Below, piece by piece: positions 1 through 43,886 of a DNA stretch of 43,886 bases (positions are counted from its first letter, which is position 1; every line of letters starts with the position of its first letter). The notes under the pieces were generated by a model that did not search any database, was not told the origin of the DNA, and saw only the letters and a program-made list of their open reading frames with translations. Where the stretch lies: positions 1-43,886 of the IMG/VR virus record IMGVR_UViG_3300035564_000041; one strand, written 5' to 3'. Both the position numbers and the translations under genes were made by a program. The stretch comes from a virus.

Positions 1-123
1 AAATTAGGAGGTAATTTCCCATTTTGCGTCGGAATACCCTACCAGCGAATGCCATGCCGCCGAGCGCAAAGCGTCAATGAACGCCTTTGCTTCGCTTGCC
101 TGCCAATCAGGATGCTCACAGCT
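1..123. repeat. Terminal direct repeat, left copy (circle closure)
   Basis: These 123 bases are identical to 43764-43886 at the other end of the window. The gene at 4-477 on the minus strand lies partly inside the repeat, and the sequence before its stop codon continues naturally into 43763. This is the usual signature of a contig from a circular or terminally redundant phage genome. The length is short for a T7-type physical terminal repeat, so assembly overlap is the likelier reason. Confidence 0.95.
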
Positions 124-477
124 ATGGTATTCGTAGCAATCGGCCGCTTTCAAAACTTGAACGGAATCAATTTCTGTCTTGATCCTTGGGTTGTATGAAA
201 ATTGGTAGTTTTCTCCGATTGTACCCGGCAGGCTGGAAAGACTGTCCTTCGGGTAGCGCGCATGCACGCTCTTGATATTCTCATCCCAAAGCATTTGGCC
301 AACTCGCGTCGCCTGTGCATTGTCGGACGACTTCAGATCGGAACGCTCGTATGTTCCCTCTTCGTGGTTAATATTCCAGAACCAAGAAAGGTGTGCGTGC
401 GATGGATTTAGCCGACGTGATTCCGCAGCTTTCACTAGGTATGCAATGTGTTCCCTTGTTACGATGTATGCGCTCAT
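4..477 (-). CDS. Conserved phage protein of unknown function (157 aa)
   Basis: The start at 477 is chosen because AGGAGGAAATC directly precedes that ATG; upstream in-frame starts lack a ribosome site. The protein begins MSAYIVTREHIAYLV and has a GQMLWDENIKSVHARYP segment and a YEYHSCEHPDWQASEAKAFIDAL segment. I recognise this pattern from many phage accessory proteins, but no function is established that I can name. There is no membrane segment or signal peptide. It ends a few bases before the 63-bp two-hairpin element that leads the next gene across the circle junction. It belongs to the leftward early operon. Confidence 0.85.
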   Translation of the reverse strand: MSAYIVTREHIAYLVKAAESRRLNPSHAHLSWFWNINHEEGTYERSDLKSSDNAQATRVGQMLWDENIKSVHARYPKDSLSSLPGTIGENYQFSYNPRIKTEIDSVQVLKAADCYEYHSCEHPDWQASEAKAFIDALRSAAWHSLVGYSDAKWEITS

Positions 478-550
478 GATTTCCTCCTGGTTTGTAATCT
501 CCATACCCATTGCGGGGTTTCGCCCGAATTTCACGGGCCCATCAGTGGAG

Positions 551-751
551 TTACTCCCAATAGGTTCCTCCCATAGAACCGCGAACCTTGGTGAGGCCGC
601 ATGATTGCATAACCTCGTCATGCAACCTGCGGTTTGCTCTGGCGCGTCGGTTGCGCAGAGCCTTCTTGGTTTGCGCTCTGTCGCAAGACTCGCACAGGTT
701 TTCTCCGTCTTTGGTGCCGATTTCGATTCTGCAGTTTTCGCACACTTTCAT
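551..751 (-). CDS. Small zinc-ribbon phage protein (66 aa)
   Basis: The start at 751 has AAGGAGTACATC before the ATG. The first 25 residues hold two Cys-x2-Cys pairs (CENC and CESC), a zinc-ribbon arrangement. A basic stretch rich in Arg and Lys follows. The C terminus ends in VRGSMGGTYWE, a tail I recognise from small phage proteins of unknown role. It is the first gene of the leftward unit after the divergent control region, so it is probably expressed very early. Nucleic-acid binding is an inference from the zinc knuckles and basic residues. Confidence 0.85.
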   Translation of the reverse strand: MKVCENCRIEIGTKDGENLCESCDRAQTKKALRNRRARANRRLHDEVMQSCGLTKVRGSMGGTYWE

Positions 752-785
752 GATGTACTCCTTTTTGGTTTCGTTCGTCATGCCC

Positions 786-815
786 TTTATATAGCAACAA
801 GTATGCCAATAGCAA
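786..815 (-). promoter_or_regulatory. Candidate leftward early promoter
   Basis: On the minus strand, TTGCTA (810-815) and TATAAA (786-791) are separated by 18 bases, 35 bases upstream of the start codon at 751. The -10 matches the consensus at five of six positions and the -35 at four. Other AT-rich -10-like sites lie upstream, including one whose -35 would overlap the palindrome at 882-898, so the exact start is uncertain. Confidence 0.35.
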
Positions 816-881
816 TACATGATAGAAATACCTGTAAACTCTTGATAATCGCAGTACTTAGCATAATTAGCTTGTTGTAAT

Positions 882-898
882 GACATACAATGTATGTC
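882..898. promoter_or_regulatory. Perfect palindromic operator candidate
   Basis: GACATACAATGTATGTC is a perfect inverted repeat with 8-bp arms around a single central base. It lies between the divergent promoters. Size and symmetry fit a site for a dimeric repressor. The regulator could be one of the phage ribbon-helix-helix proteins encoded at 41720-42817, or a host protein; the sequence does not decide. Confidence 0.6.
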
Positions 899-903
899 TA
901 TAT

Positions 904-918
904 CACCCATATTGGGTG
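904..918. promoter_or_regulatory. Second inverted repeat in the control region
   Basis: CACCCATATTGGGTG has 6-bp perfect arms (CACCCA/TGGGTG) around TAT. A further CACCCA half-site follows at 925-930. It sits 5 bp from the first palindrome and just upstream of the rightward -35 box, so a bound protein could affect either promoter. The arm sequence differs from the first palindrome, which suggests a second regulator. Confidence 0.5.
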
Positions 919-939
919 TGATTTCACCCACTGTTTTTA

Positions 940-968
940 TTGACTCTAACTCGGCTCGGTAGTAAAAA
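940..968 (+). promoter_or_regulatory. Candidate rightward promoter
   Basis: TTGACT (940-945) and TAAAAA (963-968) are separated by exactly 17 bases, close to the sigma-70 consensus. Transcription would start near 975 and give a leader of roughly 87 nt before the ATG at 1062. The inverted repeat at 904-918 and its extra half-site lie immediately upstream. This is the best candidate for the promoter that drives the whole rightward unit. Confidence 0.55.
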
Positions 969-1015
969 TAGGTTGCTTCCGTTTTTTCCGGCTGATCCCC
1001 GGATTTAGTGGCCTC

Positions 1016-1052
1016 GACGGGGGGAATTACAGGCCCCCCGTCTTACCTGTAA
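1016..1052 (+). promoter_or_regulatory. Probable H-type pseudoknot leader next to the ribosome site
   Basis: GACGGGGGG (1016-1024) can pair with CCCCCCGTC (1034-1042). The hairpin loop contains TTACAGG (1027-1033), the exact complement of CCTGTAA (1046-1052) downstream. This is the layout of an H-type pseudoknot. If the lower three pairs of stem 1 open, the crossing loops are 2 and 6 nt, which is sterically reasonable. The last two bases of stem 2 overlap the ribosome-binding sequence AAGAGGT before the ATG at 1062, so folding could limit translation. It does not match a riboswitch class I can name. Confidence 0.5.
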
Positions 1053-1061
1053 GAGGTGTCC

Positions 1062-1235
1062 ATGCAAGAAATCCAATCAAAAATCGTTGTTGATTTTGCC
1101 ACCATCGACCGCATCGGAATCCTGCTCACCAAAATCCTGCAAGAGAATTGGGTACGCTCCAAGGCAATCGAAGATGCAGCCCTCGAAGCCAAGCGCCTCG
1201 TGAACAAGCTGAAGGGAGCGTCCCATGACAAATAA
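1062..1235 (+). CDS. Small leader-proximal protein (57 aa)
   Basis: This is a 57-codon ORF starting with ATG after AAGAGGTGTCC. It overlaps the next gene by 11 bases, and its Lys/Glu/Ala-rich, helix-favouring composition looks like real coding sequence. It would be the first product of the rightward unit. I do not recognise a family. A role in replication control would be inferred only from position, before the zinc-finger primase-like gene and the ATPase. Confidence 0.65.
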   Translation: MQEIQSKIVVDFATIDRIGILLTKILQENWVRSKAIEDAALEAKRLVNKLKGASHDK

Positions 1236-1773
1236 CGCTCCTATCCTCCCATCAGACAAGCCTTCCATTTCCTCAATCCTCTCAAGACTAGACATCTCAC
1301 CCGGTCGTGGAGGTCGGACTCAATGCCCAATCCATCGCGGCGACAATCGACAGGCGTTTTCCTACAACGATGACAAGGGTATGTGGTTCTGTTTTCGCTG
1401 TGGCATCGGTGGGGACGCGATCAAGCTGGCAGAGCTGGCGCTTGGGATCGATTTCAAAGCTTCCCTATCGTGGCTCGGGATTGATGCCTCGAATCCGTTT
1501 ATCCCGGATCCGGTGGCTGTCAGGAAACGAGTCAACGAGCGCGACAAATGGGATGAGATGCTGCAACGGCAGGCGGATCTTCGAGAGGAATTCCGATTGC
1601 GTGGGCGTATCGAAATCATCGGCATCAATTATCTATCGGACAATCAGGATTCCGAAATCGGATGGAAACTGCTGTCAGCAGCCTACATGGGTCAGCCCCT
1701 CGAAGCCATAGAAGCCGAACTAGATCGCCTCCTCGAAGCAATCCCTCGCGAAGCCTACCGGAGCCAAAGATGA
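1225..1773 (+). CDS. Primase-like CHC2 zinc-finger protein (182 aa)
   Basis: The N-terminal half has the DnaG-type zinc-binding pattern: Cys34-x2-His37, then Cys56-x2-Cys59, with GMWFCFRCGIGGDAIKL between strands. In bacterial and phage primases this domain recognises the priming site on single-stranded DNA. The protein is only 182 residues and has no Toprim (polymerase) core, so it resembles stand-alone zinc-finger modules that work with a separate helicase or primase. The C-terminal part is helical and acidic. The start is ATG with GGGAG upstream, and the 3' end overlaps the next start by ATGA, so translation of the two is probably coupled. Confidence 0.85.
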   Translation: MTNNAPILPSDKPSISSILSRLDISPGRGGRTQCPIHRGDNRQAFSYNDDKGMWFCFRCGIGGDAIKLAELALGIDFKASLSWLGIDASNPFIPDPVAVRKRVNERDKWDEMLQRQADLREEFRLRGRIEIIGINYLSDNQDSEIGWKLLSAAYMGQPLEAIEAELDRLLEAIPREAYRSQR

Positions 1774-3067
1774 AAGCCACCAAAGATGAATTAGAAACTC
1801 TTGCCAATGAAATCGAGGAGCGCATTGCTATTAAGAATGAGCCGGCCGCGAACCAATTCGCCAAAGACGGCGAGGACCGATACAGGTTCAAGATTGCCAA
1901 TTCGGGAGTGATATTCGAAATCAACCGCCTCCGCAGGGATGCCCATGAATTGATCGGGGAACTGTGCGTTAAATGCTCATTGTCAGGCGCAAAGACTTAT
2001 GACGGGGCTCTCAGTATTGCTGATTTCAATCTATCCTCTGCTCGCGCTCGCACCGATCGAGCCAGGTTACTGGCAGGCAGGGCGATGGCTGATGGGCTGG
2101 ATTGGGTTGGCTACGTCGAGGAGTTCTGTCAGCGCGTCCTCGCAGCGGAACGCCGGGTCAGCCCGCGGTTGATTTACGCACACTCGAGAGACCAAATCCT
2201 GATGATGCTCTCCGAGTCGAGGGACTGGCACTTCCGTATCGCCATGCCTCGATCATATTTGGGGACGGCGGTGCAGCTAAATCATACACGGCTCTATACC
2301 TCGCCGGCCGTATGGTAGAGCAGGGCCATGCCGTGGCTCTCTTCGATTGGGAGCTGTGTGGGGAGGATCACAGGGACAGGCTTGAGCGTCTCTTTGGCAA
2401 GATCATGCCCAAAATCAGCTACGTGAGGTGTGAGCGGCCCCTTGTCTACGAAATGGACAGGCTGAGGAGAATAGTCCGGGACGAGAAGATAGACTACTGC
2501 CTATATGACAGCGTGGCATTTGCTACAGACGGCCCCCCAGAGTCAGCAGAGATGGCAGGGCGATACTTTAGAGCCGTGCGCCAGATAGGACCAGGGTCTC
2601 TCCACATTGCTCATGTCACGAAGGGCGAGAACGGAGACCAAAAACCGTTCGGGTCTGTGTTCTGGAGCAACTCAGCCCGAATGACGATCTACGCCAAGAT
2701 TTCAGACTCGTCAGCGGATGGTAAAACTATCACCCTAGGACTATTCCCCAAAAAGGCTAACCTGGGACAGCTACCGCACCCATCGGCATTCGAAATCTCG
2801 TTCGAGGAGGACAGAACATTTTTTCGACGGGTTAATCCGGGTGACACTCCAGAGTTAGCCGTGAAAATGACAATCAGGCAGCGCATGATGCATATTCTTA
2901 AGAATGGATCGGCTGTCGTTTCCGAGATTGCAGCGCAATTAGAAGTCGAACCCAATTCAATTTACAAGACAATCGATAACAACAAAAAGCTTTTCAAGCT
3001 CTATGAAGGCGGCAAAGTCGGTATTTTGCAACGAGATAGTGACAGTGGACAGTTCTCAAGCAAATGA
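1770..3067 (+). CDS. RepA-like replicative ATPase/helicase, interrupted by a frameshift
   Basis: The gene starts at ATG 1770 (GGAG upstream) in one frame and must move back one base near 2151-2158 to continue. Before the shift the protein reads through WVGYVEEFCQRVLAAER; after it the family-like text GQPAVDLRTLERP leads into a Walker A motif, GDGGAAKS, and a Walker B strand ending DYCLYDS. These are features of RecA-fold ATPases of the RepA/AAA_25 type, hexameric helicases that load at phage and plasmid origins. The C terminus looks like a small winged helix. Without the shift the first frame stops at 2318. The full product would be about 432 aa. The shift may be a sequencing or assembly error, a real mutation or recoding; no canonical slippery heptamer is present. 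The candidate origin follows directly. Confidence 0.75.
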
Positions 3068-3394
3068 CCGATGGGTAATTTCATGATTGCTATATCAGTA
3101 TGCGTAATAAGAGGATATGGGCATTATGAAATGTCATCAGTGGACACTCTTGTGGACAAGTCACCGATGAAATTCCTTACACGCTTGCAATTGTTGACAT
3201 TACACAACTTAATCCTTGTGGACACTCTTACCAGTGGACAGAGCTATATCGGTTGTCCACTAACAAAAGCTACGACACCGAATATCCCTATTATTTTCAA
3301 TACTTTAATCCTTGTGGACACTTGTCCACTGATCGGTAACAATCTGTCCAGTGGACAGCCCCCAGCCCTTTAGGGCGGCTGGGGGGGCTGTCCA
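3045..3394 (+). other. Candidate replication origin with TGGACA iteron-like boxes
   Basis: The box GTGGACA occurs directly at 3045, 3140, 3152, 3218, 3234, 3314 and 3351 and inverted (TGTCCAC) at 3254 and 3323; TGTCCAG variants occur at 3345 and 3389. The phrase AATCCTTGTGGACACT is present twice (3211 and 3308). An AT-rich tract lies at about 3260-3310 and a large GC hairpin at the right end. The first box is inside the 3' end of the ATPase gene. Repeated initiator boxes, an AT-rich tract and an adjacent RepA-like gene are what an iteron origin looks like. An operator array is the alternative. Confidence 0.6.
3352..3394 (+). repeat. Large inverted repeat (hairpin or cruciform)
   Basis: TGGACAGCCCCCAGCC (3352-3367) is the reverse complement of GGCTGGGGGGGCTGTCCA (3377-3394) apart from two extra G residues. 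The outer ends of both arms are the TGGACA box. No run of T follows on either strand, so it is not a standard intrinsic terminator. A hairpin formed by the initiator boxes fits an origin better. The next gene starts at 3430. Confidence 0.7.
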
Positions 3395-3429
3395 GTACAC
3401 TGTGAAAAGAATAAAAAGAAGGAGCGCAC

Positions 3430-3636
3430 ATGGAGCAGAATCTACTCGACGAACTGATTGGTAAGCGTATCCTGATCGATTGGATGAACGAGCAGACGTG
3501 GCAGCATTACAAATTGATCGACTACTCGGAGACATGGCTGTGCCTGCAGGGATGCAGCAACGGGACGCGTAGATATAGCGGCCCCGAGATTTACGTCCCC
3601 ATCTCGCAGATCAAGTGCATCCAGGAGGACAAATGA
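3430..3636 (+). CDS. Hypothetical small protein (68 aa)
   Basis: ATG is preceded by AGAAGGAGCGCAC. The product is a compact, mixed-charge protein with three Trp residues in its first half and a C-terminal EIYVPISQIKCI stretch that looks like beta strand. I do not recognise a family. It is the first gene after the candidate origin and overlaps the next gene by ATGA, so the two are likely co-translated. Confidence 0.75.
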   Translation: MEQNLLDELIGKRILIDWMNEQTWQHYKLIDYSETWLCLQGCSNGTRRYSGPEIYVPISQIKCIQEDK

Positions 3637-3884
3637 GCAAGAGACACGTGAGCCAGGCGCCCCCGGGACTCGATAACGAGGGTGGGCAGTTTAAAACCTC
3701 GATCGTTGATGGGATGAAATTCCTCTACCACTCCGGGTATCGGGACAAGAACACGGTGAACCGGCTTCTACGCCTGGCTGAGATGGGCGAGGAGGTCCAG
3801 AACCTGCAACGGCTGATATATCGGCATCCCGAGTTCGTGCTGAGGCAGATCGATAGGATGAGGGGCAAATTGAACCTCATGTGA
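3633..3884 (+). CDS. Hypothetical small basic protein (83 aa)
   Basis: The ATG at 3633 is preferred over the in-frame start at 3615 because AGGAGGACAA precedes it and it overlaps the upstream stop. The sequence is helical and basic, with LLRLAEMGEEVQNLQRLIYRHPEF near the centre. No motif assigns a function. A 98-base gap with a weak promoter-like site follows. Confidence 0.75.
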   Translation: MSKRHVSQAPPGLDNEGGQFKTSIVDGMKFLYHSGYRDKNTVNRLLRLAEMGEEVQNLQRLIYRHPEFVLRQIDRMRGKLNLM

Positions 3885-3893
3885 CGATTTTCC

Positions 3894-3924
3894 TTGACAT
3901 CTGAGCACAAATACCCCCTAATAA
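3894..3924 (+). promoter_or_regulatory. Weak promoter-like site before the small-terminase candidate
   Basis: A perfect TTGACA -35 box lies at 3894-3899. The best -10 is TAATAA (3919-3924), with a 19-base spacer and a poor match to TATAAT. The site sits in the gap before the gene at 3983, a sensible place for a promoter serving the morphogenesis genes, but the -10 makes the call weak. Confidence 0.35.
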
Positions 3925-3982
3925 CCCCCATAAGCAGCGAAGATATGCATAGTCACTGCAAGATTTACAGGATGTTTGGCAG

Positions 3983-4456
3983 ATGAGTAAACTAGGGCGC
4001 AAGAAATTATCATTAGTACAGCGCCAGCAAGTCATAAGCGCCTACATCATAGGCAAGTCTCAAAAGACGATTGCCGCCGATATCCACATTTCCCCTCGCT
4101 CAGTTGCAACGATAATTGCTCGATATAAACAAGATACGGCTGATCAAGAGGACGGCAAGCTACGACATGAGCTCGAAGACTATAAGCGACAACTCAAACG
4201 ATTGAGCATCACGGCGCTCGTTCGGGCCCTAGAAGATGGCAGTAGCACCTATCAATGTGGCCGGATCGCCATCGACGTAATGCGAGGCATTGGTGAGTTT
4301 GCCGGCGACCAGCTCCAGGTTGGTGTTCAAGTAGTGCTCTCTCCGCCTGGCGCAATGCGGGCGGATTTCGTCTCAAGTTCTGATAATAGACATTATGTTA
4401 ACCTGGACGCTAAAAAGGACGATAAAGCCAACGAACCAAACAAGATAGAGCCATAA
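3983..4456 (+). CDS. Putative terminase small subunit (HTH protein, 157 aa)
   Basis: Residues 10-45 form a helix-turn-helix of the transposase/terminase type: LVQRQQVISAYIIGKSQKTI followed by AADIHISPRSVATIIARYK. A helical middle (LRHELEDYKRQLKRLSI) and a short beta-like VGVQVVLSPP segment follow. This order, HTH then oligomerisation helices then a beta tail, is typical of small terminase subunits that bind the packaging site. The large subunit is at 8328, separated by small genes and the tailspike, which is an unusual distance. A different DNA-binding regulator cannot be excluded. Confidence 0.55.
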   Translation: MSKLGRKKLSLVQRQQVISAYIIGKSQKTIAADIHISPRSVATIIARYKQDTADQEDGKLRHELEDYKRQLKRLSITALVRALEDGSSTYQCGRIAIDVMRGIGEFAGDQLQVGVQVVLSPPGAMRADFVSSSDNRHYVNLDAKKDDKANEPNKIEP

Positions 4457-4769
4457 CATGGTCTCAAAATGCGCTCGTAAGTCCTTTGTTTGCAACAACG
4501 ATTTTCGGCGAAATGTTGGTTATCTAACACTCCCTCCCCCCCCTCCATGCTACTGTCAACCAACTAGACACACAACATATGATAGTGACAAGCAAACAGG
4601 TAGGCAGAGTGTGTGCTGTGCTATCAGGGCGACTACGCTATTTCCTCGAGGATTCGTTGGTACAAAGGTGGGAGTCCCTTGTCGGCGCCCCGGAGGATCA
4701 CCCAGGCCCGGCTTCTGCAATGGCTCAACCCTCCCTCTCCCACTCAAACATTTTTGAATCGGGGTAAGA
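4457..4769. other. Intergenic region without a recognised gene
   Basis: About 313 bases with no convincing ORF. It contains a C-rich run (4531-4545), a TATGAT -10-like box at 4578-4583 with no good -35 partner, and several short G/C-rich inverted repeats around 4662-4700. Because the small-protein and structural genes follow, a late promoter or packaging site could lie here. The sequence does not show which. Confidence 0.4.
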
Positions 4770-4958
4770 ATGGCGCTGTTAAACGCATCTGGGCTGGAAT
4801 TGCACATGACGAAAGAGAAGGCGCTAAGGCTGTTAAAAGCCTTGGATGGCAAAGATCAAGAGACGGCGCACATGGAGGCTGACGAGATTTTGTTACAGAT
4901 TATTGATGATAGAGAGATTCGGGAAGCCTACGAAGCGATAGAGAAGTGGTACGCGTGA
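4770..4958 (+). CDS. Hypothetical small acidic protein (62 aa)
   Basis: The ATG at 4770 follows a weak GGGG-type ribosome site. The product contains TKEKALRLLKALDGKD and ends in EAIEKWYA, resembling small helical phage proteins of unknown role. Met13 is a possible alternative start, where the family-like text begins. The stop codon overlaps the next ATG by one base. Confidence 0.7.
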   Translation: MALLNASGLELHMTKEKALRLLKALDGKDQETAHMEADEILLQIIDDREIREAYEAIEKWYA

Positions 4959-5128
4959 TGAGACAAGTCTCTATTTACCGAGTTGGGGAGAGGATTCACA
5001 TCAAGGTGGGGGAGAGGGCGCTGCCGGTCACCATGGACGAGTTGCTTGAGATCTATCGGACGCTGAAGCGTCTGGATCATCAATCGGGCCATAAGGATAG
5101 GAAGGAGCAAGCGGAGGCGGTGCAATGA
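4958..5128 (+). CDS. Hypothetical small protein (56 aa)
   Basis: It starts at the ATG that shares its first base with the upstream stop codon (TGATG). The first half is strand-rich (QVSIYRVGERIHIKVGE), followed by a helix with Leu repeats. It overlaps the next gene by ATGA. No family is recognised. It is part of a run of four tightly packed small genes, 4770-5558. Confidence 0.65.
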   Translation: MRQVSIYRVGERIHIKVGERALPVTMDELLEIYRTLKRLDHQSGHKDRKEQAEAVQ

Positions 5129-5367
5129 TCACAACGAAGAAAGAGGAGCGAGTTGGTGGGATGGAGAAAGCGGACGCGCATTACAAAATCGAGGGTGTGG
5201 AGGGGTATGGGGTGGCGATGAAGATCTACATACCCGATATAGTAGGGGTTGCGATGGAGTTGGCGCTTGACCAGAGGCAGGCGATGGAGTTGGCGGAAAA
5301 GCTGAGGTATTACGCGCTGCCGAAGGCGAGCAGGGACAGTGGGAGCATGGTGGTGAAGGGGAAGTGA
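5125..5367 (+). CDS. Hypothetical small protein (80 aa)
   Basis: Start by ATGA overlap with the upstream gene. A glycine-bearing strand region (IEGVEGYGVAMKIYIPDI) is followed by an acidic helix (MELAEKLRYYAL). No cysteine pairs, membrane segment or signal are present. Function unknown. Codon use is G-rich like its neighbours. Confidence 0.65.
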   Translation: MITTKKEERVGGMEKADAHYKIEGVEGYGVAMKIYIPDIVGVAMELALDQRQAMELAEKLRYYALPKASRDSGSMVVKGK

Positions 5368-5381
5368 GGCGGAGGTGAGCG

Positions 5382-5558
5382 ATGCCGATAAGCCGGTACT
5401 TCAAGGGTAAGGGTCACGAGGTCATGGAAAGCATGACTAAGGAGTATGGGGAGGAGAAGGGGAAGAAGGTTTTCTACGCGACGGCGAACAAGAAGGGGCT
5501 GAAGCCTGGGAAGCCAAAGATGAGCCTGTTGATGCAGGCGGCGATGGGGAGGAAGTGA
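5382..5558 (+). CDS. Small basic phage protein (58 aa)
   Basis: GGAGGTGAGCG precedes the ATG at 5382. The reading frame is open for 58 codons and ends by sharing a base with the next ATG. The protein contains HEVMESMTKEYGEEKGKKVF and YATANKKGLKPGKP. I recognise this type from phage genomes as a conserved small protein, often near structural genes, with no assigned function. It is strongly basic. Confidence 0.75.
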   Translation: MPISRYFKGKGHEVMESMTKEYGEEKGKKVFYATANKKGLKPGKPKMSLLMQAAMGRK

Positions 5559-5998
5559 TGGCGAATCCGACGACATTGATACTTGGGGATCCAAGCACGG
5601 TGGTGGACCTTGTGCCGACGGTGACGAAGATTACCGCGGATACGTTTACAAGCGATACGTTTCCGGGTGTGGCCGCGTTCTCGAGCTGCCTGATCACGGT
5701 TCAGGTGGGGACCTTTGCGGGGACGGGGCCGACACTGAATGTCTACGTGCAGACGCTGATGCCGGATGGAACGAGCTGGTGCGACGTGGCGGCGTTCACC
5801 CAAGTCAGCGCGAGTTCGGTGAAGCGGTGCATGGGCCTGACGAACGGCGGGGCGCTGGAATTTCTCCAGACGGACGGGACGCTGACGGCCGGGACGATAC
5901 GGCAGATGCCGTGGGGAGACACCTGGCGGATCAAGTACATCGTGGGCGGGACGAACCCAAGTGTGCCATTGACCGTGGCGGCGAAGTTCATAGTCTGA
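5558..5998 (+). CDS. Putative virion beta-sandwich protein, paralogue of the protein at 17139 (146 aa)
   Basis: The ATG at 5558 overlaps the upstream TGA; the GTG at 5555 is less likely. The protein is strand-rich with few charged residues, as in head or tail decoration proteins. It shares a pattern with the 139-aa protein at 17139-17558: an N-terminal Leu/Val/Thr segment, GTxPxLxVxxQTxxxD in the middle and a closing segment of the form KYxxGTxPS. This suggests two diverged copies. It lies directly upstream of the tailspike gene. Function is inferred from composition and context. Confidence 0.65.
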   Translation: MANPTTLILGDPSTVVDLVPTVTKITADTFTSDTFPGVAAFSSCLITVQVGTFAGTGPTLNVYVQTLMPDGTSWCDVAAFTQVSASSVKRCMGLTNGGALEFLQTDGTLTAGTIRQMPWGDTWRIKYIVGGTNPSVPLTVAAKFIV

Positions 5999-6008
5999 GG
6001 AGGTTGTG

Positions 6009-8126
6009 ATGAGACGGAGAATCACGATACTGAGTCAGGCTGGTGGCCCGGCGTTCGGGGATATCGACCTGCAGAACCACATTATTACTAATATCGGGGC
6101 GGCGGGAACAGACTTCACGGCGACAGGAGGATTGACGCTGGCCGATTATCTCGATGCCGACAGCATCAAGATTCAGGGCGTCAACATCGATGGTGACCAT
6201 CTCTTTCCCTGGAACCTCAGGGATTGGAACGCGCAGATAGCCAAGATTATAACGGGTACTGCTTCATCGCAGGCAATTATTGTTGTTCTGGGTGACAGTT
6301 GGGTTAACAACACGACCGCCGGGACAATCGCCAATGACCTAAAGGCTCGGTTTGGGGATGCAGGCGTGGGCTGGATTGATGCCGTTAATTACTCGGATAT
6401 CCAGTTGCCGGGGGTGACAGTCTCTCGTCTCGGTACCTGGGTCGATGTCACCAAGACCTCCGCGGCGGTGGGCGTTGATCTCAGTCACACGACATCTTTG
6501 GATGTCGCAACCCCAGGCTCCTACAGCATTGCCGCAACAGCCAACACGTTCAAAATCCACTATCTGAAGCAGGCCGGAGGCGGAACCTTTACCTGGTCGA
6601 TTGACGGAGGCGCCGCGACCTCGGTCAACACCAGCAATGCCACTACAGTGTTTGCGACCACGACAATATCCAGTCTTACCAGCGAGTCTCATACCCTTGC
6701 TATTACCGTCACAGTTGCCGGGACCGCCGGGGTGACGATTATGGGTGTCGACGCTCAGCGAACCCAGAACGGGGTAAGGGTGCATCTGCTGCGGTCAAGT
6801 GGATCCGAAACCGCCACCTGGACACAAGTCAATGCAACAATCTGGGAAGCCGGAATCACCGCTCTTGCCCCCAATCTGGTCGGGATAATGTTGGGGATGA
6901 ACGATTGCAATCACAACGTCGTACCGGCAACCTACAAATCCAACCTCTCCACATTGGCCACGAGAGCCCTTGTTGCGATGCCCTATGCGGGCGTGATGCT
7001 GGTTGGTCAGGGGGACGCGGGATTCGCCAGCACCTATCCGATGACGGATTATCTGGATCAAGAGAAAGCTCTAGCCCGAAGCTCCTCTTATGCCTTCGTC
7101 AATGTTCAAAAGCGCACCGGGACATATGCGGAATCTCTCGCGCGAGGCTTACAGAATGGGACAGCTCACTTCGGCGCTGACGGTTACAGATTACTTGCCG
7201 AAACCGTCACCGGATCACTGTTGCAGATCGGCCTCAATCCTCTGGGCAATTATTCCGGGATTTCGCTTTTCAATGGTCCCATCGCCTCCACGCGAGGAAC
7301 GATAGACGCGGGAGCCGCTGCGGCTCTTACCTTTGTTGAGACATGGAACGATCCTACGCCGGGCGTCCATGACCTCATCCGCTCGACGGTGTACGATACA
7401 AGTTCAGCCGCTGGATCTTATTTCATTCGTCTGTCTCGAAATGCCCTCAATTCGGTCGTTTTCTCTGTTGATAAATTGGGCAACGTCATCGGTAACACGG
7501 TGATGCCAGGGGACGGTGCGCTGGGGTCTCCGTCGCTCGCGTCTTCGGTCCACACAACCAACGGAATCTACTGGGGAAGCTCCACAGTTTCAATCGGAAT
7601 TGGGGCCGTGTCGGGGCTTGATGTCGGCGCAACCTCGATTGGGTTTCCTGGCGCGATGGTGGGCGGAGCGTCCAGCTACTACACCGCCGGCACGTCTGCC
7701 GCGGCCTCGGGCTATTACCGCATGCCACTCGCTGGGACGGTCGCATGGATGAACCTCGCCGGGACCGGAGTGGACACCATATCGATGCAGGCGGGGGCAA
7801 ACATCGGGTCATATTTCAATATCGCGCTCGCCCACACCCTTACCCATGCTGTCACGGATGCCAGGGCGGTATACCTGTCCGCCTCCTACACCGGGGCATA
7901 TACGATCACGCGATACAACTATTTCGACATGTTGAGTCCGTCGCTCGCCGGATCGGCTGTGATTACGGACGCGACAGTATTCCGCTTTGACGATGTTGTT
8001 GGCACTCACAAGGCGCTTGGGGCCGGCAGTACCAAGACGACTCCCGGCACGGTGGACGGGTGGATGAAGGTCAACGTCAACGGGACGCTTTACTATGTGC
8101 CGATGTACACCAGCACGACAGCATAG
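6009..8126 (+). CDS. Tailspike/tail fibre with SGNH-hydrolase domain (705 aa)
   Basis: The ATG at 6009 has GAGGAGG five bases upstream, favoured over GTG 6006. The SGNH/GDSL esterase blocks are visible: IVVLGDSW (nucleophile Ser97), LGMND at about 295-299 and GTAHFGADGYRLLAE with His387. The Asp normally three residues before that His is replaced by Gly384, so the catalytic Asp-His pair looks non-canonical. A beta-rich insert (about 150-255) separates blocks I and III. The region beyond residue 400 is Gly/Ser/Thr-rich and beta-rich and ends in WMKVNVNGTLYYVP, as in phage spikes. Phage SGNH domains usually remove acetyl groups from surface polysaccharide. The location upstream of the large terminase is unusual. 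Confidence 0.85.
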   Translation: MRRRITILSQAGGPAFGDIDLQNHIITNIGAAGTDFTATGGLTLADYLDADSIKIQGVNIDGDHLFPWNLRDWNAQIAKIITGTASSQAIIVVLGDSWVNNTTAGTIANDLKARFGDAGVGWIDAVNYSDIQLPGVTVSRLGTWVDVTKTSAAVGVDLSHTTSLDVATPGSYSIAATANTFKIHYLKQAGGGTFTWSIDGGAATSVNTSNATTVFATTTISSLTSESHTLAITVTVAGTAGVTIMGVDAQRTQNGVRVHLLRSSGSETATWTQVNATIWEAGITALAPNLVGIMLGMNDCNHNVVPATYKSNLSTLATRALVAMPYAGVMLVGQGDAGFASTYPMTDYLDQEKALARSSSYAFVNVQKRTGTYAESLARGLQNGTAHFGADGYRLLAETVTGSLLQIGLNPLGNYSGISLFNGPIASTRGTIDAGAAAALTFVETWNDPTPGVHDLIRSTVYDTSSAAGSYFIRLSRNALNSVVFSVDKLGNVIGNTVMPGDGALGSPSLASSVHTTNGIYWGSSTVSIGIGAVSGLDVGATSIGFPGAMVGGASSYYTAGTSAAASGYYRMPLAGTVAWMNLAGTGVDTISMQAGANIGSYFNIALAHTLTHAVTDARAVYLSASYTGAYTITRYNYFDMLSPSLAGSAVITDATVFRFDDVVGTHKALGAGSTKTTPGTVDGWMKVNVNGTLYYVPMYTSTTA

Positions 8127-8133
8127 GATAAAA

Positions 8134-8331
8134 ATGAAACTCACTTCGGAAATGAACCAAATTCTGGACGTGCTGCTCGCCAATTCGGAGCAGGCAAGGC
8201 AGACATTCATGATCTACCTGAACCAGTGCGCCGATGTGCTTGGCGTCGAAAAGAAGGAATGTCATTTCGACATGGCGACGAGATCTTTTGTCGCGAAAGA
8301 AGTAAAAAAACCTCTTCAGGAAGTTAAATGA
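8134..8331 (+). CDS. Hypothetical small protein (65 aa)
   Basis: ATG at 8134 after AGGATAAAA; the longer in-frame ORF lacks a ribosome site. It is a helical protein containing SEQARQTFMIYLNQCADVL. It overlaps the large terminase start by ATGA. The position before the large subunit is where a small terminase often lies, but there is no DNA-binding motif and it is very short, so I leave it unnamed. Confidence 0.7.
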   Translation: MKLTSEMNQILDVLLANSEQARQTFMIYLNQCADVLGVEKKECHFDMATRSFVAKEVKKPLQEVK

Positions 8332-10118
8332 CGTTTACGAAAAAGGACGACAGCACAATCCAGGAATCCCAAGCGATACTGTCGAACCTGTCTCCAGGGC
8401 AAGTCGGGCTGACTGAAAAATGGCAGTTCGAAAAGTGGCTCGAAAAGCGCCAGCGAGCGAGGACAGATCTATTCTGGCTTGTGAATTTCATCCTGGAACA
8501 TGATTGGGTGACGCACGAAATCCATGATCCCCTGATTGATTTCCTACCAAAATTTCAAGGAGGTGAAGACAACTTCGACTTTGATAAGCACATCTGGTAC
8601 GGCTACACGCCCAAGGTGCCGCTCGAAGAACTTAGCCCCGAAGAACTAAGGAACCTGATGGTGCTTCAGTTTCGAGGGTCGCTCAAGACTACAATCGTTG
8701 CCGAGGCGCTTTCCATTCAGTTCATTCTGAATTATCCAGACATCAGGATCGCTCTCGCAACTTGCGTAGGAGAGCAGGGCGAGACCTGTATGGACCCCAT
8801 CCGAAAGCATTTCCAGTTCAATGAGAACCTGCGCTTCCTGTTTCCCGAACTCTGCCCCCAGGCGAAGAAAGCCGCGGATTGGGGGAACATGAAGGAATTT
8901 ACGGTCTGCCGGCGAACCCGAAGGCGCAAGGAGCCTACCATGATGCTGATCAGCGTAGGCAAGGTCATTGCCGGGTATCACTGCGACGTGCTCCTGATAT
9001 CCGACATCGTGGATATCAATAATGTGCAGACGCCGGGGCAGATTCAGAACGTGATCAACTTCGTGGGGCATTGCGAGCCCCTCGTGGAACGGTATCCGAA
9101 CGGAACCGGAGGATGGAAGATAGTAGAAGGAACCACTTATGATTATTCGGACTTTTACTCTGTGCTGCGCGATTCCGAAGCTGAGAAGAAGGCGGATAAG
9201 CACGAATGGAAGATCTACGTCCAGAGTGCCAAAAAGGATGACGGCACCGCCTATTGGCCCGAACGAATGCCGCTTGCTCGCCTCGAAGCAATGGAGAACG
9301 ACCCTACCATCGGCCCACGTCTGGTCAGTGCTCAGTATTATCTCAACCCGATCCCAATGGGGGGAGGACTCGCCAAGGACGAGGAGATAATCTTCATCGA
9401 CGATCTCAAGCTGTTGAGAGCTCTGCGCCCGATGCTTCGGAAGCATGTAACAATTGACCTGAACGGCATGGACCCGGCGAGCAAAAAGAGCGACTTCTTC
9501 GCGCTCAATGTCAGCGGGTTCGACCGGGATGGGCGCATGATCTGCCTCGACCTGCGCTGCGGGCGGCCAAGTGTCTTCGAAGTGATCGACATGATGTTCG
9601 AGGTCGATGATCTCTACGGCAGCCCAACGATGCCGCTCGACTACAAGATGGAAAAGGACATGGCCGAAAAGGTCTTGATGCCCTTTCTCAAGCGCGAAAT
9701 GGAAAAGAGGCACCATTACCTTACTATTGTTGCCACATCTCGAGATACCAGGATGAGCAAGAAGCAGCGGATCCGCGCACTGCAGCCCTGGTTTCAAGCC
9801 AAGTTGATCAGGTTCGCAGGGGACATCACCTGCAAGGCCGAACTGATCAGCCAGATCAAGCGCTTTTCCGATACAAGCACCTACCACGACGACATCCTCG
9901 ATACGATTGCCGATCAGATGCAGAACCGGGAGGGAGGGGTGAATTACGATGTGATCCCGGACGCCCCAAGGGACGCCGAAAGGGAAAACCTTCCTTCCTT
10001 CTGCAAAGACAAGTTTCTGGGATTTGATCCAAACTCCGGGCAGCCAATGTGGAGCTTGGACATGATGACGGGCGGCATGGTCGATCAGCGCTATCACGAC
10101 AGAATGACAGGATTCTGA
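8328..10118 (+). CDS. terL: Terminase large subunit (596 aa)
   Basis: The packaging motor ATPase and nuclease that fills the prohead with DNA through the portal. A terminase-type Walker A, FRGSLKTT, is at about residues 115-122, and VLLISDIVD at 221-229 looks like the Walker B strand. The C-terminal RNase H-like nuclease shows VTIDLNG with an acidic residue at about 377 and HDDILDTIADQ at about 520-530. Length and order are normal for the family. It overlaps the upstream small gene by ATGA and the next gene by TGATG. A long antisense ORF on the minus strand here is a shadow. Confidence 0.93.
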   Translation: MTFTKKDDSTIQESQAILSNLSPGQVGLTEKWQFEKWLEKRQRARTDLFWLVNFILEHDWVTHEIHDPLIDFLPKFQGGEDNFDFDKHIWYGYTPKVPLEELSPEELRNLMVLQFRGSLKTTIVAEALSIQFILNYPDIRIALATCVGEQGETCMDPIRKHFQFNENLRFLFPELCPQAKKAADWGNMKEFTVCRRTRRRKEPTMMLISVGKVIAGYHCDVLLISDIVDINNVQTPGQIQNVINFVGHCEPLVERYPNGTGGWKIVEGTTYDYSDFYSVLRDSEAEKKADKHEWKIYVQSAKKDDGTAYWPERMPLARLEAMENDPTIGPRLVSAQYYLNPIPMGGGLAKDEEIIFIDDLKLLRALRPMLRKHVTIDLNGMDPASKKSDFFALNVSGFDRDGRMICLDLRCGRPSVFEVIDMMFEVDDLYGSPTMPLDYKMEKDMAEKVLMPFLKREMEKRHHYLTIVATSRDTRMSKKQRIRALQPWFQAKLIRFAGDITCKAELISQIKRFSDTSTYHDDILDTIADQMQNREGGVNYDVIPDAPRDAERENLPSFCKDKFLGFDPNSGQPMWSLDMMTGGMVDQRYHDRMTGF

Positions 10119-10375
10119 TGCGAATGACGAATCGCAGGGTGTTGGGAATCAGCGGAGAAACATTTCAGGATTTGTTCACGGTCGGGCATCGATTCCCAGC
10201 CATGATTGTCACCCTGGGACTACCACAGGATGCTCATTTCGTGGGAATCAACTACGATGCTGTAGTCGATACCTTCCTGACCGTGTGGGAATCGGATTCG
10301 TTCGAGCCGGTGGAAATGGGCTCGATCCTGCCTAGAATCGAAGTTGTTTACGAAGAAATAGAAACGGAGAGTTGA
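10118..10375 (+). CDS. Hypothetical protein between terminase and portal (85 aa)
   Basis: The start at 10118 shares its A with the terminase stop. The protein contains FVGINYDAVVDTFLTVWESDSFEP and ends acidic. I recognise similar small proteins between terminase and portal in phages, with no known function. It is separated from the portal start by one base, so the block terL to portal is one operon. Confidence 0.75.
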   Translation: MRMTNRRVLGISGETFQDLFTVGHRFPAMIVTLGLPQDAHFVGINYDAVVDTFLTVWESDSFEPVEMGSILPRIEVVYEEIETES

Positions 10376-10376
10376 T

Positions 10377-12509
10377 ATGGGATCTCACGCCGCACTCGGC
10401 CCGCTCACCGATGCGCAGCAAGACAAGGTAACTCTTCCGTCTCAGCGCTGGGATGATGACTTCGCGCTCAAGATCGCCAAGCGCGATTTCGAGGACTCCG
10501 AGGTGTGGCGCTCGAATTCTCTCGACTTCCGATGGCAGAACGCCGATCAACTCTATCTCGCCTGGGTGCAGCAGCGGTTCTGGGAAGGGACGCGCATCCC
10601 CCGGGCGAACATCGGGATTTACACGGCATTCGAGCAGATCGAATCCATGGTCCCGAAAATACTCCAATCAATCTTCGCGGACTATCCGAACTGGTTCCAG
10701 ACCGAAGCTAGGCCGGGGACAACCACAGACATGGCCCGCGCCGTCTCAAATCTCGTCATTGCCCAGATGGAAAACATGGGGCAGCACCGGATTGCCACCG
10801 TGCGCGAAGTCATGCGCCGATGCCTGAAATCGGCCGGCATCTACGGAAACGGGCCGGCAGAACTTTGTTGGCTTCAAAAGGAGGAAACGCGCTTCGTCAC
10901 CTTCCGGGAGTATTACCCGGAGCGGCAGGATATCACCCATCCGATCCTTGGCCGCCAGACCGTAAGCACGGGGCGCCAGCTATCGAGAATCCGCCAGATT
11001 CCCCGAGTCGAGAAAACGAATCAGCCCTTCCTGCGCTACATCAGCATCAAGGATTTCTACGTTGACCCGAACTGCGCGGGCCCCCAGGTTTCCGATGGCC
11101 GGTTCTGCGCCGTCCGAAAGCTGATGACTGTTGATGAAATCCTGTCCTACAAGAAATCCTTCGGGTTCAACATCCCAGACACCGGATACCTGGTCGAACT
11201 GAGCAAAAAGAAAATCGTGGCGCAGGGAGACAACACGAAGCAGATGGCTGATATGTACCGGCAGATGTGGTGGACCCCGCAGAACGACACGACTGCGGAT
11301 CCCGGAGGAAAGCGTCTCGAGGTGGTAGCCTACCACACCCCGGAGCGCCTGGTCTGGATGGCGAACCGGGAAGCGGTGCTTTACAATCAGCCGCATCCCT
11401 TCGGGTTCATGCCGTTCTATGACCTGTTTTACTGCGATGTCCTCGACCGGTTCTACGGACTCGCCATCACTGATGTGGTAGAGCCGGAACAGAGGCTTCA
11501 GCAGACGATCATCAACGCCCGCATCGATGAGCTTGCCCTTAACATCAATAAGCGCATGGTCAAGCGGCGCGGGGTTTCCATCCCCGCGTACCAGTTGAAG
11601 ACCCGGCCGGGGCAGGTTATCGAGACTGATAACCCGAGAGAGGATATCGTCTATGATGTTCCTCCAAATCAGGCCCAGGATGCTTACATCGAAGTTCAAG
11701 CCTCTGATAATCGCGTACAGAAGATTACAGGCGGAAGCGACCTCGCGCTACTTGGCACACCTTCGAGCGGAGGGAATAGCGCAAACCGAACAGCAACCGG
11801 AGTTGGGGCACAGGTACAAGCCACCGGATCGCGGGTTCAATACCAGGTTGAGAACGCGGAAGATACCGTAATCGAGCAGATGCTCTCCGACTGGCTCACG
11901 ATTACCCAGCGTTTCATCGAACGGGATCAGATCATAGATATGATCGGTCCAGACGGCCAGCAATTGCAGGTTGACCCACTGACCATCATCAATAGCCGGG
12001 TGAAGTTTGCTATGAGGGCTTCGGCGAAGATGGCCGCCAGGCAGGGATTGCTTCAAGTTTTCCCGCTTATCATGCAAAGCCTTTCCAACCCCGGACTACT
12101 GGCCGAACTCAGAACGGCGGGAATGACAGTCAATTGGACCGAACTCGAATCAATGGTGTTCGACGCCTGTGGATACCGAAACAAAACCAGCCTGTTCCGA
12201 AAACTCACCCCCGAGGAAGCACAACAGGCGAACCAGCCCCCGATTCAGGAAATGATCCGCATGCAGATGCAGCAGGAGCGCATCGCCGGCCAGAAGGACA
12301 TCGCCGAAGACAAGCAACTCGCGGATATGGTTCGGGAACTTATCAAGTCGGCAGTGGATCATCACAGGGGATCGGCGGAGACGGATCAACAGGCAATGCA
12401 TGATATCCAGAACCTCATCGTTGACAGGGCTATGCAGCATCAGACAGCCGTTACAACCGCCCAGATGGGGCAGCAACCAACTGAGCCCCAGGAGGTCAAC
12501 GCCGAATGA
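10377..12509 (+). CDS. Portal (head-tail connector) protein, podovirus type (710 aa)
   Basis: The dodecameric ring at the capsid vertex through which DNA enters and leaves. The size and the order terminase, small gene, portal, scaffold, capsid support the call. Visible features include the N-terminal helical region (QLYLAWVQQRFWEGTRIPRA), FYVDPNCAG and PFGFMPFYDLFYCDVLDRFYG in the middle, EPEQRLQQTIINARIDELA in the stem region, and a long Gln-rich C terminus (QEMIRMQMQQERIAGQKDIAE). GGAGAG precedes the ATG. The 3' end overlaps the next gene by ATGA. Confidence 0.88.
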   Translation: MGSHAALGPLTDAQQDKVTLPSQRWDDDFALKIAKRDFEDSEVWRSNSLDFRWQNADQLYLAWVQQRFWEGTRIPRANIGIYTAFEQIESMVPKILQSIFADYPNWFQTEARPGTTTDMARAVSNLVIAQMENMGQHRIATVREVMRRCLKSAGIYGNGPAELCWLQKEETRFVTFREYYPERQDITHPILGRQTVSTGRQLSRIRQIPRVEKTNQPFLRYISIKDFYVDPNCAGPQVSDGRFCAVRKLMTVDEILSYKKSFGFNIPDTGYLVELSKKKIVAQGDNTKQMADMYRQMWWTPQNDTTADPGGKRLEVVAYHTPERLVWMANREAVLYNQPHPFGFMPFYDLFYCDVLDRFYGLAITDVVEPEQRLQQTIINARIDELALNINKRMVKRRGVSIPAYQLKTRPGQVIETDNPREDIVYDVPPNQAQDAYIEVQASDNRVQKITGGSDLALLGTPSSGGNSANRTATGVGAQVQATGSRVQYQVENAEDTVIEQMLSDWLTITQRFIERDQIIDMIGPDGQQLQVDPLTIINSRVKFAMRASAKMAARQGLLQVFPLIMQSLSNPGLLAELRTAGMTVNWTELESMVFDACGYRNKTSLFRKLTPEEAQQANQPPIQEMIRMQMQQERIAGQKDIAEDKQLADMVRELIKSAVDHHRGSAETDQQAMHDIQNLIVDRAMQHQTAVTTAQMGQQPTEPQEVNAE

Positions 12510-12844
12510 TCAGACCGGAAGCGATGGCTATTACCGAAGACGAATTGGGGATCATAGCCACAGGATCGTCATACCTTCAGATGAAGCAGACGGACGGCTG
12601 GAAGATGCTCGTCAAGCACATGATTACGTATTGCAACTCGCGCCTCGACCGGCTCCAGAAGGCCGATACCGTACCGAATGAGGACAGCCTCAGGATGCTC
12701 GAACAGTGGCGAGCAAGCGAAAAAATGTATCAGGACATCATCGCCGAAGTGGAGGGCTCCATCGAAGCGATGACGAACAAACAGAAGGAACTCGATCAAC
12801 TTGGATTACCGTTTCAAGAACTGAATCTTGGGCAGACCGTCTAG
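12506..12844 (+). CDS. Hypothetical helical protein (112 aa)
   Basis: ATGA overlap with the portal gene. The product is almost entirely helical, with WRASEKMYQDIIAEVEGSIEAM, so a coiled coil is likely. It lies between portal and scaffold-like genes, suggesting a role in head assembly. No family recognised. Confidence 0.75.
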   Translation: MIRPEAMAITEDELGIIATGSSYLQMKQTDGWKMLVKHMITYCNSRLDRLQKADTVPNEDSLRMLEQWRASEKMYQDIIAEVEGSIEAMTNKQKELDQLGLPFQELNLGQTV

Positions 12845-12860
12845 GAACCATAGGAGAATT

Positions 12861-13640
12861 ATGGGAACCCCAGCTAACCCCGTAACACAAGATCCGAACA
12901 CGATGAGCCTCGAGGATCTCTCGAAGGCCATTGACGCAGCCTCGGTCACCGCGGAAGGGAAACCTGTTACCGCGGCGGAAGCGCCTAAGGAATTCAGCGT
13001 CACCACCGAAACCGGCCAGGTCTATAAAGGTAAGACCCAGGAGGAAGTCCTTCAGCAACTCGTCAAGGCTCAGACCCACGCGACCAAAACCATCGCTCAG
13101 CAAAAGCGCGACATGGAAGAACTCCAAGCCAAGCTCGCCGCGCAGGTCCAGGCACCGACGAAACCGGCAGTCGTCGCCGGTCAGAGAATGACCCAGGAGC
13201 AGAAAAAGCAGTACTACGAACTGCTCGAAAGCGATCCGGTCGAAGCCTCGATGTACCTGGATTCATTCCGGCAGGATTACCAGTTCATCTATAACACCGC
13301 GCAATACGTTGAACTCGCCCGGCAGACGAGCCAGTTCGAGACCACTCACCCGGAGTTCCCGAACAACGACCCGACGGCGGTCGAGGCGCTTCAAGGTCGC
13401 ATGAAGGACAAACCCTGGAACTATGAGAACCTCGTGGTTGCGGCCGATAGCCTCTACCGGGACGGAACCATCAAGCCGGCCCAATCTCGCTCCGAAGAAG
13501 TGACGCTCACCACTCCGGCCCCCGCCCCTGTTCTTGGTGGTTCCGGCGCCTCGCCGTCATTCGATGTTGTCGATCAATTTGCCAAACTCCCGCTCGATCA
13601 AATGGAAAAGCTTGCCCGCGAGAAGGGTTGGCTCAAATGA
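12861..13640 (+). CDS. Putative scaffolding protein (259 aa)
   Basis: ATG at 12861 after AGGAGAATT; the longer ORF start at 12828 has no ribosome site. The protein is rich in Ala, Glu, Gln and Lys and low in Cys, with a predicted coiled coil (AQQKRDMEELQAKLAAQ) and a C-terminal helix ending REKGWLK. Such composition, and a place between portal and capsid, are typical of scaffolding proteins that guide prohead assembly and then leave. The call rests on context and composition. Confidence 0.65.
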   Translation: MGTPANPVTQDPNTMSLEDLSKAIDAASVTAEGKPVTAAEAPKEFSVTTETGQVYKGKTQEEVLQQLVKAQTHATKTIAQQKRDMEELQAKLAAQVQAPTKPAVVAGQRMTQEQKKQYYELLESDPVEASMYLDSFRQDYQFIYNTAQYVELARQTSQFETTHPEFPNNDPTAVEALQGRMKDKPWNYENLVVAADSLYRDGTIKPAQSRSEEVTLTTPAPAPVLGGSGASPSFDVVDQFAKLPLDQMEKLAREKGWLK

Positions 13641-14233
13641 TCGATGTCTTCCTGAACACGATCACAAAAGCAGATGACAACACCGTTCGCCGGGCAATGT
13701 ATAAGTTGTGCCTGACTCGATGGGGGCAGGAACCGGGAATATTCCTGCGCTATTCCCCATGTCTCGGTGTCGATAAGGTTGCTTTTCAGCGGCAGCGCCG
13801 GGTTGACGCGGATCGACTCTCGGAAAGCGATATCTACGTGGTCGCGGATGATGATTGCCTCCCGATGAGGCCCGAACCATTTGTCGAAGCTGCGGTCAAG
13901 ATCATGCGTCGGCACGAGGATTTTGCCGTCATTTCAGTCGCTCCAACGGGTCACGACTTTGAGCGATGGACCCCTGAGGCGTCATACTGGAAGGTTCGTC
14001 ATACCGAAGATGTCGGAGAAGAGGTCTCAGTCGGCCAGATCCGGTTCTGCCGCAAAGGAGCCATGAAGGAATGGCCTCCGATGCTGCCCGGAGTGCCGGG
14101 ATACGACATGATTCATGCGGACACTTTGAGGAAGTACGGGTTCCGCTCGGGATTCTTCAAGAAGATCTTCTGCCACCACATCGGAAGGTTCTATTCACAC
14201 CTCTGGCCCAATCCCCCGGTGGAGTATAAGTGA
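13637..14233 (+). CDS. Glycosyltransferase-like protein 1 (198 aa)
   Basis: ATG at 13637 overlaps the scaffold stop by ATGA. The sequence carries VVADDDCLP at about residues 70-78, which fits the metal- and sugar-nucleotide-binding DXD motif of GT-A glycosyltransferases, followed by a GYDMIHADTLRKYGFRSGFF region like an acceptor-side helix. It is shorter than most full GT-A enzymes. A second gene of the same kind follows with a GTGA overlap. The location inside the head operon, just before the capsid gene, suggests expression with capsid genes and possibly modification of virion proteins; this is inference. Confidence 0.65.
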   Translation: MIDVFLNTITKADDNTVRRAMYKLCLTRWGQEPGIFLRYSPCLGVDKVAFQRQRRVDADRLSESDIYVVADDDCLPMRPEPFVEAAVKIMRRHEDFAVISVAPTGHDFERWTPEASYWKVRHTEDVGEEVSVGQIRFCRKGAMKEWPPMLPGVPGYDMIHADTLRKYGFRSGFFKKIFCHHIGRFYSHLWPNPPVEYK

Positions 14234-14847
14234 GCGAGATTGACAAAGTATCCGTCGTAATGCTCCACTACAAGCGGCCAAAGGAGGAAGCGGCGATCAT
14301 CCATCATCTTGAGACCTTCCCCTGGGTTGATGAAGTCATTATTCAGGATCATATCAACGGACCCAACAACGCCGATTGGGGCAAGTTCGAAGGTGCGATG
14401 AAGGCACGGAACCGCATCGTCTATACCAACGACGATGACATGCTGATTTTCAATATTGGGCAGATCCTGTCCACCTGGGATGGCATCCATTGCTCGATTG
14501 GCATGCGCCAGAGTCATTGGGGCTGCTACACCAACGCGCCACGGGGAAATCATTGCGCCTTCGAGAGCCAGATTGCCTGGGGCTCGTTCTGGCGCCCCGA
14601 ATGGATTGACCGGATGGACCCCTATTTCAAGCTCTACCCGGAGAAAGACCGGATTTTCCTGAACCAGTCCGAACGCGTCTTTACCTGCATGCAACTCCAT
14701 GAGCACCGATACACGCTTCTGGATTACTACGAATACCCCTCGGCAACCGGGGAAATGGCCATGTACCGGCAGGATGACTACAATCAGCAAGTCGAGGAAA
14801 TCAGGCGCAGAATCAGGGAAACGCTGCGAAGTATCGGAAAACTGTGA
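14230..14847 (+). CDS. Glycosyltransferase-like protein 2 (205 aa)
   Basis: Translation appears to start at GTG 14230, which overlaps the upstream TGA (GTGA) and is preceded by GGTGGAG. The N terminus VSVVMLHYKRP is the first strand of a GT-A fold, and IVYTNDDDMLI gives the DXD motif at about residues 62-72. WGSFWRPEWIDRMDPYF and DRIFLNQSERVFT resemble other phage-encoded transferases. It pairs with the preceding gene. The substrate (capsid, host surface sugar or DNA base) cannot be deduced. Confidence 0.7.
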   Translation: MSEIDKVSVVMLHYKRPKEEAAIIHHLETFPWVDEVIIQDHINGPNNADWGKFEGAMKARNRIVYTNDDDMLIFNIGQILSTWDGIHCSIGMRQSHWGCYTNAPRGNHCAFESQIAWGSFWRPEWIDRMDPYFKLYPEKDRIFLNQSERVFTCMQLHEHRYTLLDYYEYPSATGEMAMYRQDDYNQQVEEIRRRIRETLRSIGKL

Positions 14848-15016
14848 AATCTTCTTGACTTATTGCAAAATTAGGTTCCAAATTAGCATTGACGTTGCAA
14901 ATTTTCATGGTCGGACGTGAAGACCATCCCCGCATGACCTGCGGCATACATCGGGGAGACCCCCCATAAGAGCAGACCGCTCATAGGCGTTCATCTCTTA
15001 ATCGGAGGGTTAACCG
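14848..15016 (+). promoter_or_regulatory. Leader region of the major capsid gene with tandem hairpins
   Basis: No gene fits these 169 bases. Three stem-loops can be drawn: ATGGTC/GACCAT (14907-14912 with 14922-14927), CCGC/GCGG (14930-14933 with 14941-14944) and GAGC/GCTC (14970-14973 with 14979-14982). TTGACT at 14855 and TTGACG at 14889 are -35-like, but no good -10 lies at the right distance. The ribosome site GGAGGG precedes the capsid ATG. A promoter or mRNA-processing leader for strong capsid expression is plausible. Confidence 0.45.
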
Positions 15017-16574
15017 ATGGCTTATCAGCCAGCAGGAAACACCACAGGAACGGCTACCCTCACACATCTTGCTGCGGTTTACTACAATCGCAAGGGATTG
15101 GATCAGCTCAAAAAGAAGTTCCGATTCCTGTCTGCCACTACTCCCGATGAGATTCCGTTGAGGAGTGGCCGACTGATGCAGTAAACGACCGAATCTGCTG
15201 CATCATAAAAATAGGACGCTATATGCTGGAAACTCCTGAGAGCCAAACGGTGCCACTAGAGCGAAAAACCGTTGGATTGGACAATCAGCACGCAATGCAT
15301 CTAGCTTGGCTTGCTGGATTATTTGATGGGGAAGGATCCTTGACGATTGGTAGGGATGAAAGGAGAAAACACACCAGACTAATCGCAAGATTTTCTATAT
15401 CTAACACAGATCCCAACATCATCGAGCGAGTTCAAGACATTCTTATTCGCCACGGTTTTCATCCATATGTTTATGAACAAGACAGGGCGGATTGGAAAAA
15501 GGTTTGCTATCACATTCAAGTAAATCGTCGTGTTGAGATCAAAATGATCATCGAAATGCTTATGCCGCATATGGTTGGGAAAAAAGCAAAAGCTGCGATG
15601 ATGCTAAGATTTATTGAGGCTCAACTGAAAAACAATTATGATGAATGTGAGACGGTTTTCACCGAGTTAAAGACTGCAAACACTAGAGGCAAGCCGTCAG
15701 AGACTACACGCGCCCCAGTATGCTTCATGCATTCTGAAGATATAGTCCACGCCCAAGCTGTAATGGCTGGGATTTAGGGTATCGGTACAGTTTATTTACA
15801 GCGAATACCACGCCAACCGCTGAAGGTGTTGTGGGCACGTCCCTGCCGCTGACTACCACGACCGTACAGGCTACGGTTTCGGAGTACAGCGACTTCATCA
15901 CGCTTTCAAGACTTTTGACCGAGACGGCGATTGATTCCATTGCGGCCAATGCCGCGGAACAGCTTGGATATCGCGCCGGCCTCTCGGTGGACACAATCAC
16001 CCGGAACGAGTTCGATTCCGTCAACTCCACGGCAACCGATGTCTCTACGCTCGGCGCATTCTTCGCAGCGAATGACATGCGGCGCGTGGTTGCGCTTCTG
16101 TCCGGCGCGGATGTACAGCCCCTGGACGGAGACACGTTCCTCGGCATTGCTCACCCCTACGCCACCTATGACCTGATGTCAGACAACACGGCGGGCGGAT
16201 TTATCGACATCACGAAGTACGGCGACCCGACGCGCAACTACAACGGCGAAGTCGGGAAAGTCGGCGGATGCCGGATCGTTCATAGCACCAACGTCTACAC
16301 CAGCGGCACCGCTCCAAACGTGCTCTACTACACCTACATCGTAGGCAAGGGAGCCGTGGGGAGCGTGGACCTGGCGGGCGTCGGTCCTTCCCGCGTGGAA
16401 GATCCAACAAAGCAGTCATTCCGAATCAACGCCTTCTCTGCCGGCCCGAATCCGGCGGACCCCGAAGGCAAGATCGGATCGTACGTTTCTTACCGCTTCG
16501 TCTATGTGGCGAAGATCCTCGATACGTCAACCTACCGTTTCCGGCGCGTCAAATGCGACGTGAGCTTGGTATAG
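15017..16574 (+). CDS. Major capsid protein, N4-gp56 family, split by a group I intron
   Basis: Coding parts are 15017-15182 and 15778-16574; joined they give 320 aa. Exon 1 ends LRSGRLMQ and exon 2 continues YRYSLFTANTTPTAEG and YSDFITLSRLLTETAID, text I recognise from N4-gp56-type capsid proteins. The junction restores a Trp codon (T from exon 1, GG from exon 2), giving MQ-W-YRY. Exon 1 alone would stop at once at TAA (15182-15184), so splicing is required. GGAGGG precedes the ATG. Capsid subunits of this family have an HK97-like fold and form the icosahedral shell. The flanking genes (portal, scaffold-like, decoration-like) support this. Confidence 0.9.
15183..15777 (+). ncRNA. Group I self-splicing intron in the capsid gene (595 nt)
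   Basis: All conserved parts are visible. P1: exon GATGCAGT (15175-15182) pairs with GCTGCATC (15197-15204), with the required U-G wobble at the 5' splice site. P4: TGCTG (15224-15228) pairs with CAGCA (15286-15290) in the Q element. The R element GTCAGAGACTA is at 15696-15706 and the S element AAGATATAGTCC at 15737-15748; their GACTA and TAGTC form P7. The intron ends with G (15777), as group I introns require. It removes an in-frame stop and restores the capsid frame. It carries a LAGLIDADG endonuclease gene. Confidence 0.93.
15295..15777 (+). CDS. LAGLIDADG homing endonuclease inside the intron (160 aa)
   Basis: The motif LAGLFDGEGS sits a few residues after the Met encoded at 15295, as in the single-motif, homodimeric I-CreI type. 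RFSISNTDPNIIERVQDIL and the C-terminal helix KAKAAMMLRFIEAQL fit the family. A longer start at ATG 15223 (184 aa) is possible, but it would make ribosomes traverse the P4/Q core; 15295 lies just after Q. The reading frame still overlaps R and S, and its TAG stop uses the last intron base (15775-15777). Such enzymes cut intron-less alleles and so spread the intron. The coding sequence is more AT-rich than the capsid exons, a sign of separate origin. Confidence 0.88.
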   Translation: MHLAWLAGLFDGEGSLTIGRDERRKHTRLIARFSISNTDPNIIERVQDILIRHGFHPYVYEQDRADWKKVCYHIQVNRRVEIKMIIEMLMPHMVGKKAKAAMMLRFIEAQLKNNYDECETVFTELKTANTRGKPSETTRAPVCFMHSEDIVHAQAVMAGI

Positions 16575-16583
16575 GAGGCCAAT

Positions 16584-17129
16584 ATGAGTGCAGATACCAT
16601 GTTTAAGGGCCTTGTCCCAAGCGCGAAGATGGGGGGAACGGCTGTATCGACGACTGAGACTCAGTTCGTCGATACCACATCATCGGCTAATCCGCTGGTG
16701 GCCTATGTCCCCGGCATGAACCGGCTCAATGGGAGACCATTCGAGCTGCATGTTGCTGGCAGGGCAACGGGCGGGACCACGGTCAACCTGACGATTAAGT
16801 TATATTGGGGAACGTCGGCGACGTACTCCAGCAACACAAACATTTACACCACAAGCACGATTGCCTACGATTCCGCGAGTTCGAATTTCTATCACATTTT
16901 CCGCTTCGTGTGGGATTCGACGAGCGGAAAGCTCAACGGGGCAATCACGGGCGGATGGAACGGGTTGACGCCCACAATCGTCACCAACGCCGTAACAACT
17001 CAAGTCTCCAGCGTGGATCTGTCCGGTGATCTTCTTTCGACCGGCAACGGATTCACTGTCACCGGAACCTGGTCTTCTTCGAACGCGAACAATGCCGCAT
17101 ACATCACGGCATTCGAGCTTCGGGCATAG
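16584..17129 (+). CDS. Putative head decoration protein (181 aa)
   Basis: AGGAGGCCAAT precedes the ATG. The protein is Thr/Ser/Gly-rich and strand-rich with very few charges, including FELHVAGRATGGTTVNLTIK and a C-terminal NAAYITAFELRA. This composition and its place nine bases after the capsid stop are typical of capsid decoration or tail-adjacent proteins. No specific family is recognised. Confidence 0.65.
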   Translation: MSADTMFKGLVPSAKMGGTAVSTTETQFVDTTSSANPLVAYVPGMNRLNGRPFELHVAGRATGGTTVNLTIKLYWGTSATYSSNTNIYTTSTIAYDSASSNFYHIFRFVWDSTSGKLNGAITGGWNGLTPTIVTNAVTTQVSSVDLSGDLLSTGNGFTVTGTWSSSNANNAAYITAFELRA

Positions 17130-17138
17130 GGGGGAGCG

Positions 17139-17558
17139 ATGGCTAACGAGCTAAAGCAGTACCGAAGCAAACTCCTTGCGGTCACGGCGACCGGGACCAC
17201 AGCGACCAGTTCGGCGATTGACTTTCCGCTCGATGTCACGGGCGGGATGTTCATCTGCGATGCGACCATTTCAGGGACCGCTCCCTATCTGGACGTGGCG
17301 ATTCAGACGAGCCCGGATGACACGAATTACTTCACCATCATGAGGTTCGCACAGTTCACCGCGACCGCCTCGCAGTACATCAACGTCAGTTTCAACAACC
17401 TACTCCAGGCCGGGGCTACCGGAACAATTGCCGATACCGGGGGCAGCCTGTACGCGAACATCACCATTGGCCCCAAAATCAAGGTGAAGTACACGATTGC
17501 CGGAACCGGCCCTTCGTGTGCTTTCAACCTGTATTTCATCGAGAACAGGAAACGGTAA
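17139..17558 (+). CDS. Putative virion beta-sandwich protein, paralogue of the protein at 5558 (139 aa)
   Basis: A GGGGGGAG-type ribosome site precedes the ATG. Beta-rich and low in charge, with ISGTAPYLDVAIQTSPDD and KYTIAGTGPSCAFNLYFIE. The same two blocks occur in order in the 146-aa protein at 5558-5998. A role as a decoration or minor virion protein is likely from context. The TAA stop overlaps the next ATG by one base. Confidence 0.65.
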   Translation: MANELKQYRSKLLAVTATGTTATSSAIDFPLDVTGGMFICDATISGTAPYLDVAIQTSPDDTNYFTIMRFAQFTATASQYINVSFNNLLQAGATGTIADTGGSLYANITIGPKIKVKYTIAGTGPSCAFNLYFIENRKR

Positions 17559-18124
17559 TGCACAAGGTCACGGCGGGCATCCCGTCATTGACTCCGGGAA
17601 AACGAGACCTGATCAGCGGTCTACGCGCCGGGCATGAGAACAACAAGCGTCTCCTGAAAGATCAAATCGGGCGCGATTCGGCAACGGTCGCGCCCGATGG
17701 CGATCTGGATCCCACCAACTGGCAGCAGCGCCTTGGCCGGCCGGTCACAAGCGATGAAATGGAGCGAAGGCTCAAATACTGCAACCGAAACCTGATCTTC
17801 GAGCCGTCGCTTGCGGATCCTTCCAAGATCGGGATTTACATCGTAGAGAACCGGGACGGGATGGCAGCGAAGCGTTTCCTCTGCGGAATGGGCAGGGGTC
17901 ACATGCCGGAATACTCGTTCCTGGTTCCGAAGTGGGAGCGGGCCCCGGACCCAGACAATCCTGGAGAATGGATTCAGGTCAAGCAGTTCTCCCAGGAAGT
18001 CCGGGGATGGCGCACTGTGCTGATGCGGCTCAAGAAGGACAAAATCATCACTCAGTACCAAATCGAGAACTACTGGCCGCTACCCTATGGCCAGAGCAGG
18101 AATTGGCAGATCTTGACAAATTGA
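17558..18124 (+). CDS. Hypothetical structural-region protein (188 aa)
   Basis: Start at ATG 17558 (TAATG overlap, AGGAAACGG upstream). Mixed helix and strand protein with RDLISGLRAGHENNKRLLKD near the N terminus and a basic middle (RRLKYCNRNLIF). Similar proteins occur between capsid and connector genes of phages without a known role. It contains an IENYWPLPYGQSRNWQ C terminus. No catalytic motif is visible. Confidence 0.7.
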   Translation: MHKVTAGIPSLTPGKRDLISGLRAGHENNKRLLKDQIGRDSATVAPDGDLDPTNWQQRLGRPVTSDEMERRLKYCNRNLIFEPSLADPSKIGIYIVENRDGMAAKRFLCGMGRGHMPEYSFLVPKWERAPDPDNPGEWIQVKQFSQEVRGWRTVLMRLKKDKIITQYQIENYWPLPYGQSRNWQILTN

Positions 18125-18130
18125 GGTTTT

Positions 18131-18511
18131 ATGGAAATCCCAGCGCTTTTACCGAAAGAACCAAAAGCCCCAACGGTCACGCTCACCCTGGAACAGTTGC
18201 GCGAGATGATCGTTTTTGCCGCGACCGAGTTCAGGAAGCCGACCGAAGCGGAGCAAGAAAAGCTCGACAAAGAAAAAGCCCTTTTCGACCGGAAACGGAA
18301 AGAGGGCATCGAGATGGCGAAACTCGAAGAGGAACAGCGAAAGCTTGCGCAGGATCAGTGCCCGCACAAGAAGCCCAACGGAGAAAGCACCATCCATATC
18401 GGGCAGATCTATTCGGACGGCAAACTCCGGCCCATCTGCGTCCGGTGTCAGATGATGTTGTCTCCCAGGGACGCGCCGAAGGACATGCTCGTAACGGGTC
18501 TCGCGCAGTAG
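18131..18511 (+). CDS. Hypothetical protein with a paired-Cys region (126 aa)
   Basis: GAGG lies before the ATG. The N-terminal two thirds is a Lys/Glu-rich coiled coil (EAEQEKLDKEKALFDRKRK); the C-terminal third holds CPHKK and, about 25 residues on, CVRCQ, a possible zinc site. It lies among head-completion genes. Function unknown. Confidence 0.7.
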   Translation: MEIPALLPKEPKAPTVTLTLEQLREMIVFAATEFRKPTEAEQEKLDKEKALFDRKRKEGIEMAKLEEEQRKLAQDQCPHKKPNGESTIHIGQIYSDGKLRPICVRCQMMLSPRDAPKDMLVTGLAQ

Positions 18512-18520
18512 GAGTGGAAA

Positions 18521-19261
18521 ATGGCTCCAAGCTATACGCCCAACGACGCTCTCAGTCTGTGCGCTGGAATCATCAGGCAACAGGCCATTGCCGCAACTTC
18601 CACAACCCTCATGCTTGATTCGGTCAACAAAGAGATGTGGAACTATGAGGGCATGAACTGGAAATGGGCCATGGCCGCGTTGACGGCGATCCCCCTTGTC
18701 GATGCGACTCAGGATTACACGGTTGCCAACACGGACGTGCTTGCATTCACGAATCTTCGGGTCACGCGCACCGACGTTACGCCGAACGTGTCCGAGGAGC
18801 TTGACCTTACCGATTGGCTCGCGCCCGATCTGGTGAGCAGGGCTACTGCCGGGGGATTCAAGTCAATTGCCTGGATTCCTACCAGCAGCAAGCTTCGCCT
18901 GGCCTACTGCGCCTCGATTCCGACCGGGACCACGATGCAGATCGATGGCGAGTACAAAAAAAATTCCACCAAAATCACAGCCTCGAACCTCAGCACGGCA
19001 TTCCTCTTCCCGGACGATTACTTCATCGTCTTCAAAGAGGGGCTCACCTACGAGTTGATGAAGTTCGTCAACGATGCGCGAGCGGGCGGTGTGGTAGTCA
19101 CCAAGGGTGGGCAGCGGCAGTTCACCGGCCAATACGCCGTATGGCAGGGCAAGCTGCAATGGATGTCGGAAACCGAGGATTACGGCAACGCCCAGGCGCA
19201 ACGATTTCCAAGTGAGCCAATGGGAGTTGCGCGAGGCACCGGGATAGGAATGTTCATTTAG
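18521..19261 (+). CDS. Putative head-tail adaptor/tail tubular protein A-like (246 aa)
   Basis: AGGAG precedes the ATG. The helical N terminus (LSLCAGIIRQQAIAATSTTLMLDSVNKEMW) is followed by a beta-rich middle (VDATQDYTVANTDVLAFTNL) and a helical C terminus with FPDDYFIVFKEGLTYELMKF. This arrangement and the position directly before the tail nozzle gene match the adaptor proteins (T7 gp11-like) of podoviruses. The sequence match is general, so the call is tentative. Confidence 0.6.
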   Translation: MAPSYTPNDALSLCAGIIRQQAIAATSTTLMLDSVNKEMWNYEGMNWKWAMAALTAIPLVDATQDYTVANTDVLAFTNLRVTRTDVTPNVSEELDLTDWLAPDLVSRATAGGFKSIAWIPTSSKLRLAYCASIPTGTTMQIDGEYKKNSTKITASNLSTAFLFPDDYFIVFKEGLTYELMKFVNDARAGGVVVTKGGQRQFTGQYAVWQGKLQWMSETEDYGNAQAQRFPSEPMGVARGTGIGMFI

Positions 19262-19270
19262 AGTCATGCG

Positions 19271-21652
19271 ATGCCCAGAGAAGACGTACTCAAGCATTAT
19301 TATTTCCGAAACACCGCCTTCGGCTACAACTCCAATGATACCCCGCTCAATGGACCACACTGGGAATCCGGTTCCAAGAATGTCTTCACCTCTATCAAGC
19401 AATTCTGCGAGCGGGCACCCGGATTCAACCCCTACGAAGCTACCGCAACCGTCTTCACCGGGAACGTAGTCAGAACCTACACCTGGGAAACGTGGGCCGG
19501 GGTCTTCTACATCTTTGCCAATGAAACCAGAACTGGGCATTCCACGGTCTGGAAACTTCAGGTAGGCACCGACGCGGCTTTCGTCAGTCTCTACGACGAT
19601 ACCACTTCGACCGATCCTTTTGACTTCACCGTTTCCAACAACACGCTCTATTTTAGCAATGGGGCTCAAGCCTGGGCGTGGGCTGGTGGAGTGACTGCGG
19701 TTCGCCCATGGGGAATCGGAACGATCCCGATGGTAGTAAGCGGCGGCGGATCATCCAAAGCCGCGACTTACGCAAAGGGACGCCCCTATGCATCCACCGC
19801 GGCAACGGGAATTACGATGGTCGTAGGGCGTCAGTATGTCTACACCTATGGGAACTCGACCACGACGCACCAGAGCAGCGCGAGCAACCCATCTGTCACC
19901 ACGGGGGCATTCAGCAACAAGGCCGTGACGATTACCGGACCAAGTTCCACTGATAGCCAGGTCGACAAGGTTCATGTCTTTGCAACCACGGACGGAGGCG
20001 GCGGACAATACTTCGAACTGAGCAACAGCCCCACGACGAACGGAAGCCTGAAACTTGTTACCGGGGCGACGAACTTGACTCCCATCACCGTTTCGGTTGC
20101 TTCCCATGGGTATTCACCGGGGGACGAGGTTGAGATTGCCGGCGTCGGAGGGAATACTGCGGCCAATGGCACCTGGATTGTCACCAACGTCACAGGGGGG
20201 ACTTTCGACTTGACATCTTCGGTGGGCAACGGAAATTACACCACGGGCGGAACGTGCGTCAAATCCTGGTCTATCGTCGATACCACGACGGACGAGCAAC
20301 TCCAATCGTTCAGGGCTCCGCTTGGACCCGATCTTGGGAACGATGTGGACCCGACTCCGCACGGAATGAATGATCCTCCGACACCTGCTTATGGCCCGGT
20401 CTGGTACGCTAACCGGATATGGATGTTTAAAAATAACACGGTCTATTACTCCGGATGGGAGGAAATCGTAGAAGCCGGTCTAGAGGAGGAGTGCTTTCCT
20501 CCGACGAATAAACTCATTTTTAGCCAGAGAGTCACCGGGCTTGCCACGAATGATGAATTCCTTCTTGTCTTCACGGCCGGCCGCATCTGGAAGATCTCTG
20601 GGGATACCCTTGCCACGTTCGCCAGGACACCCCTATTCAAGAATCTTGGGTGCCGGAATCGGGCCTGCATTGCCCCATATGGGAAAAGCATCTCCTGGTT
20701 CGACACGAGCCATACCATTCGAATCACCGATGGATTCCAGCAGAAGGAACTGAGCGTGGACATCAGGCCGGATATTGCCAGCATCGATCCGGCAACGGCG
20801 AGCATGTCGTTTTACTCGCAGGGAACGATGCACTGGCTTTGCTTCCTCGATGGCACTGGCGGGAAGATGTACGTCTACGACCTCGATACTGAGCAATGGC
20901 TTCCTCCGTGGGAGCATGTCGGAGCGGCGCGAAGCCTGTTTTGGGGTGAGATTGCGGCCGGAACGCCCGCGCTCTTGCTGGGAAGCGCAGGAAAGAAGGT
21001 TCTCAAACTCACCCCAAGCACCTATAGCTTCGACGGTGCGACCTATGCATCAGTGCTGAAATCGAACTCTCTCGAGTTGGTTCCGCCCGATCAGCCGGCG
21101 AGACTGGCAAATCCTCAGTGGATCACGCTCGAAAGGAACTCAGTTGCCTTAACCGACGTACTCGAATTGCGCGATGAGAACAGCGACAACGGGACCTACG
21201 TGTCCGATTTCTCCAATAACTGCTCGGTTTCGGATCCGGTTTTGACTGGTCAGCTTCTCCAGACTTCCGCTCGCGCAACGGGTGTGGTGACGATGTATGT
21301 TGGCGCGTCTGTCTCGGGATGGGTAGCGGCTCAGAGCGTGACGGTTGCGGGAGTCATTCCGGCATCATTCAATGGGACCTTTACGCTTGCCACGGTCGAT
21401 GCCGTGAACAACAAGGTAACGTGGAACCAGGCCGGGATCGACGAAAACGTGACGACGAACGGGACCATCTACAACTCAACCATGAGCATGATCGGACCAC
21501 CGCTTCGGCGTCAATCGGTAAGTCTCATCGAGGAGTGGTTTGGAACGCAACAGACCGCCTGCAAGAGATTGTCAGTTCAATTCCAGTGGGCGGCAGCAAG
21601 TACCAATTTCATTCTGTATAGCTTTAGTGTCGGATTTTACGAGGTTACATAG
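19271..21652 (+). CDS. Tail nozzle protein, T7 gp12-like (793 aa)
   Basis: A large, beta-rich, charge-poor protein at the expected place and size for the podovirus tail tubular protein B/nozzle, with propeller-like segments such as LATNDEFLLVFTAGRIWKIS and YGKSISWFDTSHTIRITDG. Two small inserted domains are visible, one near residues 265-335 (SHGYSPGDEVEIAG, then TGGTFDLTS) and a second near 680-740 (AQSVTVAGVIPASFNGTF), both like FCCH-type beta domains found in phage tails. The ribosome site is weak. The stop codon overlaps the next gene's GTG. Confidence 0.75.
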   Translation: MPREDVLKHYYFRNTAFGYNSNDTPLNGPHWESGSKNVFTSIKQFCERAPGFNPYEATATVFTGNVVRTYTWETWAGVFYIFANETRTGHSTVWKLQVGTDAAFVSLYDDTTSTDPFDFTVSNNTLYFSNGAQAWAWAGGVTAVRPWGIGTIPMVVSGGGSSKAATYAKGRPYASTAATGITMVVGRQYVYTYGNSTTTHQSSASNPSVTTGAFSNKAVTITGPSSTDSQVDKVHVFATTDGGGGQYFELSNSPTTNGSLKLVTGATNLTPITVSVASHGYSPGDEVEIAGVGGNTAANGTWIVTNVTGGTFDLTSSVGNGNYTTGGTCVKSWSIVDTTTDEQLQSFRAPLGPDLGNDVDPTPHGMNDPPTPAYGPVWYANRIWMFKNNTVYYSGWEEIVEAGLEEECFPPTNKLIFSQRVTGLATNDEFLLVFTAGRIWKISGDTLATFARTPLFKNLGCRNRACIAPYGKSISWFDTSHTIRITDGFQQKELSVDIRPDIASIDPATASMSFYSQGTMHWLCFLDGTGGKMYVYDLDTEQWLPPWEHVGAARSLFWGEIAAGTPALLLGSAGKKVLKLTPSTYSFDGATYASVLKSNSLELVPPDQPARLANPQWITLERNSVALTDVLELRDENSDNGTYVSDFSNNCSVSDPVLTGQLLQTSARATGVVTMYVGASVSGWVAAQSVTVAGVIPASFNGTFTLATVDAVNNKVTWNQAGIDENVTTNGTIYNSTMSMIGPPLRRQSVSLIEEWFGTQQTACKRLSVQFQWAAASTNFILYSFSVGFYEVT

Positions 21653-23901
21653 TGGCGCGTGAAACGAGCAATTATCCATCCGGCAGGGGAACGACCGATA
21701 CCCCGGTTGAATCTCAAGCCGAAGTCAATGACCAGTGGCAGAGGCTCGCGGAACCCGATGCGGGCCGGGGGCCTGGAGATGCCACGCGCCCAAGCATCAA
21801 GGATCGAACCTCGTTATTGCTTTGGGGCGGCGACCGGGATCCGCTCATCGATCAGATTGTGCGCCGCGTCGAACGCCTCGAAGCCTTCGCGCAGTTTGCG
21901 ACCGGAGTGCAGCTTTCCGGCGACTATGCCGCCCCTCCACCACCAGAAATCATATCAAATTCTGTTGCCGACTCGGGCGTTTTCCGAATTGTGTTTAAGT
22001 GCGTCGACAATGAAATGGTGAAAGGCTACACGGTCTATCGGGCGAGCCAGCCGAATCAATTCACCAATTCCGCAGTGGCCGAACTCGTCGCCACGGAACC
22101 TCAGCCTCTCAACCCTGGATCCGCGCGGTTGACCTATGAATCCTCCATCGAGGGAGCCCAGGACTACGGCTACTGGATCGCGTCGGTGAACAGCGCCGGG
22201 ATCGAGTCGGCCAGAATCCTCTGCCGCAAGCAGCCCTCCGATGGGATGGCGCCCGGAGCCGTGGTAGATTTCGTCGTCACAGGAGCAAACGGTAAGTTTT
22301 CGGCGACGTGGAAGCCTCCGCTGACGAATATCAACACTCTCGATGATTTTGCGATTCAGTACAGCCTCTACTCGGATTATCACTCTCCCGTCGCCACGGT
22401 GCGATTGGGCTTGATCTACGCCAAGGAAGGGATCGATCCTTCGGTGACGTACTACTGGCGCATCGCAGCCCACAATCAAAGCGGGGATACGACTACGAAT
22501 AATTCTGCCGCTCTGTTAGGGATATTGCCTGACGGCTGGGGGCCATGGACGAATTACGGAACTCCAACAGGAGTGAACAGTGGGGCAATTCCGGGAGCCG
22601 AAGTCGATACGGTTCTGCCTGGAGTTTTGCAAAACATCGACATGAGCCCCTCGGTGGGCACCGGGAATGGGAAATTTTGCGCCAAGTGGAACTATCCTGC
22701 GACTGGAAATACCGCAATCATCGACATTGCGGAAGCCTACAGCATCAAAGAGAGCTCCTTTGTTGCTGTCGATGGGATACTCAGGATTGGCCCGTGCCGG
22801 TACGCCGAAGGCTTCGCTCCCGACAAGTCCTATTATTTTATTTTCGCGGCTCGCAACAATTCGGGCATTACGAGCGGTGCGGGCGGTCCCGGGCCAGCGC
22901 TTGGGGAAACAGGCTGGGGGGATTGGGCATTCTATGGGGCTCCAGATCTGGTTCAAAGCGGGTCAGTCCCCGGAGTCGGCCATGATACCGTGGTACCAAG
23001 CGTCCTTCAATCCTTGAACATGACCGCTTCGAGCAATGGCGATTTCATCGCTTCGTGGCTTGATCCGGCAGCAGGATTCAATTCTCTCTATGAGGTGGCA
23101 GAGGAATACTCAACCAACAATTCAAGCGAAGGGAATTGGGTGACATACAGAGTTGACGGCACTCTCCGCTGGGGATGGACGCACATCCTTCGCGGCGCCC
23201 GCCCGAACACGTCCTACTACTTCCGGTTCGCGGCCAGGAACAGGAGCGGGGCGGCATCAGCGGCAGCGGGGCCAGGCGCATCAGGTCAGGCTTTCGATGG
23301 CGAACTCGGCTGGGGGCCATGGATCTACTCCGGCAATACGACCACGATGGGGAGCGCGACGCTGATCAATAGTGGACAGGTGAGTTTTGCCACATCCGGT
23401 TCTAGCGGAACTTTGGTGATTAACAGTACATCTGGCGTTTTATCCACAACCGGTGGGGGTTTAATAACCCAGATAAGACCGGATGGAGTTTTAGTGGTAA
23501 GAAACATTCTTGCTTCAAGCGGTTTAACTATAGAATCAGCTCAATTTACCGGAGAAGTGACTATTACCCCATCTGCTTATGATTTGTATTTCGATTTTGA
23601 TGCATTGATCAGATGCGATGCTGCTCATTCAATCATTTTCAAAAGACGTTCGACTGAAATCGCCAGATTAAATAGTTCTGGATTGCAGGTAACTGAAGGC
23701 GGGATAACTATATCCACAGCAGGTGCCGTCCTCGATTTGCTTACCAACTTGGCGAAGTTCAAGCCACGCAAGGAAGGCACCGGAGTCGATCCCACAATTT
23801 CAAATATTGCCTCTGGCGAGGCTGCGATTTGGTGGGCGTCTGATGGAGTTGGGATCTGGTACAACGACGGCGGCACAATGAGGCATGTGGTTTTGGCATG
23901 A
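21652..23901 (+). CDS. Tail protein with fibronectin III-like repeats (749 aa)
   Basis: It starts at GTG 21652, overlapping the upstream TAG, with GAGG upstream. From about residue 100 the protein has several fibronectin III-like units with recurring YYWRIAAHNQSG, YYFIFAARNNSG and YYFRFAARNRSG strands, followed by WGPWTNYG, WGDWAFYG and WGPWIYSG linkers. Such domains bind carbohydrate or mediate adhesion in phage tails. The last 170 residues, encoded from about 23380 to 23745, are noticeably more AT-rich and resemble a fibre shaft or attachment domain, suggesting a domain swap. Confidence 0.75.
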   Translation: MARETSNYPSGRGTTDTPVESQAEVNDQWQRLAEPDAGRGPGDATRPSIKDRTSLLLWGGDRDPLIDQIVRRVERLEAFAQFATGVQLSGDYAAPPPPEIISNSVADSGVFRIVFKCVDNEMVKGYTVYRASQPNQFTNSAVAELVATEPQPLNPGSARLTYESSIEGAQDYGYWIASVNSAGIESARILCRKQPSDGMAPGAVVDFVVTGANGKFSATWKPPLTNINTLDDFAIQYSLYSDYHSPVATVRLGLIYAKEGIDPSVTYYWRIAAHNQSGDTTTNNSAALLGILPDGWGPWTNYGTPTGVNSGAIPGAEVDTVLPGVLQNIDMSPSVGTGNGKFCAKWNYPATGNTAIIDIAEAYSIKESSFVAVDGILRIGPCRYAEGFAPDKSYYFIFAARNNSGITSGAGGPGPALGETGWGDWAFYGAPDLVQSGSVPGVGHDTVVPSVLQSLNMTASSNGDFIASWLDPAAGFNSLYEVAEEYSTNNSSEGNWVTYRVDGTLRWGWTHILRGARPNTSYYFRFAARNRSGAASAAAGPGASGQAFDGELGWGPWIYSGNTTTMGSATLINSGQVSFATSGSSGTLVINSTSGVLSTTGGGLITQIRPDGVLVVRNILASSGLTIESAQFTGEVTITPSAYDLYFDFDALIRCDAAHSIIFKRRSTEIARLNSSGLQVTEGGITISTAGAVLDLLTNLAKFKPRKEGTGVDPTISNIASGEAAIWWASDGVGIWYNDGGTMRHVVLA

Positions 23902-24281
23902 GAACCATCAAAATTCGCCTTGCAGGCCCACAGGATCTTGAGAACATCGCGGAATGGTCAGCTCCGCACCGGGAGGACTTGGAACGCTACAGCTACCCTA
24001 CGGCGACGATCCTGGCAAGCGAGAACGGCCGGCCGATTCAGTATGGGCTTGTCACCGTAGCGGCCATGCTCGAAGGACTCGCGCCGAACCCGGAGGCCAA
24101 GTCAGGAGATCTGGCGCTCGGGCTGCGCGGCATGATCGAGGAAATTAGGGAACTGTGCCGAAAGGCTGGCATCAAGGAACTCTACGCCGTGATGAGCGAA
24201 ACGGATGGCTCGTTGAAGAAGCTGGCCAAGAACAATGGCTGGGAGGAAATCCCCCATAGCCTTTGGAGGTTGAAAGTATGA
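23898..24281 (+). CDS. GNAT-like acyltransferase-fold protein (127 aa)
   Basis: ATGA overlap with the fibronectin tail gene. The strand-helix-strand pattern with IRELCRKAGIKELYAVMSET and LAKNNGWEEIPHSLWRL at the C terminus resembles the core of GNAT N-acyltransferases, which I recognise from phage structural operons, where their role is unknown. The acetyl-CoA pyrophosphate loop is not clearly visible, so enzymatic activity is uncertain. Confidence 0.5.
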   Translation: MRTIKIRLAGPQDLENIAEWSAPHREDLERYSYPTATILASENGRPIQYGLVTVAAMLEGLAPNPEAKSGDLALGLRGMIEEIRELCRKAGIKELYAVMSETDGSLKKLAKNNGWEEIPHSLWRLKV

Positions 24282-25252
24282 GCAAGCCGAACACGGGACC
24301 GTTGAATCAGCAAATAGCCTTGAGCCAGCAACAGCAGCAGGCGGCGGCACAACAGGCGGCATTGGCGAATCAATACGGCGGCCAATGGAACCAGACCGCA
24401 AGCGACCTGCTCGGAAAACAGAATGCGGCCATCGGCCAATACATGCCGGGCCTTGATGCACTCATGGCCAAACTCACTGGGCAGCAAGGCGACCTGATGA
24501 GCCAGTTAAACGCGATTTTGAACGACAAATCAGGGCCTCAGGTCATGGACGCGAAGCAGCTCGCGGAAGGCTTGACTCCTGAAGCGAAGGCTGCTCTACA
24601 GTCACAGGTATTGAACCAGGACACGGGTTTCGGCGGGGCAATGTCGAAGCTGAAAGCGTCCATGGGCGCGCGCGGATTCGGTGGTATGGGAGGCAATGCC
24701 GATATCGCAAACTCGATGGGCTCGCTCTACGCTCAGCAACAGATGGCAAAGAGTAAGGCTCTCGGAGACATCACTCTCCAGAACGAAGCTCTGGCAAACC
24801 AGAACATCGCGGCCAATCGCTCCTTCAACCTTCAGAATCTTGCCAATGCGCAGCAGTACCAACTTGGTCAAAAGCAGGCGAACCTTCAGGGAATCGGACT
24901 TGGATCAGGCATCCTTGGTCAAGGCAACAACCTGTACGGATCCCAGCTTGGCGCGTTGGGGACGCTTCTCAATGCGTACTCGCCTAATCCCTACCTGTCA
25001 GCCTCGCTGGGAGCGGTCAATGCCGGTACGGGGGCTCTCGGGGCTGGTAATCAGGCGGTCTCAACCGGGATGCAGGGTGCTCAGATGCTTGCGACGATGC
25101 CTTCGTTCTGGAGTCAACTCGGAGGGAGTTTGCTTGGTGCCGGGACAAGCGTTCTCGGTTCGTGGCTTGCACCCGGGGGATTATGGAAAGGCGCAGGTTC
25201 TGGTTCTGCGGTAGGCGGAGGCCTTCCGGGTTTCGACCCGAGGAATAGGTAG
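24278..25252 (+). CDS. Putative internal virion/ejection protein 1 (324 aa)
   Basis: ATG at 24278 with GGAGGTTGAAAGT; the start at 24263 has no site. Extremely rich in Gln, Ala, Gly, Asn and Leu, with long helical stretches (NQQIALSQQQQQAAAQQAAL). Glycine-rich segments near the middle and C terminus could insert into membrane. This composition and the order tail, then three large Ala/Gln-rich genes match the internal core proteins that podoviruses eject to build a channel for DNA. Confidence 0.65.
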   Translation: MSKPNTGPLNQQIALSQQQQQAAAQQAALANQYGGQWNQTASDLLGKQNAAIGQYMPGLDALMAKLTGQQGDLMSQLNAILNDKSGPQVMDAKQLAEGLTPEAKAALQSQVLNQDTGFGGAMSKLKASMGARGFGGMGGNADIANSMGSLYAQQQMAKSKALGDITLQNEALANQNIAANRSFNLQNLANAQQYQLGQKQANLQGIGLGSGILGQGNNLYGSQLGALGTLLNAYSPNPYLSASLGAVNAGTGALGAGNQAVSTGMQGAQMLATMPSFWSQLGGSLLGAGTSVLGSWLAPGGLWKGAGSGSAVGGGLPGFDPRNR

Positions 25253-25261
25253 GAGGAAATG

Positions 25262-26941
25262 ATGGGAATCTTAAGCACACTTGACCCTGAATCTCTGATG
25301 AATATTCTTCAGAGTTATCAATCAGAACGAGGCCCGGAAACTTCGGCTCAGGTAATTGACCACAGCCAGGGGCTCCCCGCAATCGCTCCACCGAACATGC
25401 AATCATTGCAGCCTCCGCAATCCATCATGCCTCCTCAGGTGATGCAGAGTCCGATGGTTCCCCAGGCCGGTCACAAGGACTTTCTGAAGGGGCTGCTCTC
25501 GAATTTCCTGTTTAGTCTTGGTCAGGGGCTCTCCGCAAGTTCTCAGGTTCCGGGGCCATATCAGTTCGGAGCGGCAATGGGAGCTGCGGCGCAGGGACCA
25601 GAGATACTGAGGCAACGGCATTTGCAAGAAGCGCAACAGCGGCAGTTGATCGCACTCGAACTCGCCAGGCAGCAACAAGCGGAAGCGCAGGCGAACAAGT
25701 CGAATGAAATGCTGGATTTTCAGAAAGCAAACATTCTCAGCGAAATCCAAAACAGGAGACCTCCGAAAGGAAGCGTAGAGGAAAGGGAGCTTGAGGATTT
25801 CTTAGCGAAAAATCCAGGTTCCGGTCCAATGGATTTCCGCGAATTCAACCTCAAGAAGCAGCACGAACTTGCCAATCCGCATATTCCGACCTTTGAGGAA
25901 AGCGCATACCAGGAATGGAAAACAGATCCAAAGAACAAAGATGGGACCAGGATGGGGTTCCTAAAAGAGAAGGCGAATGCCAATCTCTCAGACACAGAGC
26001 GATATATCGCCAATTTCAAGAAAATGCATGTTGGAGAAGGGACCGACGAAGAACTAGAAAACAAAGCAATGGAACGCTTGCGAACCATCGGGCCAGTGAC
26101 CTCGTTCAATCTACAGCAGGGAGCGGGAGAAGTTGCGCCAGTATCGGGGGCCTCGATCCAGGAAAGATTTTCCAATGTGCCTCCTCAGTTCCGCCCAATG
26201 GTTCAAGCTCTCATAGAATATCGTCGCGTCCCGGTCGGCGGATTTGCTACCAAAGATCCGTTTTGGAAAAAGGTCCTGAGTTATGCTTACCAGGTAGATC
26301 CCGCTTATGACGAAAAGGAATTCCCCGTCAGAAGCAAGCTCTACCAAAGCATGACCTCGGGACAGGATAAGAAGGAAATCGAAGCCATCAATACTGTGTT
26401 GGGTCACGCGGGAGTGCTTGGGGAAGCTGTGGAAGCACTGAAAAACGGAAATGTTACCATTCTCAACAACATCGCCAATAGACTCAACGTGGCAGTGGGT
26501 CAATCCCCGGTGACAACATTCCAGACCATTGTCAACCGCGTCGGACCCGAGTTGACGAGGGCTTATGTGGGGACCGGAGGAGAACAGGCAGAGCGAGAGG
26601 TTAACAAGAGTGACTTTGACTCAAGCCGATCTCCCGACCAGTTGATGGACTCTATTTCCGCCACTATTAAACTGCTTCATTCCAAAATCCGCTCCAAAGA
26701 GAACAACTGGCTGAACACGATGAAACGGGACGATTTTGAGTCGCGTTTTATTTCCCCGGAAGCGAAGTATGTAATTGGAAAATGGTCTCCTAACAAGCCT
26801 GGACAACCATCTCCAGGGATGGGAGTGAAAATCCCCACACTCGATGACTTTAGGAAAGCTCCCCCCGATAAACCAGCAATCAAAAGAAATGGTAGGATCT
26901 ATGCGGTAATAAACGGGATCGTGAAGGATGTGACGCCATGA
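25262..26941 (+). CDS. Putative internal virion/ejection protein 2 (559 aa)
   Basis: Two ATGs are adjacent. AGGAGG at 25251-25256 is five bases from ATG 25262 but only two from ATG 25259, so the second is the better start. The N-terminal third is Gln/Pro-rich with a long helix (QQRQLIALELARQQQAEAQA); the rest is mixed and charged. The size and position between two other ejection-type genes support the assignment. No lytic transglycosylase motif is visible. Confidence 0.65.
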   Translation: MGILSTLDPESLMNILQSYQSERGPETSAQVIDHSQGLPAIAPPNMQSLQPPQSIMPPQVMQSPMVPQAGHKDFLKGLLSNFLFSLGQGLSASSQVPGPYQFGAAMGAAAQGPEILRQRHLQEAQQRQLIALELARQQQAEAQANKSNEMLDFQKANILSEIQNRRPPKGSVEERELEDFLAKNPGSGPMDFREFNLKKQHELANPHIPTFEESAYQEWKTDPKNKDGTRMGFLKEKANANLSDTERYIANFKKMHVGEGTDEELENKAMERLRTIGPVTSFNLQQGAGEVAPVSGASIQERFSNVPPQFRPMVQALIEYRRVPVGGFATKDPFWKKVLSYAYQVDPAYDEKEFPVRSKLYQSMTSGQDKKEIEAINTVLGHAGVLGEAVEALKNGNVTILNNIANRLNVAVGQSPVTTFQTIVNRVGPELTRAYVGTGGEQAEREVNKSDFDSSRSPDQLMDSISATIKLLHSKIRSKENNWLNTMKRDDFESRFISPEAKYVIGKWSPNKPGQPSPGMGVKIPTLDDFRKAPPDKPAIKRNGRIYAVINGIVKDVTP

Positions 26942-28356
26942 TGGATGATGAATATGTTGATCTGCCCGCAACCTCGAAGAGTCCTCCTGCTGAGGGTGAC
27001 GAGTATGTTGACTTGCCGATTCCTGGGAAACCAGGTCAAGCCAAAAGCGAGCCGATAATCCAGCGCATTGCTCGTTGGGCGGAACAGAACACTCCCAACA
27101 ACATCCCGGGCCAATTCCTTCTTGGGGGAGCGAAGGGCATAGGATCGACCGCACAAGGAATCGGGCATCTGCTGGGGAATACGCCTTCACCTGAAGCGAT
27201 ACCTGAGTTGCAGGGAACGAACCTTACCCAAAAGATCGGCAAAGGAGCTGAACAGTTCGGGGAATTCTTCGTCCCGATGGGGGGAGAAGCCAAAGCACTT
27301 AAACTGCTCGAACAATTTCCTTGGCTCGCCAAGCTTGGAAAGGAGTTGCCTGCATTCACAAGGGCTTTGGAAAAGGGCGCGGTGACGGGTGCCAGTACCG
27401 GATTGGTGTCAACAGCACAGACCGGAGATCTGAAACAGGGAATAACAACGGGCGTCCTGACTGGTGCGATGGCCGGCCTGGGAGAGCCCGTCAAGGATCT
27501 GTTGGGCGCACTTGGTCACAAAATCCAACTCTCAACCATCAGGCCAAGTCTTTCTGATTACAAGGCATACCCGATGCTGGAGGGATTTTCGCCGGAATTA
27601 CTCCAGAAACTGAATCTGAGAGGCAACCTACGTGAGTCTCTTGGACAGGTGATATACCAACTATCGAAACTGAGGACGGAGAGAAGCGCGGTTCTCGGAG
27701 CCACAGCAACCCCTCAGATGGTAAATGGTGTCATGACAGGGGGCGTTGACCTTGTTCCCGCCATCGGAGCGGCGCGTCAGCAACTTGTCAATCAGGCGGC
27801 GCAACTCAAAAATGCGGGGATGTCAAAGAAGGCTCTTGATGCTTTCGATAACCTGATTAAGGATATGCAGTTCGGGTTGAAGCAGAATCCCACGGGATTT
27901 CATGTTTCAATTGACCAGGCAGAGAACGCCAAGGAAGCTATCGGCTTGCTCGGACAATGGGCCTATGGAGCCCGCGACGTGGACTCATCGTCGATGGGAC
28001 AAGCGGCGAACATTCTTTATACCGAACTACGCAAAGCCATCGAAAGGGCTGTCCCAGACACAGGCAAACTGAAGGCACTCAACGCGGCTATGAAGGAACT
28101 GATTCCTGTCAAAAATGCCATGCTCCACCGTCTTCCTGTCGAGGAACGGAATAGGCTGTTCAGTCTGGCAGACATCACGGCAATCCTGCCTGCGATCATA
28201 TCGGGACGGATGGAGCCGCTTTCGCTCCTTGCGTTAACCAGGGCGCAGAAAAGTTTATCTGTTGGAAACTGGCTCGTTTCTAAATCTCAGGAGTCAGGAT
28301 CTTCGGGAATCCCGAGAGCCTTGGCCGCGATACTTTCGAAGTATGGGTCTCAATGA
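26938..28356 (+). CDS. Putative internal virion/ejection protein 3 (472 aa)
   Basis: ATGA overlap with the preceding gene. Two copies of DEYVDLP occur near residues 4 and 21, each followed by a Pro/Ser-rich linker, which may be short linear binding motifs. The remainder is Ala/Gly/Leu-rich, with glycine zipper-like segments (KGAVTGASTGLVSTAQTGD and GVLTGAMAGLGEP) that could contact membrane. Its place in the ejection block supports the role. Function otherwise unknown. Confidence 0.6.
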   Translation: MMDDEYVDLPATSKSPPAEGDEYVDLPIPGKPGQAKSEPIIQRIARWAEQNTPNNIPGQFLLGGAKGIGSTAQGIGHLLGNTPSPEAIPELQGTNLTQKIGKGAEQFGEFFVPMGGEAKALKLLEQFPWLAKLGKELPAFTRALEKGAVTGASTGLVSTAQTGDLKQGITTGVLTGAMAGLGEPVKDLLGALGHKIQLSTIRPSLSDYKAYPMLEGFSPELLQKLNLRGNLRESLGQVIYQLSKLRTERSAVLGATATPQMVNGVMTGGVDLVPAIGAARQQLVNQAAQLKNAGMSKKALDAFDNLIKDMQFGLKQNPTGFHVSIDQAENAKEAIGLLGQWAYGARDVDSSSMGQAANILYTELRKAIERAVPDTGKLKALNAAMKELIPVKNAMLHRLPVEERNRLFSLADITAILPAIISGRMEPLSLLALTRAQKSLSVGNWLVSKSQESGSSGIPRALAAILSKYGSQ

Positions 28357-28365
28357 GGCATTGAT

Positions 28366-28938
28366 ATGGCAGAAGATCCTCGAGACGGTCTTATCACAGG
28401 CCCCTCCTCGGCCCTAGCCAAAGCCATCGGGATCAACCCCGTCACTACTGCCTCGATCCTTGGTCCCGCGTTGCTGGCAAGCCCTCAGATCAGGGAGCAA
28501 CTGTGGAACGCCATCAAGCAGACTGGCCAGTTCATCATGCCGGCAGGGATCAAGACGCCAAGCGAAGGTGCCGTCGAGTCTGGTGTTGAGATCGTTCAGA
28601 AAATCAGGCAGGCTGGACGAAGCACGAAGCCGAACAGCGAGATTATCAAGAAGCTGGTGCGCGGCGCCGGACCAGAACCTGATCGTTCCCAACAGATCCT
28701 CGATGCAATTGAGAAACTGGAGCCTGGCCGCGGGAACTATGTCTGGTCAGACGATCTCAAATCGGCGTTGAAAGACGTGAAAGATGAGGAACTGCTGAAA
28801 CTTGCAAGAGAAGGCAAGCTGGTACTCGGAGCCTACGATGGTCCGATTCCCCCACCGGCTACTTCTGGCAGGCTGATTTATGATACCAAGCACGGGAACG
28901 TCTATATCGGAGTTGCACGTCCTAGAATTGGAGAGTGA
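28366..28938 (+). CDS. Hypothetical protein (190 aa)
   Basis: GAGGC precedes the ATG at 28366. Helical N-terminal half with an Ala/Leu-rich segment (ASILGPALLASPQIREQLW) and a more polar C-terminal half. It follows the ejection genes and precedes the lysis-type genes, so it could belong to either. No motif recognised. Confidence 0.65.
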   Translation: MAEDPRDGLITGPSSALAKAIGINPVTTASILGPALLASPQIREQLWNAIKQTGQFIMPAGIKTPSEGAVESGVEIVQKIRQAGRSTKPNSEIIKKLVRGAGPEPDRSQQILDAIEKLEPGRGNYVWSDDLKSALKDVKDEELLKLAREGKLVLGAYDGPIPPPATSGRLIYDTKHGNVYIGVARPRIGE

Positions 28939-28956
28939 GCGGAGGTGGGGGAAGAA

Positions 28957-29196
28957 ATGGTGAGAACGAATATGGAACAGGGGGGAAATGGCTGGAACGA
29001 ATACCAGAAACTCGTCTTAGCATCCTTGGCAGATCTCAAAGAAGAGGCTAAGGGAAATCGGGAACAGATTGCCGCCATGAGGACGGAACTGGCAGTTATT
29101 AAACAACGGGCTACCCTATGGGGCGCCGTGAGCGGATGCGTGGGTGCGGTGATGACCATCGGGGGTGCCTACATCAAATCGAAGGTGGCACCATGA
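28957..29196 (+). CDS. Small coiled-coil protein with C-terminal membrane segment (79 aa)
   Basis: ATG 28957 with GGGGGA upstream is preferred; GTG 28945 is directly against the ribosome site. A coiled coil (ASLADLKEEAKGNREQIAAM) leads to a hydrophobic C-terminal segment (LWGAVSGCVGAVMTIGGAYI) and a short basic tail. This resembles holin-associated proteins of the XhlA kind. It overlaps the next gene by ATGA. A lysis role is inferred from topology and context. Confidence 0.65.
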   Translation: MVRTNMEQGGNGWNEYQKLVLASLADLKEEAKGNREQIAAMRTELAVIKQRATLWGAVSGCVGAVMTIGGAYIKSKVAP

Positions 29197-29564
29197 GAGA
29201 TGAATTGATCAACGCAATGGAAGTAAAGTTTAACGCACTCGAAAGGAAATTCGAATTGCTGGAGAATACCTTTGCGATGCTGCGTGATCAGAACGCCCGT
29301 GAGTCTTACCAATGGCGTAGCTTGGTAGTTCTCCTGCTGGTCCTGTTCATCGGTATCACCGCCCTGGGCTTCGTGGCAGATCAGCGGCAGCACGGAGCGG
29401 ATAACAAGGAACGCGCAACGCATTGGACCTTGATCGAGCAGGGGAATGAGCGCAATCGGGGCATGATCGTCAAGAATTGGGAAGCACTCAAGGAAGTCGA
29501 TAACCATCTGCGCCAGTGTTCCGAGTGCCACAGCCATCCGGCTCCAATCAAGATTGAAAAGTGA
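29193..29564 (+). CDS. Membrane-anchored coiled-coil protein, spanin- or holin-accessory-like (123 aa)
   Basis: Start by ATGA overlap at 29193. An N-terminal helix (EVKFNALERKFELLENTFAM) is followed by a single strong membrane segment (WRSLVVLLLVLFIGITALGF, about residues 42-62), then a charged helical tail ending with two Cys residues (RQCSECHSHP). Inner-membrane spanins usually have the membrane segment at the very N terminus, so this is not a standard i-spanin. It sits between two other membrane proteins in the presumed lysis cassette. Confidence 0.6.
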   Translation: MRDELINAMEVKFNALERKFELLENTFAMLRDQNARESYQWRSLVVLLLVLFIGITALGFVADQRQHGADNKERATHWTLIEQGNERNRGMIVKNWEALKEVDNHLRQCSECHSHPAPIKIEK

Positions 29565-29573
29565 GGAAGAATC

Positions 29574-29780
29574 ATGAAACAATTCTTCGAGGATCAGCGG
29601 GCTTTGATGATCTTCGGGGCTTTCCTGCTGGCCATTGCCGGGTGGGGAAGTGAATTCAAAACCTGGGCTGAGCTATTCACTGTGGGCCACATCTTCGGGC
29701 TGATGCTTGTGCTTGGTGGGCTCTTGACGGCCTGGGGAACCAAGCGGCCCGACTTCATCAAGCCGGATCCGCAAAAATAG
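29574..29780 (+). CDS. Holin-like two-segment membrane protein (68 aa)
   Basis: GAGGAAG precedes the ATG. Two hydrophobic helices (about residues 10-25 and 37-55: LMIFGAFLLAIAGWG and VGHIFGLMLVLGGLLTAWG) with a short charged tail are the classic layout of a small holin. Holins form inner-membrane pores at the time of lysis. The call comes from size, topology and place. Confidence 0.6.
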   Translation: MKQFFEDQRALMIFGAFLLAIAGWGSEFKTWAELFTVGHIFGLMLVLGGLLTAWGTKRPDFIKPDPQK

Positions 29781-29793
29781 AAAGCGAGAGATT

Positions 29794-30285
29794 ATGAAAG
29801 CACGGTTCATCATTTTCTGCATATTTGTCTTTTTCGCAATTTGCTCTACGATGGCTCAGGACAAGCCGAAATTCGTAGGGGTAGGGATGGCCTTCAATCA
29901 AGACGCTTCGCCCCAAATTCAAGGTTTCGGGGCTCTGGCGATACCGATTTCTGATAGGGTTCTGTCGTTTACTGACTATTTGGTAAGCGCAATCCCTCAG
30001 CCCCGCGTCGGGGGCAAATTGCAACTTCCCAAAATCCAATACGTCATGCGAACGGGGATTGCCGTCAAGATCTATGCCATATCGCCGAAGTTGACTTTGT
30101 GGGGGATGGGTAACGCTGGGGTTGCTGCGGATGGCGGCGCCACCTCGGGCAGCTTTGCCGGGGGAGGGTTTGTGGATTGGAGCCTGGGAAAAGGATGGGG
30201 AGCTTTGGTAATCCTCCAGGTCGATAAGAACGCTGCGACCGGGACGCAGTTCATTCCCCGCGTGGGCGTGAGGAAAATCCTATGA
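29794..30285 (+). CDS. Secreted beta-rich protein with signal peptide (163 aa)
   Basis: The first 21 residues form a Sec signal peptide: positive start (MKAR), hydrophobic core (FIIFCIFVFFAIC) and a likely signal peptidase I cut after STMA. There is no good lipobox. The mature part is strand-rich, with alternating hydrophobic residues and many glycines (FVGVGMAFN, FAGGGFVDWSLGKGWGALVIL), like a small outer-membrane barrel or periplasmic protein. It follows the holin-like gene. It has no lysozyme, amidase or peptidase motif. Roles in host envelope disruption or superinfection exclusion are both possible. Confidence 0.65.
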   Translation: MKARFIIFCIFVFFAICSTMAQDKPKFVGVGMAFNQDASPQIQGFGALAIPISDRVLSFTDYLVSAIPQPRVGGKLQLPKIQYVMRTGIAVKIYAISPKLTLWGMGNAGVAADGGATSGSFAGGGFVDWSLGKGWGALVILQVDKNAATGTQFIPRVGVRKIL

Positions 30286-30479
30286 GCATCGGAGATTCAG
30301 TCGGGAAAAAGACGGTCGATGACATCGAAGCGGAACTGCTCCCCCAAGCCGAGGCCGCGATTGCTCGCTTGGTCTCGCGCCTGGAGGATGTCTTGAACGA
30401 TGCGCTTGACAGGCTGGACGGTACCTCAATTGTCATGACGATCAGGATTCCGCCGCGGGGTGTAGGTCCCGAAAAGTGA
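30282..30479 (+). CDS. Hypothetical small helical protein (65 aa)
   Basis: ATGA overlap with the secreted protein gene. Mostly helical and acidic (EAAIARLVSRLEDVLNDALD), ending in a short strand and a basic tail. It is the last gene of the rightward unit. No family recognised. Confidence 0.65.
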   Translation: MSIGDSVGKKTVDDIEAELLPQAEAAIARLVSRLEDVLNDALDRLDGTSIVMTIRIPPRGVGPEK

Positions 30480-30526
30480 TCTATCAGCGGTCAGGGCCGG
30501 TTGATTCGGTATCCTGCCCTACAAGT
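30480..30526. other. Convergence point of the two transcription units
   Basis: Forty-seven bases separate the end of the rightward unit from the end of the leftward unit. No hairpin followed by a T run is present on either strand, so no intrinsic terminator can be called here. The two transcripts may overlap or stop by another mechanism. Confidence 0.5.
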
Positions 30527-31036
30527 CTATTCGCGGGAGCCGCCGATTCCTTCCACTCCGCTTACCATACCCGTTGATGGCGAGTATACGGAGCTTGGGG
30601 CAAAGCCGCCCCTGGCTACCCTGAGCCAGCAGTCGTAATCAGCCGTCATGCTTCCAAATGCGCTGGCGTTATTGTCAGTGAGCCATCTAGCCAACTGCTC
30701 GGGAGTTTCGAAGGCTGGGCTGATCGGAGTTCCCTCTGAACAGGTTTCGTACATCATCAGCCAATTAGCCTCACCCGGTTTCCATTCCGGCATGTAATCG
30801 TCTGGGTCAGGTCGTGGGCCTGCGTATTCCTTGTATCGCAGATGACGGTATTTTTCTTCTATCGGCTCCCATCCGCCTTCGTGATCCGAGGTCAATCCCT
30901 GCCTCCATTTCGCTTCCGCCTCGATCCATTTATCGTACTCGATTCGGAAGTTTCTATCGTGAAGAGGCACGAACTCATCATCAAAACCCTTTGGGTGCTG
31001 CCAATCTTTCGGCACCATTCTTACTTCTCTTTCCAT
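30527..31036 (-). CDS. Conserved phage protein of unknown function (169 aa)
   Basis: AGGAGATTGAC precedes the ATG at 31036. Highly polar and Trp-rich (VPKDWQHPKGFDDEFVPLHD and YDKWIEAEAKWRQG), followed by a PDDYMPEWKPGEANWLMMYE region. I recognise this kind of protein as a common accessory phage gene with no known function. It is the last gene of the leftward unit. Confidence 0.8.
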   Translation of the reverse strand: MEREVRMVPKDWQHPKGFDDEFVPLHDRNFRIEYDKWIEAEAKWRQGLTSDHEGGWEPIEEKYRHLRYKEYAGPRPDPDDYMPEWKPGEANWLMMYETCSEGTPISPAFETPEQLARWLTDNNASAFGSMTADYDCWLRVARGGFAPSSVYSPSTGMVSGVEGIGGSRE

Positions 31037-31037
31037 G

Positions 31038-31292
31038 TCAATCTCCTTTCTCGCTCCTCAAAACCGCCACTTCCTTCCGCAGCTCCTCGATGATCTTGCG
31101 CTGCCGGCGGATCTCGTCAACGCCTAGGTCGTGCATTGACTCGAAGATCTCGCGTCCCCGGCGGCAGGCTACCAGATCGGTTTCAAGCGCGGACGCGCGG
31201 CGCTCGGACATCTCGAGCTGGCAGTCACGGTCAATCAGGTTGTCGAGCAGTTCATCGGGTTCGATCCCGATTCCACGATAGGTCAGGGTCAT
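31038..31292 (-). CDS. Coiled-coil protein of unknown function (84 aa)
   Basis: Start at 31292 chosen because GGAGACGAA precedes that ATG and it overlaps the methyltransferase stop. The C-terminal half is a coiled coil (EIRRQRKIIEELRKEVAVLR). No catalytic motif. It may be a partner of a neighbouring gene, but nothing in the sequence says which. Confidence 0.7.
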   Translation of the reverse strand: MTLTYRGIGIEPDELLDNLIDRDCQLEMSERRASALETDLVACRRGREIFESMHDLGVDEIRRQRKIIEELRKEVAVLRSEKGD

Positions 31293-31906
31293 TTCGTCTC
31301 CATAGCTTTCAGAAGTTGTTTGCCAATATATTCCGTATAGGCTGGAGGAATGGCTTCGCACAATTCGTGACGGTCCATCCACTCGCATCCCATCTCTTTA
31401 CGTGCCATCGCAATCGGAGAGGCGTTCCCGGCAACCGAAATAAACGTCTCGGGCTTGTAATGTCCCGCCCTGCTTGCCGGTATGGTATGAGGCGGATGAT
31501 TAGGACACATGATGAGATGCGAACACTCAAAGAGCCTGTGCCTATAAGTTCTCAATCCAAACATCGCACCGCACAAAAGCGCTGGGTTGCTCAATGGGCT
31601 TCCGGGTACGTTTTCGATAACAAACACCCTACCGATCAATAAATCTCTCAAGAGAGTAATTAATTTCGGTCTTTTTGTTTTGCTCAAGTGGGATAAACTC
31701 CTGCTGTATTCTTGACACGGCGGGCTCGCGTGAATCACGTCGAACTCATGCCCGTGATCGCGCAGGTAGTCAAAGGCATCGGCTTGATGAAATTCGAAGG
31801 GATAGTGTTTTTGAGGACGGTTATCAACTCCCACAACCTCGAAACCTGCGCGATGGTATCCCATGCCTGCCCCGCCAGCTCCTGAGAAAAGATCGAGCAG
31901 TTTCAT
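31289..31906 (-). CDS. DNA C5-cytosine methyltransferase (205 aa)
   Basis: GGAGGGGATT precedes the ATG at 31906. Canonical motifs: I (LDLFSGAGGAGMGYHRAGF, SAM binding), IV (ASPPCQEYS with catalytic Cys64), VI (VIENV) and VIII (YRHRLFE). Compared with full-length 300-400 aa enzymes, the target recognition region is very short, as in compact phage enzymes. It transfers a methyl group to C5 of cytosine in a specific sequence, probably to protect phage DNA from host restriction. No paired restriction nuclease is present. Confidence 0.92.
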   Translation of the reverse strand: MKLLDLFSGAGGAGMGYHRAGFEVVGVDNRPQKHYPFEFHQADAFDYLRDHGHEFDVIHASPPCQEYSRSLSHLSKTKRPKLITLLRDLLIGRVFVIENVPGSPLSNPALLCGAMFGLRTYRHRLFECSHLIMCPNHPPHTIPASRAGHYKPETFISVAGNASPIAMARKEMGCEWMDRHELCEAIPPAYTEYIGKQLLKAMETK

Positions 31907-31983
31907 AATCCCCTCCACATGAGCCACACCCAGATGAGCCAGCAAAGGGCTACTCCGAGACGGTAACGGGTTTTGTCTCTCAT
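31903..31983 (-). CDS. 26-residue membrane microprotein, coupled on both sides
   Basis: An ATG at 31983 shares ATGA with the stop of the PAPS-reductase-like gene, and the TGA at its 3' end shares ATGA with the methyltransferase start. The product has a short basic head (MRDKTRYR) and a Trp-rich hydrophobic segment (LGVALCWLIWVWLMW). The precise double overlap and amphipathic design argue that it is translated. Without it the gap between the two enzymes would be empty. Function unknown; anchoring a partner or a pore role is possible. Confidence 0.65.
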   Translation of the reverse strand: MRDKTRYRLGVALCWLIWVWLMWRGL

Positions 31984-32849
31984 ACTCCGCACATCCCAGA
32001 GCAGTCTTCTCCGAACAGGCTTAACTGCCCATTGTCTTCTGCTGTGCTAAAATCGACTTCTTTAATTGGCTTCATGCTGCGATGCAAGAACACAGTGCCG
32101 GTATTACCGGCAGTGTGCCTAATGGCCTCGTCAAACTCAATCACATTTGCCCAATACTTAGGATTGGACTTGATCTTTGCCCACTCTGAATCTTTGTGGA
32201 AAGGGCAACCCAAGCAAGCAGATCGAGGCACAGGATACGGCCAATTCGCTTTTAGCCATTCCGTGCAATCGGTTCGAGAGTACCGCTTCGGGAGTAGGTC
32301 TTCAGGACATCCGCAGAGAGGATATTCAAAACTCTGCCACGCATGATTTGCGGTTCTCATTCTGTGCGCTTCATCAACCGAGATCCCAAACCATTGTTCC
32401 GCAACTGGTTCTTTTAGCGCTCTCTGTCGAGGTTTCAATCCAAGAATCTCCCGCTTGATAAACAACTCAATTGGAGCGATCTTGTAATCTGCGGTGCATT
32501 GCCTTCTGATTTTTCCCTGAGAACCGTCAGGGTTCTGAACATACATCGGCATTGATGCCCATCGGTCAGCGGTGCCTCCTGGAGCCCGATGCCTTCCATC
32601 TGGATTTGTCCGAAACAGAATCGCATCACTTCTCAGGTCTCCAGCCTTAACCCTATGAATCGGCACGCTGAGTTTTTCGAGCCTCTCCAGGTGCTCGTAA
32701 ACTTCATCCGGTTCCCATCCTGTATCCGCAAAGATGGCACAATCCAGTTCAGGCAAGATTCCCTTGATCGACATGAGCAGGACGGTTGTGGATTGGACGC
32801 CTGCCCCGAGGTTTAGGATTCGGTAACGGGTTTTCGATACGGTTGCCAT
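31980..32849 (-). CDS. PAPS-reductase/DndC-like PP-loop protein (289 aa)
   Basis: The start at 32849 is the first ATG with a purine-rich site and precedes the PP-loop strand. Residues 11-22 (ILNLGAGVQSTT) are the modified P-loop of adenylate-forming PP-loop enzymes; FADTGWEPDEVYEH and RRQCTADYK fit the PAPS reductase/DndC branch. Six or more Cys in the last half (CGCP, CLGCPF and a CSGMCG tail) could hold an iron-sulfur cluster. Members act in sulfate reduction or, as DndC, in DNA phosphorothioation. Here the neighbours are DNA methyltransferases and there is no other Dnd gene, so a DNA- or nucleotide-modification role is inferred. Confidence 0.8.
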   Translation of the reverse strand: MATVSKTRYRILNLGAGVQSTTVLLMSIKGILPELDCAIFADTGWEPDEVYEHLERLEKLSVPIHRVKAGDLRSDAILFRTNPDGRHRAPGGTADRWASMPMYVQNPDGSQGKIRRQCTADYKIAPIELFIKREILGLKPRQRALKEPVAEQWFGISVDEAHRMRTANHAWQSFEYPLCGCPEDLLPKRYSRTDCTEWLKANWPYPVPRSACLGCPFHKDSEWAKIKSNPKYWANVIEFDEAIRHTAGNTGTVFLHRSMKPIKEVDFSTAEDNGQLSLFGEDCSGMCGV

Positions 32850-33004
32850 GTCGGTCCCTTGAAATCCTCTTGGCCGTTGAGTAGTTGGCACTGATACAGC
32901 CTGTCCATTGCCTGGGCGAGCATCTCGAGTTGCTTCCTGCTCGCCGTGCGCTGCATGCGCTCGATGGCCGCTCTTGCAATGCCGATATCGTCAAGATCGA
33001 TCAT
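32813..33004 (-). CDS. Hypothetical small helical protein (63 aa)
   Basis: Start at 33004, where AGAGGAATAAAA precedes the ATG. Helical, containing RTASRKQLEMLAQAMDRLYQ. It overlaps the downstream PAPS-like gene by 37 bases and the upstream small gene by 14, so these genes are tightly packed. No family recognised. Confidence 0.65.
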   Translation of the reverse strand: MIDLDDIGIARAAIERMQRTASRKQLEMLAQAMDRLYQCQLLNGQEDFKGPTWQPYRKPVTES

Positions 33005-33185
33005 TTTTATTCCTCTTGAATAGCCCACAATCAACAGCAAGTTCCATTGCTGGACTGAGTTTCCTTGCGATGAGCCTCTGCACTCGTCTGATGGCCGCGT
33101 CAATCTCCCGATCCTCCGGGCAGAGCTGGTAGAGGTCGTCGGAGATGCTGAGGGCGAGCTTGAAACTAGGCTTCAGCTTGCGCAT
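32991..33185 (-). CDS. Hypothetical small helical protein (64 aa)
   Basis: Start at 33185 with AAAGGG upstream, overlapping the helicase-methyltransferase stop by 20 bases. It contains LALSISDDLYQLCPEDREID and a basic helical C terminus. It may be related in style to its downstream neighbour. Unknown function. Confidence 0.65.
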   Translation of the reverse strand: MRKLKPSFKLALSISDDLYQLCPEDREIDAAIRRVQRLIARKLSPAMELAVDCGLFKRNKNDRS

Positions 33186-35457
33186 CGAATAGCCCTTTCT
33201 GTGCTCCCATGTGGGCTTCGGCTTCGGTGAGGTTCTTCGCCGCCGTTCTCGCATAGAGCGGCTTCAATTCGATCCCGATGAACTTGCGCCCCTGCTGAAG
33301 CGCAACGTATCCCTCGGATCCAATACCGGCGAACGGACTGAACACCGTTTCTCCGGGATTACTCCAAAGCCTGACACATCGCTCGATGGTCCCGAGTTGC
33401 AGGGCGCAAATGTGCCGGTCATCTTCGTCGGCGCGTCCCTCTGCCGTATTCAGCGTGTCCGATTCTCGAATGCCGTACCAGATCGGACGCGCCCATTCGA
33501 TCCATTGCTCATTGTCGATGTCTGGATGGATCGGCGCGTCATTCTCTCCGGGCTTGCGAAATACTAAAATGTAATCCGCCATCGCGGGGCGAAGCCAGGA
33601 GGAATCCTTTTTAAGCTGAGTGAACATCAATCCCTTTGCATGAACGCGGATAGCCTGGGCTTGCGGGTCCTTGTCGATTACCACTTCACCGTGATAGATC
33701 CATCCATTGTCTATGAATTGCTCGACAGTCTTTCCCCTGAAATCGTTGACTCCGATAACTCCATGGTTTACCAGTGTTGTTGCGACCTGGGCGCAATGGA
33801 CGCAGCACAGCCGGCCCGGCTTCGTGATCCGCATGAGGCCGTCGATGATGAATCTAAAATGCTCGAAAAATTGGGCATCGTTTTTGGAGTTTCCCAAGTC
33901 GCGTTCCGTTGCCGAATAGGTATAAAGCGCAAGAAAAGGTGGGCTAAAGATTGACAGATCGACAGATTCAGATGGGATCTTTTCCATTTCTATCGCGGAA
34001 TCTCCCTGATAAATCTTCCAATTCGAGCTTGAGTATTTCAAGGTTTCGATCTTTTCCGATACTCCATTTCTACCAAGCTCCTCCTTCTCGAATCTGTTCG
34101 CCGCAGCAATAATGGTTCTGGACAAGGTTTCCGACTCCTTTTCTTTCCTTCTCACGTTTTCAACGATTTCCTCTTCGTGATCTGTGATTACCACGTAAAC
34201 ATCGACGGGGCGCTTTTGTCCATAGCGCCAGCAACGGCGAATGCACTGGTAGTACATTTCATAGGAGTCTCCCAAGCCCATGAAAATCATGGTGCTCGCG
34301 TTTTGGAAGTTCATCCCGAAGCCTGCAATTTTTCCCTTGGTCACAAGGACGCGGAGCTTACCGGAAACGAAGTCTGAAATAACTTGGCGCTTGCGTTCCT
34401 GGGAATCCGTTCCCTGTAGGTTTTCCGCTCCTTCGATTGCTCTGGCGCATGCTGAGGCTTCTGGATTCAACGCGCACCATACGATTACTTGACCGTCGGC
34501 CTCATTGGCAATGTCGGCAACGGTTCGAACGCGGTCTTGAATGCTGTTGCGTCTCACTGAGATTCTGTCAGTGATTCCCTTCAATCCTCCAGGAAACAGT
34601 TCGCCCGGCCTTCTCCAGTCTGTAGGAACCACGGCGTCATGGATATTCAATGGAGGCAACTCGAAAAGAGAGCCATCATAGCCAAGGTCAGACGGCGATT
34701 TCATGGCCATTGCCCACGAAGCGAGCCAGCGATAAAAGGGCTCTTTCGCGTGTCCGCGCAGTCGCCATCCCTCGTCGTCATGAACGAAAAAGGATGCGAG
34801 CATTTCATTTCTCGGCATCACTCCGAGGAATTGAGAGTGATTGGCAATCTCAGCGATATCGTTTGGGCAGGGAGTTGCCGTGCAACAAAGCCGGAATGGG
34901 ATATTTGTGAAATGGTCGAAAAGGATCTGCTTGGTTTTTCCATCTATCGATTTCAGGATCGAAGATTCATCAAGCACGATTCCGCGCAAATCAGCGCCGA
35001 TGAAATGCCGGATCATCTCATAGTTGGTGATGTTGATACATTCGCGCAGGTCGAAGACATCCCGGACATTTCTGACTTGCAAACCAAGCTTCAGCCCTTC
35101 TTTGACTGTCTGTTCGTTAACGGTCAGCGGAGCGACGATCAAAACTGTTCCTCCTACATGGCGAGCCCATTCAAGTTGTTGCAGGGTCTTCCCGAGCCCG
35201 CAATCCTCGAAGATGGCCGCTTTGCCGCGCTTCAAAGCCCATCGCGTGATGTCGCGTTGGAAGTCATAGAGTATGGGGTTAATTGCCTCTGGTGGAACGT
35301 CGATCCCGGTCTTTTCGGCTACGATCCGCTTCGACTTCAGAAACGTCTCGTACTCCGTTAGTCGCGAGCCATTGGTGATAGGCTGCGCATTTCCAGCTAT
35401 GGGGAGAGTAGGGTTCTCTGATTTTTCGTTTGCAGTAAGGGCAGATTCCGATGGCAT
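33166..35457 (-). CDS. SNF2-type helicase fused to a DNA amino-methyltransferase (763 aa)
   Basis: The N-terminal two thirds is a DEAD/SNF2 ATPase: motif I CGLGKT (about 86-91), II DESS (163-166), III TATP (193-196) and a motif VI-like QCIRRCWRYGQ (404-414). The C-terminal third is a SAM-dependent methyltransferase: SPPF at 505-508, with the S-P-P-(Y/F) catalytic motif of N4-cytosine (beta-class) enzymes, and the SAM loop FSPFAGIGSEG at 706-716. Thus it may move on DNA and methylate exocyclic amines. The first 30 residues overlap the upstream zinc-protein frame and look unlike the family, so translation may begin later than 35457. Fusions of this kind occur in phages and mobile elements. Confidence 0.88.
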   Translation of the reverse strand: MPSESALTANEKSENPTLPIAGNAQPITNGSRLTEYETFLKSKRIVAEKTGIDVPPEAINPILYDFQRDITRWALKRGKAAIFEDCGLGKTLQQLEWARHVGGTVLIVAPLTVNEQTVKEGLKLGLQVRNVRDVFDLRECINITNYEMIRHFIGADLRGIVLDESSILKSIDGKTKQILFDHFTNIPFRLCCTATPCPNDIAEIANHSQFLGVMPRNEMLASFFVHDDEGWRLRGHAKEPFYRWLASWAMAMKSPSDLGYDGSLFELPPLNIHDAVVPTDWRRPGELFPGGLKGITDRISVRRNSIQDRVRTVADIANEADGQVIVWCALNPEASACARAIEGAENLQGTDSQERKRQVISDFVSGKLRVLVTKGKIAGFGMNFQNASTMIFMGLGDSYEMYYQCIRRCWRYGQKRPVDVYVVITDHEEEIVENVRRKEKESETLSRTIIAAANRFEKEELGRNGVSEKIETLKYSSSNWKIYQGDSAIEMEKIPSESVDLSIFSPPFLALYTYSATERDLGNSKNDAQFFEHFRFIIDGLMRITKPGRLCCVHCAQVATTLVNHGVIGVNDFRGKTVEQFIDNGWIYHGEVVIDKDPQAQAIRVHAKGLMFTQLKKDSSWLRPAMADYILVFRKPGENDAPIHPDIDNEQWIEWARPIWYGIRESDTLNTAEGRADEDDRHICALQLGTIERCVRLWSNPGETVFSPFAGIGSEGYVALQQGRKFIGIELKPLYARTAAKNLTEAEAHMGAQKGLFDAQAEA

Positions 35458-35632
35458 TTTTCACCGCTTCCTCGGCTCCTGTGGCGTGCGCCGGGCGACC
35501 GCAGGAAGACGGCTTTGTGGGTGCCCCCTGCCCGGCGCTTGATGATCCCTTGTACTCCCGATGCGATAGGATTGCAAGCCTATTCGCTTGACGCTTTAGT
35601 TTCTTGCGGGAACAGTCCAAGGTTGCGCTCAT
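35279..35632 (-). CDS. Small basic zinc-finger-like protein (117 aa)
   Basis: The ATG at 35632 has AAAGGA almost touching it, so the start is uncertain. The central CPYCKRKIREPYSPHSWKC region, followed by AAYHQW, gives a Cys-x2-Cys...Cys/His arrangement. The rest is Lys/Arg/Ser-rich. The gene overlaps the helicase-methyltransferase start by 179 bases, which is long. The Cys-rich part looks real, while the C-terminal tail may be a by-product of overlapping frames. Confidence 0.5.
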   Translation of the reverse strand: MSATLDCSRKKLKRQANRLAILSHREYKGSSSAGQGAPTKPSSCGRPAHATGAEEAVKNAIGICPYCKRKIREPYSPHSWKCAAYHQWLATNGVRDVSEVEADRSRKDRDRRSTRGN

Positions 35633-35942
35633 ATCCTTTAAGTTCTCGGTATGAGACAACCTCTTCCGTATCAAGACGAATCGTATCCATGGTCATTCTG
35701 TCCTCGTTTCTCCGTTCGGTCACTTCCACTTCTCTGTATTCTTTTCCTTCCCGAACGATTTTGGCGAGTTTGGCAATTCGCTCCTCGGAGGCTTCGATTT
35801 CCTCTTTGAATGCGCTCATCGCGGTCTTCTTTCTAACTTCGACATCGGCCAAGTCTTCGACCTGAATCGACAACTCGTTACCTTTGATAATCAATTCTTG
35901 CTCGGTGAGGGTTACTGGTAAGCTCATTGTATTTGTGGTCAT
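35580..35942 (-). CDS. Coiled-coil protein of unknown function (120 aa)
   Basis: Start at 35942 after GAAGAGATCAA, overlapping the RusA stop by ATGA. The central part is a charged coiled coil (EEIEASEERIAKLAKIVREG) flanked by strand-like ends. Phage proteins of this design often lie with recombination genes, but no function is known. Confidence 0.7.
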   Translation of the reverse strand: MTTNTMSLPVTLTEQELIIKGNELSIQVEDLADVEVRKKTAMSAFKEEIEASEERIAKLAKIVREGKEYREVEVTERRNEDRMTMDTIRLDTEEVVSYRELKGYERNLGLFPQETKASSE

Positions 35943-36358
35943 TTGATCTCTTCTTCTATCTGGATAAACGCTCTCGGCATGGAAGCGTCTGAAGCATAAA
36001 ACTTGGTGGCATGGATTCGAACAACCTGCGAATCGTCGCGCCAGATCACTCCGGTGAGTGCATCAAGGACGCTCCTGATACATTTGTCGCAGTCAGGTTT
36101 TTTGAGATGATGAACAACTCGCTTTGGAAGCGACTTTGGGCGAGGCAAGTAAAACTCGACGGCGATCGACACAGGCCCATCTGGGAACAGAATCAGATTT
36201 CCACCTATCGCGTCTATTGCTGCCGCTTGGACAATCGACTGCCAGGGCTTCGTTCGCTTGTTGTCCGCGGTGACGATGGGGAATCTTCCTCCGCGTGGCA
36301 TGAACGCCTTCGTGCTGCCCTTGGGTGCCGGGATTCCATAGGCCGTGAAGGTGATCAT
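35939..36358 (-). CDS. rusA: RusA-family Holliday junction resolvase (139 aa)
   Basis: The ATG at 36358 has GCGAGGAATC upstream; the longer ORF frame has no site. The catalytic block KKPDCDKCIRSVLDALTGVI with acidic residues Asp89, Asp91 and Asp99, then WRDDSQVV with Asp108/Asp109, is the RusA signature. The family cuts Holliday junctions as a dimer and processes branched phage DNA before packaging. Normal length. It overlaps the small membrane gene upstream by ATGA. Confidence 0.92.
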   Translation of the reverse strand: MITFTAYGIPAPKGSTKAFMPRGGRFPIVTADNKRTKPWQSIVQAAAIDAIGGNLILFPDGPVSIAVEFYLPRPKSLPKRVVHHLKKPDCDKCIRSVLDALTGVIWRDDSQVVRIHATKFYASDASMPRAFIQIEEEIK

Positions 36359-36510
36359 GATTCCTCGCGCTGAGTTGTGATGTATGTTACTGGAATCGGA
36401 AGTTGTGTGTGCAACTTGTTGGCCTGCTGCATAAGCCAGAAAAAGACCAGCATCCCCACGATTGACACAATCAGCAAAGCGGCGAGTATCCATTTGTCTT
36501 TTGTGATCAT
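36355..36510 (-). CDS. Small single-pass membrane protein (51 aa)
   Basis: ATG 36510 lies two bases after the upstream gene's stop, and the TGA at the 3' end overlaps the RusA start by ATGA. The product has a charged N terminus (MITKDKW), one strong membrane helix (ILAALLIVSIVGMLVFFWLM) and a polar tail (QQANKLHTQLPIP). The close fit in the operon argues that it is real. Function unknown. Confidence 0.75.
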   Translation of the reverse strand: MITKDKWILAALLIVSIVGMLVFFWLMQQANKLHTQLPIPVTYITTQREES

Positions 36511-36512
36511 GC

Positions 36513-37010
36513 TTACACCGGCTCCGGGATGGGTCCCGCGATCTCTCCGAAAACCAGTTCCATATTGTCGGGATCATCACCGGCGAATATCTGTGGGCGA
36601 TCATTGGGTTCAATCGAAGGCAAGATTCTATTCCAGTAGTACGCCTTCGGATCAAGATCACTTTCGCTCGCCTTCCTCCATACCAACTTGCGCATGGGAT
36701 AGAGCTTTTCACTTGCCAGTTTGTATTCGAGTCCATCTACTTCGCTTTCTAACGTCGCGACTCGACAACAAGACGGACAGCAGACGGGAGCTCCACAAAC
36801 AACGCAACCGTTGAGGTTTAGTTTTGCTCCGCAATGCTCGCAGCGGTTTGAGAGTTCCTCTTTCAGCCGCTTCAGATTGATGTCCTGCTGCTCAAGGACA
36901 AGTTTCAGTTCTCCGAGTTCCCGGCACTTGGCAGCATAGGCGGATTCGAGTTCGGCTATCTTTGCTCTGAGTGCGTCAATCGTCTCATCAAGTTTGTCGT
37001 ATCCGTTCAT
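36513..37010 (-). CDS. Coiled-coil protein with zinc-ribbon cysteines (165 aa)
   Basis: Start 37010 after GGGGAACAG. A coiled coil (ALRAKIAELESAYAAKCREL) precedes a Cys-rich block with CEHCG, CVVCG and CCPSCC, suggesting zinc binding, then an acidic C-terminal region. It overlaps the upstream gene by ATGA. It might be a DNA- or protein-binding adaptor in the replication/recombination block. Confidence 0.7.
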   Translation of the reverse strand: MNGYDKLDETIDALRAKIAELESAYAAKCRELGELKLVLEQQDINLKRLKEELSNRCEHCGAKLNLNGCVVCGAPVCCPSCCRVATLESEVDGLEYKLASEKLYPMRKLVWRKASESDLDPKAYYWNRILPSIEPNDRPQIFAGDDPDNMELVFGEIAGPIPEPV

Positions 37011-37408
37011 CTGTTCCCCTTCAATAGCTTGTCGAGCCAGCAGTCGGGCTTGTGCCCAAACCATGCCATCTGCTCACACGACAAGTATCTCGCATTCGGC
37101 ATTTGCTCCTGATCCATCTGGTGACAAGCGGGGCACGTCTGGACTAGCCAATCTCCGGTAGGCTCTCGTGACCACTCCAGTTTCCGCAACCCAGCCTCCA
37201 ACTCAGCGTTGCGGGATTCGAGTTCTGCGATCCTGAGCTGGTAGGTTCCGACTGCTAACTTAATCTCTCCAGGCTGTGGAAATTCGCATTGATTCTTGGC
37301 TATTTCCCAAGGGGCTTTTCCGCTATTGGAGCACAGGTGATGGTCAAGATTCTGTTGCTGATCCTCCCATGTGTATCCGCACACACTACAATGTTCCCGT
37401 GTCACCAT
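37007..37408 (-). CDS. Zinc-finger/coiled-coil protein (133 aa)
   Basis: GGAGGTGAG directly precedes the ATG at 37408. The N terminus (HCSVCGYTW, then HHLC) and a later CPACHQM with CEQM and C residues suggest two metal sites, joined by a coiled coil (RIAELESRNAELEAGLRKLE). Similar in design to its downstream neighbour, so the two may form one complex. Unknown function. Confidence 0.7.
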   Translation of the reverse strand: MVTREHCSVCGYTWEDQQQNLDHHLCSNSGKAPWEIAKNQCEFPQPGEIKLAVGTYQLRIAELESRNAELEAGLRKLEWSREPTGDWLVQTCPACHQMDQEQMPNARYLSCEQMAWFGHKPDCWLDKLLKGNR

Positions 37409-37514
37409 CTCACCTCCCGTTCAGCGCGGGTCTCAAGCGCCCTTAGGTCTTAACCTGTGTCCGGTCTTCTCAAGACCCGCGCCTACTGCCAGCCCCCGCT
37501 TCAGGCTGGCAAGG
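37409..37514 (-). promoter_or_regulatory. Structured intergenic RNA region
   Basis: The arms GCGCGGGTCT (37424-37433) and AGACCCGCGC (37473-37482) are perfect inverted repeats enclosing smaller hairpins (GGTCTT/AAGACC and AGGT/ACCT on the minus strand). A second hairpin, GCCAGCC/GGCTGGC, spans 37488-37510. No T run follows, so it is not a clear terminator. It lies just before the ribosome site of the gene starting at 37408 and could be a leader RNA. Confidence 0.5.
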
Positions 37515-37610
37515 TCAAATGTACGTCAACCACAAGATTCCGCCAGTATTGAAGTAGTACCCAGTCGGAATCTTCCATGAGTAACCATAAAACCATGTGC
37601 CGTATTCCAT
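37515..37610 (-). CDS. Possible 31-residue aromatic peptide
   Basis: AGGAGGGGAG precedes an ATG at 37610. The peptide is rich in Tyr, Trp, Gly and Ile (EYGTWFYGYSWKIPTGYYF, then GGILWLTYI). A strong ribosome site in an otherwise non-coding gap supports translation, but such a short ORF cannot be proved. It could be a membrane-active or leader peptide for the structured RNA just downstream. Confidence 0.45.
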   Translation of the reverse strand: MEYGTWFYGYSWKIPTGYYFNTGGILWLTYI

Positions 37611-37896
37611 CTCCCCTCCTCGGGCCGAGCGCTGGCCGGATTCCCCCTACCGGCTTCCCCTAGCTACTGCGTCGTACCCTCCTTCAATTTGTCGCTGATC
37701 GGACTAGTACGACCATCCGGGACGATCAATCCCGCAGCGCTCGACCCAGATCGCCTCTGAGTGGATATCCATTTCCCGTCACATCCCGACGCTACTCTGA
37801 AATCAGACACAGAAGCGGTCAAGATTGAGTCCGCCTATCCCCCTATGCCGGAGGAAAGCGCGTGTTCCGCATTCACGCGCCTTGTCGGCGGTCGTG
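37611..37896. other. Intergenic region with no clear gene
   Basis: Bases between the peptide at 37610 and the RecT stop. A 22-codon minus-strand ORF from about 37771 down to 37703 has only a weak ribosome site, so I do not call it. GC-rich stretches near 37630-37665 (GGCCGGATTCCCCCTACCGG on the plus strand) can fold. No terminator or promoter is convincing. Confidence 0.4.
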
Positions 37897-38805
37897 TTAA
37901 TCCTGTCCAGGCTCTCTCTCTTCAGGAAATGTCGGTTCCGGTTCGTGATCAGAATAGGACGCGGTTTTGCTCTCCTGGTAATCCGAGTCCTTCGCCGTCC
38001 CCTTGCATTCCGGGTACTTTGAGCAACTCCAGAACGCCGGGTATGGTTTGCCGTCCTTCTTCTGGCCTGCAGGCTTCAGGTTCATTGTCGCTCCGCACTT
38101 TGGGCAGACTGGCCCTTGATCTGTGGTCGGAAATGTGGGATTGACTGGCGGCAGATTTTCCGGCTCCTGCTCGATGGCCGGCTGCTCCGGGATGCGTTCG
38201 CTGAGTCGCTGTGGCATGGCCAGAACTCTCGGAGCTTCGGGAGTCGCGTAGTCTTCGACTTCTTCACGAACCGAGAGACCTTTCAGGACATCTGCGAAGC
38301 CATCCCGGAGAGCGAAAGCGCGGGCTCGCATCTGAAGCATGCGCCAGGGATACTTGACCCATGTATCTTTGCCATTCCAGAGCTTCGCTTTCTGGGCGTC
38401 CTTGACGGAGTACTCGCGCTGGATCGCCTCGGGTTGCCCCTTCCGGGTGCACCAAAACACGGCCTTCTGTGCCGCCTCGATTTCCTCGAAGCTCATTTCC
38501 TTGTAATTCGTCATGAGGCCAGAATCGAGAACGAGGGCCAGGAGTGCATCACCCCAAATGCAAGCGCGACCGTTGATGACGGCGATCCCTGCGAGGGCCT
38601 GAAGAGGTTTGAGCCCGATTTCCGCGCCGTACTGGACAGCTATCAGGATATCTGCCGGTTTTCCCCGGAATCCCTGGGGCACGAGTTCCGATTTGCTCAT
38701 GTACTCTGCAAGCGTCAGGGCTTCGCTGAGGGAATGCGGAGTAAGGTCGAACGCCCCTTCTCTGACTATGTCCTGAGGTATTCTTTTTGCAAGTTCTTGG
38801 GTCAT
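37897..38805 (-). CDS. recT: RecT-family single-strand annealing protein with zinc ribbon (302 aa)
   Basis: ATG 38805 overlaps the upstream stop by ATGA and has AAAGG upstream. The RecT core is clear: SLSEALTLAEYMSKSELVPQ, ADILIAVQYGAEIGLKPLQA and GRACIWGDALL, then the basic RMLQMRARAFALRDGF. After a Pro-rich linker comes a topoisomerase-type zinc ribbon (Cys234, Cys237, Cys261, Cys267: CPKCGATM ... CSKYPECKG), an added DNA-binding module not found in E. coli RecT. It anneals complementary strands during recombination-dependent replication, with the exonuclease at 39807 as partner. Confidence 0.9.
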   Translation of the reverse strand: MTQELAKRIPQDIVREGAFDLTPHSLSEALTLAEYMSKSELVPQGFRGKPADILIAVQYGAEIGLKPLQALAGIAVINGRACIWGDALLALVLDSGLMTNYKEMSFEEIEAAQKAVFWCTRKGQPEAIQREYSVKDAQKAKLWNGKDTWVKYPWRMLQMRARAFALRDGFADVLKGLSVREEVEDYATPEAPRVLAMPQRLSERIPEQPAIEQEPENLPPVNPTFPTTDQGPVCPKCGATMNLKPAGQKKDGKPYPAFWSCSKYPECKGTAKDSDYQESKTASYSDHEPEPTFPEEREPGQD

Positions 38806-39017
38806 ACGTTGCCTTTCAATAGTCCTTTTGGTTGATTCCACCAGTCCGAACGCTCACCGATGGTTAATCCTCGATATCTAGATTTTCCGGTGAGCGTAGC
38901 ACTTGCTACCTGGCCAAGCATCTCGTCCCACGTCAAATGATCAGACAGCAATCCGTCAATGATTACCGTGAAATTATCTTGTTCTGACCATAAGATGGTT
39001 ATTTTTCTTGGAATCAC
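38802..39017 (-). CDS. Hypothetical small protein (71 aa)
   Basis: Starts at GTG 39017, overlapping the upstream TGA (GTGA), with AGAGGAAT upstream. Strand-rich N terminus (KITILWSEQDNFTVIIDGLL) and a Trp-containing helix. It sits inside the recombination operon between the coiled-coil protein and RecT. Unknown function. Confidence 0.7.
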   Translation of the reverse strand: MIPRKITILWSEQDNFTVIIDGLLSDHLTWDEMLGQVASATLTGKSRYRGLTIGERSDWWNQPKGLLKGNV

Positions 39018-39817
39018 ACATTCCTCTTAGAAAGACTGCATCCCGGCAGCGAAAACGCTTCCTTGCTGGCGGATGCGAGTTTATTTATGGCACTCTCGTT
39101 CCAGTCCAAATACTGGCTAAAAAACGGATTGGCGGCGGCGGCTTTGATCAGCTCCATCTTGTTGATGAGGTTTGCTGAGTAGACCACGCGAGTAGAGAAT
39201 CCCTTCGGCTTCTCGTAGGTACGCGCAATGGTCGGTATGACGGTTTCTTGTGGAGGAACGTAGACATCCTCCGCTTTCGGTGCCGCGATGGGAGCGTCAA
39301 GGATTTCCGTGATCTGTTCCACTGAGGCACCGGCCGCTTCGGCCTCCTCGGCCTGGCGCAAACGCTCTGCCTCAGCGAGATCCGCAAGACGTTTCGCTTC
39401 CGCTTCCGCGGCTTCCCGGGCGATCCGCTGCGCTTCCCGAGCTTCTGCCTCTGCCCTGATTCGGGCTTGTCGCTCTGCCTCGGCTCGGATCCGGTCCTGC
39501 TCTGCCTGCCAGGTTGAGGCCTTACCCTTTGCGAGCGTTTTAGCGGATTGAACCGGAACCAGATCCTTGTCCCGGTCCGCAACGGCAGCTTTGTGCTTCC
39601 CGTACCAGTTTTGGATGACTGGCTCATGAGTCGCCTTGATTTCCTTTTCGAGCTTTAGGAGTGCCTGGTACAGTTCCACGGCTTGCGAATAGCTCGTTTG
39701 GTCTCTGACCACGAGCGCATTGACTTGCTGACAGATGGTGGCCGACTGCCTCTGTACTGCGAGCAGTGCCGTCTCGGTTTTAACCGCTTTGGTGATTTCT
39801 CCTACGTTACTTGCCAT
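39014..39817 (-). CDS. Coiled-coil recombination-operon protein (267 aa)
   Basis: AAAGGAAATC precedes the ATG at 39817. N-terminal helices, then a long Ala/Glu/Arg-rich coiled coil (AEAEAREAQRIAREAAEAEA), then a C-terminal domain with RVVYSANLINKMELIKAAAA and LDWNESAINKLASASKEAFS. Such proteins often lie between the phage exonuclease and RecT. A structural or regulatory role in the recombination complex is likely but unproven. Confidence 0.7.
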   Translation of the reverse strand: MASNVGEITKAVKTETALLAVQRQSATICQQVNALVVRDQTSYSQAVELYQALLKLEKEIKATHEPVIQNWYGKHKAAVADRDKDLVPVQSAKTLAKGKASTWQAEQDRIRAEAERQARIRAEAEAREAQRIAREAAEAEAKRLADLAEAERLRQAEEAEAAGASVEQITEILDAPIAAPKAEDVYVPPQETVIPTIARTYEKPKGFSTRVVYSANLINKMELIKAAAANPFFSQYLDWNESAINKLASASKEAFSLPGCSLSKRNV

Positions 39818-40373
39818 GATTTCCTTTCCAGTTATGGATTGCGAGCATGTGTTGAAACACGTTCCAGTCCGACGATAGTTCTGATTTGGGGAAAACCTTC
39901 ATCGAGTATTTCCCGTCTTCGCTGAGATAGACCGCCCATCGCTCGAGAATGAACGGGTTGAACAGCAGATGGGCGTAGGCTGCAAGCTGGATCGCATGTT
40001 CCGGCCCGAATGCGCCCGTCTTGAAATCCACCACACATCGCTTGGTGTTCGCCTGATCGGGCATGCCGCAGTAGAGCGGATTCAGGTGATAAAGCGGCTG
40101 CTCAATCAGGTCTGGCGTGAATTGGAGTTCTGCGCGGAATTTCTCGTATGCGTCCAAGTACGGGCGGATCTCAGTCGCAAGCTGCGATTCGTCGAGGTCT
40201 CCATCGGCATCGAATCTGATCGCCATGTGCACTGCTGATCCCAAGTCCCGCGCTTCCTGGGTCCAAAATGGATTGCTGCCCATGCAGGAGGTGATAACCT
40301 GCGTCACACTCGGAACCGGCTTCCCATCGACGGTGTAACGATGGGTCGCCTGGTCAATCCGCGGTATCAGCAT
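39807..40373 (-). CDS. PD-(D/E)XK exonuclease, RecE/Cas4-like (188 aa)
   Basis: ATG 40373 is used because GAGG lies six bases upstream; the TTG at 40403 has no site. The nuclease motifs are in order: GSAVHMAI (His49), CGMPD (Asp106), VVDFKTG (Asp116 and Lys118) and HAIQLAAYA (Gln129). This fits RecB-type nucleases that resect double-strand ends to single strands for RecT. Length is normal for the minimal domain. It overlaps the coiled-coil gene by 11 bases. Confidence 0.88.
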   Translation of the reverse strand: MLIPRIDQATHRYTVDGKPVPSVTQVITSCMGSNPFWTQEARDLGSAVHMAIRFDADGDLDESQLATEIRPYLDAYEKFRAELQFTPDLIEQPLYHLNPLYCGMPDQANTKRCVVDFKTGAFGPEHAIQLAAYAHLLFNPFILERWAVYLSEDGKYSMKVFPKSELSSDWNVFQHMLAIHNWKGNHGK

Positions 40374-40545
40374 GGATAGCCTCGAAGGATTGCTTATTCC
40401 CAATGCAATGGTGTTTTATGAAGCCTCCGTCCAGCTTTCGCGTGATTCGCTTGCCGCACGAGCACACTTCCTTGATGCGGTGCGGCCTCGCCCTGAGGCG
40501 AGGCTTGTAGGAGATTTTAATAGCCAGCGCAGGGTAGAGGATCAT
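40354..40545 (-). CDS. Small basic protein with Cys/His cluster (63 aa)
   Basis: ATGA overlap at 40545 with the upstream gene, and a 20-base overlap with the exonuclease start. Strongly basic N terminus (KISYKPRLRARPHRIK) and CSCGKR ... HHC, a possible zinc site. It could bind nucleic acid. No family recognised. Confidence 0.65.
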   Translation of the reverse strand: MILYPALAIKISYKPRLRARPHRIKEVCSCGKRITRKLDGGFIKHHCIGNKQSFEAIHADTAD

Positions 40546-40733
40546 GACGGCTGCACTCCGTCGAAGATCACTCTTTGCAGTTCGCGCTCGTCCCGGATAC
40601 CGAACGCGACCTTGACGGCAACCACGGCATGATCGATCTGGCTCGTGATCGTGGTAATGCACTCATCGGCGTCAATTACCTCGTACTCCAGGCGGTTGCC
40701 GATCTTGATTTGTCGTATCACGATCTCTTTCAT
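40542..40733 (-). CDS. Hypothetical small protein (63 aa)
   Basis: GAGGAAAAC precedes the ATG at 40733; the longer frame start has no site. Strand-rich, with EIVIRQIKIGNRLEYEVIDA and HAVVAVKVAFGI. The TGA overlaps the next ATG. Function unknown. Confidence 0.65.
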   Translation of the reverse strand: MKEIVIRQIKIGNRLEYEVIDADECITTITSQIDHAVVAVKVAFGIRDERELQRVIFDGVQPS

Positions 40734-40829
40734 GTTTTCCTCGACCGGCGAGCATAGAGTCCCGCCGGGCCCCGATAACACTTCCTGTTTGAGTTCGATG
40801 TACTCCAGTTTCGCGGTATCGCCGCGCCG

Positions 40830-40849
40830 ATTGCCTCACTCGAGGCAAT
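40830..40849 (-). other. Perfect hairpin after the small membrane gene
   Basis: ATTGCCTC and GAGGCAAT form an 8-bp stem with a 4-base loop, two bases downstream of the stop of the gene at 40852. There is no T run, so termination is uncertain. It may stabilise the mRNA 3' end or mark a processing point. Confidence 0.5.
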
Positions 40850-40851
40850 GT

Positions 40852-41034
40852 CTAGAGCAGCCGGAGGATTGCGCCGACCGCCTTATAAATCGCGTATGCC
40901 CAAAGGATCCCGGACAGGATAACGATCCAGTTGATGATAGTCCGGGTCCAGTTGCGGGCCGGGTTTTTCAGCGGGTAGAAGTTTCGGTCCCGCTGCTCTG
41001 CAAAATCCTTAGTGATCATTTTTGGGCTGATCAT
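40852..41034 (-). CDS. Small single-pass membrane protein (60 aa)
   Basis: Possible starts are ATG 41034 and ATG 41019, both inside the upstream gene's end. A polar, basic N-terminal half (DFAEQRDRNFYPLKNPARNW) is followed by a membrane helix (IINWIVILSGILWAYAIYKA) and a short tail. Unknown function. Confidence 0.65.
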   Translation of the reverse strand: MISPKMITKDFAEQRDRNFYPLKNPARNWTRTIINWIVILSGILWAYAIYKAVGAILRLL

Positions 41035-41209
41035 TATTTTTGTAATCCTCGAATGCGATCATGAAATCGGCAATGGAGAACGCTTCTTCGGTGAGCCGTT
41101 GATAGCTCCACGAGTCAATATCCCCGCCAGAGATCAATCCCTGCATCGCCTTCGCTGCGTAGTACTGGCGCAGGGTCACTGTGGGGAATGCCGGTCCTCC
41201 GTCTTTCAT
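41009..41209 (-). CDS. Conserved small phage protein (66 aa)
   Basis: AGGAGGAAAT precedes the ATG at 41209. The text MKDGGPAFPTVTLRQYYAAKAMQGL and a C-terminal FSIADFMIAFEDY match a very common small phage protein of unknown function. It is immediately preceded by a structured leader element (41219-41288). Confidence 0.85.
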   Translation of the reverse strand: MKDGGPAFPTVTLRQYYAAKAMQGLISGGDIDSWSYQRLTEEAFSIADFMIAFEDYKNNDQPKNDH

Positions 41210-41218
41210 ATTTCCTCC

Positions 41219-41288
41219 TATCCCCGCGTGTGTCTCGGTCGTCTCCGGCTCGCGAGATCCCCCCAACCTCCGGAGTTACGCGGGGATA
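41219..41288 (-). promoter_or_regulatory. Structured RNA leader, 11-bp closing stem
   Basis: TATCCCCGCGT (41219-41229) and ACGCGGGGATA (41278-41288) are perfect complements. Inside, CTCCGG (41243-41248) pairs with CCGGAG (41270-41275). The element fills the gap between two minus-strand genes, starting six bases after one stop and ending nine bases before the next ATG, next to the ribosome site. It may act as a translational switch or an mRNA stability element. No T run makes it a terminator. Confidence 0.55.
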
Positions 41289-41294
41289 AAATCG

Positions 41295-41621
41295 CTATTT
41301 AACCTTGAGCGAGTCAAAGGCCATAGAACGGCGCACACGCCGAAGCTCCCCCGGAAAGCGTTTGGTCATTTCACAGAAAGCATCGATACGATTCTTGCGC
41401 CGTCGCACCTGTCTGGAATCCATGCCAGATGCGCGTTCCTGTTGGTGAAATGCCCCGATGATCGTGTCGAGGATGAATTGCTTTAAGAACGCTGCATGCT
41501 TTTTGCTCTGCTCGATTTCCTCAACCGTTAGATTGTGGCGGTGTTTGCGTTCGCTGCTTGACCGCTCAATGGCGTCCTGTTTCTGACGCCTTTTGAAAAA
41601 GTCGAATCTGAAGATGTTCAT
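41295..41621 (-). CDS. Basic helical protein (108 aa)
   Basis: GAGGACATA precedes the ATG at 41621. Strongly basic and helical: DFFKRRQKQDAIERSSSERK, then LTVEEIEQSKKHAAFLKQFI, then MDSRQVRRRKNRIDAFCEMT. It could bind DNA or RNA, but there is no defined domain. Unknown function. Confidence 0.7.
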   Translation of the reverse strand: MNIFRFDFFKRRQKQDAIERSSSERKHRHNLTVEEIEQSKKHAAFLKQFILDTIIGAFHQQERASGMDSRQVRRRKNRIDAFCEMTKRFPGELRRVRRSMAFDSLKVK

Positions 41622-41706
41622 TATGTCCTCAAAAAATGCGGGCTTCTGCTCCTACTGATCGGGAGCAACGTATAGCGCGTTTGCTGTGCCCGCGCCGCAT
41701 GTCAAA

Positions 41707-41725
41707 CCGTAGTCAGCGGCTACGG
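41707..41725 (-). terminator. Weak hairpin over the end of the third RHH gene
   Basis: CCGTAG and CTACGG form a 6-bp stem with a 7-base loop over the stop codon at 41720-41722. On the minus strand only TTT follows. It might cause weak termination. Confidence 0.3.
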
Positions 41726-41893
41726 CGAGACTTTGTTTTTGCCGACGTATTCCCAAAGGATTAATCGCACAAGCTGTCCAAGCGGCCTTTGGGTCTTTTC
41801 GGCCCTTATCTGTAGCTCATCATAAAGCGGCCATTCTACCCGCGCCACTATTCGCGCTTCCTTGGCCGTTTTGTGTCTGGTGTGCTTGCTCAT
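41720..41893 (-). CDS. Ribbon-helix-helix-like regulator, third copy (57 aa)
   Basis: ATG 41893 starts MSKHTRHKTAKEARIVARVE, a basic arm and beta strand, followed by YDELQIRAEKTQRPLGQLVR and LILWEY helices, as in Arc/CopG proteins. It differs from the other two RHH copies. The -10 box of its own promoter ends only seven bases upstream, so its mRNA may be leaderless. The inverted-repeat-like spacer of that promoter suggests autoregulation. Confidence 0.7.
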   Translation of the reverse strand: MSKHTRHKTAKEARIVARVEWPLYDELQIRAEKTQRPLGQLVRLILWEYVGKNKVSP

Positions 41894-41900
41894 GTTCGCT

Positions 41901-41928
41901 ATCGTACAACTTTGTGCACCAATGTCAA
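41901..41928 (-). promoter_or_regulatory. Strong promoter candidate for the third RHH gene
   Basis: On the minus strand TTGACA (41923-41928, perfect) and TACGAT (41901-41906) are 16 bases apart. The start codon at 41893 begins eight bases beyond the -10, so transcription would start at or next to the ATG. The spacer GTGCACAAAGTTGTAC is partly palindromic, a possible operator. Confidence 0.6.
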
Positions 41929-41937
41929 GCGCTATAT

Positions 41938-42147
41938 TCAACTCAATCGGCCGATAATTTCCCGCAACCGGCTAACGTCTCCGGTCCTGACCGCCTCGAT
42001 GATTCCACCGATCAATTCACGACGCCGGGAGTAGAGCGCGATGGCCTGCTCTACCACGCTTGCCTGGGTTCTGGATTCCGCGGTCGCAATCTCCCGGATT
42101 TGTCGAGTCGCCTCGGGAGTGAGGCGGTAAGTCGAGCTGATTTTCAT
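41938..42147 (-). CDS. Ribbon-helix-helix regulator, copy 1 (69 aa)
   Basis: ATGA overlap with the upstream cargo gene. MKISSTYRLTPEATRQIREI gives the ribbon and first helix; ESRTQASVVEQAIALYSRRR gives the second. A C-terminal helix is added. It is a clear paralogue of the protein at 42665-42817, and the DNA encoding the N terminus is nearly identical. Antitoxin-like or autorepressor roles are typical of such proteins. Confidence 0.85.
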   Translation of the reverse strand: MKISSTYRLTPEATRQIREIATAESRTQASVVEQAIALYSRRRELIGGIIEAVRTGDVSRLREIIGRLS

Positions 42148-42497
42148 TTCGGCTCCGTGCCCGGTTTCATATCATCTTCTTTGGCTCCTGGGGCAAGGAG
42201 AGCTTTTTGCATCTCGTCCATTATTGCCAGGAGTTCTTTGCTAACCGATTCGAATTCCTCGGCCCAGATAGTTGCCGGCCATCCACCCTGGTTATCATCC
42301 GATGCAAGAATTTTCAACAGACGGCAATAGTCAGGATGCCAAGATTTGTGTTTCGCTTGCGATCCTTGATAACCACATCGGTCGCCGATGAGAACTTTGC
42401 AGGAAGACATTATTGCTTCCCTAAAAGCGTTCAGTTTTATTTGTACGCGCTCGTTGGCGCGTTTCCTTACTATTTCATCAAATGTTGCGGCTTTCAT
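42144..42497 (-). CDS. Cassette cargo protein of unknown function (117 aa)
   Basis: ATG 42497 follows AGGAGGAAAA. A second in-frame ATG at 42575, with GGAGG seven bases upstream, would add 26 basic residues, so two forms are possible. The protein has FDEIVRKRANERVQIKLNAF, then SCKVLIGDRCGYQGSQAKHK, and an acidic helical C terminus. No family is recognised. It sits between 63-bp element copy A and RHH copy 1, the place that the Imm5-like gene has in the other cassette. Confidence 0.75.
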   Translation of the reverse strand: MKAATFDEIVRKRANERVQIKLNAFREAIMSSCKVLIGDRCGYQGSQAKHKSWHPDYCRLLKILASDDNQGGWPATIWAEEFESVSKELLAIMDEMQKALLAPGAKEDDMKPGTEPK

Positions 42498-42509
42498 TTT
42501 TCCTCCTGT

Positions 42510-42535
42510 CCCGCCGGCATTCGTCGTCCGGCGGG
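42510..42535 (-). promoter_or_regulatory. Perfect GC hairpin before the ribosome site
   Basis: CCCGCCGG (42510-42517) and CCGGCGGG (42528-42535) form an 8-bp stem with a 10-base loop. It lies between the two alternative starts of the cargo gene (42575 and 42497), immediately before AGGAGG. It may choose between the two starts or control access to the second ribosome site. Confidence 0.5.
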
Positions 42536-42598
42536 CTCTTGGGTTGTGGGGCCTTTGGCGTGACGCTGCCCCCATATTGTGACCTCCTACCCTCTACA

Positions 42599-42661
42599 CT
42601 CCATCCCCCCCTCTGCGAGGAGGGGATGCAGCGCCCGCGTTTGGCCCCACGGGTGGGGATG
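42599..42661 (-). repeat. 63-bp two-hairpin element, copy A
   Basis: 60 of 63 bases match copy B at 43694-43756. On the minus strand it folds into CCCCAC/GTGGGG and, after a linker, CCCCTCCTC with GAGGGGGG. The three differences are in the loop and the stem base, and the stem contains a U-G pair that is only possible in the minus-strand RNA, so the RNA is likely functional in that direction. It begins three bases after the RHH copy 2 stop and precedes the cargo gene at 42497. Confidence 0.75.
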
Positions 42662-42664
42662 TTA

Positions 42665-42813
42665 TCAGATTTCGTTCCGCTCAATGGCGCGGCGCTTCGA
42701 GTAGAGCATTACAGCCTGCTCCACCACGCCTGCCTGCGTGCGGCTCTCGGCTATGGAAATCTCCCTGATGATTCGCGTCGCCTCGGGAGTGAGGCGGAAG
42801 GTCGATGAGATTT

Positions 42814-42817
<4 letters not shown>
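42665..42817 (-). CDS. Ribbon-helix-helix regulator, copy 2 (50 aa)
   Basis: ATG 42817 overlaps the Imm5-like stop by ATGA. MKISSTFRLTPEATRIIREI and ESRTQAGVVEQAVMLYSKRR parallel RHH copy 1. It is shorter and lacks the extra C-terminal helix. It ends three bases before 63-bp element copy A. Confidence 0.85.
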
Positions 42818-43665
<848 letters not shown>

Positions 43666-43693
43666 GATTTCCTCCTTTTGATTAAATGCAATT

Positions 43694-43756
43694 CACTCCA
43701 TTCCCCCCTCGGTGAGGAGGGGATGCAGCGCCCGCGTTTGGCCCCACGGGTGGGGA
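43694..43756 (-). repeat. 63-bp two-hairpin element, copy B
   Basis: Matches copy A at 60 of 63 bases. It lies between the stop of the gene at 4-477 (across the circle junction) and the Imm5-like gene, 28 bases before that gene's ATG. The CCTCCT part of its second hairpin is also complementary to the ribosome site AGGAGG just downstream, so the hairpin and a ribosome-site-blocking pairing are alternatives. Confidence 0.75.
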
Positions 43757-43763
43757 AATCGTA

Positions 43764-43886
43764 AAATTAGGAGGTAATTTCCCATTTTGCGTCGGAATAC
43801 CCTACCAGCGAATGCCATGCCGCCGAGCGCAAAGCGTCAATGAACGCCTTTGCTTCGCTTGCCTGCCAATCAGGATGCTCACAGCT
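43764..43886. repeat. Terminal direct repeat, right copy
   Basis: Identical to 1-123. See the left copy. It carries the start of the second pass through the gene at 4-477, so no new gene is present here. Confidence 0.95.

Follow-up and report, generated by a model that had tools for sequence, protein, structure and literature searches.

A putative mobile group I intron in the major capsid gene of a tailed phage, and related introns in capsid genes of environmental phages

Introduction

The major capsid gene of the tailed-phage record IMGVR_UViG_3300035564_000041 lies in two parts separated by 595 nt, and the intervening DNA holds an open reading frame. We asked whether the two parts belong to one gene joined by splicing, whether the intervening DNA is a mobile intron, and whether a capsid gene is an unusual home for such an element. 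The window is the whole stretch of DNA analysed, 43,886 nt (positions 1 to 43,886 of the record). Phage group I introns are described as favoring genes of nucleotide and DNA metabolism, a bias termed mysterious in one 2025 paper (PMC12350094) and a central question in another (PMC11878797).

Results and Discussion

The interrupted capsid gene

The capsid gene of the window is surrounded by tail genes, and recombination and replication genes lie on the other strand. The features of the locus are as follows.

8328-10118: terminase large subunit
10377-12509: portal
15017..15182, + strand: exon 1 of the major capsid gene, 166 nt, residues 1-55 and the first base of codon 56 (homologue alignment)
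15183..15777, + strand: group I intron, 595 nt (frame restoration, core helices, covariance model)
15223..15777, + strand: LAGLIDADG homing endonuclease ORF (PF14528, phrog_5046)
15778..16574, + strand: exon 2 of the major capsid gene, 797 nt, the rest of codon W56 to the stop (homologue alignment)

Two other genes of the window were noted. Positions 31980-32891 encode a phosphoadenosine phosphosulfate reductase-like protein (phrog_424, E 4e-41), and positions 33166-35457 encode a 763-aa protein whose matches are to DNA helicase PHROGs along most of the sequence and to DNA methyltransferase PHROGs in the C-terminal part.

Joining position 15182 to 15778 restored an in-frame product of 320 amino acids with no stop, as the initial annotation had proposed, and the codon for W56 is split by the intron between T and GG. 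The spliced product matched the major head protein family phrog_1357 (E 8e-34), and capsid chains from the PDB matched the family profile over positions 6-83 (E 2e-7). Homologues were gathered by a search with the exon 2 protein and through the capsid family alignment. The 320-aa product aligned to them through the join, and the site was uninterrupted across residue 56 in 67 homologous loci representing 55 distinct proteins. Q55, the residue before the split codon, was invariant in the first capsid family alignment. At the DNA level the empty site, in which CAGT is followed directly by GGTATCGCTACAG, was present in L002, L003, and L013.

Anatomy of the intron

The G+C content of the intron is 43% compared to 54% for the window. 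Its core and splice-site elements were located as listed.

15174..15182, + strand: exon side of P1, TGATGCAGT, whose last base is the splice-site U
15197..15205, + strand: internal guide sequence of P1, GCTGCATCA
15214..15219, + strand: 5' strand of P3, GGACGC, pairing with 15710-15715 with one A.C mismatch or bulge
15224..15228, + strand: 5' strand of P4, TGCTG, pairing with 15286-15290
15286..15290, + strand: 3' strand of P4, CAGCA
15702..15706, + strand: 5' strand of P7, GACTA (R element)
15710..15715, + strand: 3' strand of P3, GCGCCC
15717..15735, + strand: P8 hairpin, AGTATGC...GCATTCT (sequence and constrained fold)
15743..15747, + strand: 3' strand of P7, TAGTC (S element)
15752..15771, + strand: P9 hairpin, CCCAAGC...GCTGGG (sequence and constrained fold)
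15777..15777, + strand: terminal G (omega-G), the 3' splice site

P1 forms 9 bp with a U·G pair at the splice site; only 0.1% of shuffles equalled it, and no second U in positions 15017-15299 achieved a 9-bp P1. The R element is TCAGAGACTACACG and the S element is GAAGATATAGTC, and the exact matches to the P4, P7, R, and S motifs were each unique within the window. P5 and P6 were also found. P6 is weak, with 2 of 3 pairs formed, and P3 carries its single mismatch, so that the intron may be less active or rely on protein assistance. Its last base is G, as in all 9 capsid introns analysed. The P1 with its U-G pair, P4, P7, R, S, and terminal G named in the initial annotation were thus all confirmed in the window.

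These elements bear on whether the locus is spliced at all. A free-standing homing endonuclease gene could instead have split the capsid gene into two pieces that are translated separately. The ORF does lie between two capsid fragments, and a case in which an endonuclease gene interrupts a phage reductase gene has been mentioned (PMC10448857). However, the ORF here is framed exactly by a complete group I core with a covarying P3, a P1 with U.G, and a terminal G. Moreover, the first possible in-frame start codon of exon 2 is at 15831, and with no earlier start the conserved residues 57-73 would be lost from a separately translated piece. We regard two separately translated pieces as extremely improbable and favor a spliced group I intron.

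Covariance models and covariation

The initial annotation had proposed an Rfam group I covariance search as a check, with the lack of a hit counting against the intron. At the Rfam cut-off that refuting outcome would have applied: there were no matches in the window, and two partial matches of RF00028 to the intron scored 24 and 13 bits, below the cut-off of 50. The window intron shares P1, P3-P9, the R and S elements, the U.G at the 5' site, and the terminal G with RF00028 introns, but differs in having an ORF in the P6 loop that interrupts the core and pushes the score below the cut-off, the Q and R elements being separated by several hundred bases of coding sequence. Eight ORF-less introns of the same subclass scored 69-80 bits with RF00028, above the cut-off, and we therefore attribute the shortfall in the window to the ORF.

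A group I signal was nevertheless recovered with an independent covariance model, trained on 15 ORF-less members carrying the R...S motif, with the window excluded to avoid circularity. This model matched the window at 15219-15325 (37.2 bits, E 7e-7) and at 15666-15751 (27.0 bits, E 1e-4), in the correct order and on the correct strand; the next best match in the window had 8.1 bits (E 1.9). Covariation was counted over the named helices of 17 cores, the window among them. Pairing was found in 97.6% of helix cells, 10 pairs were altered on both sides, and the covariation score was 0.359 compared to 0.112 after shuffling and 0.10 or less after sliding. P3 had both-side changes in 5 of its 6 pairs and supplied most of the signal, since R, S, and most of P7 are set by the search pattern and their conservation therefore carries no independent weight.

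The endonuclease reading frame

The ORF scored 38.3 bits against PF14528 (cut-off 22.5) and matched phrog_5046 (E 1e-12). It contains a single LAGLIDADG motif, LAGLFDGEG, with the acidic residue intact, and its stop codon, TAG, is the last triplet of the intron, ending at 15777. The start is uncertain, either the ATG at 15223 (184 aa, at P4) or the ATG at 15295 (160 aa, directly before the motif). A start at the P4 ATG was considered as a family trait and rejected, since of 37 introns with an ORF only 5 have this start in frame. The stretch between the two halves of the core has 40% G+C in a phage of 54%. No match to the endonuclease was found among cultured phage records.

An intact reading frame also bears on whether the intron is functional. 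The window could hold a degenerate group I intron that has lost splicing, within a capsid allele that is dead or dying, or it could be chimerically assembled. The P3 mismatch and weak P6 are compatible with decay, and broken alleles can occur on metagenomic contigs. The core helices are formed, however, the endonuclease frame and the capsid frames on both sides are intact, and the same arrangement recurs in unrelated contigs. A degenerate or artifactual locus is very improbable in our estimate.

Introns in related capsid genes

The capsid of L147 is 53% identical to that of the window over exon 2, and its gene has an intron at exactly the same base. That intron is 645 nt long and carries its own LAGLIDADG ORF, which shares 32% identity with the ORF of the window across 87 residues. 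Its P1 (GGCTCAGT/GCTGAGCT) differs in sequence from that of the window yet still pairs, its P3 is CAACAC/GTGTTG, and its P7 (GACTT/AAGTC) is altered on both sides relative to the window.

A single insertion site near residue 55 shared by all capsid introns was considered and rejected, as only L147 shares the window's base. Introns in L195, L241, L220, L234, and L176 are near this site, with none exactly there. The intron of L150/L151 follows capsid residue 21. In Tunturi_3 numbering, L019 has introns after residues 29 and 189, and L021 has introns after residues 91 and 187 and before residue 318; L029 and L045 have an intron at the position of the first of these, in very different capsids. The capsid gene of L021 (L021:1712-4888) thus consists of four exons and appears to be interrupted by three group I introns. 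Its counterpart in the cultured Tunturiibacter phage Tunturi_3, 73-81% identical to L021 over the exons, is uninterrupted.

Several other features of these genes were observed. Capsid exon 1 of L147 (L147:2154-2354) contains an insertion of 36 nt that includes an in-frame TGA (GCGTACTGG...CTGGG), close to the position of the L150/L151 intron; it could be a scar, recoding, or an assembly error. In capsid exon 1 of L019 (L019:407-538), an insertion of 45 nt lies between D22 and K23 and includes an in-frame TAG; its beginning pairs with the exon in the manner of a P1 (CTACGAT/GTCGTAG) and its last base is G, so that it resembles an intron lacking a core. In phrog_1328 capsids (L185, L240, L252, and relatives), introns of the same subclass, some with an ORF and some without, were found just before a conserved site coding for EW.

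Host genes of the wider intron population

We scanned IMG/VR for the R...S motif without using the host gene and obtained 82 distinct introns. Among the ORFs on the exon 2 side (n = 71), the commonest PHROGs were all major head proteins, as follows.

phrog_1357: 16 members
phrog_267: 11 members
phrog_1328: 10 members
phrog_283: 8 members
phrog_617: 5 members

Approximately 44 of the 71 introns adjoined major-capsid coding sequence, when a cluster was counted if one of its members had been recognized as a head protein. Five more had capsid coding sequence upstream (L190, L193, L199, L218, and L244), with the assignments of L199, L218, and L244 resting on similarity to clusters. The capsid match held on both sides of the intron in at least 8 cases (L195, L241, L212, L230, L235, L214, L249, and L250) and was judged from one side for the remainder. 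Other hosts in this subclass were one ribonucleotide reductase gene and one portal gene.

For a second subclass, an earlier motif found only 6 loci and was replaced by AACGACTA..C...GATATAGTC, which gave at least 100 dereplicated downstream ORFs. The leading families were major tail protein (at least 17) together with tape measure, endolysin, terminase, and several major head families; among the best 25 families listed, none was a polymerase or reductase. Judged from these sequence matches, the window's subclass appears to reside chiefly in major capsid genes, which belong to several capsid families, and the second mostly in virion genes, within a survey that is a sample of two motif classes and not a census.

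Comparison with known systems

A capsid location had been considered unusual in the initial annotation on the grounds that such introns in phages are known mostly from genes of DNA metabolism. The survey counts above do not support this, and there is precedent in mycobacteriophage LittleE, in which a capsid-gene intron was proven by RT-PCR and N-terminal sequencing and whose authors cite a further capsid-gene intron in lactococcal phage Tuc2009 (PMC3706429). LittleE and the window share the major capsid gene as host, a U before the intron, a terminal G, a LAGLIDADG-like ORF, and empty sites in close relatives (PMC3706429). They differ in that the LittleE intron is approximately 819 bp with its ORF on the opposite strand, whereas the window intron is 595 nt with its ORF on the + strand, and splicing in LittleE is proven experimentally, whereas the window intron is known here from DNA sequence (PMC3706429). 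In the Bastillevirinae, too, essential phage genes contain group I introns, many of which carry endonuclease ORFs; those introns, however, are in DNA polymerase, reductase, and terminase genes (nucleotide and DNA metabolism and packaging), in contrast to the mainly major capsid location of the window's subclass (PMC11878797). The window intron is one more case of the already known capsid-gene group I introns, and its membership in a widespread capsid-centred set is the more interesting result. Our literature search, which covered few subscription papers or preprints, found no paper describing this capsid-centred population.

Proposed mechanism and significance

Taken together, the anatomy, covariation, exact frame restoration, empty sites, and endonuclease domain, all obtained directly, along with the independent covariance model, indicate that a major capsid gene contains a group I intron bearing a homing endonuclease gene, as initially annotated. 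We place a probability of about 93% on a mobile group I intron that carries a LAGLIDADG gene in its P6 loop, lies in the W56 codon, is spliced to give the 320-aa capsid protein, and is capable of homing. By analogy with established group I biology, which guides our account of self-splicing, homing, and timing, the ribozyme core (P3-P9) would fold in the late transcript and guanosine would attack after the U of P1. Exon 1 would then attack after the terminal G, joining the exons to allow synthesis of the full 320-aa capsid protein. The endonuclease would be translated from unspliced RNA and would cut intron-free capsid genes at the conserved W56 coding site; the intron would spread when such cuts are repaired from the copy that carries it.

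Since each particle requires hundreds of copies of the capsid protein, splicing would have to be efficient late in infection, and the capsid gene of L021 appears to need three such events. Beyond the window, it is probable, though with much less confidence than for the intron itself, that environmental tailed phages hold a large population of group I introns, many with LAGLIDADG genes, that reside chiefly in late virion genes (major capsid, tail, and tape measure). If this is true, the bias toward DNA-metabolism genes would reflect which phages were cultured, and models that explain this bias by early metabolic switching would need revision. The host genes found for the two subclasses make the question of what determines intron distribution testable with metagenomes.
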